This document shows, piece by piece, positions 1 through 55,689 of a stretch of DNA of 55,689 bases (position 1 is its first letter; every line of letters begins with the position of its first letter). Under the pieces are notes generated by a model. That model saw nothing but the letters and a program-made list of their open reading frames with translations, ran no database searches and was not told where the DNA came from. The position numbers and the translations under genes were made by a program. The stretch lies in assembly GCA_946407635.1 (NCBI GenBank), contig CAMJOZ010000003.1:1-55689 (forward strand). Direction: 5' to 3'. This DNA comes from an uncultured Caryophanales bacterium (lineage in GTDB: Bacteria; Bacillota_I; Bacilli_A; Acholeplasmatales; Anaeroplasmataceae).

Positions 1-724
1 CAATTTTATTTGCATATTCTTTAGCATGCTTATAATAGTTATAAATAATCTTATCTACCTTTACATCAATCTCATCATAAGTTGAATTATTATAATAATT
101 AAAATCTGGCTTAAATGTAATAACATCACCATCTTTTAAATCTTGATCAAGTTCATTAATACCATGATTAGCATAATCATCATTTACAAAAAATGAAACA
201 TAATATTTATTATCCTTAATCATTCCATCAATAGATTGGATGTAAGGACCATAATCACTACTTGTATATTCAACATCAGCTAATGAAACAAATTTATCAA
301 AAATAGTATCATTTTCACCTAATGATATTTTATATATAGATAATAATTCATCATCAATATCATATGTTTTAACAATTACATCTTTATCATTGGAAATCTT
401 ACTAATATCAGAAATTGCATTTAATTCTTCTAAACTAATTTTACAATTAGTATTATCTTTATTAGGATAAACAATTGAAGATAATCTTCCTACTTCTGAT
501 TCTAATTGAGTTTTATCATTAGTTAAAGCTGTTTTATCGCTTTTTAAAGTAGTGTTTTCTTCTGTTAATGTTGTTTTATCATTTTTTAAAGTTGTGTTCT
601 CAGTTGTTAAAGCACTAATTTCTTCTTTTAATTTATTTATTTCTTCTTCACCATTGTCACATGATGCTAAAGAAAATACTCCTAAGCCCAATAAGGCTCC
701 TAAAAATATTCTTGATTTTTTCAT
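1..724 (-). CDS. Lipoprotein with transcobalamin-like (DUF4430) domain; C-terminus cut by window edge
   Basis: From an ATG at 724 the minus strand gives 241 open codons that run off the window. Residues 1-22 are a lipoprotein signal peptide with lipobox LASC, so Cys22 should be lipidated and the protein displayed outside the membrane. Residues about 26-80 are a Glu/Lys/Thr-rich coiled coil made of near repeats of TTLKxDKT. Residues about 128-208 carry YGPYIQSIDGM, then FVNDDYANHGI and LKDGD, the pattern of the DUF4430 family (transcobalamin C-terminal-like). The start lies 3 nt after the metH stop and its ribosome binding site is inside the metH end, so it is translated as the last visible gene of the metF-metH operon. 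Family membership is from pattern recognition. Binding of cobalamin is inference from the neighbour; DUF4430 also occurs in generic surface proteins. Confidence 0.8.
   Translation of the reverse strand, partial: MKKSRIFLGALLGLGVFSLASCDNGEEEINKLKEEISALTTENTTLKNDKTTLTEENTTLKSDKTALTNDKTQLESEVGRLSSIVYPNKDNTNCKISLEELNAISDISKISNDKDVIVKTYDIDDELLSIYKISLGENDTIFDKFVSLADVEYTSSDYGPYIQSIDGMIKDNKYYVSFFVNDDYANHGINELDQDLKDGDVITFKPDFNYYNNSTYDEIDVKVDKIIYNYYKHAKEYANKI
510..614 (-). repeat. 42-bp tandem repeat inside the lipoprotein coiled coil
   Basis: Two near-identical 42-bp units (531-572 and 573-614) and a 21-bp half unit (510-530) each begin GTTTTATC on the plus strand and encode the 14-residue coiled-coil unit of the DUF4430 lipoprotein. 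The length is a multiple of three, so copy number could change without breaking the frame. Confidence 0.75.
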
Positions 725-727
725 TTT

Positions 728-3079
728 TTACTTTCCTTCTTTTAATAAATTATCTAAACATGTTACTAAACCTAATGCATCCTTAGTATAGTAATCAGCA
801 TTAATTGATTTAGCTATATCTTCAGTTAATACTGCGCCACCTACTAATATATGTGCTTTAGTATTATTTTTTCTTAAAGCTTTAATTGTATCTTCCATAT
901 TAATAACTGTAGTTGTCATTAATGCAGAAAGACCAATAGCAAATGGATGATATTTATTGTCTGCCTCTACAACAGTTTCAATAGGTACATCCTTTCCTAA
1001 ATCTATAACCTCATAGCCATAGCTTTCAGCAACTACCTTACAAATATTTTTACCAATATCATGAACATCACCTTTTACAGTTGCCATAATAATTGTTGCT
1101 TTGGCATTTTCACTCTTTGGGAATTTAGCTGATATAACACTAAATGCTTCCTTAGCAGCTTCTGCTGATGATATTAATTGTGGTAAGAATAATTTACCTT
1201 TGTCATATAATTCACCAACAGTAGCTAGTGCTTTAATTAATATTTCATTAATAACATAAATAGGATCATTTGTTTCTAATTCTTTTAATGTTAGGTTTTT
1301 AATTTCATTTTTTAAACCTTTTTTAACTGCATTAAATAAATCAAGTGTTCCTACCTCAGCTTTAGTTCCTTCACCAAGTTTAGTTGTTGTAACTGAAACC
1401 TCAACATCCTTATATTTATCAATATATGTTTCACTATTTTTATCAATACCAAGTAAAACATTATATGCACTTATTGCACCCATCATTTCTAAATCAAGTG
1501 GATTCATAATAGGCATGTTTAATCCTGCATACATAGCCATTGATAAGAATGTTTTATTTAAAAGTGGTCTATTTGGTAAACCAAATGATACATTTGAAAC
1601 ACCTAAAGCTGTTTTAACTCCTAATTTTCTAACAAGAGTTAAACCCTTTAATGTTTCTTTAACTAAATCTTGTTCAGCACTGGCAGTTAATACTAATGTA
1701 TCAATCATTATTTTATTTTTAGGAATACCATATTCTTCTGCACGCTTAATAATTCTTTTAGCTATTTCAAATCTTTCTTCTGCAGTTTTAGGAACGCCCT
1801 TGTCATCAAGTGCTAAGCCTAAAACAACAGCGCCATATTTTTTAGCAATTGGGAATACTCTATCCATTACATCTGGCTCACCATTAACTGAATTAATAAG
1901 TGGTATACCATTATAATATCTACAACCCTTTTCTAAGGCATCCTTATTAGATGAATCTAGCTGTAATGGTAAATCACAATATTCTTGGATTTTTCTTATT
2001 GCTTCAACCATTGTTGTAACCTCATCAATCTTAGGTACACCAACATTTAAATCTAATAAATCACAGCCAGCTTCTTGTTCTTTAATAGCTTCACCAACTA
2101 AATAATCAAAATTTTGATCTATTAAAGCTTGTTTTAATTTTTTCTTACCTGTTGGATTTAATCTTTCACCACAAATCTTAACATTTTCAATAACTGTTAA
2201 AGTTGAAGCTGAGTTTACTATTGTTTCATATTTGTTATTCTTTTTATTAACCTTTAAGCCATGATATTTTGAAATACCTTTTATAAATTCAGGATTAGTA
2301 CCACAGCATCCACCAACTACTGAAACACCCATATCAATATATTTTTTTACATATTCATCGAATTCATCAAATTCTAAAGTATATATTGTTTTACCATTTT
2401 CTAATGTTGGTAAGCCTCTATTTGGTTGAATAATAATAGGTGTATGGCTTGTATTAATAAATCTTTCAATTATCGGATATAATTCTTTAGGTCCTAAACT
2501 ACAATTAACACCTAAAGCATCTACACCTAATCCTTCTAATGTATTAACTACAATTTCAGGAGTTGAACCAGTTAATGTTCTAGCAGATTTATCAAAAGTC
2601 ATTGTTGCGAAAACTGGCTTATCACTATTTTCTTTAACAGCTAGAATCGCAGCCTTTATCTCATATAAATCAGAAAATGTTTCTAGGATATAGCCATCTA
2701 CTAAATCTTTTGAATATAAAACAACTTCTTTAAATGCTTCATATGCTTCATCAAATGTTAATTGGCCAATTGGCTTAAGCATAGCTCCTGTAGGACCTAT
2801 ATCAAAAAACACTAATTTATTTATAGATCTAGCATTTGAAATTGCTTTTTCTGCTAATTCTTTAATTTCATATTTTCCATGATATTTAATTTTATTTAAA
2901 CCAAATGTGTTAGTAGTAATAATATCTGCATAACAATATGATTTATGTATATCTTTTATATCTTCACTATTAGTAATATTTAGTTCTTCTGGAATAAATT
3001 CAGATAGTCCTTTTTTTTCTATTTCACTACCCATTCCACCATCAAATATTAAGATACTTTCCCCTAATTTTTGAAGCAT
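728..3079 (-). CDS. metH: Cobalamin-dependent methionine synthase, short form without activation domain
   Basis: Transfers the methyl group of 5-methyltetrahydrofolate to homocysteine through methylcobalamin, in the cytoplasm. The 783 residues read as a homocysteine-binding barrel (about 1-290; zinc ligands Cys193, Cys258 and Cys259), a pterin-binding barrel (about 300-560), a B12 cap domain (about 580-655) and a B12 Rossmann domain (about 655-783) with DVHDIG, whose His673 is the lower axial cobalt ligand. E. coli MetH has about 1220 residues; the C-terminal AdoMet reactivation domain is missing here and a related protein is encoded separately just upstream. It overlaps that gene by 16 nt and lies 3 nt before the DUF4430 lipoprotein, so the genes form a translationally coupled unit. 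The enzyme makes the organism dependent on cobalamin for this step. Confidence 0.93.
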   Translation of the reverse strand: MLQKLGESILIFDGGMGSEIEKKGLSEFIPEELNITNSEDIKDIHKSYCYADIITTNTFGLNKIKYHGKYEIKELAEKAISNARSINKLVFFDIGPTGAMLKPIGQLTFDEAYEAFKEVVLYSKDLVDGYILETFSDLYEIKAAILAVKENSDKPVFATMTFDKSARTLTGSTPEIVVNTLEGLGVDALGVNCSLGPKELYPIIERFINTSHTPIIIQPNRGLPTLENGKTIYTLEFDEFDEYVKKYIDMGVSVVGGCCGTNPEFIKGISKYHGLKVNKKNNKYETIVNSASTLTVIENVKICGERLNPTGKKKLKQALIDQNFDYLVGEAIKEQEAGCDLLDLNVGVPKIDEVTTMVEAIRKIQEYCDLPLQLDSSNKDALEKGCRYYNGIPLINSVNGEPDVMDRVFPIAKKYGAVVLGLALDDKGVPKTAEERFEIAKRIIKRAEEYGIPKNKIMIDTLVLTASAEQDLVKETLKGLTLVRKLGVKTALGVSNVSFGLPNRPLLNKTFLSMAMYAGLNMPIMNPLDLEMMGAISAYNVLLGIDKNSETYIDKYKDVEVSVTTTKLGEGTKAEVGTLDLFNAVKKGLKNEIKNLTLKELETNDPIYVINEILIKALATVGELYDKGKLFLPQLISSAEAAKEAFSVISAKFPKSENAKATIIMATVKGDVHDIGKNICKVVAESYGYEVIDLGKDVPIETVVEADNKYHPFAIGLSALMTTTVINMEDTIKALRKNNTKAHILVGGAVLTEDIAKSINADYYTKDALGLVTCLDNLLKEGK

Positions 3080-3693
3080 ACTTTACCACCTTTCCTAAAT
3101 TCACATTTTTCTTTTAAATAACAATCTCCACATTCCTTTTTTGCTTCTACACCTATAGCTATGATTCCACACATTGTTTTAAGTGGAATCATCAAATTAG
3201 AATCTAAAATTGAAACACCTATTTTTTTATGATCTAGATTTTTAAATATTTCTCTTATATCATCTGTTTTAGTTCCTTGATATCCTGGACAGAATCTATA
3301 TGAATGAACCATTTTAAATTCATTCTCTTCAAATTCATCAGCCTTATATTCTAAATATGCACTAGATACTGCATCAAAAACTAAAGATTTTGTCATATCA
3401 ATAAAAGAATAATATTTACATTTATCATCAATTCTTTTTCCTAAAGTTGTTAATACTAAAAAGTATGAATTTGAATCTTTTAATAATTTATTATAAGCAT
3501 TATTGTTATTTAAAAAATCTAAGCGATAATCAAATCTTGAATAAATATATTTGAATTGACTTAATTCTTCTACTTCTTCAATACATTCTTTAATTAGCTT
3601 ATCTATAGCTTCATCATGTTCTATATTTTTATAACCTAAATATGAATAAACAGTATTAATGAAACTAGAAGTATTCTTTAATGATGTTTTCAA
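3064..3693 (-). CDS. Methionine synthase activation-domain protein
   Basis: A 209-residue protein related to the free-standing MetH activation domain of Firmicutes. Residues about 130-142 contain YRFCPGYQGT, corresponding to the AdoMet-binding R-x-x-x-GY segment of MetH, and the C-terminus carries a Cys-rich tail (ECGDCYLKEKCEFRKGGKVC), typical of the stand-alone family. Its expected role is reductive remethylation of oxidised cob(II)alamin on MetH using AdoMet. It overlaps metF by 29 nt and metH by 16 nt, so the three products are made together. The Cys-rich tail could bind a metal or iron-sulfur cluster; this is inference. Confidence 0.82.
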   Translation of the reverse strand: MKTSLKNTSSFINTVYSYLGYKNIEHDEAIDKLIKECIEEVEELSQFKYIYSRFDYRLDFLNNNNAYNKLLKDSNSYFLVLTTLGKRIDDKCKYYSFIDMTKSLVFDAVSSAYLEYKADEFEENEFKMVHSYRFCPGYQGTKTDDIREIFKNLDHKKIGVSILDSNLMIPLKTMCGIIAIGVEAKKECGDCYLKEKCEFRKGGKVCFKN

Positions 3694-4537
3694 TTCTTGA
3701 AGTCACCTCTTTTGCAGTTTCATAATTATTCATTACATAAAGATGAATTCCTGGAGCGCCCTTGGCAAGTAGATCAATTATTTGATATACAGCATAATTA
3801 AAAGCTACTTCTTTAAATGCTTTAGGATTATCTTTATAAAATTCAAGCATATTACGATAATTAAGTGGAATAGTTGAACCACACATACTTCTTATTCTTT
3901 GAATATTCTTAGGTGAAGTTAAAGGCATTATGCCAGGAATAATTGGTGAAGTAATTCCGAGTTTTCTCGCTTCTGTAACTAAACGATAATAATATTCATT
4001 ATCATAAAATATTTGAGTTACAAAGAACTTAGCTCCACATTCTTCTTTCTCTTTCATGAATTTTAAATCATCATATAAAGAATCAGATTCAATATGACCT
4101 TCAGGATAACAAGCACCACCATAAGTAAAATCATATTTATTTAAATATTTCATTAAATCAGTAGCGTGCTTAAAATATTTACAATATTCATCATTAAAAT
4201 CAATTGGCTTATCACCACGTAAAGCTAATATATTTTCAATATTATTTTCTTTTAATTCTTTACAAATATTATCAATATCTTCTGGACTAGATGGACCACC
4301 TGTAACATGGGCAACAGCCTCAATATTTAATTCATTTTTTATATAAGAAGCTAAAATAGCATTATTTTTAGATCCAGTTCCACCAGCACCACAAGTTACA
4401 GATATAAAATCAGGATTAAGTGTCGATAACTCATTTAATATATTTTTTGTTTTTTCAATATCATCAAGCCCTTTTTTAGGAGGAAAAACTTCAAATGATA
4501 ATGTTCTTTTCTTTTCTATTATTTCGTTTATTTTCAT
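3665..4537 (-). CDS. metF: Methylenetetrahydrofolate reductase
   Basis: Reduces 5,10-methylene-THF to 5-methyl-THF, the methyl donor for MetH. The 290-residue protein has the N-terminal FEVFPPK motif of the family, the VTCGAGG segment and a full TIM-barrel length. The start was set at the ATG at 4537, nine bases inside the longest frame, because AGGTGATAATT precedes it at proper spacing. It is the first gene of the metF / activation protein / metH / lipoprotein operon and is divergent from a LysR regulator, the classical arrangement for MetR-like control. Confidence 0.93.
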   Translation of the reverse strand: MKINEIIEKKRTLSFEVFPPKKGLDDIEKTKNILNELSTLNPDFISVTCGAGGTGSKNNAILASYIKNELNIEAVAHVTGGPSSPEDIDNICKELKENNIENILALRGDKPIDFNDEYCKYFKHATDLMKYLNKYDFTYGGACYPEGHIESDSLYDDLKFMKEKEECGAKFFVTQIFYDNEYYYRLVTEARKLGITSPIIPGIMPLTSPKNIQRIRSMCGSTIPLNYRNMLEFYKDNPKAFKEVAFNYAVYQIIDLLAKGAPGIHLYVMNNYETAKEVTSRIENIIKEYF

Positions 4538-4617
4538 AATTATCACCTAATTCAATATTATAATATAATATATTATAACTCATTTTTTGTGATAGAAATA
4601 TATTTATTTTTTATATG

Positions 4618-4645
4618 TTGATATAGAAAAAATCTATGATAAAAT
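4618..4645 (+). promoter_or_regulatory. lysR promoter with LTTR box between -35 and -10
   Basis: TTGATA (4618-4623), a 16-bp spacer and TAAAAT (4640-4645) form a sigma-A promoter for the LysR gene. The spacer holds ATAGA-N5-TCTAT (4623-4637), which contains the T-N11-A dyad of LysR-type boxes. Its position would let LysR repress itself and act on the divergent metF promoter, whose AT-rich -10 candidates (TATAAT) lie near 4553-4578. Confidence 0.55.
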
Positions 4646-4661
4646 ATAAATGGTGATTAAT

Positions 4662-5567
4662 ATGACATTAAAACAATTAGAATATGTAACTAAAGTAGCT
4701 GAAACAGGAAATATTTCTACTGCCGCATCAAAACTATATATAGCACAGCCTTCTTTAACTCATGCAATATCTGAACTTGAAGATGAAATGAAAATTTCTA
4801 TATTTAATAGAACAAATAAAGGTGTTTCATTAACTAAAGATGGAGAATTATTTATAGCATATGCAAGACAAATTTTAGATCAAACAAATTTATTAAAAGA
4901 TAAATTTATTAATGAAGAAAATAGAAAGCCTTCTTTTTCTGTTTCTTGTCAGCATTATTCATTTTGTGTAACTGCATTTTCTGAATGTGTAAAAAAATAT
5001 GAAACAAATCAATATGATTTTACATTAAGAGAAACTGAAACACATGAAATAATTGAAGATGTTGCTAATTTAAAATCTGAAATTGGTGTTTTATATTTAT
5101 CTAAAAAAAATAAAGAAATTATCCAAAAATTATTAAAAAAGAATGATTTAATATTTACTTCTTTATTTAAAGCATATCCACATGTTTTTATTAGTAAAAA
5201 TAATCCTTTAAGTAAAAAAAATATAATTACATTAAAGGATTTAGAACCATATCCATATTTAACATATGAACAAGGTGATTATAATTCATTTTATTATAGC
5301 GAAGAATTTTTACCAAAGGTTGATGTAAAAAAGAATATTATGGTAAGAGATAGAGCAACTTTATTTAATTTAGCTGATAAATTAAATGGATATACTGTAT
5401 CAAGTGGTAAAATTTTTAAAGATGTTAATGAAAATATAATTATTGCAAAAAAATTTGATTATGATGAAGAAATGAATATTGGATATATTTCACATAAAAA
5501 TTTTCCACTTTCTTCTTATGCTAAAACATTCATTGAATCAATATTAAATACAATAAATGAAAATTAA
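4662..5567 (+). CDS. LysR family transcriptional regulator
   Basis: A 301-residue LysR-type regulator. Residues about 3-60 are the winged helix-turn-helix (ISTAASKLYIAQPSLTHAIS), followed by a linker helix and a periplasmic-binding-fold effector domain (about 85-295). The start at 4662 is preferred over the ATG at 4650 because GGTGATT sits just before it and LysR proteins usually begin M-x-L-x-Q-L. It is divergent from metF, so a MetR-like role sensing homocysteine or a cysteine precursor is likely, but this is inferred only from location. A strong terminator follows the stop codon. Confidence 0.88.
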   Translation: MTLKQLEYVTKVAETGNISTAASKLYIAQPSLTHAISELEDEMKISIFNRTNKGVSLTKDGELFIAYARQILDQTNLLKDKFINEENRKPSFSVSCQHYSFCVTAFSECVKKYETNQYDFTLRETETHEIIEDVANLKSEIGVLYLSKKNKEIIQKLLKKNDLIFTSLFKAYPHVFISKNNPLSKKNIITLKDLEPYPYLTYEQGDYNSFYYSEEFLPKVDVKKNIMVRDRATLFNLADKLNGYTVSSGKIFKDVNENIIIAKKFDYDEEMNIGYISHKNFPLSSYAKTFIESILNTINEN

Positions 5568-5568
5568 A

Positions 5569-5588
5569 AAAAGGCCTTAAGGCCTTTT
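5569..5588. terminator. Bidirectional terminator between lysR and the acetyltransferase
   Basis: A perfect 20-bp palindrome, AAAAGGCC-TT-AA-GGCCTTTT, starts 2 nt after the lysR stop and overlaps the stop codon of the convergent acetyltransferase. A-runs and T-runs flank the GC stem on both sides, so it can work in both directions. Confidence 0.88.
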
Positions 5589-6108
5589 ATTTATGTTCTC
5601 CAATCATTTTTTCCATCCAAATCATGTCATACCATTTATTAAATTTATAACCACATTTAGTAAATAAACCTATTCTTTTATATCCAAAATGTTTATGAAA
5701 TTCTTCACTATTATTAGTTAAATTGCAATCTTTATGATCAGTTACAGCTATACAGGCATATAGATTTAATATGCCTTTTTCTTTTAATCTTTTTTCAAGC
5801 TCATTATATAATAATTTGGCATAACCTTTTCCTTGGTAATCTTTATCTATATAAATAGTTACTTCATTAGAAAATTTATATGCTTCTCTACCATAAAATT
5901 CATGTGAATAAGAATATCCAACTATTTTATTATCTTCTAATAAACAAATATAAGGATATTTATTAGAAATTTTTTCTATTCTATTTTTAAATTCATCTAA
6001 AGATGGAACTTCTACTTCAAATGTTATCGCTGTATTTAATACATAATATTCATATATTTTTAAAATAGCTTCAGCATCTTCTAATGTAACATTTCTGATC
6101 TCTACCAT
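5587..6108 (-). CDS. GNAT acetyltransferase, phosphinothricin-acetyltransferase-like
   Basis: A 173-residue acetyltransferase resembling the Pat/Bar branch of GNAT. It shows the N-terminal IRNVTLEDAEAILKIYEYYV helix region, the acetyl-CoA loop DYQGKGYAKLLY and HFGYKRIG near the end. The start at 6108 is chosen because GGAG lies 7 nt before it; an earlier in-frame ATG at 6129 has no such site. It probably N-acetylates a small amine or amino-acid-like compound; the substrate cannot be read from the sequence. It appears to be a single-gene unit between a shared terminator and the toxin-antitoxin pair. Confidence 0.85.
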   Translation of the reverse strand: MVEIRNVTLEDAEAILKIYEYYVLNTAITFEVEVPSLDEFKNRIEKISNKYPYICLLEDNKIVGYSYSHEFYGREAYKFSNEVTIYIDKDYQGKGYAKLLYNELEKRLKEKGILNLYACIAVTDHKDCNLTNNSEEFHKHFGYKRIGLFTKCGYKFNKWYDMIWMEKMIGEHK

Positions 6109-6179
6109 AATAAAATCTCCATCAAACAAATTTATATTTATATTATATCAAATTTTAATTCTAACAAATGATATCTTCT

Positions 6180-6569
6180 TTATTTTTTACCATTATATAA
6201 TGAATCATTAACATCTTCACATAAGACATGATTCTGATTTTCACTACGATTTTGAATTTTATCAAAATAAGTATTATTTACATTTAAAGACATAGATTCA
6301 TAATTATTGCTATCATTAGCAAATGTAACTATTAGACCTAATGCATTTGCCATTCTAATTAATGTATCAAGTCTAGGAATTGATTCAAACTTTTCTATTC
6401 TAGCAATCATTGGTTGCTTTATTCCAGTTTTTTCAGCTAATTGACGTTGTGACATTTTCAATTCAATTCGTTTAGATATTAATTTAACAATAATATCACT
6501 TACCATATTTGATATATTAAAATAATCAATGTCATCAATTTTAATACCATCATATAAAGAATTAGTCAT
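6180..6569 (-). CDS. higA: XRE-family antitoxin, HigA-like
   Basis: A 129-residue protein with a helix-turn-helix at about residues 35-90 (KMSQRQLAEKTGIKQPMIARIE), matching the Cro/C1 family of HigA antitoxins. It follows the toxin gene with an 8-nt overlap; the toxin-first order is typical of HigBA. GGAG upstream of the start lies inside the toxin end. It should bind and neutralise the toxin and repress the operon through the dyad at 6938-6955. The C-terminal 45 residues are polar and probably flexible. Confidence 0.85.
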   Translation of the reverse strand: MTNSLYDGIKIDDIDYFNISNMVSDIIVKLISKRIELKMSQRQLAEKTGIKQPMIARIEKFESIPRLDTLIRMANALGLIVTFANDSNNYESMSLNVNNTYFDKIQNRSENQNHVLCEDVNDSLYNGKK

Positions 6570-6921
6570 TTTTCATTCTCCTCTCATAATCAGCCATTTC
6601 AAAAATTGCCTTCTCAATTTCCTCAGCAGGAGTTTTTTGAGTTTTCTTTTTAAATCCATGTAAAAGAACATATTCATTATTACATTCAAAAAAGAAATAA
6701 ATAATTCTATTTGACTTTGGCCTCAATTCATATATCTGATTATTCAGTTTTTTTGCCCATGTACTATTTGTTAATATTTCATCACCAATTTGTTCAAGAA
6801 GTTTAATATAGGAAAAGATTTTTGCTACATCTTTTTTAGAACCACCTTTCAACAAATCATTAATAAAAGTATTAAAAGGACATTCACCAGATTCTTTTTT
6901 ATATTTAGTTATTTTATACAT
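6562..6921 (-). CDS. higB: RelE/HigB-type toxin (Gp49-like)
   Basis: A 119-residue protein of the phage-derived Gp49-like/HigB family within the RelE superfamily, predicted to cleave mRNA in the ribosome. Characteristic segments are QIYELRPKSNRIIYFFF and YVLLHGFKKKTQKTP, with basic residues (Arg67, Arg71 and the KKK cluster) on the expected active face. It is the first gene of the pair and starts after GAGGATTTATA. A complete promoter and operator lie directly upstream. Confidence 0.86.
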   Translation of the reverse strand: MYKITKYKKESGECPFNTFINDLLKGGSKKDVAKIFSYIKLLEQIGDEILTNSTWAKKLNNQIYELRPKSNRIIYFFFECNNEYVLLHGFKKKTQKTPAEEIEKAIFEMADYERRMKND

Positions 6922-6937
6922 TATAAATCCTCATTTT

Positions 6938-6991
6938 GATAACTAATTAGTTATCTATTTATATTATAATATATAATAAATTCATTTTCAA
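6938..6991 (-). promoter_or_regulatory. higBA promoter and operator
   Basis: Reading the minus strand, TTGAAA (6986-6991), 17 bp and TATAAT (6963-6968) form a near-consensus sigma-A promoter. Immediately after the -10 is the perfect 18-bp palindrome GATAACTAATTAGTTATC (6938-6955), covering the expected start site, the place where HigA-type antitoxins autorepress. Confidence 0.8.
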
Positions 6992-7001
6992 TATGTAAAT
7001 T

Positions 7002-7041
7002 ATAAAAATAAAAAGCCATACTGATTATTAATCAATATGGC
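7002..7041 (-). terminator. Terminator of the sulfur operon
   Basis: A 12-13 bp stem (GCCATA arm at 7036-7041, partner at 7015-7020, extended inward with one G-U pair) is followed on the minus strand by a T-rich run. It lies 7 nt after the cysK stop and ends the metY-to-cysK operon. Confidence 0.85.
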
Positions 7042-7048
7042 AATATTA

Positions 7049-7981
7049 TTAGTTTTGGAATAATGGAGTTGATAAATATCTATCACCATTATCTGGTAAT
7101 AATACAACTATTTTCTTTCCTTTATTTTCAGGACGCTTTGCAAGCTGTGTAGCTGCGTATAAAGCAGCACCTGATGAAATACCAATAAATACACCATCAG
7201 TTTTAACTACTTCCGCACCTGTCTTAAATGCATCTTCATTAGCAACAGTTATAATTTCATCATAAATTGTTGTATCAAGTGTATCAGGGACAAATCCAGC
7301 ACCAATTCCTTGAATTTTATGTGGACCTGCAACACCTGTTGATAAAACAGCTGATGTTAAAGGTTCTACTGCTACAACTTTAATCTTTGGATTCTTTTCC
7401 TTTAAATATTTACCTACACCTGAGATTGTACCACCTGTACCAACACCTGCAACGAAGATATCTACATCTCCTTCTGTATCGTTCCAAATTTCTGGGCCGG
7501 TTGTTTCATAATGTGCTTTTGGATTTGCAGGGTTTACAAATTGGCCAGCTATAATTGAATTAGGAATTTCATTCTTTAATTCTTCAGCTTTAGCAATAGC
7601 ACCTTTCATACCTTTAGTACCATCAGTTAATACTAATTCAGCACCATATGCCTTAATTAGATTTCTTCTTTCAACTGACATTGTTTCAGGTAAAGTAATT
7701 ATTAATCTATAACCCTTAGCTGCGGCGATAGCTGCTAAACCAATACCAGTGTTACCACTTGTTGGTTCAATAATTGTAGAGCCTTTCTTTAATAATCCTC
7801 TTTGTTCATAATCTTCAATAATAGATTTTGCAACTCTATCCTTTACAGATCCAGCTGGATTTAAGCCTTCTACCTTAGCATAGATAGTTGCTCCTAATTC
7901 ATTTTTATTATTATAATTTACTAATTCTACTAATGGTGTATTACCAATTAAACTTACTATTGATTTATAAATTTTACTCAT
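7049..7981 (-). CDS. cysK: Cysteine synthase (O-acetylserine sulfhydrylase)
   Basis: A 310-residue PLP enzyme that makes cysteine from O-acetylserine and sulfide. The PLP lysine lies in AGSVKDR (about residue 46), the substrate loop is TSGNTG (about 73-78), the phosphate-binding loop is GTGGTISG, and SSGAA lies near the end; all match CysK. Length is normal. AAAGGAG precedes the start. It is the last gene of the sulfur operon, 17 nt after the Rrf2 regulator gene, an arrangement that couples regulator and enzyme as in CymR-type control. Confidence 0.95.
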
Positions 7982-7998
7982 TTTACTTTTTTCTCCTT

Positions 7999-8433
7999 TT
8001 ATATACTATAATCGTTTCCTATTTTTAATAATTCTTTATTTCTTAAGTCTTCTAATGTTACGCTATCAACATAATCATTAACTACATTATAAAATCCTTT
8101 CCAGAAATCTAATGTAGAACATATATCCTTTCTAGGACAGACATTACAATCAGTTTGAAGACATGATACTGGTGCTAAAGTACCTTCAGCACATCTAATT
8201 ATATCTCCTGCAGTGTAATCCTTTGGATTTCTAGCTAACATGTATCCACCATTGTTGCCTCTGACACTTATCAAGAATCCTCTTTTAACTAAAAGTGATA
8301 CAACCTGTTCTAAATATTTAATTGAAATATCTTGCCTTTTTGATATGTCCTTTAATGTGACAGGTCCACCTGTTGAATAAGATGCAATATCAATCATAAG
8401 CCTTAAAGCGTATCTTCCTTTTGTAGATATCAT
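7999..8433 (-). CDS. Rrf2-family regulator with a cysteine cluster (CymR/IscR-like)
   Basis: A 144-residue Rrf2 regulator. The N-terminal winged helix ([17 protein letters not shown], then [25 protein letters not shown]) is diagnostic. The C-terminal half has Cys81, Cys91, Cys96, Cys99 and Cys105 (C-x4-C-x2-C-x5-C), close to the Fe-S ligand triad of IscR. Bacillus CymR lacks such a cluster, so this protein may sense Fe-S or redox state as well as cysteine status. It lies between two cysteine-synthase genes and probably binds the two dyads at 15021-15080. Regulation of the operon is inferred from context. Confidence 0.9.
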
Positions 8434-8445
8434 ATTAACTCCTCC

Positions 8446-8474
8446 ATTCCTAGCAACTTACTATGTTTATTATA
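8446..8474 (-). promoter_or_regulatory. Possible internal promoter and half operator before the Rrf2 gene
   Basis: TATAAT (8469-8474, minus strand) is followed by a degenerate version of the operator (8446-8465) that keeps the CATAGTA and TAGGAAT halves seen upstream of metY but with different spacing. No good -35 is visible. It may give extra expression of the regulator and cysK. Confidence 0.35.
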
Positions 8475-9434
8475 TCACTTTGTATCTCTTTTTAAAAGAT
8501 TTATATCAACTTCGAATAAGTCTCCAGATAAATAATGATCACCACTATCTGGTATTATAACCACAATATTGTTTTCTTTATCACTATTTTTAGCAACATC
8601 TACCGCAGCGGATAATGCCGCTCCTGCACTGATACCAATGCTTATTCCTTCAATTTGTGGTAATAACCTTGCATAATAATATGCATCCTCATCCTTGCAT
8701 TCATAAATTGAATCAATTAACGAGAAATCTAAATTCTTATTTTTTATTGCTCCACCGATTCCTTCTATCTTATGTGGCTTCCATTCCCCTTCTTTTAGAT
8801 TTTCTGTGCCTTCAGGTTCTACACCAATAATTTTAATATTTTTATTCTTTTCCTTTAAATATTTGGCACATCCACCTAATGTTCCTCCAGTACCAGCTGC
8901 CGAAACAAAATGTGTGATTTTTTTACCTAAAGCTTTATATATTTCTGGTCCAGTAGTTTTATAATGCATTAGAGGATTGTTAGGATTTTCAAATTGATTA
9001 ATAATTACAGAATTATTTATTTCTTTATTAAGCTTTATTGCAAGGTTCTTAGGACCCTGCATGGCTTCCTCCTTCGGTGTTAAATAAACTTCAGCACCAT
9101 AGCTTTTCATAAGCTTAATTCGTTCTATTGTTACCCCTTCAGGCATTATAATAATACTTTTATAACCACGAGACGCAGCTATCAATGATAGACCAATTCC
9201 AGTATTACCGCTTGTTGCTTCAATGATAGTTGAGCCTTTCTTTAATTTGCCTTCAGCTTCATAACTATCAATCATGTTTTTAGCAATTCTAGTTTTTATA
9301 GAACCACCTATATTGTAATACTCAAGCTTTACATAAATATTTGATTTAAATCCAAAATATTTTTTTAAATTATTTAATTTCAATAGTGGAGTATTTCCAA
9401 CTAATTCATTAATATTATCATAATATTTTTTCAA
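8475..9434 (-). CDS. Second cysteine-synthase-like PLP enzyme
   Basis: A 319-residue fold-type II PLP enzyme, paralogous to CysK. It has GGSIKTR with the PLP lysine (AGSVKDR in CysK), TSGNTG, GTGGTLGG and ISAGAA, so catalysis should be intact. The change D to T in the lysine loop and the different C-terminus set it apart from the cysK product. It may use another acceptor or sulfur donor, such as thiosulfate, a thiol or homocysteine (cystathionine beta-synthase-like); the sequence does not decide. It is 11 nt downstream of the ABC permease, which ties it to the imported substrate. Confidence 0.85.
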   Translation of the reverse strand: MKKYYDNINELVGNTPLLKLNNLKKYFGFKSNIYVKLEYYNIGGSIKTRIAKNMIDSYEAEGKLKKGSTIIEATSGNTGIGLSLIAASRGYKSIIIMPEGVTIERIKLMKSYGAEVYLTPKEEAMQGPKNLAIKLNKEINNSVIINQFENPNNPLMHYKTTGPEIYKALGKKITHFVSAAGTGGTLGGCAKYLKEKNKNIKIIGVEPEGTENLKEGEWKPHKIEGIGGAIKNKNLDFSLIDSIYECKDEDAYYYARLLPQIEGISIGISAGAALSAAVDVAKNSDKENNIVVIIPDSGDHYLSGDLFEVDINLLKRDTK

Positions 9435-9445
9435 AATATCACTTC

Positions 9446-10429
9446 CTAGTTATATTTCCATCTAACTATTCTAGTTTCAAGCTTTCTAACTAAAATATCA
9501 ATAATTGATACGACTACTGCTAGAACTAAAATACCTGCAAGTATCGCTCTAAAATCAAGATTTCTTTCATACATCTTTATGAAGAATCCTAATCCAGCCT
9601 TAGCACCTAGCATTTCCGCGCCTGTTAAACACAAGAATGCAGATCTTAAGCTTCTTGATAAACCAACAATAATAGCTGGGATAATATAAGGTAATATAAC
9701 CTTAAATATCATGCCAAATGTTGATATACCCATTGTTCTAGCAGCTTCTATTACTCTTCTATCAATCGATTTAACACTATTAATAGTTTGAGTTAAGGTT
9801 GGCCAAAAGACTGATGAGAATATTACAAATACTGATGCTATATAAAATGTTGGAGCTATCATTACTACATATGGTGTATAAACTAAAGGAGGAATTGGAG
9901 ATAAAATACCAGCGATAGGGGAAACTACTTCTCTAACTCTTGGAATAAATCCAGCAAGTAATCCAACAACAACACCAGATACTAAACCAATTGCTACACC
10001 AAAGAATAATAATCTAACTGATGCGAATATTCCATCAGTTACCTCTGATGATTTTTCTTTATAAATATTGAATAATCCTTCTGGTGATGGAACAAGTAAA
10101 TCATTAGTTGTCCATCCTAATTTATAACCTAATTCCCAGAATAATAGAAAACCAAACAATACTGTAAATACATCTGAAACACTTTTTTTCTTTCTAATTA
10201 CAAAAAGTATTAAATAATATACTTCAAAAATAATTAGGAATATTACATAAGTTGTTGAAGGATATATATAATCATGTTCTGTTTGATAGTCTAAAAATAA
10301 AGTTAGGAATAAATTAATTAAGAATAATGAATTAACTATAATAAAGCCTAGTAATAGTTTTTTTAATCCACCATCTTTAAATTTTAAAGAGGCATATCTT
10401 CTTTTAAAGAAATCTTTTATCTTTTCCAT
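9446..10429 (-). CDS. ABC transporter permease, SsuC/TauC type
   Basis: A 327-residue membrane protein. The C-terminal 250 residues are a binding-protein-dependent permease with the cytoplasmic EAA loop (EAARTMGISTFGMIFKVILP). Before it are two or three extra hydrophobic segments (about residues 24-45, 60-78 and 84-105), making it longer than the usual 250-270 residue SsuC. It shares a TAATG overlap with the ATPase gene. Nitrate/sulfonate/taurine is the family range; the sulfur neighbours favour an organosulfur substrate. Confidence 0.86.
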   Translation of the reverse strand: MEKIKDFFKRRYASLKFKDGGLKKLLLGFIIVNSLFLINLFLTLFLDYQTEHDYIYPSTTYVIFLIIFEVYYLILFVIRKKKSVSDVFTVLFGFLLFWELGYKLGWTTNDLLVPSPEGLFNIYKEKSSEVTDGIFASVRLLFFGVAIGLVSGVVVGLLAGFIPRVREVVSPIAGILSPIPPLVYTPYVVMIAPTFYIASVFVIFSSVFWPTLTQTINSVKSIDRRVIEAARTMGISTFGMIFKVILPYIIPAIIVGLSRSLRSAFLCLTGAEMLGAKAGLGFFIKMYERNLDFRAILAGILVLAVVVSIIDILVRKLETRIVRWKYN

Positions 10430-11223
10430 TACAACATCGCCTCCTCATAAATATCATCCTTGATTCTATCGTAGAATAATGAGAATAATTTTTTATACAA
10501 GGCTTGATATTCAGAAGTACTAACAAGTTCTTCTCTTTTTCTTGGTGTCTTTAAATTTACTTCAAGCTCTTCTTTGATTTTTCCTGGTTCCATTACAAAT
10601 ATTCTATCAGCCAACAGTAATGCCTCATCAATATCATGAGTAACAAATATTACTGTTTTTTTATTTTCTTTAGATAGCTTTAATACTAATTCTTGTAGCT
10701 CTAATCTTAATTTGGGATCAATCGCTCCAAATGGTTCATCCATTAATAATATATCTGATTCTAGTGCTAATGCTCTAGCAACAGCAACTCTTTGTTGCAT
10801 ACCACCAGATAATTCATTTGGATATTTATCTTTAGCTTCAAATAATTCAACTGATTTTAAATAATTATTTGCTAGCTCGTCTCTTTCTTTTTTAGAATAT
10901 TTTTTACCAGATTGCTTTATTCCAAATAATACATTTCCTTTAGCTGTAAGCCATGGGAATAATGAATAATGCTGGAATACCACTGCCCTATCTACACCAG
11001 GTCCTAAAACCTCGTTAGAATCAATCAATAATCTACCTTTAGTTGGTTTATTAAGTCCACTTAAAATAGAAAGCAATGTAGACTTACCACAACCTGAATT
11101 TCCTAACAAGCAAATAAATTCACCTTCATCAATATTAATATTAATATCATTTAATGCAGGAAACTTTGTCTTTTTTCCTTCATATTCAAAGCTTACATGC
11201 TCTATTTCTATTTTATGAGCCAT
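10429..11223 (-). CDS. ABC transporter ATP-binding protein, SsuB/TauB type
   Basis: A 264-residue ATPase with Walker A GNSGCGKST, Q-loop VFQHYSLFPW, signature LSGGMQQR, Walker B ILLMDEPF and the switch His in FVTHD. VFQHYSLFPWLTA is characteristic of the nitrate/sulfonate/taurine subfamily. It energises uptake with the adjacent permease and the lipoprotein at 12467-13537. Confidence 0.92.
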   Translation of the reverse strand: MAHKIEIEHVSFEYEGKKTKFPALNDININIDEGEFICLLGNSGCGKSTLLSILSGLNKPTKGRLLIDSNEVLGPGVDRAVVFQHYSLFPWLTAKGNVLFGIKQSGKKYSKKERDELANNYLKSVELFEAKDKYPNELSGGMQQRVAVARALALESDILLMDEPFGAIDPKLRLELQELVLKLSKENKKTVIFVTHDIDEALLLADRIFVMEPGKIKEELEVNLKTPRKREELVSTSEYQALYKKLFSLFYDRIKDDIYEEAML

Positions 11224-11231
11224 AATATCAC

Positions 11232-12467
11232 CTACTCATTTAACAAAAATAATGAATCTCGAACTGTTGTTAAATCATCGTGACCAGGATAAATATAATA
11301 ATTTTCAGGATATGATAATAACTTTTTTAAAGTATTTTTCATATCTTCATCATTTCCTGTTGGATATGTTGTCATTGCATGTCTACCTTTAAAAATAGTA
11401 TCACCTGAGAATATCGCATGTGATATTAAATATGATGTAGCTCCCTTTTGATGTCCAGGAGTCGCAACAACCTTAATCTTTTTACCAATAATTTCGATTT
11501 CATCATTATCATTCACATGAATTATATTCAAATCTCCTTTTTTGAAAGGAGGATTTTGATCAATCATATAATATGAAGTTATATTTCTATCATATATTTG
11601 TCTTTCAGTTTCTTCTGACATATAAATAGGAATATCAGACCCGATAAAATATTTTAATCCATCTATATGATCCATGTGAGAATGTGTGATAAATATACCT
11701 TTTAATGTATATCTATCATTTATAAACTTTAATGCTTTATCAAATTCAAATGATGTATCAATTATGATTGCTTCATCATTATTTGAAATTAGATAAACAT
11801 TTGTATCAATTCTAAATCCTTTTCCATATGTGAATAATTCAATATTTAAATCCTTTAAAAATTTTAAATCTTGAACTAAGACATTTTCATAATGTCCAGG
11901 ATAAATAGTGTAATCATCTGGATATGATAAAATTCTATCAACACTAGATAGCATTTCAACATGATTACCACCATAATAAGTTGTCATTCCATGTCTTCCA
12001 GGAAATAGTGTATCTCCTGAAAAAATTGCTTTTAAGCTATCAATAACAAATGTTGTTGAACCTTTTGTATGCCCTCTAGTAATTAAAAATTTAATGTCAT
12101 ATCCAATTATTTTTTTAACTTCGTTATCTTCTACTACAATTATATTTAAATTATTATTTCTAAAAGGACTGTCCTCGCCAATTATATAATATGAAGAGGC
12201 TCTAGAATCACTAAGAGCCTCTTTAGTTTCTTTTGACATATAGATTGGAATATTTGTTCCTTCAAAAAACTTTAATCCATCTATATGATCTATGTGGGAA
12301 TGTGTTATTAATACTGCTTTGATATTATATTTTTTAGTAATTTCTTTATATAAATTATCAAATTTGTATGTTGTATCAATTAATATTGATTCATTATTAT
12401 CATTTGTAACAACATAAACATCAGTTATAATTCCACATTCAGTACCACTATAATACTTATCAATCAT
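11232..12467 (-). CDS. Fused tandem metallo-beta-lactamase-fold hydrolase
   Basis: A 411-residue protein made of two complete glyoxalase-II-like MBL domains (about 1-208 and 209-411). Both halves keep every metal ligand: THSHIDH (56-61), His133, Asp152 and His192 in the first; THSHMDH (262-267), His339, Asp356 and His396 in the second. Both also share an unusual loop, GRHGMTTY / GRHAMTTY, after SGDT. The halves are clearly related, so this is an internal duplication and fusion. No signal peptide is seen, so it is cytoplasmic. It lies between the substrate-binding lipoprotein (TAATG overlap) and the ATPase, so it probably acts on the imported sulfur compound or its product; thioester hydrolysis or persulfide chemistry is conjecture. 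A second, single-domain relative is at 31188-31799. Confidence 0.85.
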   Translation of the reverse strand: MIDKYYSGTECGIITDVYVVTNDNNESILIDTTYKFDNLYKEITKKYNIKAVLITHSHIDHIDGLKFFEGTNIPIYMSKETKEALSDSRASSYYIIGEDSPFRNNNLNIIVVEDNEVKKIIGYDIKFLITRGHTKGSTTFVIDSLKAIFSGDTLFPGRHGMTTYYGGNHVEMLSSVDRILSYPDDYTIYPGHYENVLVQDLKFLKDLNIELFTYGKGFRIDTNVYLISNNDEAIIIDTSFEFDKALKFINDRYTLKGIFITHSHMDHIDGLKYFIGSDIPIYMSEETERQIYDRNITSYYMIDQNPPFKKGDLNIIHVNDNDEIEIIGKKIKVVATPGHQKGATSYLISHAIFSGDTIFKGRHAMTTYPTGNDEDMKNTLKKLLSYPENYYIYPGHDDLTTVRDSLFLLNE

Positions 12468-13537
12468 TATAGATTTTGAGTATTATATAATGCGAGCTTA
12501 TCCTTTAAATATTGACTATTTGGATTTTCTTTAATTAAAGAATCTAATGCATCCTTATAAATTGTAGTATCTATATTGTTTTCAATATGAACCTTAGACA
12601 AATCAGCATTGCCAAAGAATCCTATTTCAGCTGCAGAATTATAATATTGAATAATTCCTTTTTTATTTGGATCTGCAGATAATTTAGATGCAGTATGGAA
12701 TAAATAATTATCAACATATGTTGTTGTTTGTCCAGTGAAATGAGCAACCTTTTCTAATACATCTTGTCTATTATCTTCATTTTCAATATATTCCCATGCT
12801 TTAATTCTAGCTCTTTCTAATTTAACAAAAGCATCTCTTTTTTGTTCAATTTTAGCTGGAGTTGTTGTTTCACGGCAGCATACATAATTTGGTACTAACT
12901 CACCTGTCCAATATAAACGCTTAAGATTAGGAATACCTGATTCATATGAAGCCATTGCACTATCAGAAATAAATGCTACATCTATATCACCTTTAGCAGC
13001 TGCTTGAGCTGCTAATAATGGAGTATCATATATTTTTTCTTCTATTGTTGAAAAATCAATATTTGGATAATTTTCTTTAATATATTGTCTACCAATAATC
13101 CAAGCTTGTTCATCAGCCTTCATACCAATTTTGATATTGTTATAATTATTAAAATCTAAGAAAGTATTATATTTATCAGTTGATGTGAATAAAGCTCCAC
13201 CTTCTGATGCTGTACCAGCTATAATTCTTAAATCTTCACCACGAGCTATTGCTGATAAATGTTGAGGGAAACCAGTAGATAAGATATCTAACTCGTTACT
13301 ATTCTTCTTTAATGCTGCAAAAGCTTCATTAAATCCGATATTAACGTATTCAAGCTTAATACCTTCTTCTTTAATATAACCTAATTCATCAGCAACTTGT
13401 GTTATTGCACTTCTAGCTGCACCTTTAAAATATGAATAATATATAGTGTTATTCTCACTACCATTTGAACATGAAGTAACACCAACGATACCTACTAAGC
13501 CTAATGCTGCGCCAAATAATTTTCTTCTTATACTCAT
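12467..13537 (-). CDS. Substrate-binding lipoprotein of the sulfur ABC transporter (SsuA/TauA, NMT1-like)
   Basis: A 356-residue lipoprotein with signal peptide and lipobox VTSC (Cys23). The mature part resembles the NMT1/SsuA/TauA family: YYSYFKGAARSAITQVADELGY at the N-terminus, IGFNEAFAALKKNSNELDIL, and an internal GMKADEQAWIIGRQYI segment. It starts 19 nt after metY ends and overlaps the MBL gene by one base. It should deliver an oxidised or organic sulfur compound to the permease. No sulfonate monooxygenase is present in the window, so simple alkanesulfonate use is not supported. Confidence 0.88.
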   Translation of the reverse strand: MSIRRKLFGAALGLVGIVGVTSCSNGSENNTIYYSYFKGAARSAITQVADELGYIKEEGIKLEYVNIGFNEAFAALKKNSNELDILSTGFPQHLSAIARGEDLRIIAGTASEGGALFTSTDKYNTFLDFNNYNNIKIGMKADEQAWIIGRQYIKENYPNIDFSTIEEKIYDTPLLAAQAAAKGDIDVAFISDSAMASYESGIPNLKRLYWTGELVPNYVCCRETTTPAKIEQKRDAFVKLERARIKAWEYIENEDNRQDVLEKVAHFTGQTTTYVDNYLFHTASKLSADPNKKGIIQYYNSAAEIGFFGNADLSKVHIENNIDTTIYKDALDSLIKENPNSQYLKDKLALYNTQNL

Positions 13538-13556
13538 TTTAATCTCTCCTAAAAAA

Positions 13557-14843
13557 CTAAATTGCTTTTAAAGCACTATCAATATCATCTAAGATATCAT
13601 CAATGTGCTCAGTACCAATTGATACTCTGACTGTATTTCTATAAATACCAACTTCTTCTAATTCCTTATCAGATAATTCTGCATGTGTTGTAGAAGCTGG
13701 ATGAATTACTAATGACTTAACATCACCTACATTTGCAAGTAATGAGAATAATTGTAAATTATCAATAAACTTCTTTGTTTTAGCCTCATCACCATTAACT
13801 TCAAATGTGAAGATTGTACCTCCACCATTAGGGAAATACTTCTTATATAATTCTTGTTGTTTCTTATCTTTAGAAACAGCTGGATGATGTACTGCTTTAA
13901 TCTTTGGATTGTTAGCTAAGAATTTTGCAACCTTGATTGCATTTTCTGTATGACGCTCAACTCTTAAAGATAATGTTTCAAGTCCTTGTAATGCAACAAA
14001 CGCATTAACTGGTGAAATTGAAGCACCTGTATCACGAAGTAAGATAGCTCTAATATATACAGCGAATGCTGCTGCGCCAACTGCCTTTGTGAAAGATACA
14101 CCATGATAAGATACATTTGGTTCAACAAATTGAGGGAACTTTCCACTCTTTTCCCAATCAAATTTACCTGAATCAACGATTACACCACCAAGTGCTGTAC
14201 CATGACCAACTATAAATTTAGTTGCTGAATGAACAACGATATCTGCACCATGCTCAATTGGTCTAATTAAATAAGGTGTACCAAATGTATTATCTATTAC
14301 AAGTGGAATATTGTGCTTATGTGCTACTTTAGCTATTTCTTCAATATCTACAACATCACTTCTTGGATTACCTAATGTTTCAATGAAAATAGCTTTTGTA
14401 TTAGCCTTAACAGCCTTATCAAAATTCTTAGGATCACTTGCTTCAACGAATGTTGTAGTGATTCCATAATTCTTTAATGTATGTTCTAATAAATTGTATG
14501 TACCACCATAAACATTGTTAGCTGCTACGATATGATCACCGCTACCTGCAAGTGCTATAATTGAATATGTTACTGCAGCTGCACCAGATGCTACAGCTAA
14601 TGCTGCTACACCACCTTCTAAAGCTGCTACTCTTTTTTCAAATACATCTTGTGTTGGATTTGTTAATCTACCATAAATATTTCCAGCATTTCTTAAACCA
14701 AATCTATCTTCTGCTACTTTAGTATCATCAAATACATATGATGATGTTAAATAAATTGGTACTGCTCTAGCACCAGTTGCGCTATCAGGATTTTCCTGAC
14801 CTACATGTAATTGTAATGTTTCGAATTTATAATTTTTACTCAT
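13557..14843 (-). CDS. metY: O-acetylhomoserine sulfhydrylase
   Basis: A 428-residue PLP enzyme of the Cys/Met metabolism family that makes homocysteine from O-acetylhomoserine and sulfide. The PLP lysine lies in SATKFIVGHG (about residue 210). VHVGQE-like FETLQLHVGQENPDSATGARAVPIY at the N-terminus and the length fit MetY rather than MetB or MetC (about 380-400 residues). AAGGAG precedes the ATG. It is the first full gene of the sulfur operon, after the leader ORF. Its product homocysteine is the substrate of MetH at 728-3079. Confidence 0.94.
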   Translation of the reverse strand: MSKNYKFETLQLHVGQENPDSATGARAVPIYLTSSYVFDDTKVAEDRFGLRNAGNIYGRLTNPTQDVFEKRVAALEGGVAALAVASGAAAVTYSIIALAGSGDHIVAANNVYGGTYNLLEHTLKNYGITTTFVEASDPKNFDKAVKANTKAIFIETLGNPRSDVVDIEEIAKVAHKHNIPLVIDNTFGTPYLIRPIEHGADIVVHSATKFIVGHGTALGGVIVDSGKFDWEKSGKFPQFVEPNVSYHGVSFTKAVGAAAFAVYIRAILLRDTGASISPVNAFVALQGLETLSLRVERHTENAIKVAKFLANNPKIKAVHHPAVSKDKKQQELYKKYFPNGGGTIFTFEVNGDEAKTKKFIDNLQLFSLLANVGDVKSLVIHPASTTHAELSDKELEEVGIYRNTVRVSIGTEHIDDILDDIDSALKAI

Positions 14844-14901
14844 TGTTAATTTTCTCCTTAAATATCTATAATTAATTTTCTTTTATTTTTTTATCATGTA
14901 A

Positions 14902-15000
14902 TTAATTATTGTCACACATGATATTATGACATCGCTTATCATTAATACTCATGCTACACATTCGGAAAACCATCCTTTTTCTTAAATTTACAATACTCAT
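14902..15000 (-). CDS. Short Met/Cys-rich leader peptide ORF upstream of metY
   Basis: A 32-codon frame with ATG at 15000 and TAA at 14902. GAGGTGATATT before the ATG is a very strong ribosome binding site. The peptide has five Met and three Cys (MCSM at 14-17, RC at 23-24 and MC at 28-29), unusual for such a short sequence. It lies wholly in the 5' leader between the promoter at 15021-15080 and metY. This fits a leader peptide that senses Met or Cys charging, or a small protein. No classical attenuator with a T-run is seen, but two alternative helices overlap the last codons: TGTCA/TGACA (about 14910-14931) and ATCATGT/ACATGAT (about 14893-14922). Function is inference. Confidence 0.6.
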   Translation of the reverse strand: MSIVNLRKRMVFRMCSMSINDKRCHNIMCDNN

Positions 15001-15020
15001 AATATCACCTCTTTTTTAAT

Positions 15021-15080
15021 TCCTACTATTTAACTAGGATAGCTGTATTATACTTTACTATTCCTACTATGTCAATAGGA
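15021..15080 (-). promoter_or_regulatory. Sulfur-operon promoter flanked by two operator dyads
   Basis: On the minus strand, TTGACA (15070-15075), 17 bp and TATAAT (15047-15052) form a perfect consensus promoter. Two 19-bp dyads of the form TCCTA-N9-TAGGA flank it: 15062-15080 covers the -35 and 15021-15039 covers the start region. On the plus strand both begin TCCTACTAT. Their centres are 41 bp apart, about four helical turns, so two repressor dimers would sit on one face. The TCCTA/TAGGA halves resemble Rrf2-family sites, and the operon encodes an Rrf2 protein. Confidence 0.8.
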
Positions 15081-15142
15081 TTTATGTAATTTATTTAAAT
15101 ATTTTTAATTAAATACTATGTATTTAAAATTATGAGAAAATA

Positions 15143-15171
15143 AAAAACATGGTCGATAAAACCATGTTTTT
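15143..15171. terminator. Terminator at the end of the atp operon
   Basis: An 11-bp perfect stem AAAAACATGGT / ACCATGTTTTT with a 7-nt loop. On the minus strand it lies 16 nt after the DUF1653 stop and is T-rich on its 3' side. Because both arms end in A or T runs it may work in both directions. Confidence 0.85.
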
Positions 15172-15186
15172 GTAAAATTATTTTAG

Positions 15187-15447
15187 TTATTTTTTATTAA
15201 ATTTATTGGCTACAGATTCAATATTTTGTTCTTCAAATCTATATTTTTGAGATACATCAGGATATTTATTATGATCAACCTCAGATAAAAACATATCTAA
15301 AGGTCTTACCCATAATGTTCCATCACCATATAATCTTCTATAAACAACCATTTTTTCTTTTGTTTCACTATCGAAAGCAATTTCTTCAACTAAATAATAA
15401 TCGCCTTTAAAATGCTTATAAATGCCATGTATTTTAATTTCTCTCAT
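15187..15447 (-). CDS. DUF1653 family protein
   Basis: An 86-residue protein matching DUF1653: GIYKHFKGDYYLVEEIA, SETKEKMVVYRRLYGDGTLWVRPLDMFLSEV. The family is widespread in Bacteria; its function is unknown. The start is the only in-frame ATG (15447); an upstream TTG would lengthen the product by eight residues. It is the last gene of the atp operon before the terminator. Confidence 0.85.
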   Translation of the reverse strand: MREIKIHGIYKHFKGDYYLVEEIAFDSETKEKMVVYRRLYGDGTLWVRPLDMFLSEVDHNKYPDVSQKYRFEEQNIESVANKFNKK

Positions 15448-15460
15448 ATAACCAATCCAA

Positions 15461-15685
15461 TTAAGATACAAATTGTGTGTTTGAAACCAAACCCATAATT
15501 CCTGATGTGACTAAATAAGCAATTATTATGGCTAAGAATACTTGAAATATTCTAATAGGCCAAATTGCACCTTGCTTAAATAGTTTTTCTACATTTATAT
15601 TTAAAACAATATAATATGCTAATAATAATACAATTAAAAATACTGTAGTATATATTAGATTATGTACATTAATATCAAGTAACAT
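15461..15685 (-). CDS. DUF1146 small membrane protein (YwzB-like)
   Basis: A 74-residue protein with two transmembrane segments (about 10-28 and 45-67) and the WPIRIFQVFLAI segment typical of DUF1146/YwzB. In many Bacilli this gene lies directly after atpC, as here (2 nt from atpC). Its function is unknown; location suggests a link to the ATP synthase or the membrane. Confidence 0.82.
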   Translation of the reverse strand: MLLDINVHNLIYTTVFLIVLLLAYYIVLNINVEKLFKQGAIWPIRIFQVFLAIIIAYLVTSGIMGLVSNTQFVS

Positions 15686-15687
15686 AA

Positions 15688-16079
15688 TTATAATTGACCT
15701 GCCTTAGCATTTTTTAAATGTTCACTTAATTCTTTTTCTTTTTGAGTAAAATCTACTGCTTCTTTCTTATTTCGTTCTTTTCTTTCAGCTCTTACTGATT
15801 CTAGATGTTGCTTTGCAGATTCAGCAGTTCTACCAATATGTGCTTCTTGAACTAAAACTTGAGCTTTATTATCATGAAATTCAAAAATACCACTAACTAA
15901 TGTTACAAATAATTCATCAGAACCCTTAACTAGCTTAATATATCCTTCATCCATAACTGAAACAACAGGAACGTGATCAGCCATTACAGCATATTCACCA
16001 TCAGAAGTTGAGTGAACTACTACATAATCAACTTCTTCATTATAAAGATTTCCATTATGTGTTGATACTACAATTTCCA

Positions 16080-16080
<1 letters not shown>
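15688..16080 (-). CDS. atpC: ATP synthase F1 epsilon subunit
   Basis: A 130-residue subunit with an N-terminal beta sandwich (VVSTHNGNLYNEEVDYVVVHSTSDGEYAVMADHVPVV-like region) and a C-terminal helical hairpin rich in Ala, Lys and Glu. It couples the rotor shaft to the c-ring and can restrain ATP hydrolysis. It overlaps the atpD stop by one base. Confidence 0.93.
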
Positions 16081-18360
<2,280 letters not shown>

Positions 18361-18379
18361 AAGTTACCCCTCCTAAAGC

Positions 18380-19888
18380 TTACATAAATCTTTTGTTAAA
18401 TTCTTTAAAATATGAATCTAGCTTACCACTATCTGGTAATTGCTTTGTATCAGTAATTATCTTCTTTAATTCAATTGCATCTGGTTGAGTTTTCATTTCT
18501 AAATATAATGATTCTTCATATCTAGAAATCTTTTCAACAGCAATATTATCCAAAAATCCATGAGTTAAAGCATATAAAATCATAGCTTCCTCTTCCATTT
18601 GAATACCATGATGTAATCCTTGCTTTAATACTTCTTGAGTTCTCTTACCACGTTCAAGTCTAGCCTTTGTTGAAGCATCCAAATCAGAACCAAATTGTGT
18701 AAATGCTTCAAGCTCACGATATGATGCTAAATCCAAACGAAGTGTACCAGATACCTTCTTAATAGCTTTTGTTTGAGCCGCACCACCAACACGTGATACA
18801 GATAAACCAGCATTAATTGCAGGTCTAATACCCTTATAGAAATAATCTGCTTGTAAATATATTTGACCATCTGTAATAGAAATTACATTTGTTGGAATAT
18901 ATGCAGAAATATCTCCTGCTTGAGTTTCAATAATTGGAAGTGCAGTAATTGAACCTCCACCTAATTCTTTATTTAATTTAGCAGCACGCTCTAGTAATCT
19001 TGAATGTAAATAGAATACATCACCAGGATATGCTTCACGTCCAGGTGGACGATGTAAAAGTAAACTCATTTCACGATAAGCTACTGCGTGCTTTGATAAA
19101 TCATCATAAACAATTAATACATCTTTACCTTGATGCATAAAATATTCAGCCATTGAAACACCTGAATATGGTGCTAAATATAGCATTGGAGCTGGATTTG
19201 ATGCAGATGCAGAAACAATAATTGAATATGCCATAGCACCTGAATCCTTTAATGTTTCATAAACATTTGAAACAGTAGATTCCTTTTGACCAATTGCTAC
19301 ATAAATACAAATAACATTTTTATCCTTTTGATTAATAATTGTATCTACAGCGATAGATGTTTTACCTGTTTGTCTATCACCAATTATTAATTCTCTTTGT
19401 CCTCTTCCAATTGGAACTAACGCATCCAAAACCTTTATACCTGTTTGTAAAGGTGTATCAACACTTGATCTATCCATAACACCAGTTGCTTTAACTTCGA
19501 TAGGTCTAGTTGTTTTATAATTAATTGAACCTAATCCATCGATAGGATTTCCTAATGGATTAACAACTCTTCCTAAGAATTCTTCTCCAACAGGAACTTC
19601 TAGGATTTTCCCAGTACATTTAACTAAATCACCTTCGCTAATTTTACTAGAATCACCTAATAAAATTGCACCAACCATATCCTCTTCTAGGTTTTGAACC
19701 ATTCCATATACATCATTAGGGAATTGTAATAGTTCACTAGCCATAGCCTTATTTAAGCCATGGATAAGTGCTATACCATCACCAACTTGAATGACATGAC
19801 CAACATTTTCAGTTTGTATATCGTCTTTATAAGCCTTAATTTGTTCTTTAATAAGGCTAGAGATTTCTGATAAATTAATATTCGCCAC
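18380..19888 (-). CDS. atpA: ATP synthase F1 alpha subunit
   Basis: The 502-residue non-catalytic nucleotide-binding subunit. The P-loop is [11 protein letters not shown], and the region [15 protein letters not shown] carries the arginine finger contributed to the beta site. Length and order are normal. The gene starts after AGGAGGTTTATCGTG-type spacing from atpH (10 nt). Confidence 0.96.
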
Positions 19889-19898
19889 GATAAACCTC

Positions 19899-20411
19899 CT
19901 ATAATGATTCTTTCAATCTTTCTAAAGTAGATTTCAAACTCATATCAATAGATTCACCATTATAGACAATTTGAATTCCACCTATAAGATCAGGATTTAC
20001 CATATTTTTAACTTCTAATTCTTTATCTTTGAATTTAGTTTTAAGTGTAGCAATAATTGTATTCATTTGTTTTTCACTTAATTCTTTAACACTAAAAACA
20101 TCAATTCTAATAATATTTTTATTTTTTCTAACAAGCTTACGGTATTGATGACCAATACCCTTAAAATCGGTAATTCTGTCATTATCAACTAAAACACATA
20201 AAAAATTAACGAAAGTCTTATCAATAGATTTATAAACCTTTCTAATGATATCCTTTTTTTCATTTTTTGTTATAGTTGGTAATTCTAACAATTTTATAAA
20301 ATCATCTGTAAAAGTTTCTAAAATTGTTACAAAGTATTCATTAAATAAATCAATCTTTTTTTCTTCTTGGGCTATATCATAAATTGCATTTGCATATTCT
20401 AAAGCTATCAT
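19899..20411 (-). CDS. atpH: ATP synthase F1 delta subunit
   Basis: A 170-residue stator subunit with an all-helical N-terminal domain ([17 protein letters not shown]) and the C-terminal signature [29 protein letters not shown], typical of AtpH/OSCP. It overlaps atpF by 4 nt. Confidence 0.93.
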
Positions 20412-21007
20412 TCACTAATAGCTCCCTTCAATATGTCATCAACAACATTAATATATTTATCTTGATTGATTTCTTTTCCAACAATTTTTTCTGCAGCTTG
20501 GAAAGCTATATCAACAATTTCTTGTCTTATTTCTTTTTCCATAGACTTTTTTTCTTCCTCAAGCTCATATTCAAGGTTATCAAGTCTACGCTTAGCTTCT
20601 TCCTTAGCTTCATTTATAATTGTAGTTTTCTTAATGTTAGCTTCCTTTTCAGCATTATCAAGCATAAGCTTAATCTTAGCTTTAGCCTCTTCCATTTCTA
20701 AATTTAAATTAGTTTCAATTGAAATAGCATTTTCTTTTGCAGTTTTAGCATCTTCCAATTCCTTATCAATTTGTTCTCTTCTAGCTTCTAATATTTTAGT
20801 AATAGGCTTCCATAAGAAAAATAATACAACTACAAATAATAATACTGTTGCTATAATCTGAATACCAAAATCTACAGCGAAATCTAAAGCTTGTGCTTGT
20901 AAAGCTTCAACATCTGATAATACAGCTATAGGTCCAAGTCCATCTTTAACAGCACTTGTGATTTGAGCTACTGCATTATCAAGACCTTCTTGTAAACCAA
21001 GTATCAT
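20408..21007 (-). CDS. atpF: ATP synthase Fo b subunit
   Basis: The 199-residue peripheral stalk. A short N-terminal region of about 45 residues precedes one transmembrane helix (about 48-68, ending FFLWKPI), then a long charged coiled coil (about 75-180). The N-terminal extension is longer than in most AtpF proteins but resembles that of other Mollicutes-type b subunits. Confidence 0.92.
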   Translation of the reverse strand: MILGLQEGLDNAVAQITSAVKDGLGPIAVLSDVEALQAQALDFAVDFGIQIIATVLLFVVVLFFLWKPITKILEARREQIDKELEDAKTAKENAISIETNLNLEMEEAKAKIKLMLDNAEKEANIKKTTIINEAKEEAKRRLDNLEYELEEEKKSMEKEIRQEIVDIAFQAAEKIVGKEINQDKYINVVDDILKGAISE

Positions 21008-21026
21008 AATTAACTCTCCTTATTTA

Positions 21027-21296
21027 TTAACTAAATACAATTAAAATAGCTATAATTAAACCGTATAAACCTGTTGTTTCAGATACCGCTTGACCAATTA
21101 ACATTGTTGTACGAATTGTACCAGCCATTTCTGGTTGTCTAGCCATTGCATCAACTGCATGTGCAGCTACATTACCTTCACCAATAGCTGCAGCGAAACC
21201 TGTGAATACAGCTAAACCTGCACCTATATATTTTAAACCATCACCAGTTTCAAGTAAGAATGTTAAAATATTGTTTAATACTACTAAAAAATCCAT
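21027..21296 (-). CDS. atpE: ATP synthase Fo c subunit with sodium-type two-carboxylate site
   Basis: An 89-residue hairpin of two transmembrane helices (about 22-48 and 62-88) joined by the polar loop ARQPE. The second helix carries the ion-binding Glu73 in VSETTGLYG, with Thr74 and Tyr78; the first has Glu40 in IGEG, where many sodium enzymes have Gln. The set E40/E73/T74/Y78 matches the two-carboxylate sodium-type motif reported for the Fusobacterium nucleatum c-ring. Sodium coupling is therefore predicted, not shown. The N-terminus is about 10 residues longer than in typical c subunits. Confidence 0.94.
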   Translation of the reverse strand: MDFLVVLNNILTFLLETGDGLKYIGAGLAVFTGFAAAIGEGNVAAHAVDAMARQPEMAGTIRTTMLIGQAVSETTGLYGLIIAILIVFS

Positions 21297-21312
21297 TTTC
21301 TTTCTCCTTTAA

Positions 21313-21996
21313 TTAACTATATATTTTTTCTTCATCTTTTATCTTCATAGAAGTAAAGATTACTGACAAGATTACAAATACTGCTACTTGAATTAAACTA
21401 AACGCTATATCAAATAACAAATTAATAAATGGCATTACTGGAACAGCAAACCAACCCAATAAATTTTTAATCAATATTGAAATACATGCACCACTTATTA
21501 CATTACCAAATAAACGTAATGATAAAGATATTGGTAATGTGAATTCACTTAAAATATTCATCGGAAGCATTACAGGTGTAGGATCTAAGAATCCTTTCAA
21601 ATATCCTAAGAAACCATTAGATATAATACCTGACGCTTGAATAACAAAGAATGTACACATTGCTAAAGCAAATGTTACAACAACATATCCTGTTGGATTA
21701 GTAAATAAATATACACTCGATATATTAGCAAAGAATATAAAAATTATAAGTGTTAAAAACCATGGTGAGTATGCTTTCCACCTTTTGCCAATGTTTACTT
21801 TAATATACCCATTCATCATATCAACTAACCACATAAATGGAATCAACCACAAAGGTGTTTTTTTCATAGGATCAACTCTTCTTATAAATAAGAATAAAAT
21901 AAATAAGAATATGCTAACTCCTACAACGATCCAAATAGTAGCCGCAATAGATGACTTAGATGGATCTAAATAATGGGCAACATCAGCTAATAACAT
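21313..21996 (-). CDS. atpB: ATP synthase Fo a subunit
   Basis: A 227-residue membrane protein with five to six transmembrane helices. The essential stator Arg is Arg161 in SLRLFGNVISG. It forms the ion half-channels facing the c-ring. Order and spacing (16 nt before atpE) are standard. Confidence 0.94.
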   Translation of the reverse strand: MLLADVAHYLDPSKSSIAATIWIVVGVSIFLFILFLFIRRVDPMKKTPLWLIPFMWLVDMMNGYIKVNIGKRWKAYSPWFLTLIIFIFFANISSVYLFTNPTGYVVVTFALAMCTFFVIQASGIISNGFLGYLKGFLDPTPVMLPMNILSEFTLPISLSLRLFGNVISGACISILIKNLLGWFAVPVMPFINLLFDIAFSLIQVAVFVILSVIFTSMKIKDEEKIYS

Positions 21997-22003
21997 ACAT
22001 ATA

Positions 22004-22393
22004 TCACGCCCTTTTAAATAGAGTTAAGATAAATAATAATTTAACAATTAAATATCCTGAAATAAAAGTAATTGTTATAACTAATCTATTATCACTATGC
22101 ATAAAATCTGATGCAAATATCATCAATACTAAATAGCCAATAATGATAACAACTCTTAAAAGATACCACAAAATTGCACTTTTCTTAGGGTGTATTGTAG
22201 ATCTTCCAACTTCAGTTTTAACAATTTGATAAAAGCTATCATTTTGTAAAACCATTAAAGCATGTGTAATTAAAGCTAAAATAGTTCCTAATAAAAAATA
22301 TATAAATTCTATATTTAGAAAATATAAAACTGTTGTAACAATTAATGAAATCAAAAGATTAATAGGAATAAAAAATCTACTCAGAATTTTCAT
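22004..22393 (-). CDS. atpI: AtpI-like membrane protein of the ATP synthase operon
   Basis: A 129-residue protein with four hydrophobic segments (about 8-28, 33-50, 76-94, 102-125). Position between atpZ and atpB, size and topology fit ATP synthase subunit I, which assists c-ring assembly in other bacteria. Sequence identity to known AtpI is not obvious by eye, so the call relies mostly on context. It overlaps atpZ by 17 nt. Confidence 0.7.
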   Translation of the reverse strand: MKILSRFFIPINLLISLIVTTVLYFLNIEFIYFLLGTILALITHALMVLQNDSFYQIVKTEVGRSTIHPKKSAILWYLLRVVIIIGYLVLMIFASDFMHSDNRLVITITFISGYLIVKLLFILTLFKRA

Positions 22394-22622
22394 CTTTTAT
22401 TTCTTCCTTTTTCTCTTTTTCATCCTGTTTACTTAAATATAATAAATACCAAATAAAAGTTATCAGTCCTAAAAGTACACCAACGATGGCTAATATAACT
22501 GATAACAAAATAGACTTATTAATTAAGTATCCAATAAGATAACCTATGCCAGCATAAACAAGCATAGAAAATATCCCTTGAGTAGCTAAAGCATAGATTC
22601 TACTATACTTTTTAATTTTCAT
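22377..22622 (-). CDS. atpZ: AtpZ/AtpI-family small membrane protein
   Basis: An 81-residue protein with two transmembrane helices (about 15-34 and 38-62) and a charged C-terminal tail rich in Glu and Lys. YAGIGYLIGYLI is typical of the AtpZ/AtpI family that precedes atpB and has been linked to divalent-cation supply or assembly. It starts at the upp stop. Confidence 0.75.
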   Translation of the reverse strand: MKIKKYSRIYALATQGIFSMLVYAGIGYLIGYLINKSILLSVILAIVGVLLGLITFIWYLLYLSKQDEKEKKEEIKDENSE

Positions 22623-23245
22623 TATTTTGTACCAAACAAACGATCTCCACAGTCACCAAGTCCAGGAACAATGTAACCATCTTCATTTAACTTATCATCA
22701 AGTGCTGCTAAATAAATGTCTACATCTGGATGAGCATTAGATAATAGCTTAACTCCTTCAGGAGCTCCAACTAAACCAACATATCTAATATCCTTGGCAC
22801 CACGCTTCTTTAACATATCTATAGCAGCAACTGCACTACCACCTGTTGCAAGCATTGGATCAACAACTAATACAATTGAAGATGTAATAGTTGAAGGGAA
22901 TTTTGCATAATATTCATGTGGTTCTAAAGTTTCCTCGTCCCTATATAAACCTATAAAACCAACCTTAGCTGTAGGAATCATTGATCTAATACCTTCTGTC
23001 ATACCTAATCCAGCACGAAGGATTGGAACAATAACTACATCTTGAGCAACTTCATATTGAATTGATTTACACATAGGTGTTTCAATTTCAACTTTCTTTA
23101 ATGGGAAATCTCTAGAAATTTCATAAGCCATTAAACCAGCAATCTCTTGTACATGTTGATAAAAATCTTTTGTTTTTGTCTCCTTCTTACGAATGTTTGT
23201 AAGCTTATGCTTAATAAGTGAATGATTTAAAATTGTTACTGACAT
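22622..23245 (-). CDS. upp: Uracil phosphoribosyltransferase
   Basis: A 207-residue salvage enzyme forming UMP from uracil and PRPP. The PRPP loop is [16 protein letters not shown] (about 127-142), RAGLGM lies at about 77-82, and the uracil-binding GLGDCGDR is near the C-terminus. Overlaps rpiB by TAATG and atpZ by one base. Its place before the atp operon is common in Firmicutes. Confidence 0.95.
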
Positions 23246-23691
23246 TAAAACTCCTCCTCATATTTAGCAATTTTATCAATTCTTCTTTGATGACGTTCAT
23301 TAAAAGAAAATTCTGTATTTAACCATACATCTACGATTTCTTTTGCTAGAGGAATTCCTGTATATTTAGCAGATAAAGCTAAACAGTTAGAATCATTATG
23401 AGCTCTTGTTAATTCTGCAGCGTCCTTAGAACCAACTAAAGCACATCTAACTCCCTTTACCTTATTTGCTATCATAGACATACCAATACCTGTATAGCAA
23501 ATAACGATACCTCTATCAACCTTTTTATCTTTAATATCCTTAGCTACCATATAGCCATAATCAGTATAATCACAAGAATCCTTTGTATAAGTACCTTTAT
23601 CAAATACCTCATGACCCTGAGCCTTTAAATAATCAATTAATGCATTCTTTAAATCTAATGCACTATGATCACAACCAATTGAAATTTTCAT
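23245..23691 (-). CDS. rpiB: Ribose-5-phosphate isomerase B
   Basis: A 148-residue RpiB/LacAB-family enzyme that interconverts ribulose 5-phosphate and ribose 5-phosphate. [10 protein letters not shown] at the N-terminus, the catalytic Cys in [15 protein letters not shown] (the usual ICGTGIGMS has Gly where this has Tyr) and AHNDSN are conserved. First gene of the rpiB-upp-atp operon, preceded by AAGGAG and a -10 at 23720. Confidence 0.93.
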
Positions 23692-23719
23692 ATAAATAAT
23701 CTCCTTAAAACTTTATATG

Positions 23720-23748
23720 ATTATATCATATATCTTTTATTTTTTGTA
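23720..23748 (-). promoter_or_regulatory. Promoter of the rpiB-upp-atp operon
   Basis: TATAAT (23720-23725, minus strand) with a weak -35 TACAAA (23743-23748) at 17-bp spacing, about 30 nt before the rpiB ATG. No other promoter-like site is evident between here and the end of the atp genes. Confidence 0.55.
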
Positions 23749-23780
23749 TTTAATATTGAAAAAACTTTAAAAAATCTAAA

Positions 23781-23810
23781 AAAAGAAAAAGAGTCACTAT
23801 AAAATGACTC
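23781..23810 (-). terminator. Terminator after copA
   Basis: GAGTCA (23791-23796) pairs with TGACTC (23805-23810); on the minus strand the stem is followed by TTTTTCTTTTTTT. The stem contains the copA TGA stop codon. Confidence 0.85.
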
Positions 23811-26256
23811 ATTTTACTTCATATCCAGCATTAATGATATTAGCTTTTACTTCATCTAAATTTATTTCATTATCGTATTCGATAACTACATTTTTCTTCT
23901 TTAGATTAGCCTTAGCACTTTTAACATTATTAGCTTTTAAGCAAGCTTCTTCTACATGTTTTACACAATGTTCACACATCATACCATTAACATTAATAAC
24001 TACTTCCATTTTATCCTCCTTAATCACAATATTTTTATTATATGGTTTAAACAAATTAATTGTTAGTGCAGTTAATACAACTGATACACTTGATATACTC
24101 ATAGCAATTGAACCTATCATCGGGTTAATCTTAAAATCATTATTTAAATAATAGAATATACCTGTTGCAAGTATTACACATATTGCATTATAAAAGAAAG
24201 CCCAAAATAAACATATTTTAATAGTATTAATAGTTCTTCTTGATAATTTAACAACATTATAGATATCAAAAATATCATTATGAATTAATACAATATCAGA
24301 TGTATCTCTAGCTATATCTGAGCCATTTTGAACTGATATAGCAATATCACTATTAGCTAATGCAATAGCGTCATTAACACCATCACCAACCATCGCAACT
24401 AATCCATCATTTTTATTTTTATAATCATTTATAACATTACCCTTATCAATTGGTAAAACATCACTTATTACTTCTTTTATATTTAAATCTTTAGCTATAC
24501 TTTCAGCACATAATTTATTATCTCCAGTAAGCATAACAGTATTTATATTTAAATTGTTTAATTCATTTATTAATTCTTTTGAATTTTCTTTTGGTAAATC
24601 CTTCAAAGAAATATAACCACAATATTCATTATTTTTAATAAATACTAATGTTGTTTTACCTTCGTTAGATAATTCAATTATTTTATCTTTGATAGGATTA
24701 TTAATTTTTAAATCATCAAATAATTTATCATTACCAATATAATATAAATCATTTTTATATGTAGCCTTTAATCCTCTACCATCGATATTTTCTACTTTAA
24801 CATCATCAATTAAAATTGTACCATTTAAATATTCACAAATTGATTTTGCAAGTGGATGTGAAGATTTATATTCAATAGAATAAATAATATCTTTTAAATT
24901 AGGATCAATATCATAATCTGTAACTATAGGCTTTCCCATAGTAAGTGTACCTGTCTTGTCAAAAATAATAGTTTTTATCTTACCACTATTTTCTAATATT
25001 TCTGCATTTTTAATAATTAAGCCAAGTGAAGCGCCTTTACCTGTTCCAACCATAATCGCTACAGGTGTTGCAAGACCTAAGGCACAAGGACATGCAATTA
25101 CTAAAACAGTTATTGCAAATCTTAATGATAATTCAAAATCTCTACTAACAATCATATTAACTGCAAATGTTAATAAAGATATTAATATGATTATAGGAAC
25201 AAAATATTTTGATATTTTATCTGCTAATTTAGAAATAGGAGCTTTAGAATTAGAAGCTTCTTCTACTAAATGAATAATTGTATTAATTGAAGTATCATCA
25301 CCAACCTTAGTAGCCTTCATTTTAATAAAGCCACTAGTGAGAGTTGTTGAAGAATAACAAAAATCATTTATATCTTTATATTTAGGAATAGATTCACCAG
25401 TTATATTAGCCTCATCAATAGAACAGTTACCTTCAATGACAACACCATCAACAGGAACCTGATCTCCAGTTCTTATAATTAAGATATCATCAACTTTAAT
25501 ATCTTTAACATCTATTTCTAATTCATTCCCATCAACTAATATTTTACCTTTTTTAGGTGCTAAACTAATTAAATTATCTAGTTCTTTTGTTGTTTTTCTT
25601 TTTGATAATTCTTCAAAATATTTACCTAAAGAAACTAAAGTTAAAATCATACCAGCTGATTCATAATATAAATTATCATGATATGTCATAACTAATTCAT
25701 GATTATTAGTTGAAACACCATATGAAATTATAAATAACGCAACAATACCATATATTATTGAGGCACTAGCTCCTAAAGCTATTAAAGAATCCATATTAGG
25801 GTTTCCCTTAAATAGCATTTTAAATCCACTAATAAAATATCTTCTATAAATAAAGCAAATTGGTAATACTAATAAAAATTGAATTAGCGCAAAGCCAACA
25901 GGATTTTCATGCATATCTAAAAATGAAGGAGCCCAGAATCCCCACATCATATGACCCATTGAAAAATACATTAATATTATTAGTAATATAAAAGAAATAA
26001 TTAAATTTCTTAAAGAATGATTATCATTTTTAACATCATTCTTTTTTTCTTTTGTTATTACTTCATATCCAGCATTTTTAACTGCTTTAAATATATCTTC
26101 TTTTTTACAAATAGTCTCATCATATGTAACATCCATATTATTATTTAATAAATTAACATTACATTCTATAACACCATTAACAGATTTTGTTGCCTTTTCA
26201 ACATGAGCCTGACATGCTGCACACGTCATACCCTTAACATCAAATCTTTCTTTCAT
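23809..26256 (-). CDS. copA: Copper-exporting P-type ATPase with an extra C-terminal metal-binding domain
   Basis: An 815-residue P1B-type ATPase. Order: N-terminal HMA domain with GMTCAAC (Cys12, Cys15), eight transmembrane helices, CPC (389-391), phosphorylation motif DKTGT (433-437), nucleotide-binding SSHPLA and hinge GDGVND. Residues about 750-815 are a second HMA domain with MMCEHC (Cys761, Cys764), resembling a CopZ chaperone fused to the C-terminus. CPC and the CsoR neighbour indicate Cu(I) efflux. It overlaps csoR by one base. Confidence 0.94.
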   Translation of the reverse strand: MKERFDVKGMTCAACQAHVEKATKSVNGVIECNVNLLNNNMDVTYDETICKKEDIFKAVKNAGYEVITKEKKNDVKNDNHSLRNLIISFILLIILMYFSMGHMMWGFWAPSFLDMHENPVGFALIQFLLVLPICFIYRRYFISGFKMLFKGNPNMDSLIALGASASIIYGIVALFIISYGVSTNNHELVMTYHDNLYYESAGMILTLVSLGKYFEELSKRKTTKELDNLISLAPKKGKILVDGNELEIDVKDIKVDDILIIRTGDQVPVDGVVIEGNCSIDEANITGESIPKYKDINDFCYSSTTLTSGFIKMKATKVGDDTSINTIIHLVEEASNSKAPISKLADKISKYFVPIIILISLLTFAVNMIVSRDFELSLRFAITVLVIACPCALGLATPVAIMVGTGKGASLGLIIKNAEILENSGKIKTIIFDKTGTLTMGKPIVTDYDIDPNLKDIIYSIEYKSSHPLAKSICEYLNGTILIDDVKVENIDGRGLKATYKNDLYYIGNDKLFDDLKINNPIKDKIIELSNEGKTTLVFIKNNEYCGYISLKDLPKENSKELINELNNLNINTVMLTGDNKLCAESIAKDLNIKEVISDVLPIDKGNVINDYKNKNDGLVAMVGDGVNDAIALANSDIAISVQNGSDIARDTSDIVLIHNDIFDIYNVVKLSRRTINTIKICLFWAFFYNAICVILATGIFYYLNNDFKINPMIGSIAMSISSVSVVLTALTINLFKPYNKNIVIKEDKMEVVINVNGMMCEHCVKHVEEACLKANNVKSAKANLKKKNVVIEYDNEINLDEVKANIINAGYEVK

Positions 26257-26546
26257 TATTGAAACCTCTTAAATAAATCAACTATTTCGTCTACTATTTC
26301 ATAATCTTTATTTTCTATATGTTCAATTAAGCATGTATGCATATGATTATCTAAAATGATATTCGCTAATGATTTTATAGATTTATCTACTGCGGATAAT
26401 TGAATTAATATATCATCACAATATCTATCATTATTAATCATATCCTTTATTCCATTTAATGAACCTATTATTCTATTCATTCTATTTATTAAGTTCTTCT
26501 TTTCTTCTTCTGTTCTTTCTTTAACTTTACAATTAGGACAACTCAT
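26256..26546 (-). CDS. csoR: Copper-sensing repressor CsoR
   Basis: A 96-residue all-helical metal-sensing repressor. Cu(I) ligands Cys43, His68 and Cys72 have exactly the C-x24-H-x3-C spacing of the CsoR family. There is an additional CPNC pair at residues 3-6. The start at 26546 is chosen because GAGGTGA precedes it; a longer frame beginning at 26594 would read through the operator and promoter. Cu(I) binding should release the protein from the box at 26568-26588. Confidence 0.93.
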   Translation of the reverse strand: MSCPNCKVKERTEEEKKNLINRMNRIIGSLNGIKDMINNDRYCDDILIQLSAVDKSIKSLANIILDNHMHTCLIEHIENKDYEIVDEIVDLFKRFQ

Positions 26547-26564
26547 GCTCTTCACCTCGACTAG

Positions 26565-26594
26565 AGTATATACCCAGAGGGGGTATATTGTCAA
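26565..26594 (-). promoter_or_regulatory. csoR-copA promoter with CsoR box
   Basis: On the minus strand TTGACA (26589-26594) and TATACT (26565-26570) are 18 bp apart. The gap is filled by the CsoR operator ATATACCC-N5-GGGTATAT (26568-26588), a perfect inverted repeat with the G/C tracts typical of CsoR sites. Confidence 0.88.
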
Positions 26595-26596
26595 TA

Positions 26597-26624
26597 ATAA
26601 AAAAGTAGGAAATTAATCCTACTT
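26597..26624 (-). terminator. Terminator after the GGDEF gene
   Basis: An 8-bp stem AAGTAGGA / TCCTACTT (26603-26610, 26617-26624) with a six-base loop, followed on the minus strand by TTTTTTATT. It contains the TAG stop codon of the diguanylate cyclase gene and lies just upstream of the csoR promoter. Confidence 0.82.
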
Positions 26625-27650
26625 CATATATAAAACAAAACTAATTAAATCAGCCAAACAGCATCCTAAAGCTAATTCATTTTCTTGCCATATTCTAATT
26701 TGCTCATTGAATAAAACTAAATAACCAAAATCAGTATCTTGCCATTTAATTCTTAAAATTATCATGCTCTTTAAATTATTTTCTCTAATATAGAATCTTA
26801 ATCTAGATTTTGAATCTAATTTAGAAGCATCATTAACAATAATAAAATCTTCTTTAAAGTTTTCTTCAAATACTTCTTGAGAAGGCTTTGTTACTCTAAA
26901 TTTATTATCTTTAACATATGATAATGATTGATCATTAAATTCATAAATCATACCACCATCAATACCCATAATCTTAGATATTTCAGCGATTGAATTATAT
27001 ATATTTAAATATTTATCATTCTTATTACTAAAAATAGATTTAAGCCTTGCCATTCTTCTAGCTAAAGAAACATTTGTTTGATAGCTTAAGTTAGAATGCT
27101 TTGCATCAACATAAACAATATAGCAGTTTCTACCTTTTGTTTTACCTCTATAAAGTGCTTTATCAGCCTTTAAGAATAATTCTTCATATCCGTTTCCATC
27201 CTTAGGGAAGCATGAAGCACCGATAGTTGCAGTAACACTAAAGTTTTCAACTCCATCTATCAGAAGAGGCTTTCTAATAGTTTCAATTATAGTTTTATAA
27301 ATTTGGTACTCAGAATCATAATTATTAACATTTTCAATAATAACTAAGAATTCATCTCCACCAATTTTACCTATATATCCATCCTTAGGTAAAACATCTG
27401 ATATTTGTTCAGCAACTAAATATAATATTTTATCACCAATTAAATATCCATATTTATCATCAATATCATTAAAATTATCAATATTGATAATCGCAAGAGT
27501 AAATGATGTATTATTTTTAATCAAATAATTAGCATAAGAAATCATTTGTGTTTTATTAATTGTCTTAGTAGTTGGATCAATTATTATATCTTCTTCTAAA
27601 TTCAATGATTTAAAATAATTATCTAATTTTACCTTTTCTTGCATATTCAT
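26619..27650 (-). CDS. GGDEF domain protein with C-terminal GAF-like domain
   Basis: A 343-residue cytoplasmic protein. Residues about 22-185 are a GGDEF domain: INIDNFNDIDDKYGYLIGDKIL and the active loop GGDEF (97-101), so diguanylate cyclase activity is expected. The inhibitory site RxxD is absent (LPKD, one residue out of register). Residues about 210-343 look like a GAF sensor (IIVNDASKLDSKSR, then SMIILRIKWQDTDFGYLVLF). Sensor after catalytic domain is an uncommon order. The start at 27650 is preferred over 27665 because GAGGGTGA precedes it. It is the last gene of the hom-GH28 unit. No EAL or PilZ partner is visible here. Confidence 0.85.
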   Translation of the reverse strand: MNMQEKVKLDNYFKSLNLEEDIIIDPTTKTINKTQMISYANYLIKNNTSFTLAIINIDNFNDIDDKYGYLIGDKILYLVAEQISDVLPKDGYIGKIGGDEFLVIIENVNNYDSEYQIYKTIIETIRKPLLIDGVENFSVTATIGASCFPKDGNGYEELFLKADKALYRGKTKGRNCYIVYVDAKHSNLSYQTNVSLARRMARLKSIFSNKNDKYLNIYNSIAEISKIMGIDGGMIYEFNDQSLSYVKDNKFRVTKPSQEVFEENFKEDFIIVNDASKLDSKSRLRFYIRENNLKSMIILRIKWQDTDFGYLVLFNEQIRIWQENELALGCCLADLISFVLYMK

Positions 27651-27666
27651 AAGAATCACCCTCACA

Positions 27667-28872
27667 TCAATGTTTTATGTTCTTAGCACCAAATATATAA
27701 TAATCTATAGCTTTCCCATCAATTAAACCAACTACACCTGGTCTTAAATCAAATAGATTACAATTATAATTAGTAAATCTATCTAATTTAATTTGAGTAT
27801 TATTGAAACTAATATTTTCTATATTATCTGTACCATATATAAATACGCCATGTTCACCAATAGCTTTTATATTATTGAAATTAATATCTTTGATAGTTCC
27901 TAATTCTAAATCATTTTCTCTTTTAATTGATGTAATCGCAATTACTTCTCCTTTACCCCAAAAGGCTTTAGGATCAACCAAATGAGAATGAATATTGATA
28001 TTATCAAAATTTATATCATGAATATTACCACTATCTCTATGTTGAATAGATATACCTCTATTAGCCCATGTTATTTCAATATTTTTAAAATTAATATTAT
28101 AAAAATCATTGAATGTTTCAGTTCCAATTTTTAAGGCAGCTGATGTAGATTCTAAAATACAATTTGATACATCAATATTATATGTATCTCCATATTTAGT
28201 ATTAGCCTTAGTTCCTTTTAATACTACACAATCATCAGCTGATCTTATATAACAATCTTTTATTATTATATCATGTGAATGATCAGGATCTATACCATCA
28301 GCGTTTAGCATTTTTAAATTATTTAGTATCTTAAGCTTTGATATTAAACCAAATTGACAACCTACTAAATGAACAGTCCAAAAGGCACTATTTTGTAATG
28401 TTATATTTGTAATTTTAAAGTTCTTAACATTTTCTAAAAATATTAATGGCATTCTAGGATAAAATGAACCTTCAATAAAATTTTCTTCTATTTGACCATA
28501 AAATATCTTCTCATTACCATCGATAATACCGTTACCATCAATATTGATATTTTCTAAATCAACGCCATAAATAAAATACAATTTAGGCTTACCATCATAA
28601 TCACAATTAATAAATGTATTATGATCAAGTTTTTTTATATTATCATTTAATAAATTAAATTTAGATATATCATCACAAGCTTTTAATAAAGTATTATTAC
28701 CTAAATAAATATTAATATTTGATTTTAAAAAGATTGTCCCAGACAAATATGTCTTATTATCAGAAAATACTAAAGTATCATTATCCTTCATATTTTTGAT
28801 AGCCTCATTAATTGCAAAAGACCATATATTATCTTTTACTAAATCTTTATAATCATCAACTTTAATTTCCAT
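27667..28872 (-). CDS. Glycoside hydrolase family 28 (polygalacturonase-like), cytoplasmic
   Basis: A 401-residue right-handed beta-helix enzyme of family GH28. Catalytic motifs are NADGIDPDHS (family NTDGxD), SADDCVVLK (family GDDC) and a later segment around ISIQHRDSG. There is no signal peptide, so it acts inside the cell, probably on short imported galacturonides or rhamnogalacturonan fragments. The distance to the hom stop is 3 nt. It is shorter than secreted plant-attacking GH28 enzymes. Activity on pectin fragments is from family knowledge only. Confidence 0.86.
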   Translation of the reverse strand: MEIKVDDYKDLVKDNIWSFAINEAIKNMKDNDTLVFSDNKTYLSGTIFLKSNINIYLGNNTLLKACDDISKFNLLNDNIKKLDHNTFINCDYDGKPKLYFIYGVDLENINIDGNGIIDGNEKIFYGQIEENFIEGSFYPRMPLIFLENVKNFKITNITLQNSAFWTVHLVGCQFGLISKLKILNNLKMLNADGIDPDHSHDIIIKDCYIRSADDCVVLKGTKANTKYGDTYNIDVSNCILESTSAALKIGTETFNDFYNINFKNIEITWANRGISIQHRDSGNIHDINFDNINIHSHLVDPKAFWGKGEVIAITSIKRENDLELGTIKDINFNNIKAIGEHGVFIYGTDNIENISFNNTQIKLDRFTNYNCNLFDLRPGVVGLIDGKAIDYYIFGAKNIKH

Positions 28873-28875
28873 ATA

Positions 28876-29961
28876 TTATAAAACTCTTGCGTAAAATTTT
28901 GATTTTAATAAATCATCATCACTAACATTTTCAATGAATTTACCATTGTTATTTTCATCAACAACATAATACATATATTTGTTGCTTATATTCTTATTAA
29001 CAACTAGCTTTCTTTCATTCTTGTAATCAATATATGCTCTATTTTCTAAAATAGAAACTAAATCAGAAACAATCGCAGTTGCTGTAGGTATAGAACCAGC
29101 ACCCTTACCATAGAACATTAAATCTCCATTAGTTGAACCAGTAAATAATACTGCATTAAATTCATTCTTAATAGCTGCGAATGGATGATTAGGCTTAACC
29201 ATAGTTGGTTCTACTCTAATAACACAATCATCATTAACTCTTAAGCTTGAAGCAACATATTTTAAAACATATCCTTCAGATTTAATATTGTTTAAGATTT
29301 CTTTATTAATACCAGTTATACCATAATGATAAATATCATCATTTTTAATATTACCCTTGAATGCTAAAGAAGATAAAATATTAATCTTTCTTACAATATC
29401 TAATCCTTCTAAATCAGCAGTAGGATTAGCTTCAGCGAAACCATTTATTTTTGCTTGTTGTAAAGCATCATCAAATGATAAATCATCTTCATCCATTCTT
29501 GTTAAAATATAATTTGTTGTTCCATTTAAAATACCATAAATGTTATTAACATCATTTACTTTTATATTATCAATTAAAGGTCTAATAACAGGAATACCAC
29601 CACCTGCAGAGGCTTCAAAGCAGAATGATACATTATTCTCATGAGCTAAATTAATGAATTCTTCTAAGTGATTTGATACAACTTCTTTATTAGCAGTAAT
29701 TACACTTTTACCACTTTTTAAAGATCTTGTTATAACTTCATAAGGTAAATCATGTCCGCCTAATACTTCTACTACAGCCTTAATATCCTTATCATTAATA
29801 ATCTCATCAATTTCAGTTACTAGCTTATCTCCTAATAATTCTTTTTTAATAGGAAGGTCAAAAACCTTAGTTACTTCAACATCATAATTTTTTGATAATT
29901 CACCAACTAAAGTATATACTCCTCTACCAATTACTCCATATCCGAATAGACCAATTTTCAT
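28876..29961 (-). CDS. hom: Homoserine dehydrogenase
   Basis: A 361-residue NAD(P)-dependent enzyme that reduces aspartate semialdehyde to homoserine. The Rossmann loop is GYGVIGRGV (7-15); ITANKEVV, GGGIPVI and the catalytic region NGTTNYILTRM are conserved. It ends after the catalytic domain, without the C-terminal ACT domain seen in longer forms (about 430 residues), so threonine feedback may be absent. Homoserine supplies metY after acetylation. It has a good promoter of its own at 29993-30021. Confidence 0.93.
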   Translation of the reverse strand: MKIGLFGYGVIGRGVYTLVGELSKNYDVEVTKVFDLPIKKELLGDKLVTEIDEIINDKDIKAVVEVLGGHDLPYEVITRSLKSGKSVITANKEVVSNHLEEFINLAHENNVSFCFEASAGGGIPVIRPLIDNIKVNDVNNIYGILNGTTNYILTRMDEDDLSFDDALQQAKINGFAEANPTADLEGLDIVRKINILSSLAFKGNIKNDDIYHYGITGINKEILNNIKSEGYVLKYVASSLRVNDDCVIRVEPTMVKPNHPFAAIKNEFNAVLFTGSTNGDLMFYGKGAGSIPTATAIVSDLVSILENRAYIDYKNERKLVVNKNISNKYMYYVVDENNNGKFIENVSDDDLLKSKFYARVL

Positions 29962-29992
29962 AAAATAATCTCCTTTAAAACAAATACAACTT

Positions 29993-30021
29993 ATTATAAC
30001 AAACTATTTATAATATTTCAA
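29993..30021 (-). promoter_or_regulatory. hom-GH28-GGDEF promoter
   Basis: TTGAAA (30016-30021), 17 bp and TATAAT (29993-29998) on the minus strand, about 32 nt before the hom ATG and its AAGGAG. No operator is apparent. Confidence 0.82.
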
Positions 30022-30039
30022 TATTATAAGATTTTTGAG

Positions 30040-30070
30040 AAAAAGAAAAAACTAAGCAGTAACTTAGTTT
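30040..30070 (-). terminator. Terminator after asnA
   Basis: AAACTAAG / CTTAGTTT (30049-30056, 30063-30070) with a six-base loop, followed on the minus strand by TTTTTTCTTTTT. It begins a few bases after the asnA stop. Confidence 0.86.
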
Positions 30071-30074
30071 ATTT

Positions 30075-31082
30075 TTATAATAGTGTAATATTATGTTCCT
30101 TTAATATTTTGATATCTTCATCAGTCCAAACTGAAGCTTGAACCTCACCAACATGGGCTTTTCTTAACATAAACATACATAATCTAGATTGACCAATTCC
30201 TCCACCAATTGTTAGTGGTAATCTTGAATTGATTACATCTTGAACATATGGATTGTTAAGCTTTTCTTCTTCATGATGTTCTTTAATTTGAGAAACGATT
30301 GACTTCTCATCAACTCTAATTCCCATTGATGAAATTTCAAATGCTATATCTAAAACATCATAATAAAGTAAAATATCACCATTTAAAGACCAATCATCAT
30401 AATCAGCGGCTCTACCATCATGAGGCTCACCATTAGATAATTTATTACCAATATTCATAATGAATACAGCTTTTTTCTCTTTAGTAATTAAATATTCTCT
30501 TTCTTGAGAAGTCTTATCAGGATATTTTTGTAATAATTCTTCAGAAGTAATGAAATAAATATCCTTAGGTAATTCTACATATAGCTTAGGGAATTTTAAA
30601 ACTACCTTATTTTCTAATTCCTTAATAACTTCATAAATATCTTTAACTGTATTTTTTAAATAATCAATAGTTCTATCTTCTCTTGAAATAATCTTTTCCC
30701 AGTCCCATTGATCTACATAAGCTGAATGCATAGTATCTAAATCTTCATCACGTCTAATCGCATTCATATCTGTATATAAGCCTGTATGATTAACAAAGCC
30801 ATATCTTTTTAAAGCATTTCTTTTCCATTTAGCTAAAGATTGAACAATCTCAACCTCATCAGAAATATTTTTTATATCAAAACTTACTCTTCTCTCATAA
30901 CCATTTAAATTATCATTTAAACCACTCTTAGGGAATACAAATAAAGGAGCTGAAACTCTTACTAAATGAAGCTTATTAGCTAAATCTTTTTCAAATGTAT
31001 CCTTAACAAACTTAATAGCTATTTCTGTTTCAAGTAAGCTAAGCTTAGATTCATAGTTTTCAGGTAAAATTAATCTTTTCAT
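30075..31082 (-). CDS. asnA: Aspartate-ammonia ligase
   Basis: A 335-residue class II tRNA-synthetase-like enzyme making asparagine from aspartate, ammonia and ATP. Conserved segments include VSAPLFV, AVQSLAKWKR-like VEIVQSLAKWKRNAL, HSAYVDQWDWE and LPLTIGGGIGQSRLCM near the end. The start is the ATG at 31082, with AGAGTGAT before it. It is monocistronic between its terminator and a 105-nt AT-rich gap. Confidence 0.95.
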   Translation of the reverse strand: MKRLILPENYESKLSLLETEIAIKFVKDTFEKDLANKLHLVRVSAPLFVFPKSGLNDNLNGYERRVSFDIKNISDEVEIVQSLAKWKRNALKRYGFVNHTGLYTDMNAIRRDEDLDTMHSAYVDQWDWEKIISREDRTIDYLKNTVKDIYEVIKELENKVVLKFPKLYVELPKDIYFITSEELLQKYPDKTSQEREYLITKEKKAVFIMNIGNKLSNGEPHDGRAADYDDWSLNGDILLYYDVLDIAFEISSMGIRVDEKSIVSQIKEHHEEEKLNNPYVQDVINSRLPLTIGGGIGQSRLCMFMLRKAHVGEVQASVWTDEDIKILKEHNITLL

Positions 31083-31187
31083 TAATATCACTCTTTTCTA
31101 AATAATATACGAATATTCTAGCACTTTCTATAAAATAAATAAAGTTATTTTTGAATAAAATTTATAAATTTATAAATTTGCCGAATT

Positions 31188-31799
31188 TTATTTTAAAAAC
31201 GGGTTATTTTTTCTTTCAAAACCTATAGTAGTCATCTCATTATGTCCAGGGAATACTTTATAATCATCTGGATAAGTATTCATTATTTTTTCTAATGATT
31301 TTTCCATTTTCTCAAAACTACCTGTTGGAAAGTCAGTTCTACCACAAGACATATAAAATAAAGTGTCGCCAGAAAACACATTCTTTTCAAATTGGAAGCA
31401 ACAACTACCATTCGTATGACCAGGTGTATGTAATACATTAAATTCATAACCAATCAAATTTAATTTATCCTTATCATGAATAAGTCTTATATCTAAATTA
31501 TTTGGATCAAATGGAGCGACTCTATCAATCATATCATATAAGCTTGTTTCAGCATCAGATAGCATATCTAAATCTAGTTTGTGAATATAAATAGGTAAAT
31601 CTAAAAAATACATTAATCCATCTATATGATCTAAATGACCATGAGTTAATAATATTGCTTTAGGAATATAATTAGCCTTAATATATTCAGCGGCCTTTTT
31701 ATAATTTAGACCTGGATCTATTATTACACATTCTTTTTTATCATTTGAAACAATATAACTATTCGTAAAAAAAGAACCTGTTGTATAAGATTCAATCAT
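31188..31799 (-). CDS. Glyoxalase-II-like MBL hydrolase
   Basis: A 203-residue single-domain metallo-beta-lactamase-fold protein. The metal motif LTHGHLDHIDG (about 52-62), His in PGHTNGS, Asp in SGDTLF and His in FPGHNE are all present, and CGRTDFPTGS is the usual glyoxalase-II-like loop. It is a paralogue of each half of the tandem protein at 11232-12467 but keeps the ordinary loop. Likely substrate is a glutathione-like or other thioester; unproven. It overlaps the membrane protein gene upstream by 8 nt. Confidence 0.88.
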   Translation of the reverse strand: MIESYTTGSFFTNSYIVSNDKKECVIIDPGLNYKKAAEYIKANYIPKAILLTHGHLDHIDGLMYFLDLPIYIHKLDLDMLSDAETSLYDMIDRVAPFDPNNLDIRLIHDKDKLNLIGYEFNVLHTPGHTNGSCCFQFEKNVFSGDTLFYMSCGRTDFPTGSFEKMEKSLEKIMNTYPDDYKVFPGHNEMTTIGFERKNNPFLK

Positions 31800-32421
31800 T
31801 ATTCTTACCCCATTTCAATATTCTATACATAATTATCAATGCTATGATAGCTGAAATAATAACTAACACATTTATAAAAATCATAATACCAAACATTTCA
31901 TTATCCATACTACCATAAGCATTTATTAAATTAAACGCTAATAAAAATATTGTATAAAAAGCTAATACTAAATTACTTACTTTTATATCTATTAAATAAA
32001 TATCTTTTTCAACAAATGTTTTTTTAATATGTACAAATGCAAATACCATTTTTAATGTAGCATATAATGCATAAGCATAAATAAACCAATCAATAAAAAA
32101 AGGTTGATATTCTTTTTCTGATAATACATATGCAAGAAGTGATGGTATTAATAAATATATAAATGTTGATGAGATAGCATAAACAAAACCGATTTTTCTT
32201 ATAGATTTATCTTTTTTGTAAAATATAAAAGAGGTTCCTCTTAAGATACTCATAAATAAATAGAATAAAATAGCTCCTATTAAAAATAATGAGCCTCCAT
32301 TTATAATTAGAATTAAATTTAATATAGCCATAAGCAAATTTCCAATAATCGATGCGATTATATTTAAATTATATTTATGGTATATAGTTTCAAAATTATG
32401 ATATATTTTATTAATACTCAC
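31792..32421 (-). CDS. Membrane protein of unknown function
   Basis: A 209-residue protein with six predicted transmembrane segments (about 21-41, 45-63, 75-100, 108-129, 147-168, 175-201). I recognise no family. It overlaps the MBL hydrolase gene by 8 nt and so is co-translated with it. The start at 32421 has a weak Shine-Dalgarno. Confidence 0.75.
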   Translation of the reverse strand: MSINKIYHNFETIYHKYNLNIIASIIGNLLMAILNLILIINGGSLFLIGAILFYLFMSILRGTSFIFYKKDKSIRKIGFVYAISSTFIYLLIPSLLAYVLSEKEYQPFFIDWFIYAYALYATLKMVFAFVHIKKTFVEKDIYLIDIKVSNLVLAFYTIFLLAFNLINAYGSMDNEMFGIMIFINVLVIISAIIALIIMYRILKWGKNND

Positions 32422-32444
32422 TTACATTCACCATTTTAATTATA

Positions 32445-32476
32445 CCCAAAAAAAGAAAAAAAGCCATAACTGGCTT
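32445..32476 (-). terminator. Terminator after rpmG
   Basis: AAGCCA / TGGCTT stem (32461-32466, 32471-32476) with a four-base loop, followed on the minus strand by TTTTTCTTTTTTT. It lies 14 nt after the rpmG stop. Confidence 0.88.
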
Positions 32477-32489
32477 AAGTATTCTATGA

Positions 32490-32639
32490 TTACTTCTTTT
32501 CTTTATGTACAGTATGCTTACGGCAAAAAGGACAATATTTCTTAATCTCCATTCTTTCAGGAGTTGTCTTCTTGTTCTTGTCTGTATAATAGTTTTCGTT
32601 CTTGCAATCAGAACAAACTAATTTAACTAAGTCACGCAT
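32490..32639 (-). CDS. rpmG: 50S ribosomal protein L33
   Basis: A 49-residue ribosomal protein from ATG at 32639 to TAA at 32490. It has the zinc-ribbon pairs CSDC (9-12) and CPFC (36-39), the [21 protein letters not shown] body typical of L33, and a basic tail. GGAGGG lies before the start and a promoter is directly upstream. This is the zinc-binding (C+) version. Confidence 0.95.
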
Positions 32640-32678
32640 TTTTGTTTCCCTCCAGACTTAAAGATTACTTCCGTTGAG

Positions 32679-32707
32679 ATTATATCAAATTAAAACTCTA
32701 TATGCAA
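32679..32707 (-). promoter_or_regulatory. rpmG promoter
   Basis: TTGCAT (32702-32707), 17 bp and TATAAT (32679-32684) on the minus strand. It lies just outside the left end of the IS3 element (32731), so the insertion did not remove it. Confidence 0.78.
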
Positions 32708-32730
32708 GAATTATTTTTATAAAATAAAGA

Positions 32731-32787
32731 AAAAGCGAATTGCTGAACTAGTCAATAGTTCGTAGACATTAAAAAAGTATTTAATTG
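32731..32787. repeat. Left inverted repeat of the IS3 element
   Basis: Begins AAAAGCGAA and contains GTAGACA at 32762-32768 followed by AAAAAAGT; mirrors 34083-34139. The orfB stop codon lies inside it. Confidence 0.7.
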
Positions 32788-33599
32788 AATGAGAGCTCTG
32801 TTCTGTATTGGACAGGGCTTTTATATTGTAATGAATAAGCTAATCTTTTGTTATTATAGTAGTAGACATAATCTTTAACAGTTTTATGAACATCGTCAGT
32901 TTTATACAAGTCAAAATCGACAGCCATTTCCTCCTTAATCCAACCATTTAAAGCTTCAATAATTGGATTATCAGTTGGAGTTCCTGCTCGACTCATAGAA
33001 CGTTTAATGTTATAATCCTTATGGGTATTGGCGAATACCATTGAGGAGTATATGACACCTTGATCAGAATGGACAATCGTTTCAAGGTCTTTATACCCTC
33101 TTTTTATTTTGACTTTTAGTAACTTTTTTAGTGCTCTAATATGATTTGCCGGATTTGCACCATGCTTACTGTCAGCTAAATCGTATGCCACTATTTCATT
33201 ATTGAAAACATCAATATATAAAGTTAAATCATATTGTTTATTATGATTATAGAATATAGTTGTATCTGTAACTATCTTTTCAAATGGTCTAGTAGTATTC
33301 CAATCTTTCCAAATCATATTTGGATATTTAATACTTTCTTCACCAGGCTTGCTATATGGAAGTTTTCTTGCTTTAGAATATATTTTTAAAGCCTTACAAC
33401 ACTTATGACACAAATTATCAGAGAATATCCATCCTGTATCTTTTCTTATTTCAGCTGCTATATGTCTATATCCCCATGATTTATGATTATTATGATATTC
33501 TTTTATCATATTAATTAATAGTACTCTACTATTTTCGTACCTATTTAAAGTGCCTTTTCTTTTTAACCATTTATAATAACCAGAACGTGATAATCCCAT
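32781..33599 (-). CDS. IS3-family transposase OrfB (integrase core)
   Basis: A 272-residue rve-type integrase core. The DDE residues are Asp112 (IVTDTTIF), Asp179 (HSDQGVIYSS) and Glu215 (PIIEALNGWIKEE), with the D-x35-E spacing of the family. An HTH_21 region (SWGYRHIAAEI) precedes the core. The ATG at 33599 has no clear ribosome binding site, and the same frame stays open upstream through the orfA end, so the product is probably made as an OrfAB fusion by -1 frameshifting. No internal stop is seen, so it may be active. Confidence 0.93.
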   Translation of the reverse strand: MGLSRSGYYKWLKRKGTLNRYENSRVLLINMIKEYHNNHKSWGYRHIAAEIRKDTGWIFSDNLCHKCCKALKIYSKARKLPYSKPGEESIKYPNMIWKDWNTTRPFEKIVTDTTIFYNHNKQYDLTLYIDVFNNEIVAYDLADSKHGANPANHIRALKKLLKVKIKRGYKDLETIVHSDQGVIYSSMVFANTHKDYNIKRSMSRAGTPTDNPIIEALNGWIKEEMAVDFDLYKTDDVHKTVKDYVYYYNNKRLAYSLQYKSPVQYRTELSFN

Positions 33600-33646
33600 T
33601 GTTTTACATAATGAATCAATATTAAAATCTTTACTTAATAACTCTA

Positions 33647-34021
33647 TTATTGCGAATTCTTTTTGTTTGATTTCTTTTGTTTTGCTTGATCCGCCTCCTC
33701 CTGTGTGTATCCTTTTTTTAATCGTTCATTCTCGATTCTTAATTTCATATTTTCATATTCTAATTGTTCAGTATACGATAATTCTTTACGTCTAGAATAT
33801 TTTGCTAAGGGATTACCAGGTTTACGCTTATTTTCTAAAGCTTCAATTCCAACTTCTTGATATAGGTGAATCCATTTAATAAGTGTACCGCTATTTATTC
33901 CTAGATTTATTCCAAGTTGTGTTGCTGATATTTCTCCATCAATAATTGGTTTTATAATATCGTATTTTTCTTGTGCTGTTCTATAAGTATTTGTACTCTT
34001 TGATCCTTTTGGTCTTCCCAT
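33647..34021 (-). CDS. IS3-family OrfA (helix-turn-helix protein)
   Basis: A 124-residue protein with a helix-turn-helix (ISATQLGINLGINSGTLIKWI, about 31-51) and a C-terminal leucine-zipper-like helix (about 80-103). The start at 34021 is chosen because GGAGGTGAAATAT precedes it; a longer frame to 34114 is likely spurious. The MGRPKGSKS start is common for this group. Confidence 0.9.
   Translation of the reverse strand: MGRPKGSKSTNTYRTAQEKYDIIKPIIDGEISATQLGINLGINSGTLIKWIHLYQEVGIEALENKRKPGNPLAKYSRRKELSYTEQLEYENMKLRIENERLKKGYTQEEADQAKQKKSNKKNSQ
33711..33720 (-). other. Probable -1 frameshift site for OrfAB
   Basis: Within orfA codons 101-104 the minus strand reads TTA AAA AAA GGA, containing the slippery heptamer A-AAA-AAA. 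A -1 shift here enters the orfB frame, which is open from this point. AGGAGGAGG follows about 8 nt downstream of the run; whether it stimulates shifting is unknown. Confidence 0.6.
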
Positions 34022-34082
34022 ATATTTCACCTCCGCGATTCTCCCTAGGGAGAAGTATACATTTATTATAAAAGAAAAAATG

Positions 34083-34139
34083 TTAATAAACACTTTTTTT
34101 GTGTCTACTAACATTTTATCATTTCATTGCTTCGCTTTT
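34083..34139. repeat. Right inverted repeat of the IS3 element
   Basis: Mirror of 32731-32787: TGTCTAC at 34102-34108 and TTCGCTTTT at 34131-34139. It overlaps the potD stop codon at 34138-34140. Confidence 0.7.
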
Positions 34140-35481
34140 ATGTTCTTGCATTATTAAATGCAGTATTAATTTTATTTACATATTTTCTGTCAAATGTTGC
34201 TAAAATATTACCTTTAGTTCCATCTAATTCATAATACTTTAAGAATGATTTACCAATTACATAATCATAAATAGACCAATATAAGGTAGAATCTTCATAT
34301 CCTGATTTACTAAAATCTTCTAATAAATCTTCGGTAAATTCAGTTTCAGTTAATTCTGTTAATTCAGTATAAGTAGAAATGTATGGTGCATCATAATCAA
34401 CATAATATGTATTTGTAAATGCTGGATTTAATTCTTCTTCATTTACTTCTACACTACCAGAAATCATAAAATCAATAAATTTATGAGCTAAATCTTTATT
34501 AGATGCATCCTTAGTAATAACTAAATTATCACAGAAGGCAACTGTATCAGATGGAATAAATAAATCAAATCCAATTTGATATTCATTACCATTAGCTTCA
34601 TATATTCTTTCATCAGATGTTAAGATATCTAGCATATCAGCCATTCCGTCTAAATCAACATCACCATTAATATAACAATTAGTTGTTACATCAGCTGCAC
34701 ATTCAGCATAATAATATAAGAAATCTCCTGTCCACATATAACCTAAGTCAATGTTTCCAGCAACTATATCCTTCTTAATACTATCAGTTCCCCATGCATC
34801 ATATTTCATTTTAGCAACTAAATTTCTAATTTCATTTAGTTTACTATCAGCTAATTCAGTATGAGGGTCATATCCTAAATATCTACAAGCTGCATAATAA
34901 TCATGATTATAAGAATCATACATTGCAACCTTAGTGCCATTAGGAAGCTTACTTCTATCAAATAATGAACTCCATTCATTATCTGATTTTGTTACAGCAT
35001 CTTCTAATCCATCCTTTAATGTTGTATACATGATTCCCCATGTACCCCATAAATATGGAACGAAATAATTATTGATAGTTCCATCAACATAATCTGATTT
35101 CATATTTTTTAAATTAGTGTTCATATCATCATAAATTTTATTAACACCAACTCTAACATTATCTTCATCAAATGATGGTAATTGATTAAAATCAATTTCA
35201 GATAGCATATCATTCATATACATTTTTTCAACCATATAATCAGAAGGACATACTACATCATATACAGTTGTTCCACCTCTAACCTTTGAATAGAAAATCT
35301 CATTTGATTCACCTAAATCCATTACAACATTACAGTCGTATAACTCCTCAAAGGCATCAAGTAATGTTTCATCAATATATTCTCCCCAGTTTAAGAATAA
35401 TAAAGTTTGTCTTGAACCACAACTTGTAAGTGTTAAAAATACTAATAACATTAGTGAAAGACTACTTATCTTTTTTAGCAT
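34138..35481 (-). CDS. potD: Spermidine/putrescine-binding lipoprotein
   Basis: A 447-residue lipoprotein with lipobox LTSC (Cys21). The mature protein begins LLFLNWGEYIDETLLDAFEELY, typical of PotD/PotF, and has AVPYLWGT-like YFVPYLWGTWGIMY. It captures polyamines for PotABC. The start at 35481 (ATG) is taken rather than a TTG six bases upstream. It overlaps potC by 20 nt. The stop codon touches the right end of the IS3 element, so the last codons or the terminator may have been altered by the insertion. It is about 90 residues longer than E. coli PotD. Confidence 0.93.
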   Translation of the reverse strand: MLKKISSLSLMLLVFLTLTSCGSRQTLLFLNWGEYIDETLLDAFEELYDCNVVMDLGESNEIFYSKVRGGTTVYDVVCPSDYMVEKMYMNDMLSEIDFNQLPSFDEDNVRVGVNKIYDDMNTNLKNMKSDYVDGTINNYFVPYLWGTWGIMYTTLKDGLEDAVTKSDNEWSSLFDRSKLPNGTKVAMYDSYNHDYYAACRYLGYDPHTELADSKLNEIRNLVAKMKYDAWGTDSIKKDIVAGNIDLGYMWTGDFLYYYAECAADVTTNCYINGDVDLDGMADMLDILTSDERIYEANGNEYQIGFDLFIPSDTVAFCDNLVITKDASNKDLAHKFIDFMISGSVEVNEEELNPAFTNTYYVDYDAPYISTYTELTELTETEFTEDLLEDFSKSGYEDSTLYWSIYDYVIGKSFLKYYELDGTKGNILATFDRKYVNKINTAFNNART

Positions 35482-36364
35482 GACCAATACGTCCTTTCAC
35501 AATATTATAAATTACAATAAGAACTATAAATAATACTGTTAATGCAGTTGAGAATGCATAAACACCTGGGAATAAGCTCTTTCTACCAATTGATGAATAA
35601 ATCCAAATAGATAATGTATTATAACCATTACCAGTTGTGAAATATCCAACAACGAAATCCTCAAATGAAATTGTAAATGCTAATACAAGTCCTGAGAATA
35701 TACCACCCTTTACAGCTGGAATAATAACCTTTAATAATGACTTAAATGGTCTAATACCTAAGTCAAGTGATGCATCAAGCATATTAGGATCAATTTCTTT
35801 CATCTTAGGTAATACAGATAAAATAATATAAGGTAATATAAAGTAAATATGAGCTATTAAAATAGTCCAGAAACCAAATATATGCTTATTGATAGGTAAT
35901 AATAATGAGAATATTAACATTATTGAAATACCTGTAACTATATCTGCGTTAAGTAAAGGGATATTGTTTAATAATGATAATCTTGCTTTTACCTTTGGAG
36001 GTAAATAGAAAGCACCAATACCAACTAATGTTCCAATAACAGTTGCGATACCTGTTGCGATAATACTTGTCTTAAATGTGTTGAATATAGCATCATTTAA
36101 GCTCTTCTTTTGAAACATATCAATATAATTTTTAAATGTAAAGCTTGCAAATTCAGTAGTTGAATCTGAAGAGTTAAATGATTGTATTGCAATAATTAAT
36201 ACTGCAAAATACAACATAAATATTGCAAATACTAATAATACTTTTTCTACTATTTTCCAAGTAAGTTCTAGCTTCTTATGATTTTTGTAACCATATTCTT
36301 CCATAGTTGCTCTTTCATAATTAGCTGGATTATATTCTTTAATTTTTTGAATGTTTTGTTCCAT
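35462..36364 (-). CDS. potC: Spermidine/putrescine ABC transporter permease
   Basis: A 300-residue permease with about 35 extra N-terminal cytoplasmic residues, six transmembrane helices and the EAA loop MLDASLDLGIRPFKSLLKVIIPA. It matches PotC. Start overlaps the potB stop as TAATG. Confidence 0.92.
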   Translation of the reverse strand: MEQNIQKIKEYNPANYERATMEEYGYKNHKKLELTWKIVEKVLLVFAIFMLYFAVLIIAIQSFNSSDSTTEFASFTFKNYIDMFQKKSLNDAIFNTFKTSIIATGIATVIGTLVGIGAFYLPPKVKARLSLLNNIPLLNADIVTGISIMLIFSLLLPINKHIFGFWTILIAHIYFILPYIILSVLPKMKEIDPNMLDASLDLGIRPFKSLLKVIIPAVKGGIFSGLVLAFTISFEDFVVGYFTTGNGYNTLSIWIYSSIGRKSLFPGVYAFSTALTVLFIVLIVIYNIVKGRIGHAKKDK

Positions 36365-37230
36365 TATATTAAAGTCTCTCCTTCCTTATCAATTCTGTTG
36401 ATAATTAGGATAGAACCTAATATGATAATTAAAACAACAATAGCTAATACTGAACCTTGATTATAGCTCATTGAAATAAAGCTTTGTTCAATAATATTAC
36501 CAATTAATAAGATATTACCATCACCTAAAATCTTAGGAATAGCGAATCCTGATAAGCATGGTAATAATACCATTATTGATCCTGAAATAATACCTTTGCT
36601 TGAAAGTGGTACAATAACTTTCCAGAATTTCTTGAATTTAGTCATACCTAAATCAAGTGCAGCTTCATGTAATAATGGATCAATCTTTTCTAGTGATGTA
36701 TAAATAGGCATAACCATGAATGGTAAATAAGTAAATACCATACCTAAATATACTGCTAAATCAGTTCCGATAATATCTAATCCTGATTCCATGCCAAATA
36801 TACTAGTTAAAATATTATTTGCTTTAAATACTGATGCTAAAGCATTAATTCTAAGTAATATATTAGTCCACATAGGTAATATTAAAATTAATAATACCAA
36901 ATATTTATTTTTGATTTTTGATTTATATAATGAATAAGCAATTAAATAACCAAAAAATATACAAACAACTGTAGTTACAATACTATATTTTAAAGAATTG
37001 AAAAAAGCTATAATTGTAGATTTCTCTGTTAAAATTTGAAAGTTAGTTATTGTTGCACTCATACTATCAAATCTTATACCTTCTGTATCTGTAAACATCA
37101 TGAATATCATAATTAATGCAGGTAATACAGCGAAGATATATAGCCATATTAAATATGGTCTTGCAAGTCTATCTAAATGATGAGATGTATGATGTGGAGG
37201 AACAAGTTTCTTTTCACTCGCCTTCTGCAT
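36364..37230 (-). CDS. potB: Spermidine/putrescine ABC transporter permease
   Basis: A 288-residue permease with six transmembrane helices and EAA loop LHEAALDLGMTKFKKFWKVIVPLS. YLIWLYIFAVLPALIMIFMMF near the start is typical of PotB. It overlaps potA by 17 nt. Confidence 0.92.
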   Translation of the reverse strand: MQKASEKKLVPPHHTSHHLDRLARPYLIWLYIFAVLPALIMIFMMFTDTEGIRFDSMSATITNFQILTEKSTIIAFFNSLKYSIVTTVVCIFFGYLIAYSLYKSKIKNKYLVLLILILPMWTNILLRINALASVFKANNILTSIFGMESGLDIIGTDLAVYLGMVFTYLPFMVMPIYTSLEKIDPLLHEAALDLGMTKFKKFWKVIVPLSSKGIISGSIMVLLPCLSGFAIPKILGDGNILLIGNIIEQSFISMSYNQGSVLAIVVLIIILGSILIINRIDKEGETLI

Positions 37231-38698
37231 ATTCCACCTCAGAAGCTTTAATCTTCTCTTCCTTCTTAGTATCTTCGTCAGTTAATGGTACTAATTTCTT
37301 AGGTGAACCATCAACCTTCATCAAACAAATTTCATATGGGTCAATTGATAAACCAATAATTTCATTAACCTTTACATCCTCATAAGTATGTACTGTGAAT
37401 TCTTGGCCTTCAATATCTACTTCTAATTCAAAATGAACTCCCTTGAATATTGATGAAATAACCTTACCAGAAACCTTAGCCTCATCTAGAGGTACAACAT
37501 CCCAGTCCTCAGGTCTAATTACTACATCAACATTTTCTCCATCTTCAAATTCATAACCAACAACCTTAAATTGTTGTCCTAAGAATTTAACAAGATTCTT
37601 CTTAATATAAACACCGTTAATAATATTTGATTCACCAATGAAGTTAGCAACATATCTATTAATAGGTTCATTATAGATATCCTTAGGTGTACCAAGTTGT
37701 TGAATAATACCATCTTTCATAACAACTATTCTATCACTCATAACCATTGCTTCTTCTTGGTCATGTGTAACGAATATAAATGTTATACCTAAGTTTCTTT
37801 GCATTTCCTTAAGTTCATATTGCATGTTTTGTCTTAACTTTAAGTCAAGTGCAGATAATGGTTCATCTAATAATAGAATTTGTGGTTTTAAAATGATTGC
37901 ACGAGCAATTGCAACTCTTTGCATTTGTCCACCTGAAATCTTATCGATTTTTCTATCTTCAAATCCAGTTAAATTAACCATCTCTAGTGCTGCTTCTACA
38001 GATTCTCTTACACGAGCCTTTAAATATTTAGATACTTCAAAATAAGATGGCTTAGGCATTTTAATTGTCTTTGCTTCTTCCTTTAAACTATTTAGCTCAT
38101 TTTCGATATCTGCTTTAATAGCCATATTTGACTCATTTGGAATATATTCCTCTTCGTTTTGAAGAGCTTGTTCCTTAGCTACGTTTTCTTCATGAGTAAT
38201 CTTAACTAATTTTTCATTTAAAGCTTTTTGTTTGTTTTCAATTTCCTTTAAAGCTTCAAATGGCTCCTTAGCATCTTGCATAATGCTAGGATCTTTTTTA
38301 CCAATCTTAACATTGTATTCTAACGCATCATAATTTACTTGAAGCTTGCCGCCATAAAAATCAATCATGAATTTTCTACCACGATTAACTAAACCAAAGG
38401 CAACATTGTCAAATACATTTAGATGAGGAAATAATGCATAACGTTGGAATACCGTATTAATTGGTCTTGCATACGCTGGTAAATCATTAATAATTTTACC
38501 ATTAACGATTATTTCTCCACTAGTTGGATACTCAAATCCACCGATCATTCTTAATGTTGTTGTTTTACCACATCCAGAAGGACCTAAAAGAGTTACAAAC
38601 TCATTTTCGTAGATGTCTAAATTAATTCCATCTACAACACAGTTATCGCCATAATATTTAACGATATTGTGTAATTCGATAATTGGTTTTCCCACCAC
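37214..38698 (-). CDS. potA: Polyamine ABC transporter ATPase with a large helical insert
   Basis: A 494-residue ATPase: Walker A GPSGCGKT (39-46), Q-loop Gln85 in VFQRYALFPH, signature SGGQ (255-258), Walker B LLLDEP (275-280), switch His312 and a C-terminal TOBE domain (about 370-470). Residues about 106-222 are a charged, largely helical insert between the Q-loop and the signature, absent from the usual 360-380 residue PotA; comparable inserts are known in Mollicutes. The start is GTG at 38698 or 38695, with a stop just upstream in frame and only a weak ribosome binding site. Confidence 0.93.
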   Translation of the reverse strand: MVGKPIIELHNIVKYYGDNCVVDGINLDIYENEFVTLLGPSGCGKTTTLRMIGGFEYPTSGEIIVNGKIINDLPAYARPINTVFQRYALFPHLNVFDNVAFGLVNRGRKFMIDFYGGKLQVNYDALEYNVKIGKKDPSIMQDAKEPFEALKEIENKQKALNEKLVKITHEENVAKEQALQNEEEYIPNESNMAIKADIENELNSLKEEAKTIKMPKPSYFEVSKYLKARVRESVEAALEMVNLTGFEDRKIDKISGGQMQRVAIARAIILKPQILLLDEPLSALDLKLRQNMQYELKEMQRNLGITFIFVTHDQEEAMVMSDRIVVMKDGIIQQLGTPKDIYNEPINRYVANFIGESNIINGVYIKKNLVKFLGQQFKVVGYEFEDGENVDVVIRPEDWDVVPLDEAKVSGKVISSIFKGVHFELEVDIEGQEFTVHTYEDVKVNEIIGLSIDPYEICLMKVDGSPKKLVPLTDEDTKKEEKIKASEVEYAEGE

Positions 38699-38824
38699 AG
38701 TTTACCGACTGAAAAGATAAATATCTTTTCTATTCCTTTCATAAAAAAATAAGTTTATTGGCTTGTAACTGTTTCATATGTTTCATACGCCCCAAAATAA
38801 ATCAAATATTAATTTGACGAATTT

Positions 38825-38852
38825 ATTATATACTTTTTTTCAATATTATCAA
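38825..38852 (-). promoter_or_regulatory. potABCD promoter
   Basis: TTGATA (38847-38852), 16 bp and TATAAT (38825-38830) on the minus strand. A leader of about 120 nt follows before the potA GTG. It contains two short overlapping frames: 15 codons starting MKHMKQLQ near 38785, then a frame starting MKGIEKIF that overlaps the potA start, and an 8-bp GAAAAGAT / ATCTTTTC hairpin. Confidence 0.72.
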
Positions 38853-38882
38853 TAATTTTTAACATATTTTTTTATATATTTT

Positions 38883-38922
38883 TTTAATAAAAAAACATGC
38901 ATGATTTTTAACCATACATGTT
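38883..38922 (-). terminator. Terminator after the SSB-like gene
   Basis: AACATGCATG (38894-38903) pairs with CATACATGTT (38913-38922) with one mismatch; on the minus strand TTTTTTTATT follows. It lies about 20 nt after the SSB-like stop. Confidence 0.8.
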
Positions 38923-38941
38923 CATTATTTTTGAGATATTT

Positions 38942-39307
38942 TTAGTCTTCTTTTATCTCATCTAAAATAGGCTTTAATCGTATATCTTCTTGAGTAAAAT
39001 CAATTAATTTATCTGCGATTAAATCAATACTACAAGATAAGAATCCAGTCTCCTCATCCTTAGTCCATCTTGGTAAAAGGCGTCCTTTGATTCCAATCTT
39101 AGCACCCTTTTTACAAGTTTCATAAGCAGTCTCAGCTAAAAAATCCCATAAAGTGATTTTGAACTTATCATAAATATATTGTCCATCTTGATTTTTAAAT
39201 TCTCTACAACAAGATAAAATGATTGTCATTACCTTTTTGCCTTCCTGAGTTTCTTGCAAGTCAAAATCACTAGTTACTATACCAATAAGCATGAAGTAAT
39301 TGTACAT
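38942..39307 (-). CDS. Short single-stranded-DNA-binding-protein-like OB-fold protein
   Basis: A 121-residue protein resembling the N-terminal OB fold of SSB: MLIGIVTSDFDLQETQEGKKVMTIILS, then FKITLWDFLAETAYETCKKGAKIGIKGRL. It lacks the Gly-rich linker and acidic DDIPF tip of a replicative SSB, so it is more likely a secondary SSB. The start at 39307 follows GGAGG at 11 nt; a longer frame to 39409 crosses poorly coding AT-rich sequence. It is transcribed alone. Confidence 0.8.
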   Translation of the reverse strand: MYNYFMLIGIVTSDFDLQETQEGKKVMTIILSCCREFKNQDGQYIYDKFKITLWDFLAETAYETCKKGAKIGIKGRLLPRWTKDEETGFLSCSIDLIADKLIDFTQEDIRLKPILDEIKED

Positions 39308-39407
39308 ATTGGCCTTATCCTCCTTTCTAGCATATGTTATCAAATTAGATTTTTTTAGTAAAATTAGCATAAATATTTTAGGTAAAGGATTTTTTAGTGA
39401 TTTTATC

Positions 39408-39442
39408 AAAAAATAAAAAAATGGCTTAAAATATCAAGCCAT
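39408..39442 (-). terminator. Hairpin terminator upstream of the SSB-like gene
   Basis: ATGGCTT / AAGCCAT (39421-39427, 39436-39442) followed on the minus strand by TTTTTTTATTTTTT. It lies about 100 nt before the SSB-like start and after a first terminator at 39524-39550, so it either backs up that terminator or ends a short transcript from the 80-nt AT-rich gap between them. Confidence 0.78.
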
Positions 39443-39515
39443 ATTTATAATTATAGTTTTTATTTATTAATTTTATTGTAAAAACATATAAAAAAATTTA
39501 AATTATTCAATTATT

Positions 39516-39550
39516 TTAAAAAAAATTCTTAACCATAAAGATTAAGAATT
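39516..39550 (-). terminator. Terminator after the lipoprotein gene
   Basis: AATTCTTAA (39524-39532) pairs with TTAAGAATT (39542-39550), followed on the minus strand by TTTTTTTT. It is 7 nt after the lipoprotein stop. Confidence 0.82.
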
Positions 39551-39557
39551 AATTTTA

Positions 39558-40292
39558 TTATCCAACTATATAATTATGTTCATCAAAAACAACTGATAAT
39601 TTAGGGAATGATGAAATCTTAGAATCAGATAATACATATTTTTTATTATCTTCTTCATCTAATTTGATTACCTTTCCATTATATATTACTTCATAATATA
39701 CTGGAACGAAAATATATTTTCTTAAAATTTCAACACCATTTAATTTTCTAATAACAAATGTTGGTAAATATAAAGCTTGAACTGTAACTGTATTCTTAGC
39801 TTCCTTATAAGCTATAGTTGCAGCCTTAAATGATACTGTCTTATTGAAATTTGCATCAGTTAAAATAAGTGATGAATCAATACCATAAGTTAATTTAGAA
39901 ATACCTTGATTCTCATTATATAAAGCTGATAAGATTTCAGATGATTCACTTGAATAAATTTGATTAACTGAAGAATCAAAATACATAGGTGCAATTGTAG
40001 ATGAATCTACCTTATCAGGATGATCCTCAAAATATGAAGTAACATCATTTTCCTTAACAAATAAACTACCTTCTGTATTTGTTGCAGCATAAACAGTATA
40101 TTGGCTCTTTTCATCAGAGAATACTACTTTTTTATTATCATTAGTTAAATCAGCAATTTTATATTTATCTATTAATTCTTGAGATGGTGTATCACTTCTT
40201 AATACATTTAAGTCTTCTTTAGATCCACCTGAACAACCTGCAAGTGCAACTAATCCAAAAGATAAGAATAATAAACCTAATTTCTTCTTCAT
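39558..40292 (-). CDS. Lipoprotein of unknown function
   Basis: A 244-residue lipoprotein with signal peptide and lipobox ALAGC (Cys20). The mature part is beta-rich with many Ser, Asp and Tyr, and I recognise no family. The start at 40292 is set by GGAG before it and by the normal signal peptide; a longer frame to 40349 is rejected. It has its own promoter and terminator, so it is a separate unit despite following xerC closely. Confidence 0.82.
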   Translation of the reverse strand: MKKKLGLLFLSFGLVALAGCSGGSKEDLNVLRSDTPSQELIDKYKIADLTNDNKKVVFSDEKSQYTVYAATNTEGSLFVKENDVTSYFEDHPDKVDSSTIAPMYFDSSVNQIYSSESSEILSALYNENQGISKLTYGIDSSLILTDANFNKTVSFKAATIAYKEAKNTVTVQALYLPTFVIRKLNGVEILRKYIFVPVYYEVIYNGKVIKLDEEDNKKYVLSDSKISSFPKLSVVFDEHNYIVG

Positions 40293-40320
40293 TTTAGACA
40301 ACTCCTTTATAAACAAAAGC

Positions 40321-40349
40321 ATTATAACAAAATTATATTTTAAATACAA
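40321..40349 (-). promoter_or_regulatory. Promoter of the lipoprotein gene
   Basis: TTGTAT (40344-40349), 17 bp and TATAAT (40321-40326) on the minus strand, immediately after the xerC stop codon and about 29 nt before the lipoprotein ATG. Confidence 0.8.
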
Positions 40350-41285
40350 TTATTTTTTCTTTTTTTCATCAATTTTATTAGCTCTAGGAAATGATAAATT
40401 ATAGCTAGCTCTTTTAGTTTCAATTGAAATATCAGTATATATTTGAGTAGTTGATAAAGATTCATGCCCTAATAGTTCTTGAACAGTTCTTATATCAGCT
40501 CCATGATTAAGCATAGCTGTTGCGAAAGAATGTCTTAGCATATGTGGAGAAATATGATATGTCTCTCCTGCAAGCATTACTAAATGTTCTAATATTTTTC
40601 TAACACCAACTCTAGTTAATTGCTTACCATTTTTATTTAAAAATACATATCTATTATCTAAATCCTTAGATATATATAATAAATCAACTCTAAAAGTTGA
40701 AATATAATGCTTTAATGAATCTCTTAGATCATCATATATAACTACATCTCTATCCTTAGATCCTTTACCATGAATTCTAATTAATCTATCATTAAAATCA
40801 ATGTCAGATATTTGCATATTGCATAATTCAGATACTCTTAATCCACATCCATATAAGCATCCTAAAATACAATAATTTCGATATCCTAATTTATCATTAA
40901 GATCACATACCTCAAACAATTCATTTATTTCATCTTCTTTTATTATTTCAGGCTTTCTTTTTGGCTTTTTAGGAGTTTCGATATTTTTAAAATAGTTTTC
41001 TTTAACAATATCTTCCTTATATAACCATTCATAAAATGATGATAATGAAGAAATATGTCTTAATATCGTAGTTGTAGATAAACCTTCTCCAGATAAAAAC
41101 ATACAATAATTTTCAGCGATTCTTGAATTTCTAATACTTAATAGATTTTTTGCCATTCCTTCTGTATGAATAAAATTAGCAAAATCTAATATATCATTTT
41201 TATATGATAAAACAGTGTTATCTGAATAAGATTTTATAGAAGATATGTAGTTTAAAAATTCATCTAAAGCTTCATTATCAGTCAT
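40350..41285 (-). CDS. xerC: Tyrosine recombinase XerC-like
   Basis: A 311-residue tyrosine recombinase. N-terminal SAM-like domain (about 1-100); catalytic residues Arg150, Lys174, His248, Arg251, His274 and nucleophile Tyr283 are all present. Position after trmFO matches the trmFO-xerC (gid-codV) pair of Bacilli, so resolution of chromosome dimers is the likely role. It overlaps trmFO by 8 nt. Confidence 0.88.
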
Positions 41286-42576
41286 TAATTAACTCAATCT
41301 CTCTTTCCATTTCTTCAAGTGCTATTTTACCATATAATTCTTTTCTATCCTTTTTCTTATGAGGCTCTTTTATATCCTCCATAATACCAAAGTTAGCATT
41401 CATTGGCTGAAAGCCATCTTGGCTAGCTGAGGTAATATAAATACTCATAGAGCCCATAACAGTAGTTTTAGGTAAAACTATTAATTCTTTATTCTTTAAA
41501 TATCTATCCATATTTATAGCAGCGTATATACCAGACGCGGCAGATTCAACATATCCTTCTACGCCAGATAATTGACCAGCAATAAATAAATTAGGATATT
41601 TTTTTGTTTGATATGTTGGATTTAAAATTTTAGGTGCGTTAATATAAGTATTTTTATGCATTCTACCATATTTAGCAAACCTAGCATTTTCAAGTCCTGG
41701 AATCATTTGAAATACTCTTTTTTGTTCTGGAAATTTCAAATGAGTTTGAAATCCAACAATATTATATAAGGTTTTAGAAGCATCATCCTGTCTTAATTGA
41801 ATAACAGCGTATGGTTTATCACCATTAGGTGTTTTTAAGCCTACGGGTTTACAAGGACCAAATGTTAATGTTTGAGGTCCTCTTTTTGCCATTATTTCAA
41901 CAGGCATACATCCTTCAAATACTTTTAATTCAAAATCCTTAACCTCTACCCCTTCAGCAGTGATTAAAGCTTCATAAAATTTATCAAATTCTTCTTTTGT
42001 CATTGGACAATTATAATATGATGGTTCTCCCTTATCATATCTTGATTTTAAATATACCTTTGAATAATCAATTGAATCTGCATAAATAATAGGAGCTTGA
42101 GCATCAAAAAAATAAAAATCATCTGCGTCAAATAAATTCTTTATTTCTTTTGATAATGAATCACTTGTTAAAGGTCCTGTCGCGATAATAGTTGGAATAT
42201 TAACATCAATTTTTTTTACTTCCTCATTATAAATAGTAACATTTGGTAATGATTTAATATAATTTGTTAAATATTCACTAAACCCTTCTCTATCAACAGC
42301 TAAAGCACCACCAGCCTCAACCTTAGTAGTTCTAGCGGCCTTAATAACGATAGAATCAAGCATTTCCATTTCACGCTTTAAAATACCACAAGCATTAGAA
42401 AGTGAATCACTTCTTAATGAATTTGAACAAACTAATTCACCAAATTTATCAGTCTTATGAGCACCTGTTTCAACCTTTGGTCTCATTTCATATAGATTAA
42501 TTTTATATCCTTTTTTTGATAAGTAGTGACAAGCTTCACACCCAGCTAATCCACCACCAATTATATTAATCTCCAT
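41278..42576 (-). CDS. trmFO: Methylenetetrahydrofolate-tRNA-(uracil-5-)-methyltransferase
   Basis: A 432-residue FAD enzyme that makes m5U54 in tRNA with methylene-THF as carbon donor. It has the FAD loop [11 protein letters not shown] (5-15), [12 protein letters not shown] with the catalytic Cys (about 49), and the [11 protein letters not shown] segment. It draws on the same folate pool as MetF. Confidence 0.95.
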
Positions 42577-42578
42577 AA

Positions 42579-43199
42579 TTACTCCACAAATAAATCCATT
42601 TTTAATTCATTAATAAAATTTTTAACGAATTCTTTTTTCAAATCCCAATATTTTTTTGCAAGTTCAGTTTTCATATAATCTTGATTTAATATATGACCTG
42701 CATGCTTTAAAATACCAGGTATCATATCATAATAGCTTTCAATATTTGAAGCACCAAGTGCTAATAAATCCCAACCAATTCCTAAAGCTCCTTCTTCATC
42801 TAAAAGATCAGCTTCCATTAATAAAATTAATTCAATTGGTGAATTTTTATCATCTAATAATTCTTTATTAGAATGCTTACTTATAATATCAGAAACAAAT
42901 AAACTAAATTCTTGATCTAAATTATTCTTATTAGCATAATCTAAAAATATTAAGCTTGAAGAATGAGCATGTCCTTCTTTACCTTTAGCATAACCAACAT
43001 CATGGAAAATCGCAGCAGTGTATAAAGCATCCTTGTTACAATTTTCATTAACACTAATTCTTTTCGACCATCCTAATACTCTTTCTATGTGAGAATATCT
43101 AGAACGGAATTGATGTAATGGATTATTAGGCTTTAAGGCATTGTTATCAACAAGCACGCATTTTACATAATTTAACATATCATCAAAATCTAGTTTCAT
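42579..43199 (-). CDS. HD-domain phosphohydrolase
   Basis: A 206-residue protein with an HD domain. [16 protein letters not shown], then AIFHDVGYA (the HD pair at about 68-69) and HAHSS supply the metal ligands. The family cleaves phosphate esters of nucleotides; the substrate is unknown. It ends 2 nt before trmFO starts. Confidence 0.82.
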
Positions 43200-43221
43200 T
43201 TGAAACCTCCAAATAATTAGT

Positions 43222-43249
43222 CAAAAGATGTGATTACAAAATCACATCT
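43222..43249 (-). terminator. Possible terminator after the DUF523 gene
   Basis: A perfect 10-bp stem AGATGTGATT / AATCACATCT (43226-43235, 43240-43249) with a 4-nt loop; the T-run on the minus strand is short (TTTTG). It overlaps the DUF523 stop codon. Confidence 0.6.
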
Positions 43250-43671
43250 AACAACTTTTCTATTTCGTTTTCATTAAATATAATAATAGAATTATCTTTA
43301 AATATTTTAGCAGTTATACCCAAACCATTAATTTTAGTTTTTGTGAATGTACCATCATAAATCATACTAGACCCACATGATGGTGAACCATCCTTTAATA
43401 AAGCATATTTAGAATCTTTAGCAAGCTCCAATGCTTTATTAGCTCCTAAAATAAAATATTTAGTAACATCTAATCCTTTTTCATTAATAACAATATCTTT
43501 ATTAATTTCACTTTTTAATCTAGGTATACCTAAGCCACCAAATACCTCAGGACAAATTGGAATTATTTCAAATTTATCCTTCAATAATTCAATTTTATCT
43601 ACATAATTATTTTTACCATTATACTTACAATTTTTACCAAGTAAGCACGCAGAAACAATTAGTTTTTCCAT
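43234..43671 (-). CDS. DUF523 family protein
   Basis: A 145-residue protein with SACLLGKNCKYNGKNN at the N-terminus, CPEVFGGLGIPR, and LLKDGSPSCGS, all diagnostic of DUF523. Conserved Cys8, Cys14 and the SPSCG cysteine suggest metal or redox chemistry. Function is unknown. It starts 1 nt after purA ends, so it is co-transcribed with purA. Confidence 0.87.
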   Translation of the reverse strand: MEKLIVSACLLGKNCKYNGKNNYVDKIELLKDKFEIIPICPEVFGGLGIPRLKSEINKDIVINEKGLDVTKYFILGANKALELAKDSKYALLKDGSPSCGSSMIYDGTFTKTKINGLGITAKIFKDNSIIIFNENEIEKLLDVIL

Positions 43672-43672
43672 A

Positions 43673-44956
43673 TTATTTAAAGAAATCTTTTAATCTAATA
43701 GTTTGTAATCTATCTGGACCAACAGAGAAAATTACTACCTCTGATTTAGTTAATTCCTCAATTTTTCTAATATAGTTTTGAGCATTAACTGGTAATTCAT
43801 CAAATGAAGTAACCTTAGTTATATCCTCATCCCAGCCTGGCATTGTAATATATTGAGGCTCAACTCTCTGTAATTCCTCAAGTGTTGCAGGCATAGTCTT
43901 GATTGTTTTACCATCTAGCTTATATTCATAACAAATCTTGATTTCTTTTAAACCAGATAATACATCAAATAACATTAATGATAAATAATTAATACCAGAT
44001 ACTCTTCTAGCATAATTTAACGCAACACAGTCTAACCAACCAACTCTTCTTGGACGCTTAGTTACAGTTCCATATTCATGACCACGTTCTCTGATGTATG
44101 TAGCAAGCTCACCATCAATTTCAGTTGGGAATGGACCTTCACCAACTCTTGTTGTATAAGCCTTACAAATACCTAATACATTATTGATATATCTTGGTGC
44201 GATACCACTATTTAGAGGAACTGAAGCTCCAGTTGGAGATGATGAAGTAACATAAGGATATGTACCATGATCAAGGCATAGCATAACACCTTGAGCACCT
44301 TCAAATAAAATTTTAGAGCCCTTTTCAATTTCTTCTTCTAATAATAATGATGTATCACAAACAAATGGTTTAATCTTTTTACCATATTCAACATATTCTT
44401 TATAAATAGTATCAAAATCAAGAGGATCCATACCTAGCATTTTAAGCTCCATATTCTTTATAGTTAATGTAGCCTTTAATGCATTCTTAAATGCCTCTGG
44501 ATCAATTAAATCAGCGATTCTAATACCAATTCTATTTGCTTTATCTGCATAAGCTGGTCCTATACCACGCTTAGTAGTACCAATCTTCTTATCACCCTTA
44601 AATTGTTCATAAGCACCATCTAAAAGCTCATGATAAGGTAATACTATATGAGCACGATTTGATACAAATAATTGATAATCTTTAATTCCTCTTTCTTCCA
44701 ATCCGTGTAATTCTTCTAGCATTTGTTTTGGATTAATAACCATACCATTTGCCATAACATTCTTAATTTTAGGATTAAAAATACCTGAAGGTATACTTCT
44801 TAAAGCGAATTTTTCACCACCAAAAGTTATTGTATGACCTGCGTTATTACCGCCTTGACTTCTTACAACAACATCTGATTCTTGTGCTAAATAATCAGTT
44901 ATTTTTCCTTTTCCTTCGTCGCCCCATTGGCTTCCTACTACTACTAAAGCTGACAT
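43673..44956 (-). CDS. purA: Adenylosuccinate synthetase
   Basis: A 427-residue GTP-dependent enzyme joining IMP and aspartate on the way to AMP. GSQWGDEGKGK (8-18), the NAGHT segment (GGNNAGHTI) and GTTKRGIGPAYADK are conserved, as is the C-terminal VGPDRLQT. GGAGATGG precedes the start. It has a promoter at 44990-45018. Confidence 0.96.
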   Translation of the reverse strand: MSALVVVGSQWGDEGKGKITDYLAQESDVVVRSQGGNNAGHTITFGGEKFALRSIPSGIFNPKIKNVMANGMVINPKQMLEELHGLEERGIKDYQLFVSNRAHIVLPYHELLDGAYEQFKGDKKIGTTKRGIGPAYADKANRIGIRIADLIDPEAFKNALKATLTIKNMELKMLGMDPLDFDTIYKEYVEYGKKIKPFVCDTSLLLEEEIEKGSKILFEGAQGVMLCLDHGTYPYVTSSSPTGASVPLNSGIAPRYINNVLGICKAYTTRVGEGPFPTEIDGELATYIRERGHEYGTVTKRPRRVGWLDCVALNYARRVSGINYLSLMLFDVLSGLKEIKICYEYKLDGKTIKTMPATLEELQRVEPQYITMPGWDEDITKVTSFDELPVNAQNYIRKIEELTKSEVVIFSVGPDRLQTIRLKDFFK

Positions 44957-44989
44957 AAAACCATCTCCATATCTTTTTCAACCTTTATC

Positions 44990-45018
44990 ATTATACTAAA
45001 ACTCTTATAAAAAAACAA
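44990..45018 (-). promoter_or_regulatory. purA promoter
   Basis: TTGTTT (45013-45018), 17 bp and TATAAT (44990-44995) on the minus strand. The -35 lies inside the terminator hairpin of the preceding gene. Confidence 0.65.
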
Positions 45019-45030
45019 ATATTATTTGTT
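45007..45030 (-). terminator. Terminator after the EI-like gene
   Basis: AACAAAT / ATTTGTT stem (45014-45020, 45024-45030) with a 3-nt loop, followed on the minus strand by TTTTTTTAT. It overlaps the EI-like stop codon. Confidence 0.65.
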
Positions 45031-46527
45031 ATTTTTAAATTCCTCATAACTTATATTCAATGTTCTTATTAAAGATGGAGAAACAGATAAATTTTTAATA
45101 CCTATTTCATAAAACTTTACTGCAACATCCTTAATAGAAGCTAATTCCCCACAAACAGATAAACAAATATTCATTTTATTACAAAAATCAACTACAGATT
45201 TAATATCAATTAATAATTTAGATAAATATTTATCTATTTCAGAAATAGACATATCTCTATTAATATCATATAGCTCTTTTGTTAAATCATTTGTACCAAT
45301 TGAAATAAAATCAGCTTTAACAAATGATTCAATATTCATTAATGCACTTTTTGTTTCAAGCATCATACCTATTAATGGGATATTATATCCATTCTTTTTA
45401 GCAACTCTTAAAACCCAATCTCTTAAATATTCAAATTCAGAATTAGATGTAATCATCGGAAACATCAATCTGACATTTTTATATTTATTAGCCTTCATAA
45501 TAGCGCTAATTTGAGTTTCAAAAATTTCAGGATTTCTAATATAATTATCAATTCCTTTTTTCTTTGTATTTAAATATGAAATCTTTTTATCATCACCAAC
45601 ATCAAATGTTCTAAAACAGATAAATCTATTTTCACCTAAAGCATCTACAGCTTCATTATAAATTTGATATTGTTCTAAGAATGTATAAGGTCTATCAGAA
45701 TTCATAAAAATCATTTCAGTTCTATATAAACCTACACCATCAAATCCATAATCACAAACCTTTTGTAAATCAAAATTAGAGCTTATATTAGCTAAGAATA
45801 AATAATCATCATGAGGTATAGCTTTTTTATCAAATTTATTTCTTAATATATCAGCGACACTATATTTTTTTAATTCTTCTTCATCAGGATTAACAATAAT
45901 ATATTTTTTTCTTGTGTCAATTAAAGCTGATTTAATATCTAAATTTTCTTCATCAATAATAACAACTGGAATATCAAAGCTTCTAGCGATAATAGATGAA
46001 TGAGCAGTATATCCACCCTTATTAGTAATTACACCTAAAATATTGTCCTTATGTTGAATTAATAATGAAGGATATAATTCAGTTAAATATAATATATATT
46101 TACCAGTATTAATTAAATCAACATCATCACAGAAATTCTTTAATATTCTATCCATTACATCCTTAACATCTTGAACTCTTTCTCTTAGATAATAAGATGT
46201 AGATTTTAATAAATCATTCATGTAGCCTTCCATAACATTTTTTAAAGCAAATTTAGCTGAATGACCAATACTTATTAATTCAACTGTTCTTTTTCTTAAA
46301 TTAGGATCAGTCGCGATTAAATCCTCTGTAATTAGATATTCTTCTAAATCAGGATTTTTATTCTTAAGCTTTAATATTTCATTATGAGTTTTATTGATTG
46401 CCTTATCTAATAGCTCAATTTCTTCTACAGTAGATAATGTTTTTTCGTTAGTTTCAGTACCGCTAAATTTTAAAACATCTCCATAAACATAGCCATCAGA
46501 TAAAATATCTTTTATCAAACATTTCAT
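45022..46527 (-). CDS. Divergent PTS enzyme I-like PEP-utilising protein
   Basis: A 501-residue protein with the domain order of enzyme I: N-terminal helical region, phosphohistidine domain with GGYTAHSSIIARS (His176), and a PEP-binding barrel. Arg269, Arg306, Glu391, Asn413-Asp414, Arg424 and Cys459 match catalytic positions of EI. EI usually has about 570 residues; here the segment ENPFLGxRAIR, with another PEP-binding Arg, appears missing (only KKGIDNYIRNPEIF is found at 323-336). No ptsH gene is in the window. It could be a true but shortened EI, or a paralogue with another acceptor. It is 12 nt after the PHP gene. Confidence 0.8.
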   Translation of the reverse strand: MKCLIKDILSDGYVYGDVLKFSGTETNEKTLSTVEEIELLDKAINKTHNEILKLKNKNPDLEEYLITEDLIATDPNLRKRTVELISIGHSAKFALKNVMEGYMNDLLKSTSYYLRERVQDVKDVMDRILKNFCDDVDLINTGKYILYLTELYPSLLIQHKDNILGVITNKGGYTAHSSIIARSFDIPVVIIDEENLDIKSALIDTRKKYIIVNPDEEELKKYSVADILRNKFDKKAIPHDDYLFLANISSNFDLQKVCDYGFDGVGLYRTEMIFMNSDRPYTFLEQYQIYNEAVDALGENRFICFRTFDVGDDKKISYLNTKKKGIDNYIRNPEIFETQISAIMKANKYKNVRLMFPMITSNSEFEYLRDWVLRVAKKNGYNIPLIGMMLETKSALMNIESFVKADFISIGTNDLTKELYDINRDMSISEIDKYLSKLLIDIKSVVDFCNKMNICLSVCGELASIKDVAVKFYEIGIKNLSVSPSLIRTLNISYEEFKNNK

Positions 46528-46539
46528 ATAACATACTCC

Positions 46540-47361
46540 TTAAAAATCTAATTTTTCTAAGTATTTTATATTTAATTCTTTACAAAATTCTTTTGCTTTA
46601 AGTATCCATTCTCCACCTAATAAATTAGGATTATGAGCATCTACACCTAAAATGATTTTTAAGCCCTTATAATCTTTTGCGATATTCCAAAAATCATAAA
46701 CTGGATATCTAAAATTTTTAATGTTTTCTTTATCAGAAGAAAAATGTAATCCATTACAATTTATTTCAAGTGGTAAATCGTATTTTAAAGCAAGCTTACA
46801 TATTTTATGAGTGATTTCTATACATTTATCATCAAATGTATGATTACCATTTTTATCTTTATAATCGAAATAAAATAAATCAGGATGAGCTAGATAATCA
46901 TATAATCCTGTTTTAACTGCTTCTTCCATATTTTGATAATAATAATCTAAATTATTATAATTTAAATCCTCATATGTATCTAATACCTTACCAATATTAT
47001 CTTTAAAGAAATGAATACCTAAAATCATATAATCTAATTTATCTCTAAGATTCTTATACCAAGAATCATAGCCTCTTAAATATTCTGATTCAAGAGCCTT
47101 ATATACCTTAATATTAGGATATTTTTTTTGAGCGCTTTCAATATCCTTTAAATAAATATTAAAAGTATCCATAGTCATATTTTGACCACAATAATTATGA
47201 TCCCATTCCTCTTTAGTCATTGAATTTAAAGGAATAGGTGCATGATCAGACATACCTAATGATAGATAGCCTAATTCATATGCAGTTTTAACATAATCTT
47301 CAACTTCACCAACTGCATGATTACAATATTTCATATGTGTATGATAATTATTCTTAAGCAT
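46540..47361 (-). CDS. PHP-family phosphoesterase (HisJ-like)
   Basis: A 273-residue metal-dependent phosphoesterase. HTHMKYCNHAVGEVEDYV (about 6-23), SDHAPI and ILGIHFF supply the metal sites of the PHP fold, matching histidinol-phosphatase HisJ/HisK. No other histidine genes are in the window, so a different sugar-phosphate substrate is possible. It lies between xylA and the EI-like gene. Confidence 0.82.
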   Translation of the reverse strand: MLKNNYHTHMKYCNHAVGEVEDYVKTAYELGYLSLGMSDHAPIPLNSMTKEEWDHNYCGQNMTMDTFNIYLKDIESAQKKYPNIKVYKALESEYLRGYDSWYKNLRDKLDYMILGIHFFKDNIGKVLDTYEDLNYNNLDYYYQNMEEAVKTGLYDYLAHPDLFYFDYKDKNGNHTFDDKCIEITHKICKLALKYDLPLEINCNGLHFSSDKENIKNFRYPVYDFWNIAKDYKGLKIILGVDAHNPNLLGGEWILKAKEFCKELNIKYLEKLDF

Positions 47362-47379
47362 TCTATCACCTCTTATTAA

Positions 47380-48690
47380 TTAATTGTTATAAATATATTG
47401 GTTTAATATTGCCTCTAGCATTTCTTGTCTACCTGAAGTATTAACAATATTATCATGAGCTAAAGCATATTTTTCTAATTCTTCAAATGATGTTTTCTTA
47501 TCATCAATTGATTTACCAATTCCAGAATCATATGAAGAATATCTTTCCTTAATAAAGTTTTCTAATACTTTATCTTCATATAATTTTGAAGCTATTCTTA
47601 AACCTTTAGCAAATGTATCCATACCTGCAATATAAGCTAAAGCTAAATCATCTGCTTCAAATGATGCTCTTCTAACCTTCGCATCAAAATTTAAGCCACC
47701 ACTATGTAATCCACCATTTTTGATAACCTCATACATAGCTAACGTAGCATCATAAATATTGGTAGGGAATTGATCAGTATCCCATCCTAATAACATATCG
47801 CCTTGGTTAGCATCAATTGAACCTAAAACTCCATTGATTCTAGCCATATTTAATTCATGATTAAATGTATGACCAGCAAGTGTTGCGTGGTTAGCTTCAA
47901 TATTCATCTTAAAATCTTTTTCTAAATTATATTTTCTTAAGAAAGATAAAACAGTTTGAGTATCAAAATCATATTGATGTTTTGTTGGTTCTTTTGGTTT
48001 TGGTTCAATTAAGAATTGTCCCTTAAATCCAATCTTATTAGCATAATCCTTTGCCATCTTTAAAAAATAAGCAAAATGATTTAATTCTTTTTCAGTATCT
48101 GTATTTAAAAGAGTTTCATATCCTTCTCTTCCACCCCAGAATACATAATTTTCTCCACCAAGCTTTTTAGTTATCTCGATAGCCTTTTTTACTTGTGCGC
48201 ATGAATAAGCAAAAACATCTGCGTTACATGATGTTGAAGCACCATGGACAAATCTTTTATTACCAAATAAATTTGCAGTACCCCATAAGCACTTAATATC
48301 AGTACCTTTTAATTTTGATGCTAAATAATCAGAAACTATATCTAATCTTTCATTTGTTTCAGCTAATGTTTTACCTTCTTCAACTAAATCTCTATCATGG
48401 AAACAGAAATATTTAATGCCAAGCTTTTGCATAAATTCAATACCAGCATCAATCTTTCTTTTAGCTGTTTCAATAGGATCATCTGTAATCCAGCTTCTTT
48501 CCATAGATGGTCCACCAAATGGATCTGTTCCTAAAGCTGTTAAAGTATGCCACCAGCTTACTGCGAATCTTAAATAATCTTCCATTTTCTTTCCTAGGAT
48601 TACTTCATCTTTATTATAATCCTTAAAACTAAATGGATTTTTAGAATTTCTTCCTTCATATTTAATTTCTTTGAAATCAAAATATCCCAT
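47380..48690 (-). CDS. xylA: Xylose isomerase
   Basis: A 436-residue TIM-barrel enzyme converting xylose to xylulose. Signatures are [34 protein letters not shown] (catalytic His), [10 protein letters not shown] and [16 protein letters not shown]. Full length of the class II form. It starts 1 nt after xylB ends. Confidence 0.95.
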
Positions 48691-48691
48691 A

Positions 48692-50134
48692 TTAAATCTC
48701 CTTAAATAAATCTTTATTGCTTAAATATATTTTTTTATAAATATGATATTTTTCATCATATAATTTAACTAATTTTTTATTTGGTTTAGTAACATCCTTT
48801 ATCTTAATTATCTTCTTGCATGCAGCATTGATATTTTTATATTCTTTGTTACCAACCATAGCTAATATCGCAGCGCCTAATGATGGTGCTTCATCAGATT
48901 TAATTCTTTTTACTTCTTTATTTATCATTGAAGCAATTATCGTTCTAAATAATTCTGATTTAGCTCCTCCACCAGAAATACTAACTGAATTCTTTTTTAC
49001 ATCAATCAAATTAAAACAGTCCTTTATAGAAAAGCCTATTCCTTCTAAAACACTTCTAATCATATCACCATCATTAGTAGTATTTTTTAAGCCAATGAAT
49101 ATACCTTTAGCATCATTATCTAATATAGGAGTTCTTTCACCCATTATATAAGGTAAATAATATAGTCCTGATTCAACACCATTTGAATTAGAAGCCAAAT
49201 CCATCATTTCATCATAATCTTTTTTAAATATATTATGCTTTAACCACTTTAAGCTTGTTCCACATCCATTAGTCACTCCCATAATATGATATGTTTTATA
49301 TTCACATGTTGAAAAAATTTGAACATTTTTATTTTTTTTAATTTTATCTAAAGGCGAATAAACAACACCACTTGAGCCTAAAACGATTGATAATTCATCA
49401 GAATTGACAACACCAGACCCAACCGCACCTGCTGCTTGATCTCCAGCTCCACCAACTAAATTAATATTTAAATCAAATTCTTTTTTAAGATTACCTCTTA
49501 TATCAGTTGATTTAATTAATTTTGGAAATAAATTTATATCAATATCAAGCTTATCTAATAATTCTTTTGAATATTCTAGCTTTTCAATATCTAATATTCC
49601 CATTCCGGAAGCATCAGAATATTCAGTATAAAAAGTATTAGTTAGCATATAAGATAAATAATCTTTTGGTAATAACACCTTTTTTATTTTCTTATAAATA
49701 TTAGGTTCATTCTTTTTAACCCATAATAATTTAGTAATAGTAAAAGCTGAAACTGGAATATTACCAGTTATATTCATAATATAATCATCACCTAATGTAT
49801 TAGATAAATATTCAGTTTCATTTTTAGTTCTATTATCACACCAGATAATCGCATTTCTTAACACATTATCATTTTCGTCTAATAACACTAATCCATGCAT
49901 CTGACCGGAAATACCCATTGATTTAATATCTTTTTTTATATCAAGCTTCTTTATTTCTTCTATTATTTCTAAAGTTTTACTAAGCCAAATATTTGGATCT
50001 TCTTCAGCCTCATTTGGATTATTTGAAATAATATCATATTCTCTATAAAATGAATTTATTTCATTTCCATACTTATCGAATATAACTGCCTTAACTCCTG
50101 AAGTTCCTAAATCTAAACCAATATAATAATTCAA
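48692..50134 (-). CDS. xylB: Xylulokinase
   Basis: A 480-residue FGGY kinase phosphorylating xylulose. [16 protein letters not shown] at the start, [11 protein letters not shown], and the ATP site around [16 protein letters not shown] and [12 protein letters not shown] match XylB. Together with xylA it feeds the pentose phosphate pathway, where RpiB also works. No xylose transporter or XylR is visible nearby. Confidence 0.94.
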
Positions 50135-50151
50135 AATAACACATCCTTAAA

Positions 50152-50985
50152 TTATTTGATATCTTTTTTATTAATTATTAAAAGCCCAAAAAATATATTT
50201 AATGAAGCATAAATTAAAGTTGGAATAGTCATCCATAATAAATCAGACAAATAAAATTTATCTAAAGCTGATATTTCATTAATATAATAAATAGGATTAA
50301 TTTTGCTCATAAATGTAAAGAAATTAAATGATACAAAACCATTTATATCAATAAAAAATTCACTAATAGCAAAACAAGTTACACCTAATAATTCTAAAGT
50401 TAATATAACAACAATATAAATAGCTATTGTTGAAGCATTACCTTTTAATGATATTCTTGTAAATAAAACAAATGAAATGATAAATGCATATAAAATAAGA
50501 TAAACAAATAACATTAAAAATATAAATCCAATATATTGACCAACATCTATATTATTAGCAAATGGATTAAAAAATGCTAAAGAAAATAATAATGTTAATA
50601 TAGCATATCCAAACATAATAACAACCATAGATATAAATGCTGTTAATAAATAAGATAAATATATTTTAGTTCTAGAATATCCTAAAATAATTTTATTTCT
50701 AATTGTTCCAAAATTTATATCTTTAGCAATCAATATAATTAAAAATATTGGTGCTAATATTCCAACAGCCCCATTTATACTAAATGATTCTAAAAATAAA
50801 TCAAAAGCGGCAGCTTGTTCTCTAACATTTATCTTATTTTCAGGATTTAACTGATTATATATAAATCCAGGTAAAGCGCTAATTAATGGTCTAGCAAAAG
50901 CTAAAGAAACAGTTATTGCGATAATAACAATGATAGTCTTATCCTTAATAATTCTTAAGAGATCATTTTTAAGTAAATTAAGCAT
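50152..50985 (-). CDS. ABC-2 type permease
   Basis: A 277-residue membrane protein with six transmembrane segments (about 15-35, 72-92, 103-130, 147-170, 183-205, 250-270), shaped like ABC-2 export permeases. It overlaps the ATPase gene by 8 nt and is 17 nt before xylB. Exported substrate is unknown. Confidence 0.82.
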   Translation of the reverse strand: MLNLLKNDLLRIIKDKTIIVIIAITVSLAFARPLISALPGFIYNQLNPENKINVREQAAAFDLFLESFSINGAVGILAPIFLIILIAKDINFGTIRNKIILGYSRTKIYLSYLLTAFISMVVIMFGYAILTLLFSLAFFNPFANNIDVGQYIGFIFLMLFVYLILYAFIISFVLFTRISLKGNASTIAIYIVVILTLELLGVTCFAISEFFIDINGFVSFNFFTFMSKINPIYYINEISALDKFYLSDLLWMTIPTLIYASLNIFFGLLIINKKDIK

Positions 50986-51913
50986 TATAATGACCTCCCT
51001 TTATTAAATTCATATAATAATCTTCAATATTTTCTTCTTGTTGATTAATATTAGTAATACAAATATTTTCTTTTTGTAACAATGAAATGATTGTATTTAA
51101 ATCATAATTACCACTTATTTCAATTGAATCATTTTTAATTAAAATTTGATAATCATTTTTTAACAATTCATAAGACTTAGAAATATCATTTACCTTTAAT
51201 ATTAATTTAGGTGTTACAGCTTCTTTTACTTCTTCATTTGATATTTCTTTTATCATTTGACCTTTTGATATAATTCCATATCTTGTTGCGATCATTGATA
51301 ATTCAGATAATATATGTGAAGAAATTATAATTGTAATTCCTCTTTCATTTAAATCTAAAAGTAAATTTCTTAAGCTAACAATTCCTTCTGGATCTAATCC
51401 GTTCATTGGTTCATCTAAAATCAATAATTTAGGATTAGATAAAAGACTCATACCTATTCCTAATCTTTGTCTCATACCTAATGAAAAATTATTAGCCACC
51501 TTTTTAGATTCAATAACATCATTTAAGCCAACGATTCTTAATACTTCCTTAAATTTCTCATCATCTTTAATATTAAGTAAAACACCCATTTGTCTCATAT
51601 TATCTAAGGCACTCATATTTAGATAAACAGATGGAGCTTCTACTATTGCTCCCATAGATTTTCTTACATCAAATATTCTGCTATCTTTTGAATCAACTCC
51701 AAATAAAGAATAAGATCCTGAATTAGGCTTAATCAATCCAGTAATAATTCTAATAATTGTAGTTTTACCGCTACCATTTTCCCCAATTAAACCATAAATA
51801 TCTTTTTCATAAACATTCATAGATAAATTAGATAAAACAAAATTTCGATTATATATTTTACAAATATTATCTAATTTCAAAGCTGAATTATTAATTATAT
51901 CCTTATTCTCCAT
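50978..51913 (-). CDS. ABC transporter ATP-binding protein (ABC-2 partner)
   Basis: A 311-residue ATPase with Walker A GENGSGKTT, signature FSLGMRQR, Walker B LLILDEPMNGLDP and switch His in ISSHILSE. LGMRQRLGIGMSLL is common in bacitracin/lantibiotic or multidrug-type exporters. Residues after about 220 form a small accessory domain. The start at 51913 has GAGG before it. Confidence 0.9.
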   Translation of the reverse strand: MENKDIINNSALKLDNICKIYNRNFVLSNLSMNVYEKDIYGLIGENGSGKTTIIRIITGLIKPNSGSYSLFGVDSKDSRIFDVRKSMGAIVEAPSVYLNMSALDNMRQMGVLLNIKDDEKFKEVLRIVGLNDVIESKKVANNFSLGMRQRLGIGMSLLSNPKLLILDEPMNGLDPEGIVSLRNLLLDLNERGITIIISSHILSELSMIATRYGIISKGQMIKEISNEEVKEAVTPKLILKVNDISKSYELLKNDYQILIKNDSIEISGNYDLNTIISLLQKENICITNINQQEENIEDYYMNLIKGGHYNA

Positions 51914-52184
51914 CTTTAACCTCAATTACTTCTTCAGCTTCTTTATTAATTTCTTCTTGAGATTCTTCTTTAACATTTTCTTTAGAATCCTTATTAATTA
52001 TACTTTTTAAATAAAAATATCCAATTAAAGCTCCTAATCCTAAAATTAAAATAGCTGTAATCAAATCAACATACCATAAATGCCACATTGATTCAAACCA
52101 TACAATGTAAACTGCCATAGCTACACCAGTATAGCCTATAACTAATAATAAATCTTTGTAATATTTTTTAATAAATTCCTTCAT
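51903..52184 (-). CDS. Small two-helix membrane protein of the ABC-2 unit
   Basis: A 93-residue protein with two transmembrane helices (about 11-30 and 38-61) and an acidic C-terminal tail of about 30 residues rich in Glu and Lys. I recognise no family. It overlaps the ATPase gene by 11 nt and is the first gene of the unit. Confidence 0.78.
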   Translation of the reverse strand: MKEFIKKYYKDLLLVIGYTGVAMAVYIVWFESMWHLWYVDLITAILILGLGALIGYFYLKSIINKDSKENVKEESQEEINKEAEEVIEVKDGE

Positions 52185-52248
52185 AATTAAAACCTCACAA
52201 ACACTATGTTTATCATATCATATTTTTAATTATATTAAAATATAATTA

Positions 52249-52277
52249 TTGTTAAAACCATAAAGAAATGTTAAAAT
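52249..52277 (+). promoter_or_regulatory. Promoter of the plus-strand membrane protein-HIT unit
   Basis: TTGTTA (52249-52254), 17 bp and TAAAAT (52272-52277), then AGGAG and the ATG at 52299. The divergent ABC-2 unit starts from the same 114-nt gap, but no good minus-strand promoter stands out there. Confidence 0.65.
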
Positions 52278-52298
52278 AATAGCTAGGAGTGTGATGAT

Positions 52299-53477
52299 AT
52301 GGAACGAGCTTTACCAACAATAAAAACATATAAACCTTTTCTATCATCAACTACATTAAGAATTATAGGTTATTTGATATTTGGATTATCTCAGGTTTAT
52401 ATAGCTGCTATAGTTTTCACACTAATCGCAACAATAGATTTACCAGCTATTGTTGAATCAGGAAGTATAGATTCAATTGTTAGTACATTTACTTCAGAAT
52501 TATCTCTTATTCAGAATGCTAAACAAATTAAAACTATAATGGCAATTGGTAAGGTAGCTCAGGTATTCTTATTAACAGGATTATTTGCAAGATTAGAATC
52601 TAAAGAAGCTGATATGAAAAAGACGGTAATATGGTTTGGATTCATATCATTTATTGCTTACTTATTAGAACTAATAATATTTAGAACATTAGTATCTTTC
52701 TTTATAAATTTTATTATAGAGTCGGCAGACTTTTCACCATTAGTACTTTATTACATTAATACAGCTATAGATACTGCATCTCAATCAATTATATCAGTAT
52801 ATTTATCAATCAACATTTATATCGACATGTTTTTAGCTGCGTTATTCTACTTCTTCATTCACTATATTCCTAAAAAAGGATATTATAAAAATCATATAAT
52901 TCAATTTAGATTATTTGCGATATTACCAGTAATATATGTAATAGTTTCAATGGTATTACATGGTATAGCAAAAAATGGTTATACAGATAAATCATTACCT
53001 ATATTTATCGGAGCTGCATTATCATTTAAAGCTTATGGAGCTTTAATATTATTTGTTGTAATGACATTATTTGTAAAATATCGAGAAAAAATATTTAATT
53101 TCTTCAATAAAAAGAAAAATATAAATTATTCAGATTATAAAGATTCAAATAGATCAGCATTTGATTTTTCAGTTGTAATAGCGGTAACAATAACATTAAT
53201 ATCATTAATTGATTACATAATAATGTTATATATTCCAACATCCAAAGGATACGGTTTTGGATCATGTATCTATATGTTTGTCGCAGCAATACCATTCTTA
53301 TTGTTTAATTATAAATTAAAAGCTAGATTTAAAATATTAAATATATTATTCGCATTATATTATATGATATTATTCTTATTATTATTAATCTTATATGGAG
53401 CAGCAATAATATTATTAATATTGGATTTAAGAACAATTTCAGAAGTAATAAATGCACTTTTAGCAATGATGATGTAG
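52299..53477 (+). CDS. Multi-pass membrane protein of unknown function
   Basis: A 392-residue protein with about nine or ten hydrophobic helices (for example near 22-45, 76-94, 105-128, 140-160, 175-195, 205-225, 240-262, 292-315, 325-342, 350-380). I recognise no family. AGGAG precedes the ATG. It is followed 12 nt later by a HIT-protein gene, with which it is probably co-transcribed. Confidence 0.8.
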   Translation: MERALPTIKTYKPFLSSTTLRIIGYLIFGLSQVYIAAIVFTLIATIDLPAIVESGSIDSIVSTFTSELSLIQNAKQIKTIMAIGKVAQVFLLTGLFARLESKEADMKKTVIWFGFISFIAYLLELIIFRTLVSFFINFIIESADFSPLVLYYINTAIDTASQSIISVYLSINIYIDMFLAALFYFFIHYIPKKGYYKNHIIQFRLFAILPVIYVIVSMVLHGIAKNGYTDKSLPIFIGAALSFKAYGALILFVVMTLFVKYREKIFNFFNKKKNINYSDYKDSNRSAFDFSVVIAVTITLISLIDYIIMLYIPTSKGYGFGSCIYMFVAAIPFLLFNYKLKARFKILNILFALYYMILFLLLLILYGAAIILLILDLRTISEVINALLAMMM

Positions 53478-53489
53478 GAGGATTTAATT

Positions 53490-53885
53490 ATGTGTGTATT
53501 TTGTAAAATTGTAGATGGTGCAATTCCATCAAAAAAAGTTTATGAGGATGAAAATATATTAGCTATCTTAGACATTAGTCAAGCAACAGTAGGTCATACA
53601 TTAGTAATTCCTAAAAAACATTTTGATAATTTGTTAGATATTGATAATGAAACTTATCAATATGTAATGATAGGAGCGAAAAGAGTTGCTAAAATCTTAA
53701 ATGATAAGCTAAATCCTGAAGGATTTAATATTATCAATAATTGTGGTGAGGTTGCAGGACAATCTGTAATGCATTTCCATGTACATGTATTACCAAGATA
53801 TAAAAATGATGATTTAAAAATTATTAATGTAGATCATTCTAAAGATGTAGATCTTAATAGTTTATTAGACAAAATTAATAAATAA
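53490..53885 (+). CDS. HIT-family nucleotide hydrolase/transferase
   Basis: A 131-residue HIT protein. CVFCKIVDGAIPS with a CxxC pair at the start and the histidine triad HFHVHVLPR (about 97-105) are typical of the HinT/HIT-like family, which acts on nucleotide phosphoramidates or dinucleotides. AGGAGG precedes the ATG. Transcription probably ends at the hairpin in the left end of the IS1182 element. Confidence 0.93.
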   Translation: MCVFCKIVDGAIPSKKVYEDENILAILDISQATVGHTLVIPKKHFDNLLDIDNETYQYVMIGAKRVAKILNDKLNPEGFNIINNCGEVAGQSVMHFHVHVLPRYKNDDLKIINVDHSKDVDLNSLLDKINK

Positions 53886-53889
53886 AAAG

Positions 53890-53933
53890 AAGGGGCTGTT
53901 AAGAAACTAAATTAGTTTCTGGCAGCCTTTTTT
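53890..53933. repeat. Left inverted repeat of IS1182 element, also a terminator hairpin
   Basis: GGCTG (53894-53898), AGAAACTAA and its mirror TTAGTTTCT, and CAGCC (53923-53927) form a long interrupted stem followed by six T (53928-53933). It reads as a rho-independent terminator for transcription entering from the HIT gene. Confidence 0.82.
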
Positions 53934-53985
53934 CTATCATTTATCACCTTTTTGATACAATTTAGGTATCTGGAGGTGTTTTTTT

Positions 53986-55659
53986 ATGCCGTACTTCACT
54001 CTATTTCATGATCAATTATTCCCTACCGCTGAATTATCGAAGGGGGAAAGGGAAAAAATCGATAATTATCTAAGAATTCTTGAAGAGTCAGGAGTGGGAC
54101 AAATTATATATGATGAGATTAATAATGATACTGATAAAGGAGTTGGAGGCAGAACACCATATAACCCATATAGATTGTTCGCTGCTATAGTATATGCTTT
54201 TTCAAAACATTCTGGTAGTTTAAGAAAAATTGAGGAGAGTATTAAATTTGATTTAAGATTCATTTATATTTTAGACCAAAATACTCCATCATATGTTACG
54301 ATTTCTAAGTTTCTTAACAACGTAGTTGTTAAGCATTATGATTCAATTTTCTCTGCGATTACTAAAACCATCATGAATAAGTTTAATTTGTGTTATGATG
54401 ATTGTTTTATTGATGGCACTAAAATAGAAGCTAATGCTAATAAGTATAAATTCGTTTATAAACCAACTGCTTTTAAAAATAGTTTATTTGTTAAAATTAA
54501 AGACTTGGTTTCTCAATATTTTGATATATCAGAAAATAAAAGTTCATTCATTTCTAAAGAAGTTGCTAATTATGTTTCACAGCTTCTAACACTGTTAAGA
54601 AAACAAAATATAGATATTGATAACATTAAAACAGGGCGAGGCATTAGAAACCCAAAAATTGTTACTGACTATCTACTACTATCAACTTATCTTATAAAAC
54701 TCCTTGATTACGAAGAAAAGGAGAAAATATGTGGGCCTAATAGAAACTCCTATTATAAGACTGATCATGATGCTACTGCGATGTGTTTAAAGGAAGATTA
54801 TTATTCGGGGCTTGGTAGTAATACTCATGCGGCTTATAATCTACAAATTATTGTTTCTAAAGGCATAATACTATGTTTTTTCGTGTCTCAAGATAGAAAC
54901 GACCAATTCACTTTGATTCCATCACTGGAAAAATTTAAAGAAATGTACACATTTTATCCTAAACGTCTATGCGCTGATGCTGGATATGGTTCATTAAAAA
55001 ATTATCAATTTGTTAACAGTAATAAAATAGAAAATTACATTAAGTTTGCCGATTGGTCTAGAGTGGTTTCGGGTGATATTTATGATTTGTTTTATTTCGA
55101 TGATGATGGTAATTTGTTTTGTTTAAACAATAAACAAGCTACTAAAACTAGGGTTTTTAAAGAGAGAAAAGCTCATAAAGGTTCGTTCCTTTATGTTGTT
55201 GAATCTTGCTCATATTGCAGACTAAAGAAATACTGTCAGGCAAAATTAAAGGAGATTAAAAATTATAGAATATTTGATGTAAATTACGATTTAAACATAA
55301 TTAAAAAAGATGTAACTAAGAATTTACTTTCGCCCAAAGGAATAGAAATGAGGGTTAATCGTTCTTCACAAGTTGAAGGTGCCTTTGGCGTAATTAAACA
55401 AGACATGGATTACGAAAGAGCCAGAAGACGTGGGATGGAGAATGTTTCATTAGAATTTATGTTAACATGTCTTGGATATAATATTAGAAAACTTTTTACA
55501 CTTCTAGAAGGAAAAGCTAAAACAGATTATTGGATTGCACCACCAGATTTAAAAGCTGAAACAATACCAGATATAGACTATGAAAAGATTTTAAAAAAGA
55601 AAAATAAAGGAGTGAATGAATCACTCCGTAGGTCCTATAAACATAAGAAAAGAGGCTGA
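53986..55659 (+). CDS. IS1182-family DDE transposase
   Basis: A 557-residue transposase. The N-terminal domain (about 1-130) includes GRTPYNPYRLFAAIVYAFSK; the DDE core has Asp143 in FIDGTKIEANANK, an Asp in CADAGYGSLKNY and a Glu in SSQVEGAFGVIKQD; a Cys-rich insert (CSYCRLKKYCQAKLKE) lies before the last acidic residue. These match IS1182 (IS4-like superfamily). GGAGGTG precedes the start. The frame is intact, so the element may be active. The stop codon touches the right inverted repeat. Confidence 0.93.
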   Translation: MPYFTLFHDQLFPTAELSKGEREKIDNYLRILEESGVGQIIYDEINNDTDKGVGGRTPYNPYRLFAAIVYAFSKHSGSLRKIEESIKFDLRFIYILDQNTPSYVTISKFLNNVVVKHYDSIFSAITKTIMNKFNLCYDDCFIDGTKIEANANKYKFVYKPTAFKNSLFVKIKDLVSQYFDISENKSSFISKEVANYVSQLLTLLRKQNIDIDNIKTGRGIRNPKIVTDYLLLSTYLIKLLDYEEKEKICGPNRNSYYKTDHDATAMCLKEDYYSGLGSNTHAAYNLQIIVSKGIILCFFVSQDRNDQFTLIPSLEKFKEMYTFYPKRLCADAGYGSLKNYQFVNSNKIENYIKFADWSRVVSGDIYDLFYFDDDGNLFCLNNKQATKTRVFKERKAHKGSFLYVVESCSYCRLKKYCQAKLKEIKNYRIFDVNYDLNIIKKDVTKNLLSPKGIEMRVNRSSQVEGAFGVIKQDMDYERARRRGMENVSLEFMLTCLGYNIRKLFTLLEGKAKTDYWIAPPDLKAETIPDIDYEKILKKKNKGVNESLRRSYKHKKRG

Positions 55660-55689
55660 GAAACTAATTTAGTTTCTTAACAGCCCCTT
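55646..55689. repeat. Right inverted repeat of IS1182 element
   Basis: Exact mirror of 53890-53920 over 31 bp, with GAGGCTG continuing the stem inward. On the minus strand it folds like the left end and is followed by TCTTTTCT, so it can stop transcription coming from the right. Confidence 0.82.

Follow-up and report, generated by a model that had tools for sequence, protein, structure and literature searches.

A Cys/Met-rich leader ORF before metY as a candidate sensor of sulfur amino acids

Does a short ORF rich in Met and Cys codons, lying in front of a sulfur operon of an uncultured Caryophanales bacterium, sense the supply of the amino acids made by that pathway? The ORF lies in a 55,689-nt stretch of DNA (the window) from a genome assembly of 1.49 Mb that is 95% complete. 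The first gene after the leader is metY (14843-13557), which codes for an O-acetylhomoserine sulfhydrylase (TIGR01326, 626.7 bits against a cut-off of 495.1); metY and all other features described here are on the minus strand. Amino-acid sensing at the sulfur genes of Firmicutes is done by T-boxes and SAM riboswitches. To our knowledge, amino-acid-sensing leader peptides are rare in Firmicutes. A survey of 2010 found leader peptides hardly shown outside Proteobacteria and Actinobacteria (PMC2965389). Leader-peptide sensors are already known; no described family fits the Cys/Met leader before metY, and no description of such a leader in Firmicutes was found in the open-licence literature. The leader has the sulfur genes and the physiological signal in common with the Cys T-box and SAM (S-box) riboswitches of Firmicutes (PMC2940859), but gave no Rfam match at the gathering threshold, with the T-box and SAM riboswitch covariance models included, and its sensing would be by codons of a translated ORF. 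Below the threshold, only implausible eukaryotic families match.

The leader ORF and its codons

The leader ORF (MSIVNLRKRMVFRMCSMSINDKRCHNIMCDNN, 15000-14902) starts ~47 nt downstream of the promoter -10 box and is preceded by the Shine-Dalgarno (SD) sequence GAGGT (15011-15007). The initial annotation had described a 32-codon ORF with eight Met or Cys residues and a nearly perfect ribosome binding site before the sulfur operon. Both points agree with the sequence, in which five Met and three Cys codons make up eight of the 32 residues. The ORF thus carries codons for the product of its pathway, as in his/trp-type attenuators. Taken alone, it is modestly unusual: an equal count of Cys and Met codons occurred in 2.8% of same-ORF shuffles (p 0.028), and an equal count together with zero stops in 0.14% (p 0.0014). 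The reality of the ORF was settled by comparison with relatives.

The peptide has no match in Pfam or NCBIfam, and its use as a query in 40 relatives returned itself and two weak matches that, by sequence, lie inside other genes. The peptide evolves too quickly for such a search, and the leaders were located through metY instead. The sequences compared, mostly from metagenome-assembled genomes, comprise every metY locus of the genus whose upstream sequence was usable, together with four loci drawn from a second genus of the family and a second family of the order. A Cys/Met-rich short ORF is present in a like position in all 21 of these metY leaders, each rarer than ~1/100 shuffles (combined p 2e-36, for related loci and a test that includes possession of an SD). 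The ORFs are SD-led and 14-35 codons long, with L018, whose SD is GGGGAT, included by eye. Frame 0 of the 21 loci contains 58 Cys and 59 Met codons, about twice the expectation from dinucleotide shuffles (~27±4 (26.5) and ~25±4 (24.9), respectively). It contains no stop codon, compared with 42 and 86 in the other frames and 48 in the dinucleotide shuffles. The initial annotation had made its proposal depend on a frame conserved in relatives, which is what these counts show. The peptides themselves differ widely (for example MLMTDMCGCDCCSDMGGCK or MSSDCCCDMHMYKKNILKKENNQI) and have little in common beyond Cys/Met and CGA codons, indicating that codons and not a protein are kept. As judged from these comparisons, the leader ORF is real and its Cys/Met codons are selected in frame.

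An ORF in this position could also load ribosomes onto metY by termination and reinitiation, or make a small Cys-rich protein, without amino-acid sensing. In the genus, 18-75 nt separate the leader stop from metY. The Cys/Met ORF of L198 overlaps the metY start as ATGA, which points to translational coupling, and a gain in translation through reinitiation at leader genes has been proposed (PMC4833913). However, neither possibility explains the selection for Cys/Met and CGA, and the peptides of 14 to 35 residues are alike in little but those codons and have no protein family match. Both possibilities are unlikely.

The codons next to the Cys and Met codons are also biased. In the window, CGA-ATG-TGT (Arg-Met-Cys, codons 13-15, 14964-14956) is a putative stalling motif, and CGA-TGT (Arg-Cys, codons 23-24, 14934-14929) resembles the CGA-TGT-ATG of relatives. 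A later Met-Cys pair, ATC-ATG-TGT (Ile-Met-Cys, codons 27-29, 14922-14914), has the form NTC-ATG-TGY in nine leaders including that of the window. The leaders contain 33 Cys-Met or Met-Cys pairs, and CGA stands immediately before 16 of them. CGA accounts for 18 of the 36 Arg codons in the leaders, compared with 9 of 406 in the window (2%) and 7 of 567 in the loci of relatives. For Val, GTC makes up 7 of 209 codons in eight window genes. Among the tRNAs found, tRNA-Arg(ACG) is the only reader of CGN codons, and CGA was poorly translated in a bacterial his-leader assay (PMC4046918). CGA would sensitise the ribosome to scarce Cys-tRNA or Met-tRNA. The codon selection agrees with the Met/Cys leader first proposed, in which the conserved CGA had been overlooked; through this codon, the role of codon context in ribosome sensing could be tested directly and cheaply. 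A sensor based on sulfur-dependent 2-thiocytidine in tRNA-Arg was rejected, as no TtcA above the cut-off was found in the window's genome.

Similar ORFs were found outside the order. In 74 mostly clostridial metY leaders, where ORFs were picked by peptide motif only (RMC, MCC, MCxC or CMC), a Cys/Met leader ORF is present in 16 loci, compared with 1.6±1.2 after shuffling; the Ruminococcus loci are related, as are L048 and L049, and the independent cases are fewer than 16. CGA-ATG-TGY (CGA-RMC) occurs in 12 clostridial leaders versus 0.07 after shuffling. When matches of the pattern CGAATGTGYTGYTG in clostridial genomes were inspected, they proved to be metY leaders or to fall within other genes. 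In four Ruminococcus-like loci (L055, L061, L067 and L099), CGAATGTG is located in the loop of a GC-rich hairpin inside the leader ORF, for example CACCTG-CGAATGTG-CAGGCG.

Two described systems resemble the leader at the level of its codons. Cys-rich leaderless sORFs 5' of sulfur genes in mycobacteria are Cys-responsive and described as translation attenuation (Canestrari et al. 2020, as cited in PMC9094748 and PMC13236596). The window likewise has a short Cys-rich ORF 5' of sulfur genes. However, the mycobacterial sORFs are leaderless with runs of Cys codons, whereas the window's ORF is SD-led without a Cys run or polycysteine tract and has CGA-preceded Met-Cys pairs, a start-closing helix and no predicted masking of the metY SD. 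The uORFC-8-2 motif before cysS in Rhodobacterales (PMC8632094) is also a uORF with conserved Cys codons within an RNA stem, but has tandem Cys codons and an intrinsic terminator, neither of which is present in the window leader, and belongs to another gene and phylum.

RNA pairing over the leader start

Eleven leaders including that of the window (alignment A2) were used for structure prediction. RNAalifold, without prompting, predicted a pairing of 14 base pairs (helix I) between the ORF's 3' part and the stretch that runs from the SD spacer through the start codon to codon 2. In the window, helix I has 11 base pairs: its 5' strand (TGATATTATGA, 15007-14997) covers the SD spacer, the start codon and the next base, and its 3' strand (TCATAATATCA, 14929-14919) is a perfect complement. 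In 11 of 11 cases, no other site in the leader complements the start region as well as the helix I site does (permutation p 0.004 for matched pairs). A compensatory change, GAAATTATG with CATAATTTC, occurs in L019 and L021, and L016, which alone starts with GTG, carries CGC in place of the CAT seen in most other leaders. In the predictions without a ribosome, the start codon has an unpaired probability of 0.00-0.59 and is mostly paired in 10 of the 11 leaders.

The initial annotation had named two helices overlapping the last Cys codons, and missed helix I, the largest one. The overlap of RNA structure with these codons is borne out by covariation. The first helix, TGTCA/TGACA (hairpin II, 14931-14927 and 14914-14910), covaries in the 11 leaders, and the later Met-Cys pair lies in its loop. 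The second, ATCATGT/ACATGAT (14922-14916 and, after the stop codon, 14899-14893), is present in the window, but an analogue, TGTCAT/ATGACA, was seen by eye in only four relatives (L012, L014, L017 and L020). In a concatenated alignment of helix I and hairpin II, 95.8% of the cells are paired and six pairs change on both sides, compared with 1.8 after shuffling. The covariation score is 0.267 versus 0.138±0.027 for shuffled and ≤0.050 for slid alignments, with the slid comparison inflated by reading the structure from the same sequences and the shuffled one open to related rows, which can outscore shuffles even where no structure exists. Better evidence for the helices comes from the independent compensations.

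Helix I and hairpin II have AGTCA (5' arm) in common. Because these bases are shared, full-length helix I excludes hairpin II, and the TGTCA arm cannot be fully paired alongside it. With helix I shortened to 7 bp, an H-type pseudoknot with hairpin II can be drawn. In L024, the 3' strand of helix I is located 68 nt from the start, which is not a multiple of three, so that the frame is shifted while the pairing is kept. Thus, the RNA seems to be kept for itself, although an indel error in a metagenome-assembled genome could produce the same shift. Codons 25-29 owe some of their conservation to RNA pairing alone. Only 11 leaders, all of one genus, have helix I, which is absent from L008, L010, L011, L013, L015 and L018 and from the other genera; it cannot therefore be the general mechanism. 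In the clostridial leader L048, the SD pairs with CGA-ATG-TGT-CTC in a helix I-like manner (p 0.025, uncorrected for 15 tests). Across 55 genomes of the family, the RNA model R1 matched strongly only before metY, and the seven weak matches inspected look like chance. The one exact extra match of the short RNA pattern CATAATNTCATGTG examined elsewhere in the genus lies inside a membrane-protein gene.

The covariation of two helices that can be drawn together as a pseudoknot, the helix retained in L024 despite its shifted frame and the conserved CGATGTATG in the joining strand would also suit an RNA that is itself the sensor, with a metabolite- or protein-binding fold formed by the start strand, hairpin II and the conserved joining sequences, and with the ORF secondary. 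However, relatives without helix I and hairpin II still have Cys/Met-rich ORFs, no expression platform is seen, and even the lowered Rfam threshold yielded nothing plausible. An RNA sensor is thus rather unlikely. The odc1 motif (PMC8632094) provides a likeness, as an RNA structure with a pseudoknot controls the use of a uORF start codon there, but it belongs to alpha-proteobacteria, ornithine decarboxylase and adjacent start codons, with no known sequence relation.

Judging from codons and pairing, we consider it somewhat probable that the translated leader ORF senses a shortage of Cys (and Met) by ribosome stalling, with a start that closes itself. Upon scarcity of charged tRNA-Cys or tRNA-Met, ribosomes would slow at CGA-Met-Cys and CGA-Cys-Met, where CGA, read by tRNA-Arg(ACG), would act as a slow codon that sharpens the pause. 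During fast translation, the finished ribosome would free the 3' part of the ORF, which could then form helix I with the leader's own start and shut out new ribosomes. If the ribosome were instead held at the late Met-Cys codons (14922-14914), it would cover the closing strand, blocking helix I and keeping the leader occupied. Other causes may lie behind the Met codons, and a shortage of Met would slow every initiation event.

Possible action of the leader on metY

Across the order, no leader was found to have a terminator between its ORF and metY, in line with the initial annotation, and the same holds for 14 of the 15 clostridial leaders. The terminator match in L019 is the SD region of metY itself. 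Rho is absent from the window's genome, where two F1-ATPase subunits and nothing else match weakly, and Rho termination was rejected. Classical ribosome-mediated transcription attenuation, with termination when Cys/Met are plentiful, is very improbable given the missing terminators and Rho, although the clostridial L048 and L049 have a leader ORF (MNIIFAMLRRNYRNGRMCLCMCTR) followed by a strong intrinsic terminator before metY, which resembles a classical Cys/Met transcription attenuator.

In ErmC-like translational attenuation, the leader would fold onto the metY SD, and a ribosome stalled on the Cys codons would open it. The predicted SD accessibility indeed increases with a ribosome at the leader 3' end in L018, L019 and L021 and in the clostridial L095, L053 and L055. 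However, the metY SD is predicted to be open at every ribosome position in the window (0.84-0.89), leaving nothing for a ribosome on the Cys codons to expose, and is also open in most relatives of the genus; the intergenic sequence is A-rich and unconserved. Masking of the metY SD is thus unsupported as a common mechanism, and this form of attenuation is quite unlikely. In L195 and L196 of a neighbouring genus, TCCTTC after the stop is complementary both to GAAGGAG in the leader ORF and to the metY SD AAGGAG, a possible ermC-type translational attenuator.

With no terminator, no Rho, no Rfam match and an open metY SD, mRNA stability, reinitiation or an RNA sensor remain. Stability is favoured because the window's genome has two RNase J paralogues and long mRNAs of bacteria lacking RNase E, including Bacillus, are stabilised by ribosomes stalled close to the 5' end (PMC3997798). 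In the ermC/ermB leaders of Gram-positives, ribosome pausing in a leader ORF raises the stability or translation of the downstream mRNA, but the signal is an antibiotic and not amino-acid supply (PMC3997798, PMC5118997). The best-fitting action on metY is mRNA stabilisation by a ribosome that stalls close to the 5' end. The output is the weakest step of the stalling scheme, and the shielding is an argument from what is missing: stalled ribosomes would shield the operon mRNA from 5' decay, as for ermC in Bacillus, and sulfur amino-acid starvation would presumably raise the operon. The translation-sensing leader of the initial annotation, undescribed as it was said to be, gains from a conserved, codon-selected ORF outside any Rfam, Pfam or NCBIfam family, whereas the open metY SD does not favour it.

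A wider reading is tentative, and doubtful as a whole: a sulfur amino-acid sensor independent of terminators may extend over Bacilli and Clostridia, with hypersensitivity to scarce Cys- or Met-tRNA conferred by a rare, slow CGA before Met-Cys or Cys-Met, and with a start-closing helix that, in one genus, lets 5' ribosome occupancy switch mRNA stability. A Cys/Met leader ORF that is conserved before metY in an order of Bacilli and also in some Clostridia would represent a separate, mostly terminator-free solution.

Promoter, operators and gene cluster

The sigma-70 promoter of the operon (TTGACA-17-TATAAT, 15075-15047) matches the consensus at 12 of 12 positions. It is accompanied by two inverted repeats TCCTA-N9-TAGGA, one over the -35 box (TCCTATTGACATAGTAGGA, 15080-15062) and the other just past the expected transcription start (TCCTAGTTAAATAGTAGGA, 15039-15021). 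The second repeat occurs in most relatives' leaders and is conserved through the order, and both are likely Rrf2/CymR operators. An Rrf2-family regulator gene (8433-8006; PF02082, E 2.4e-36) lies between two cysteine synthase-like genes of the same gene cluster, which makes a CymR-like operator the natural reading. As predicted from these operators, which the initial annotation of leader control had missed, transcription is probably controlled too, and they would form a second, transcriptional layer.

The gene order after the leader is metY-ssu-cysK-rrf2-cysK. The genes 3' of metY code for a weak SsuA-like binding protein, a double metallo-beta-lactamase-fold protein, and an ABC transporter ATPase and permease. 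The tandem metallo-beta-lactamase-fold protein (12467-11232), located between the substrate-binding protein and the ATPase of this sulfonate-type transporter, is possibly a candidate for sulfur release from an imported compound. A TATAAT-like box and the half-site GCTAGGAAT just 5' of rrf2 (~8475-8440) suggest an internal autoregulated promoter.
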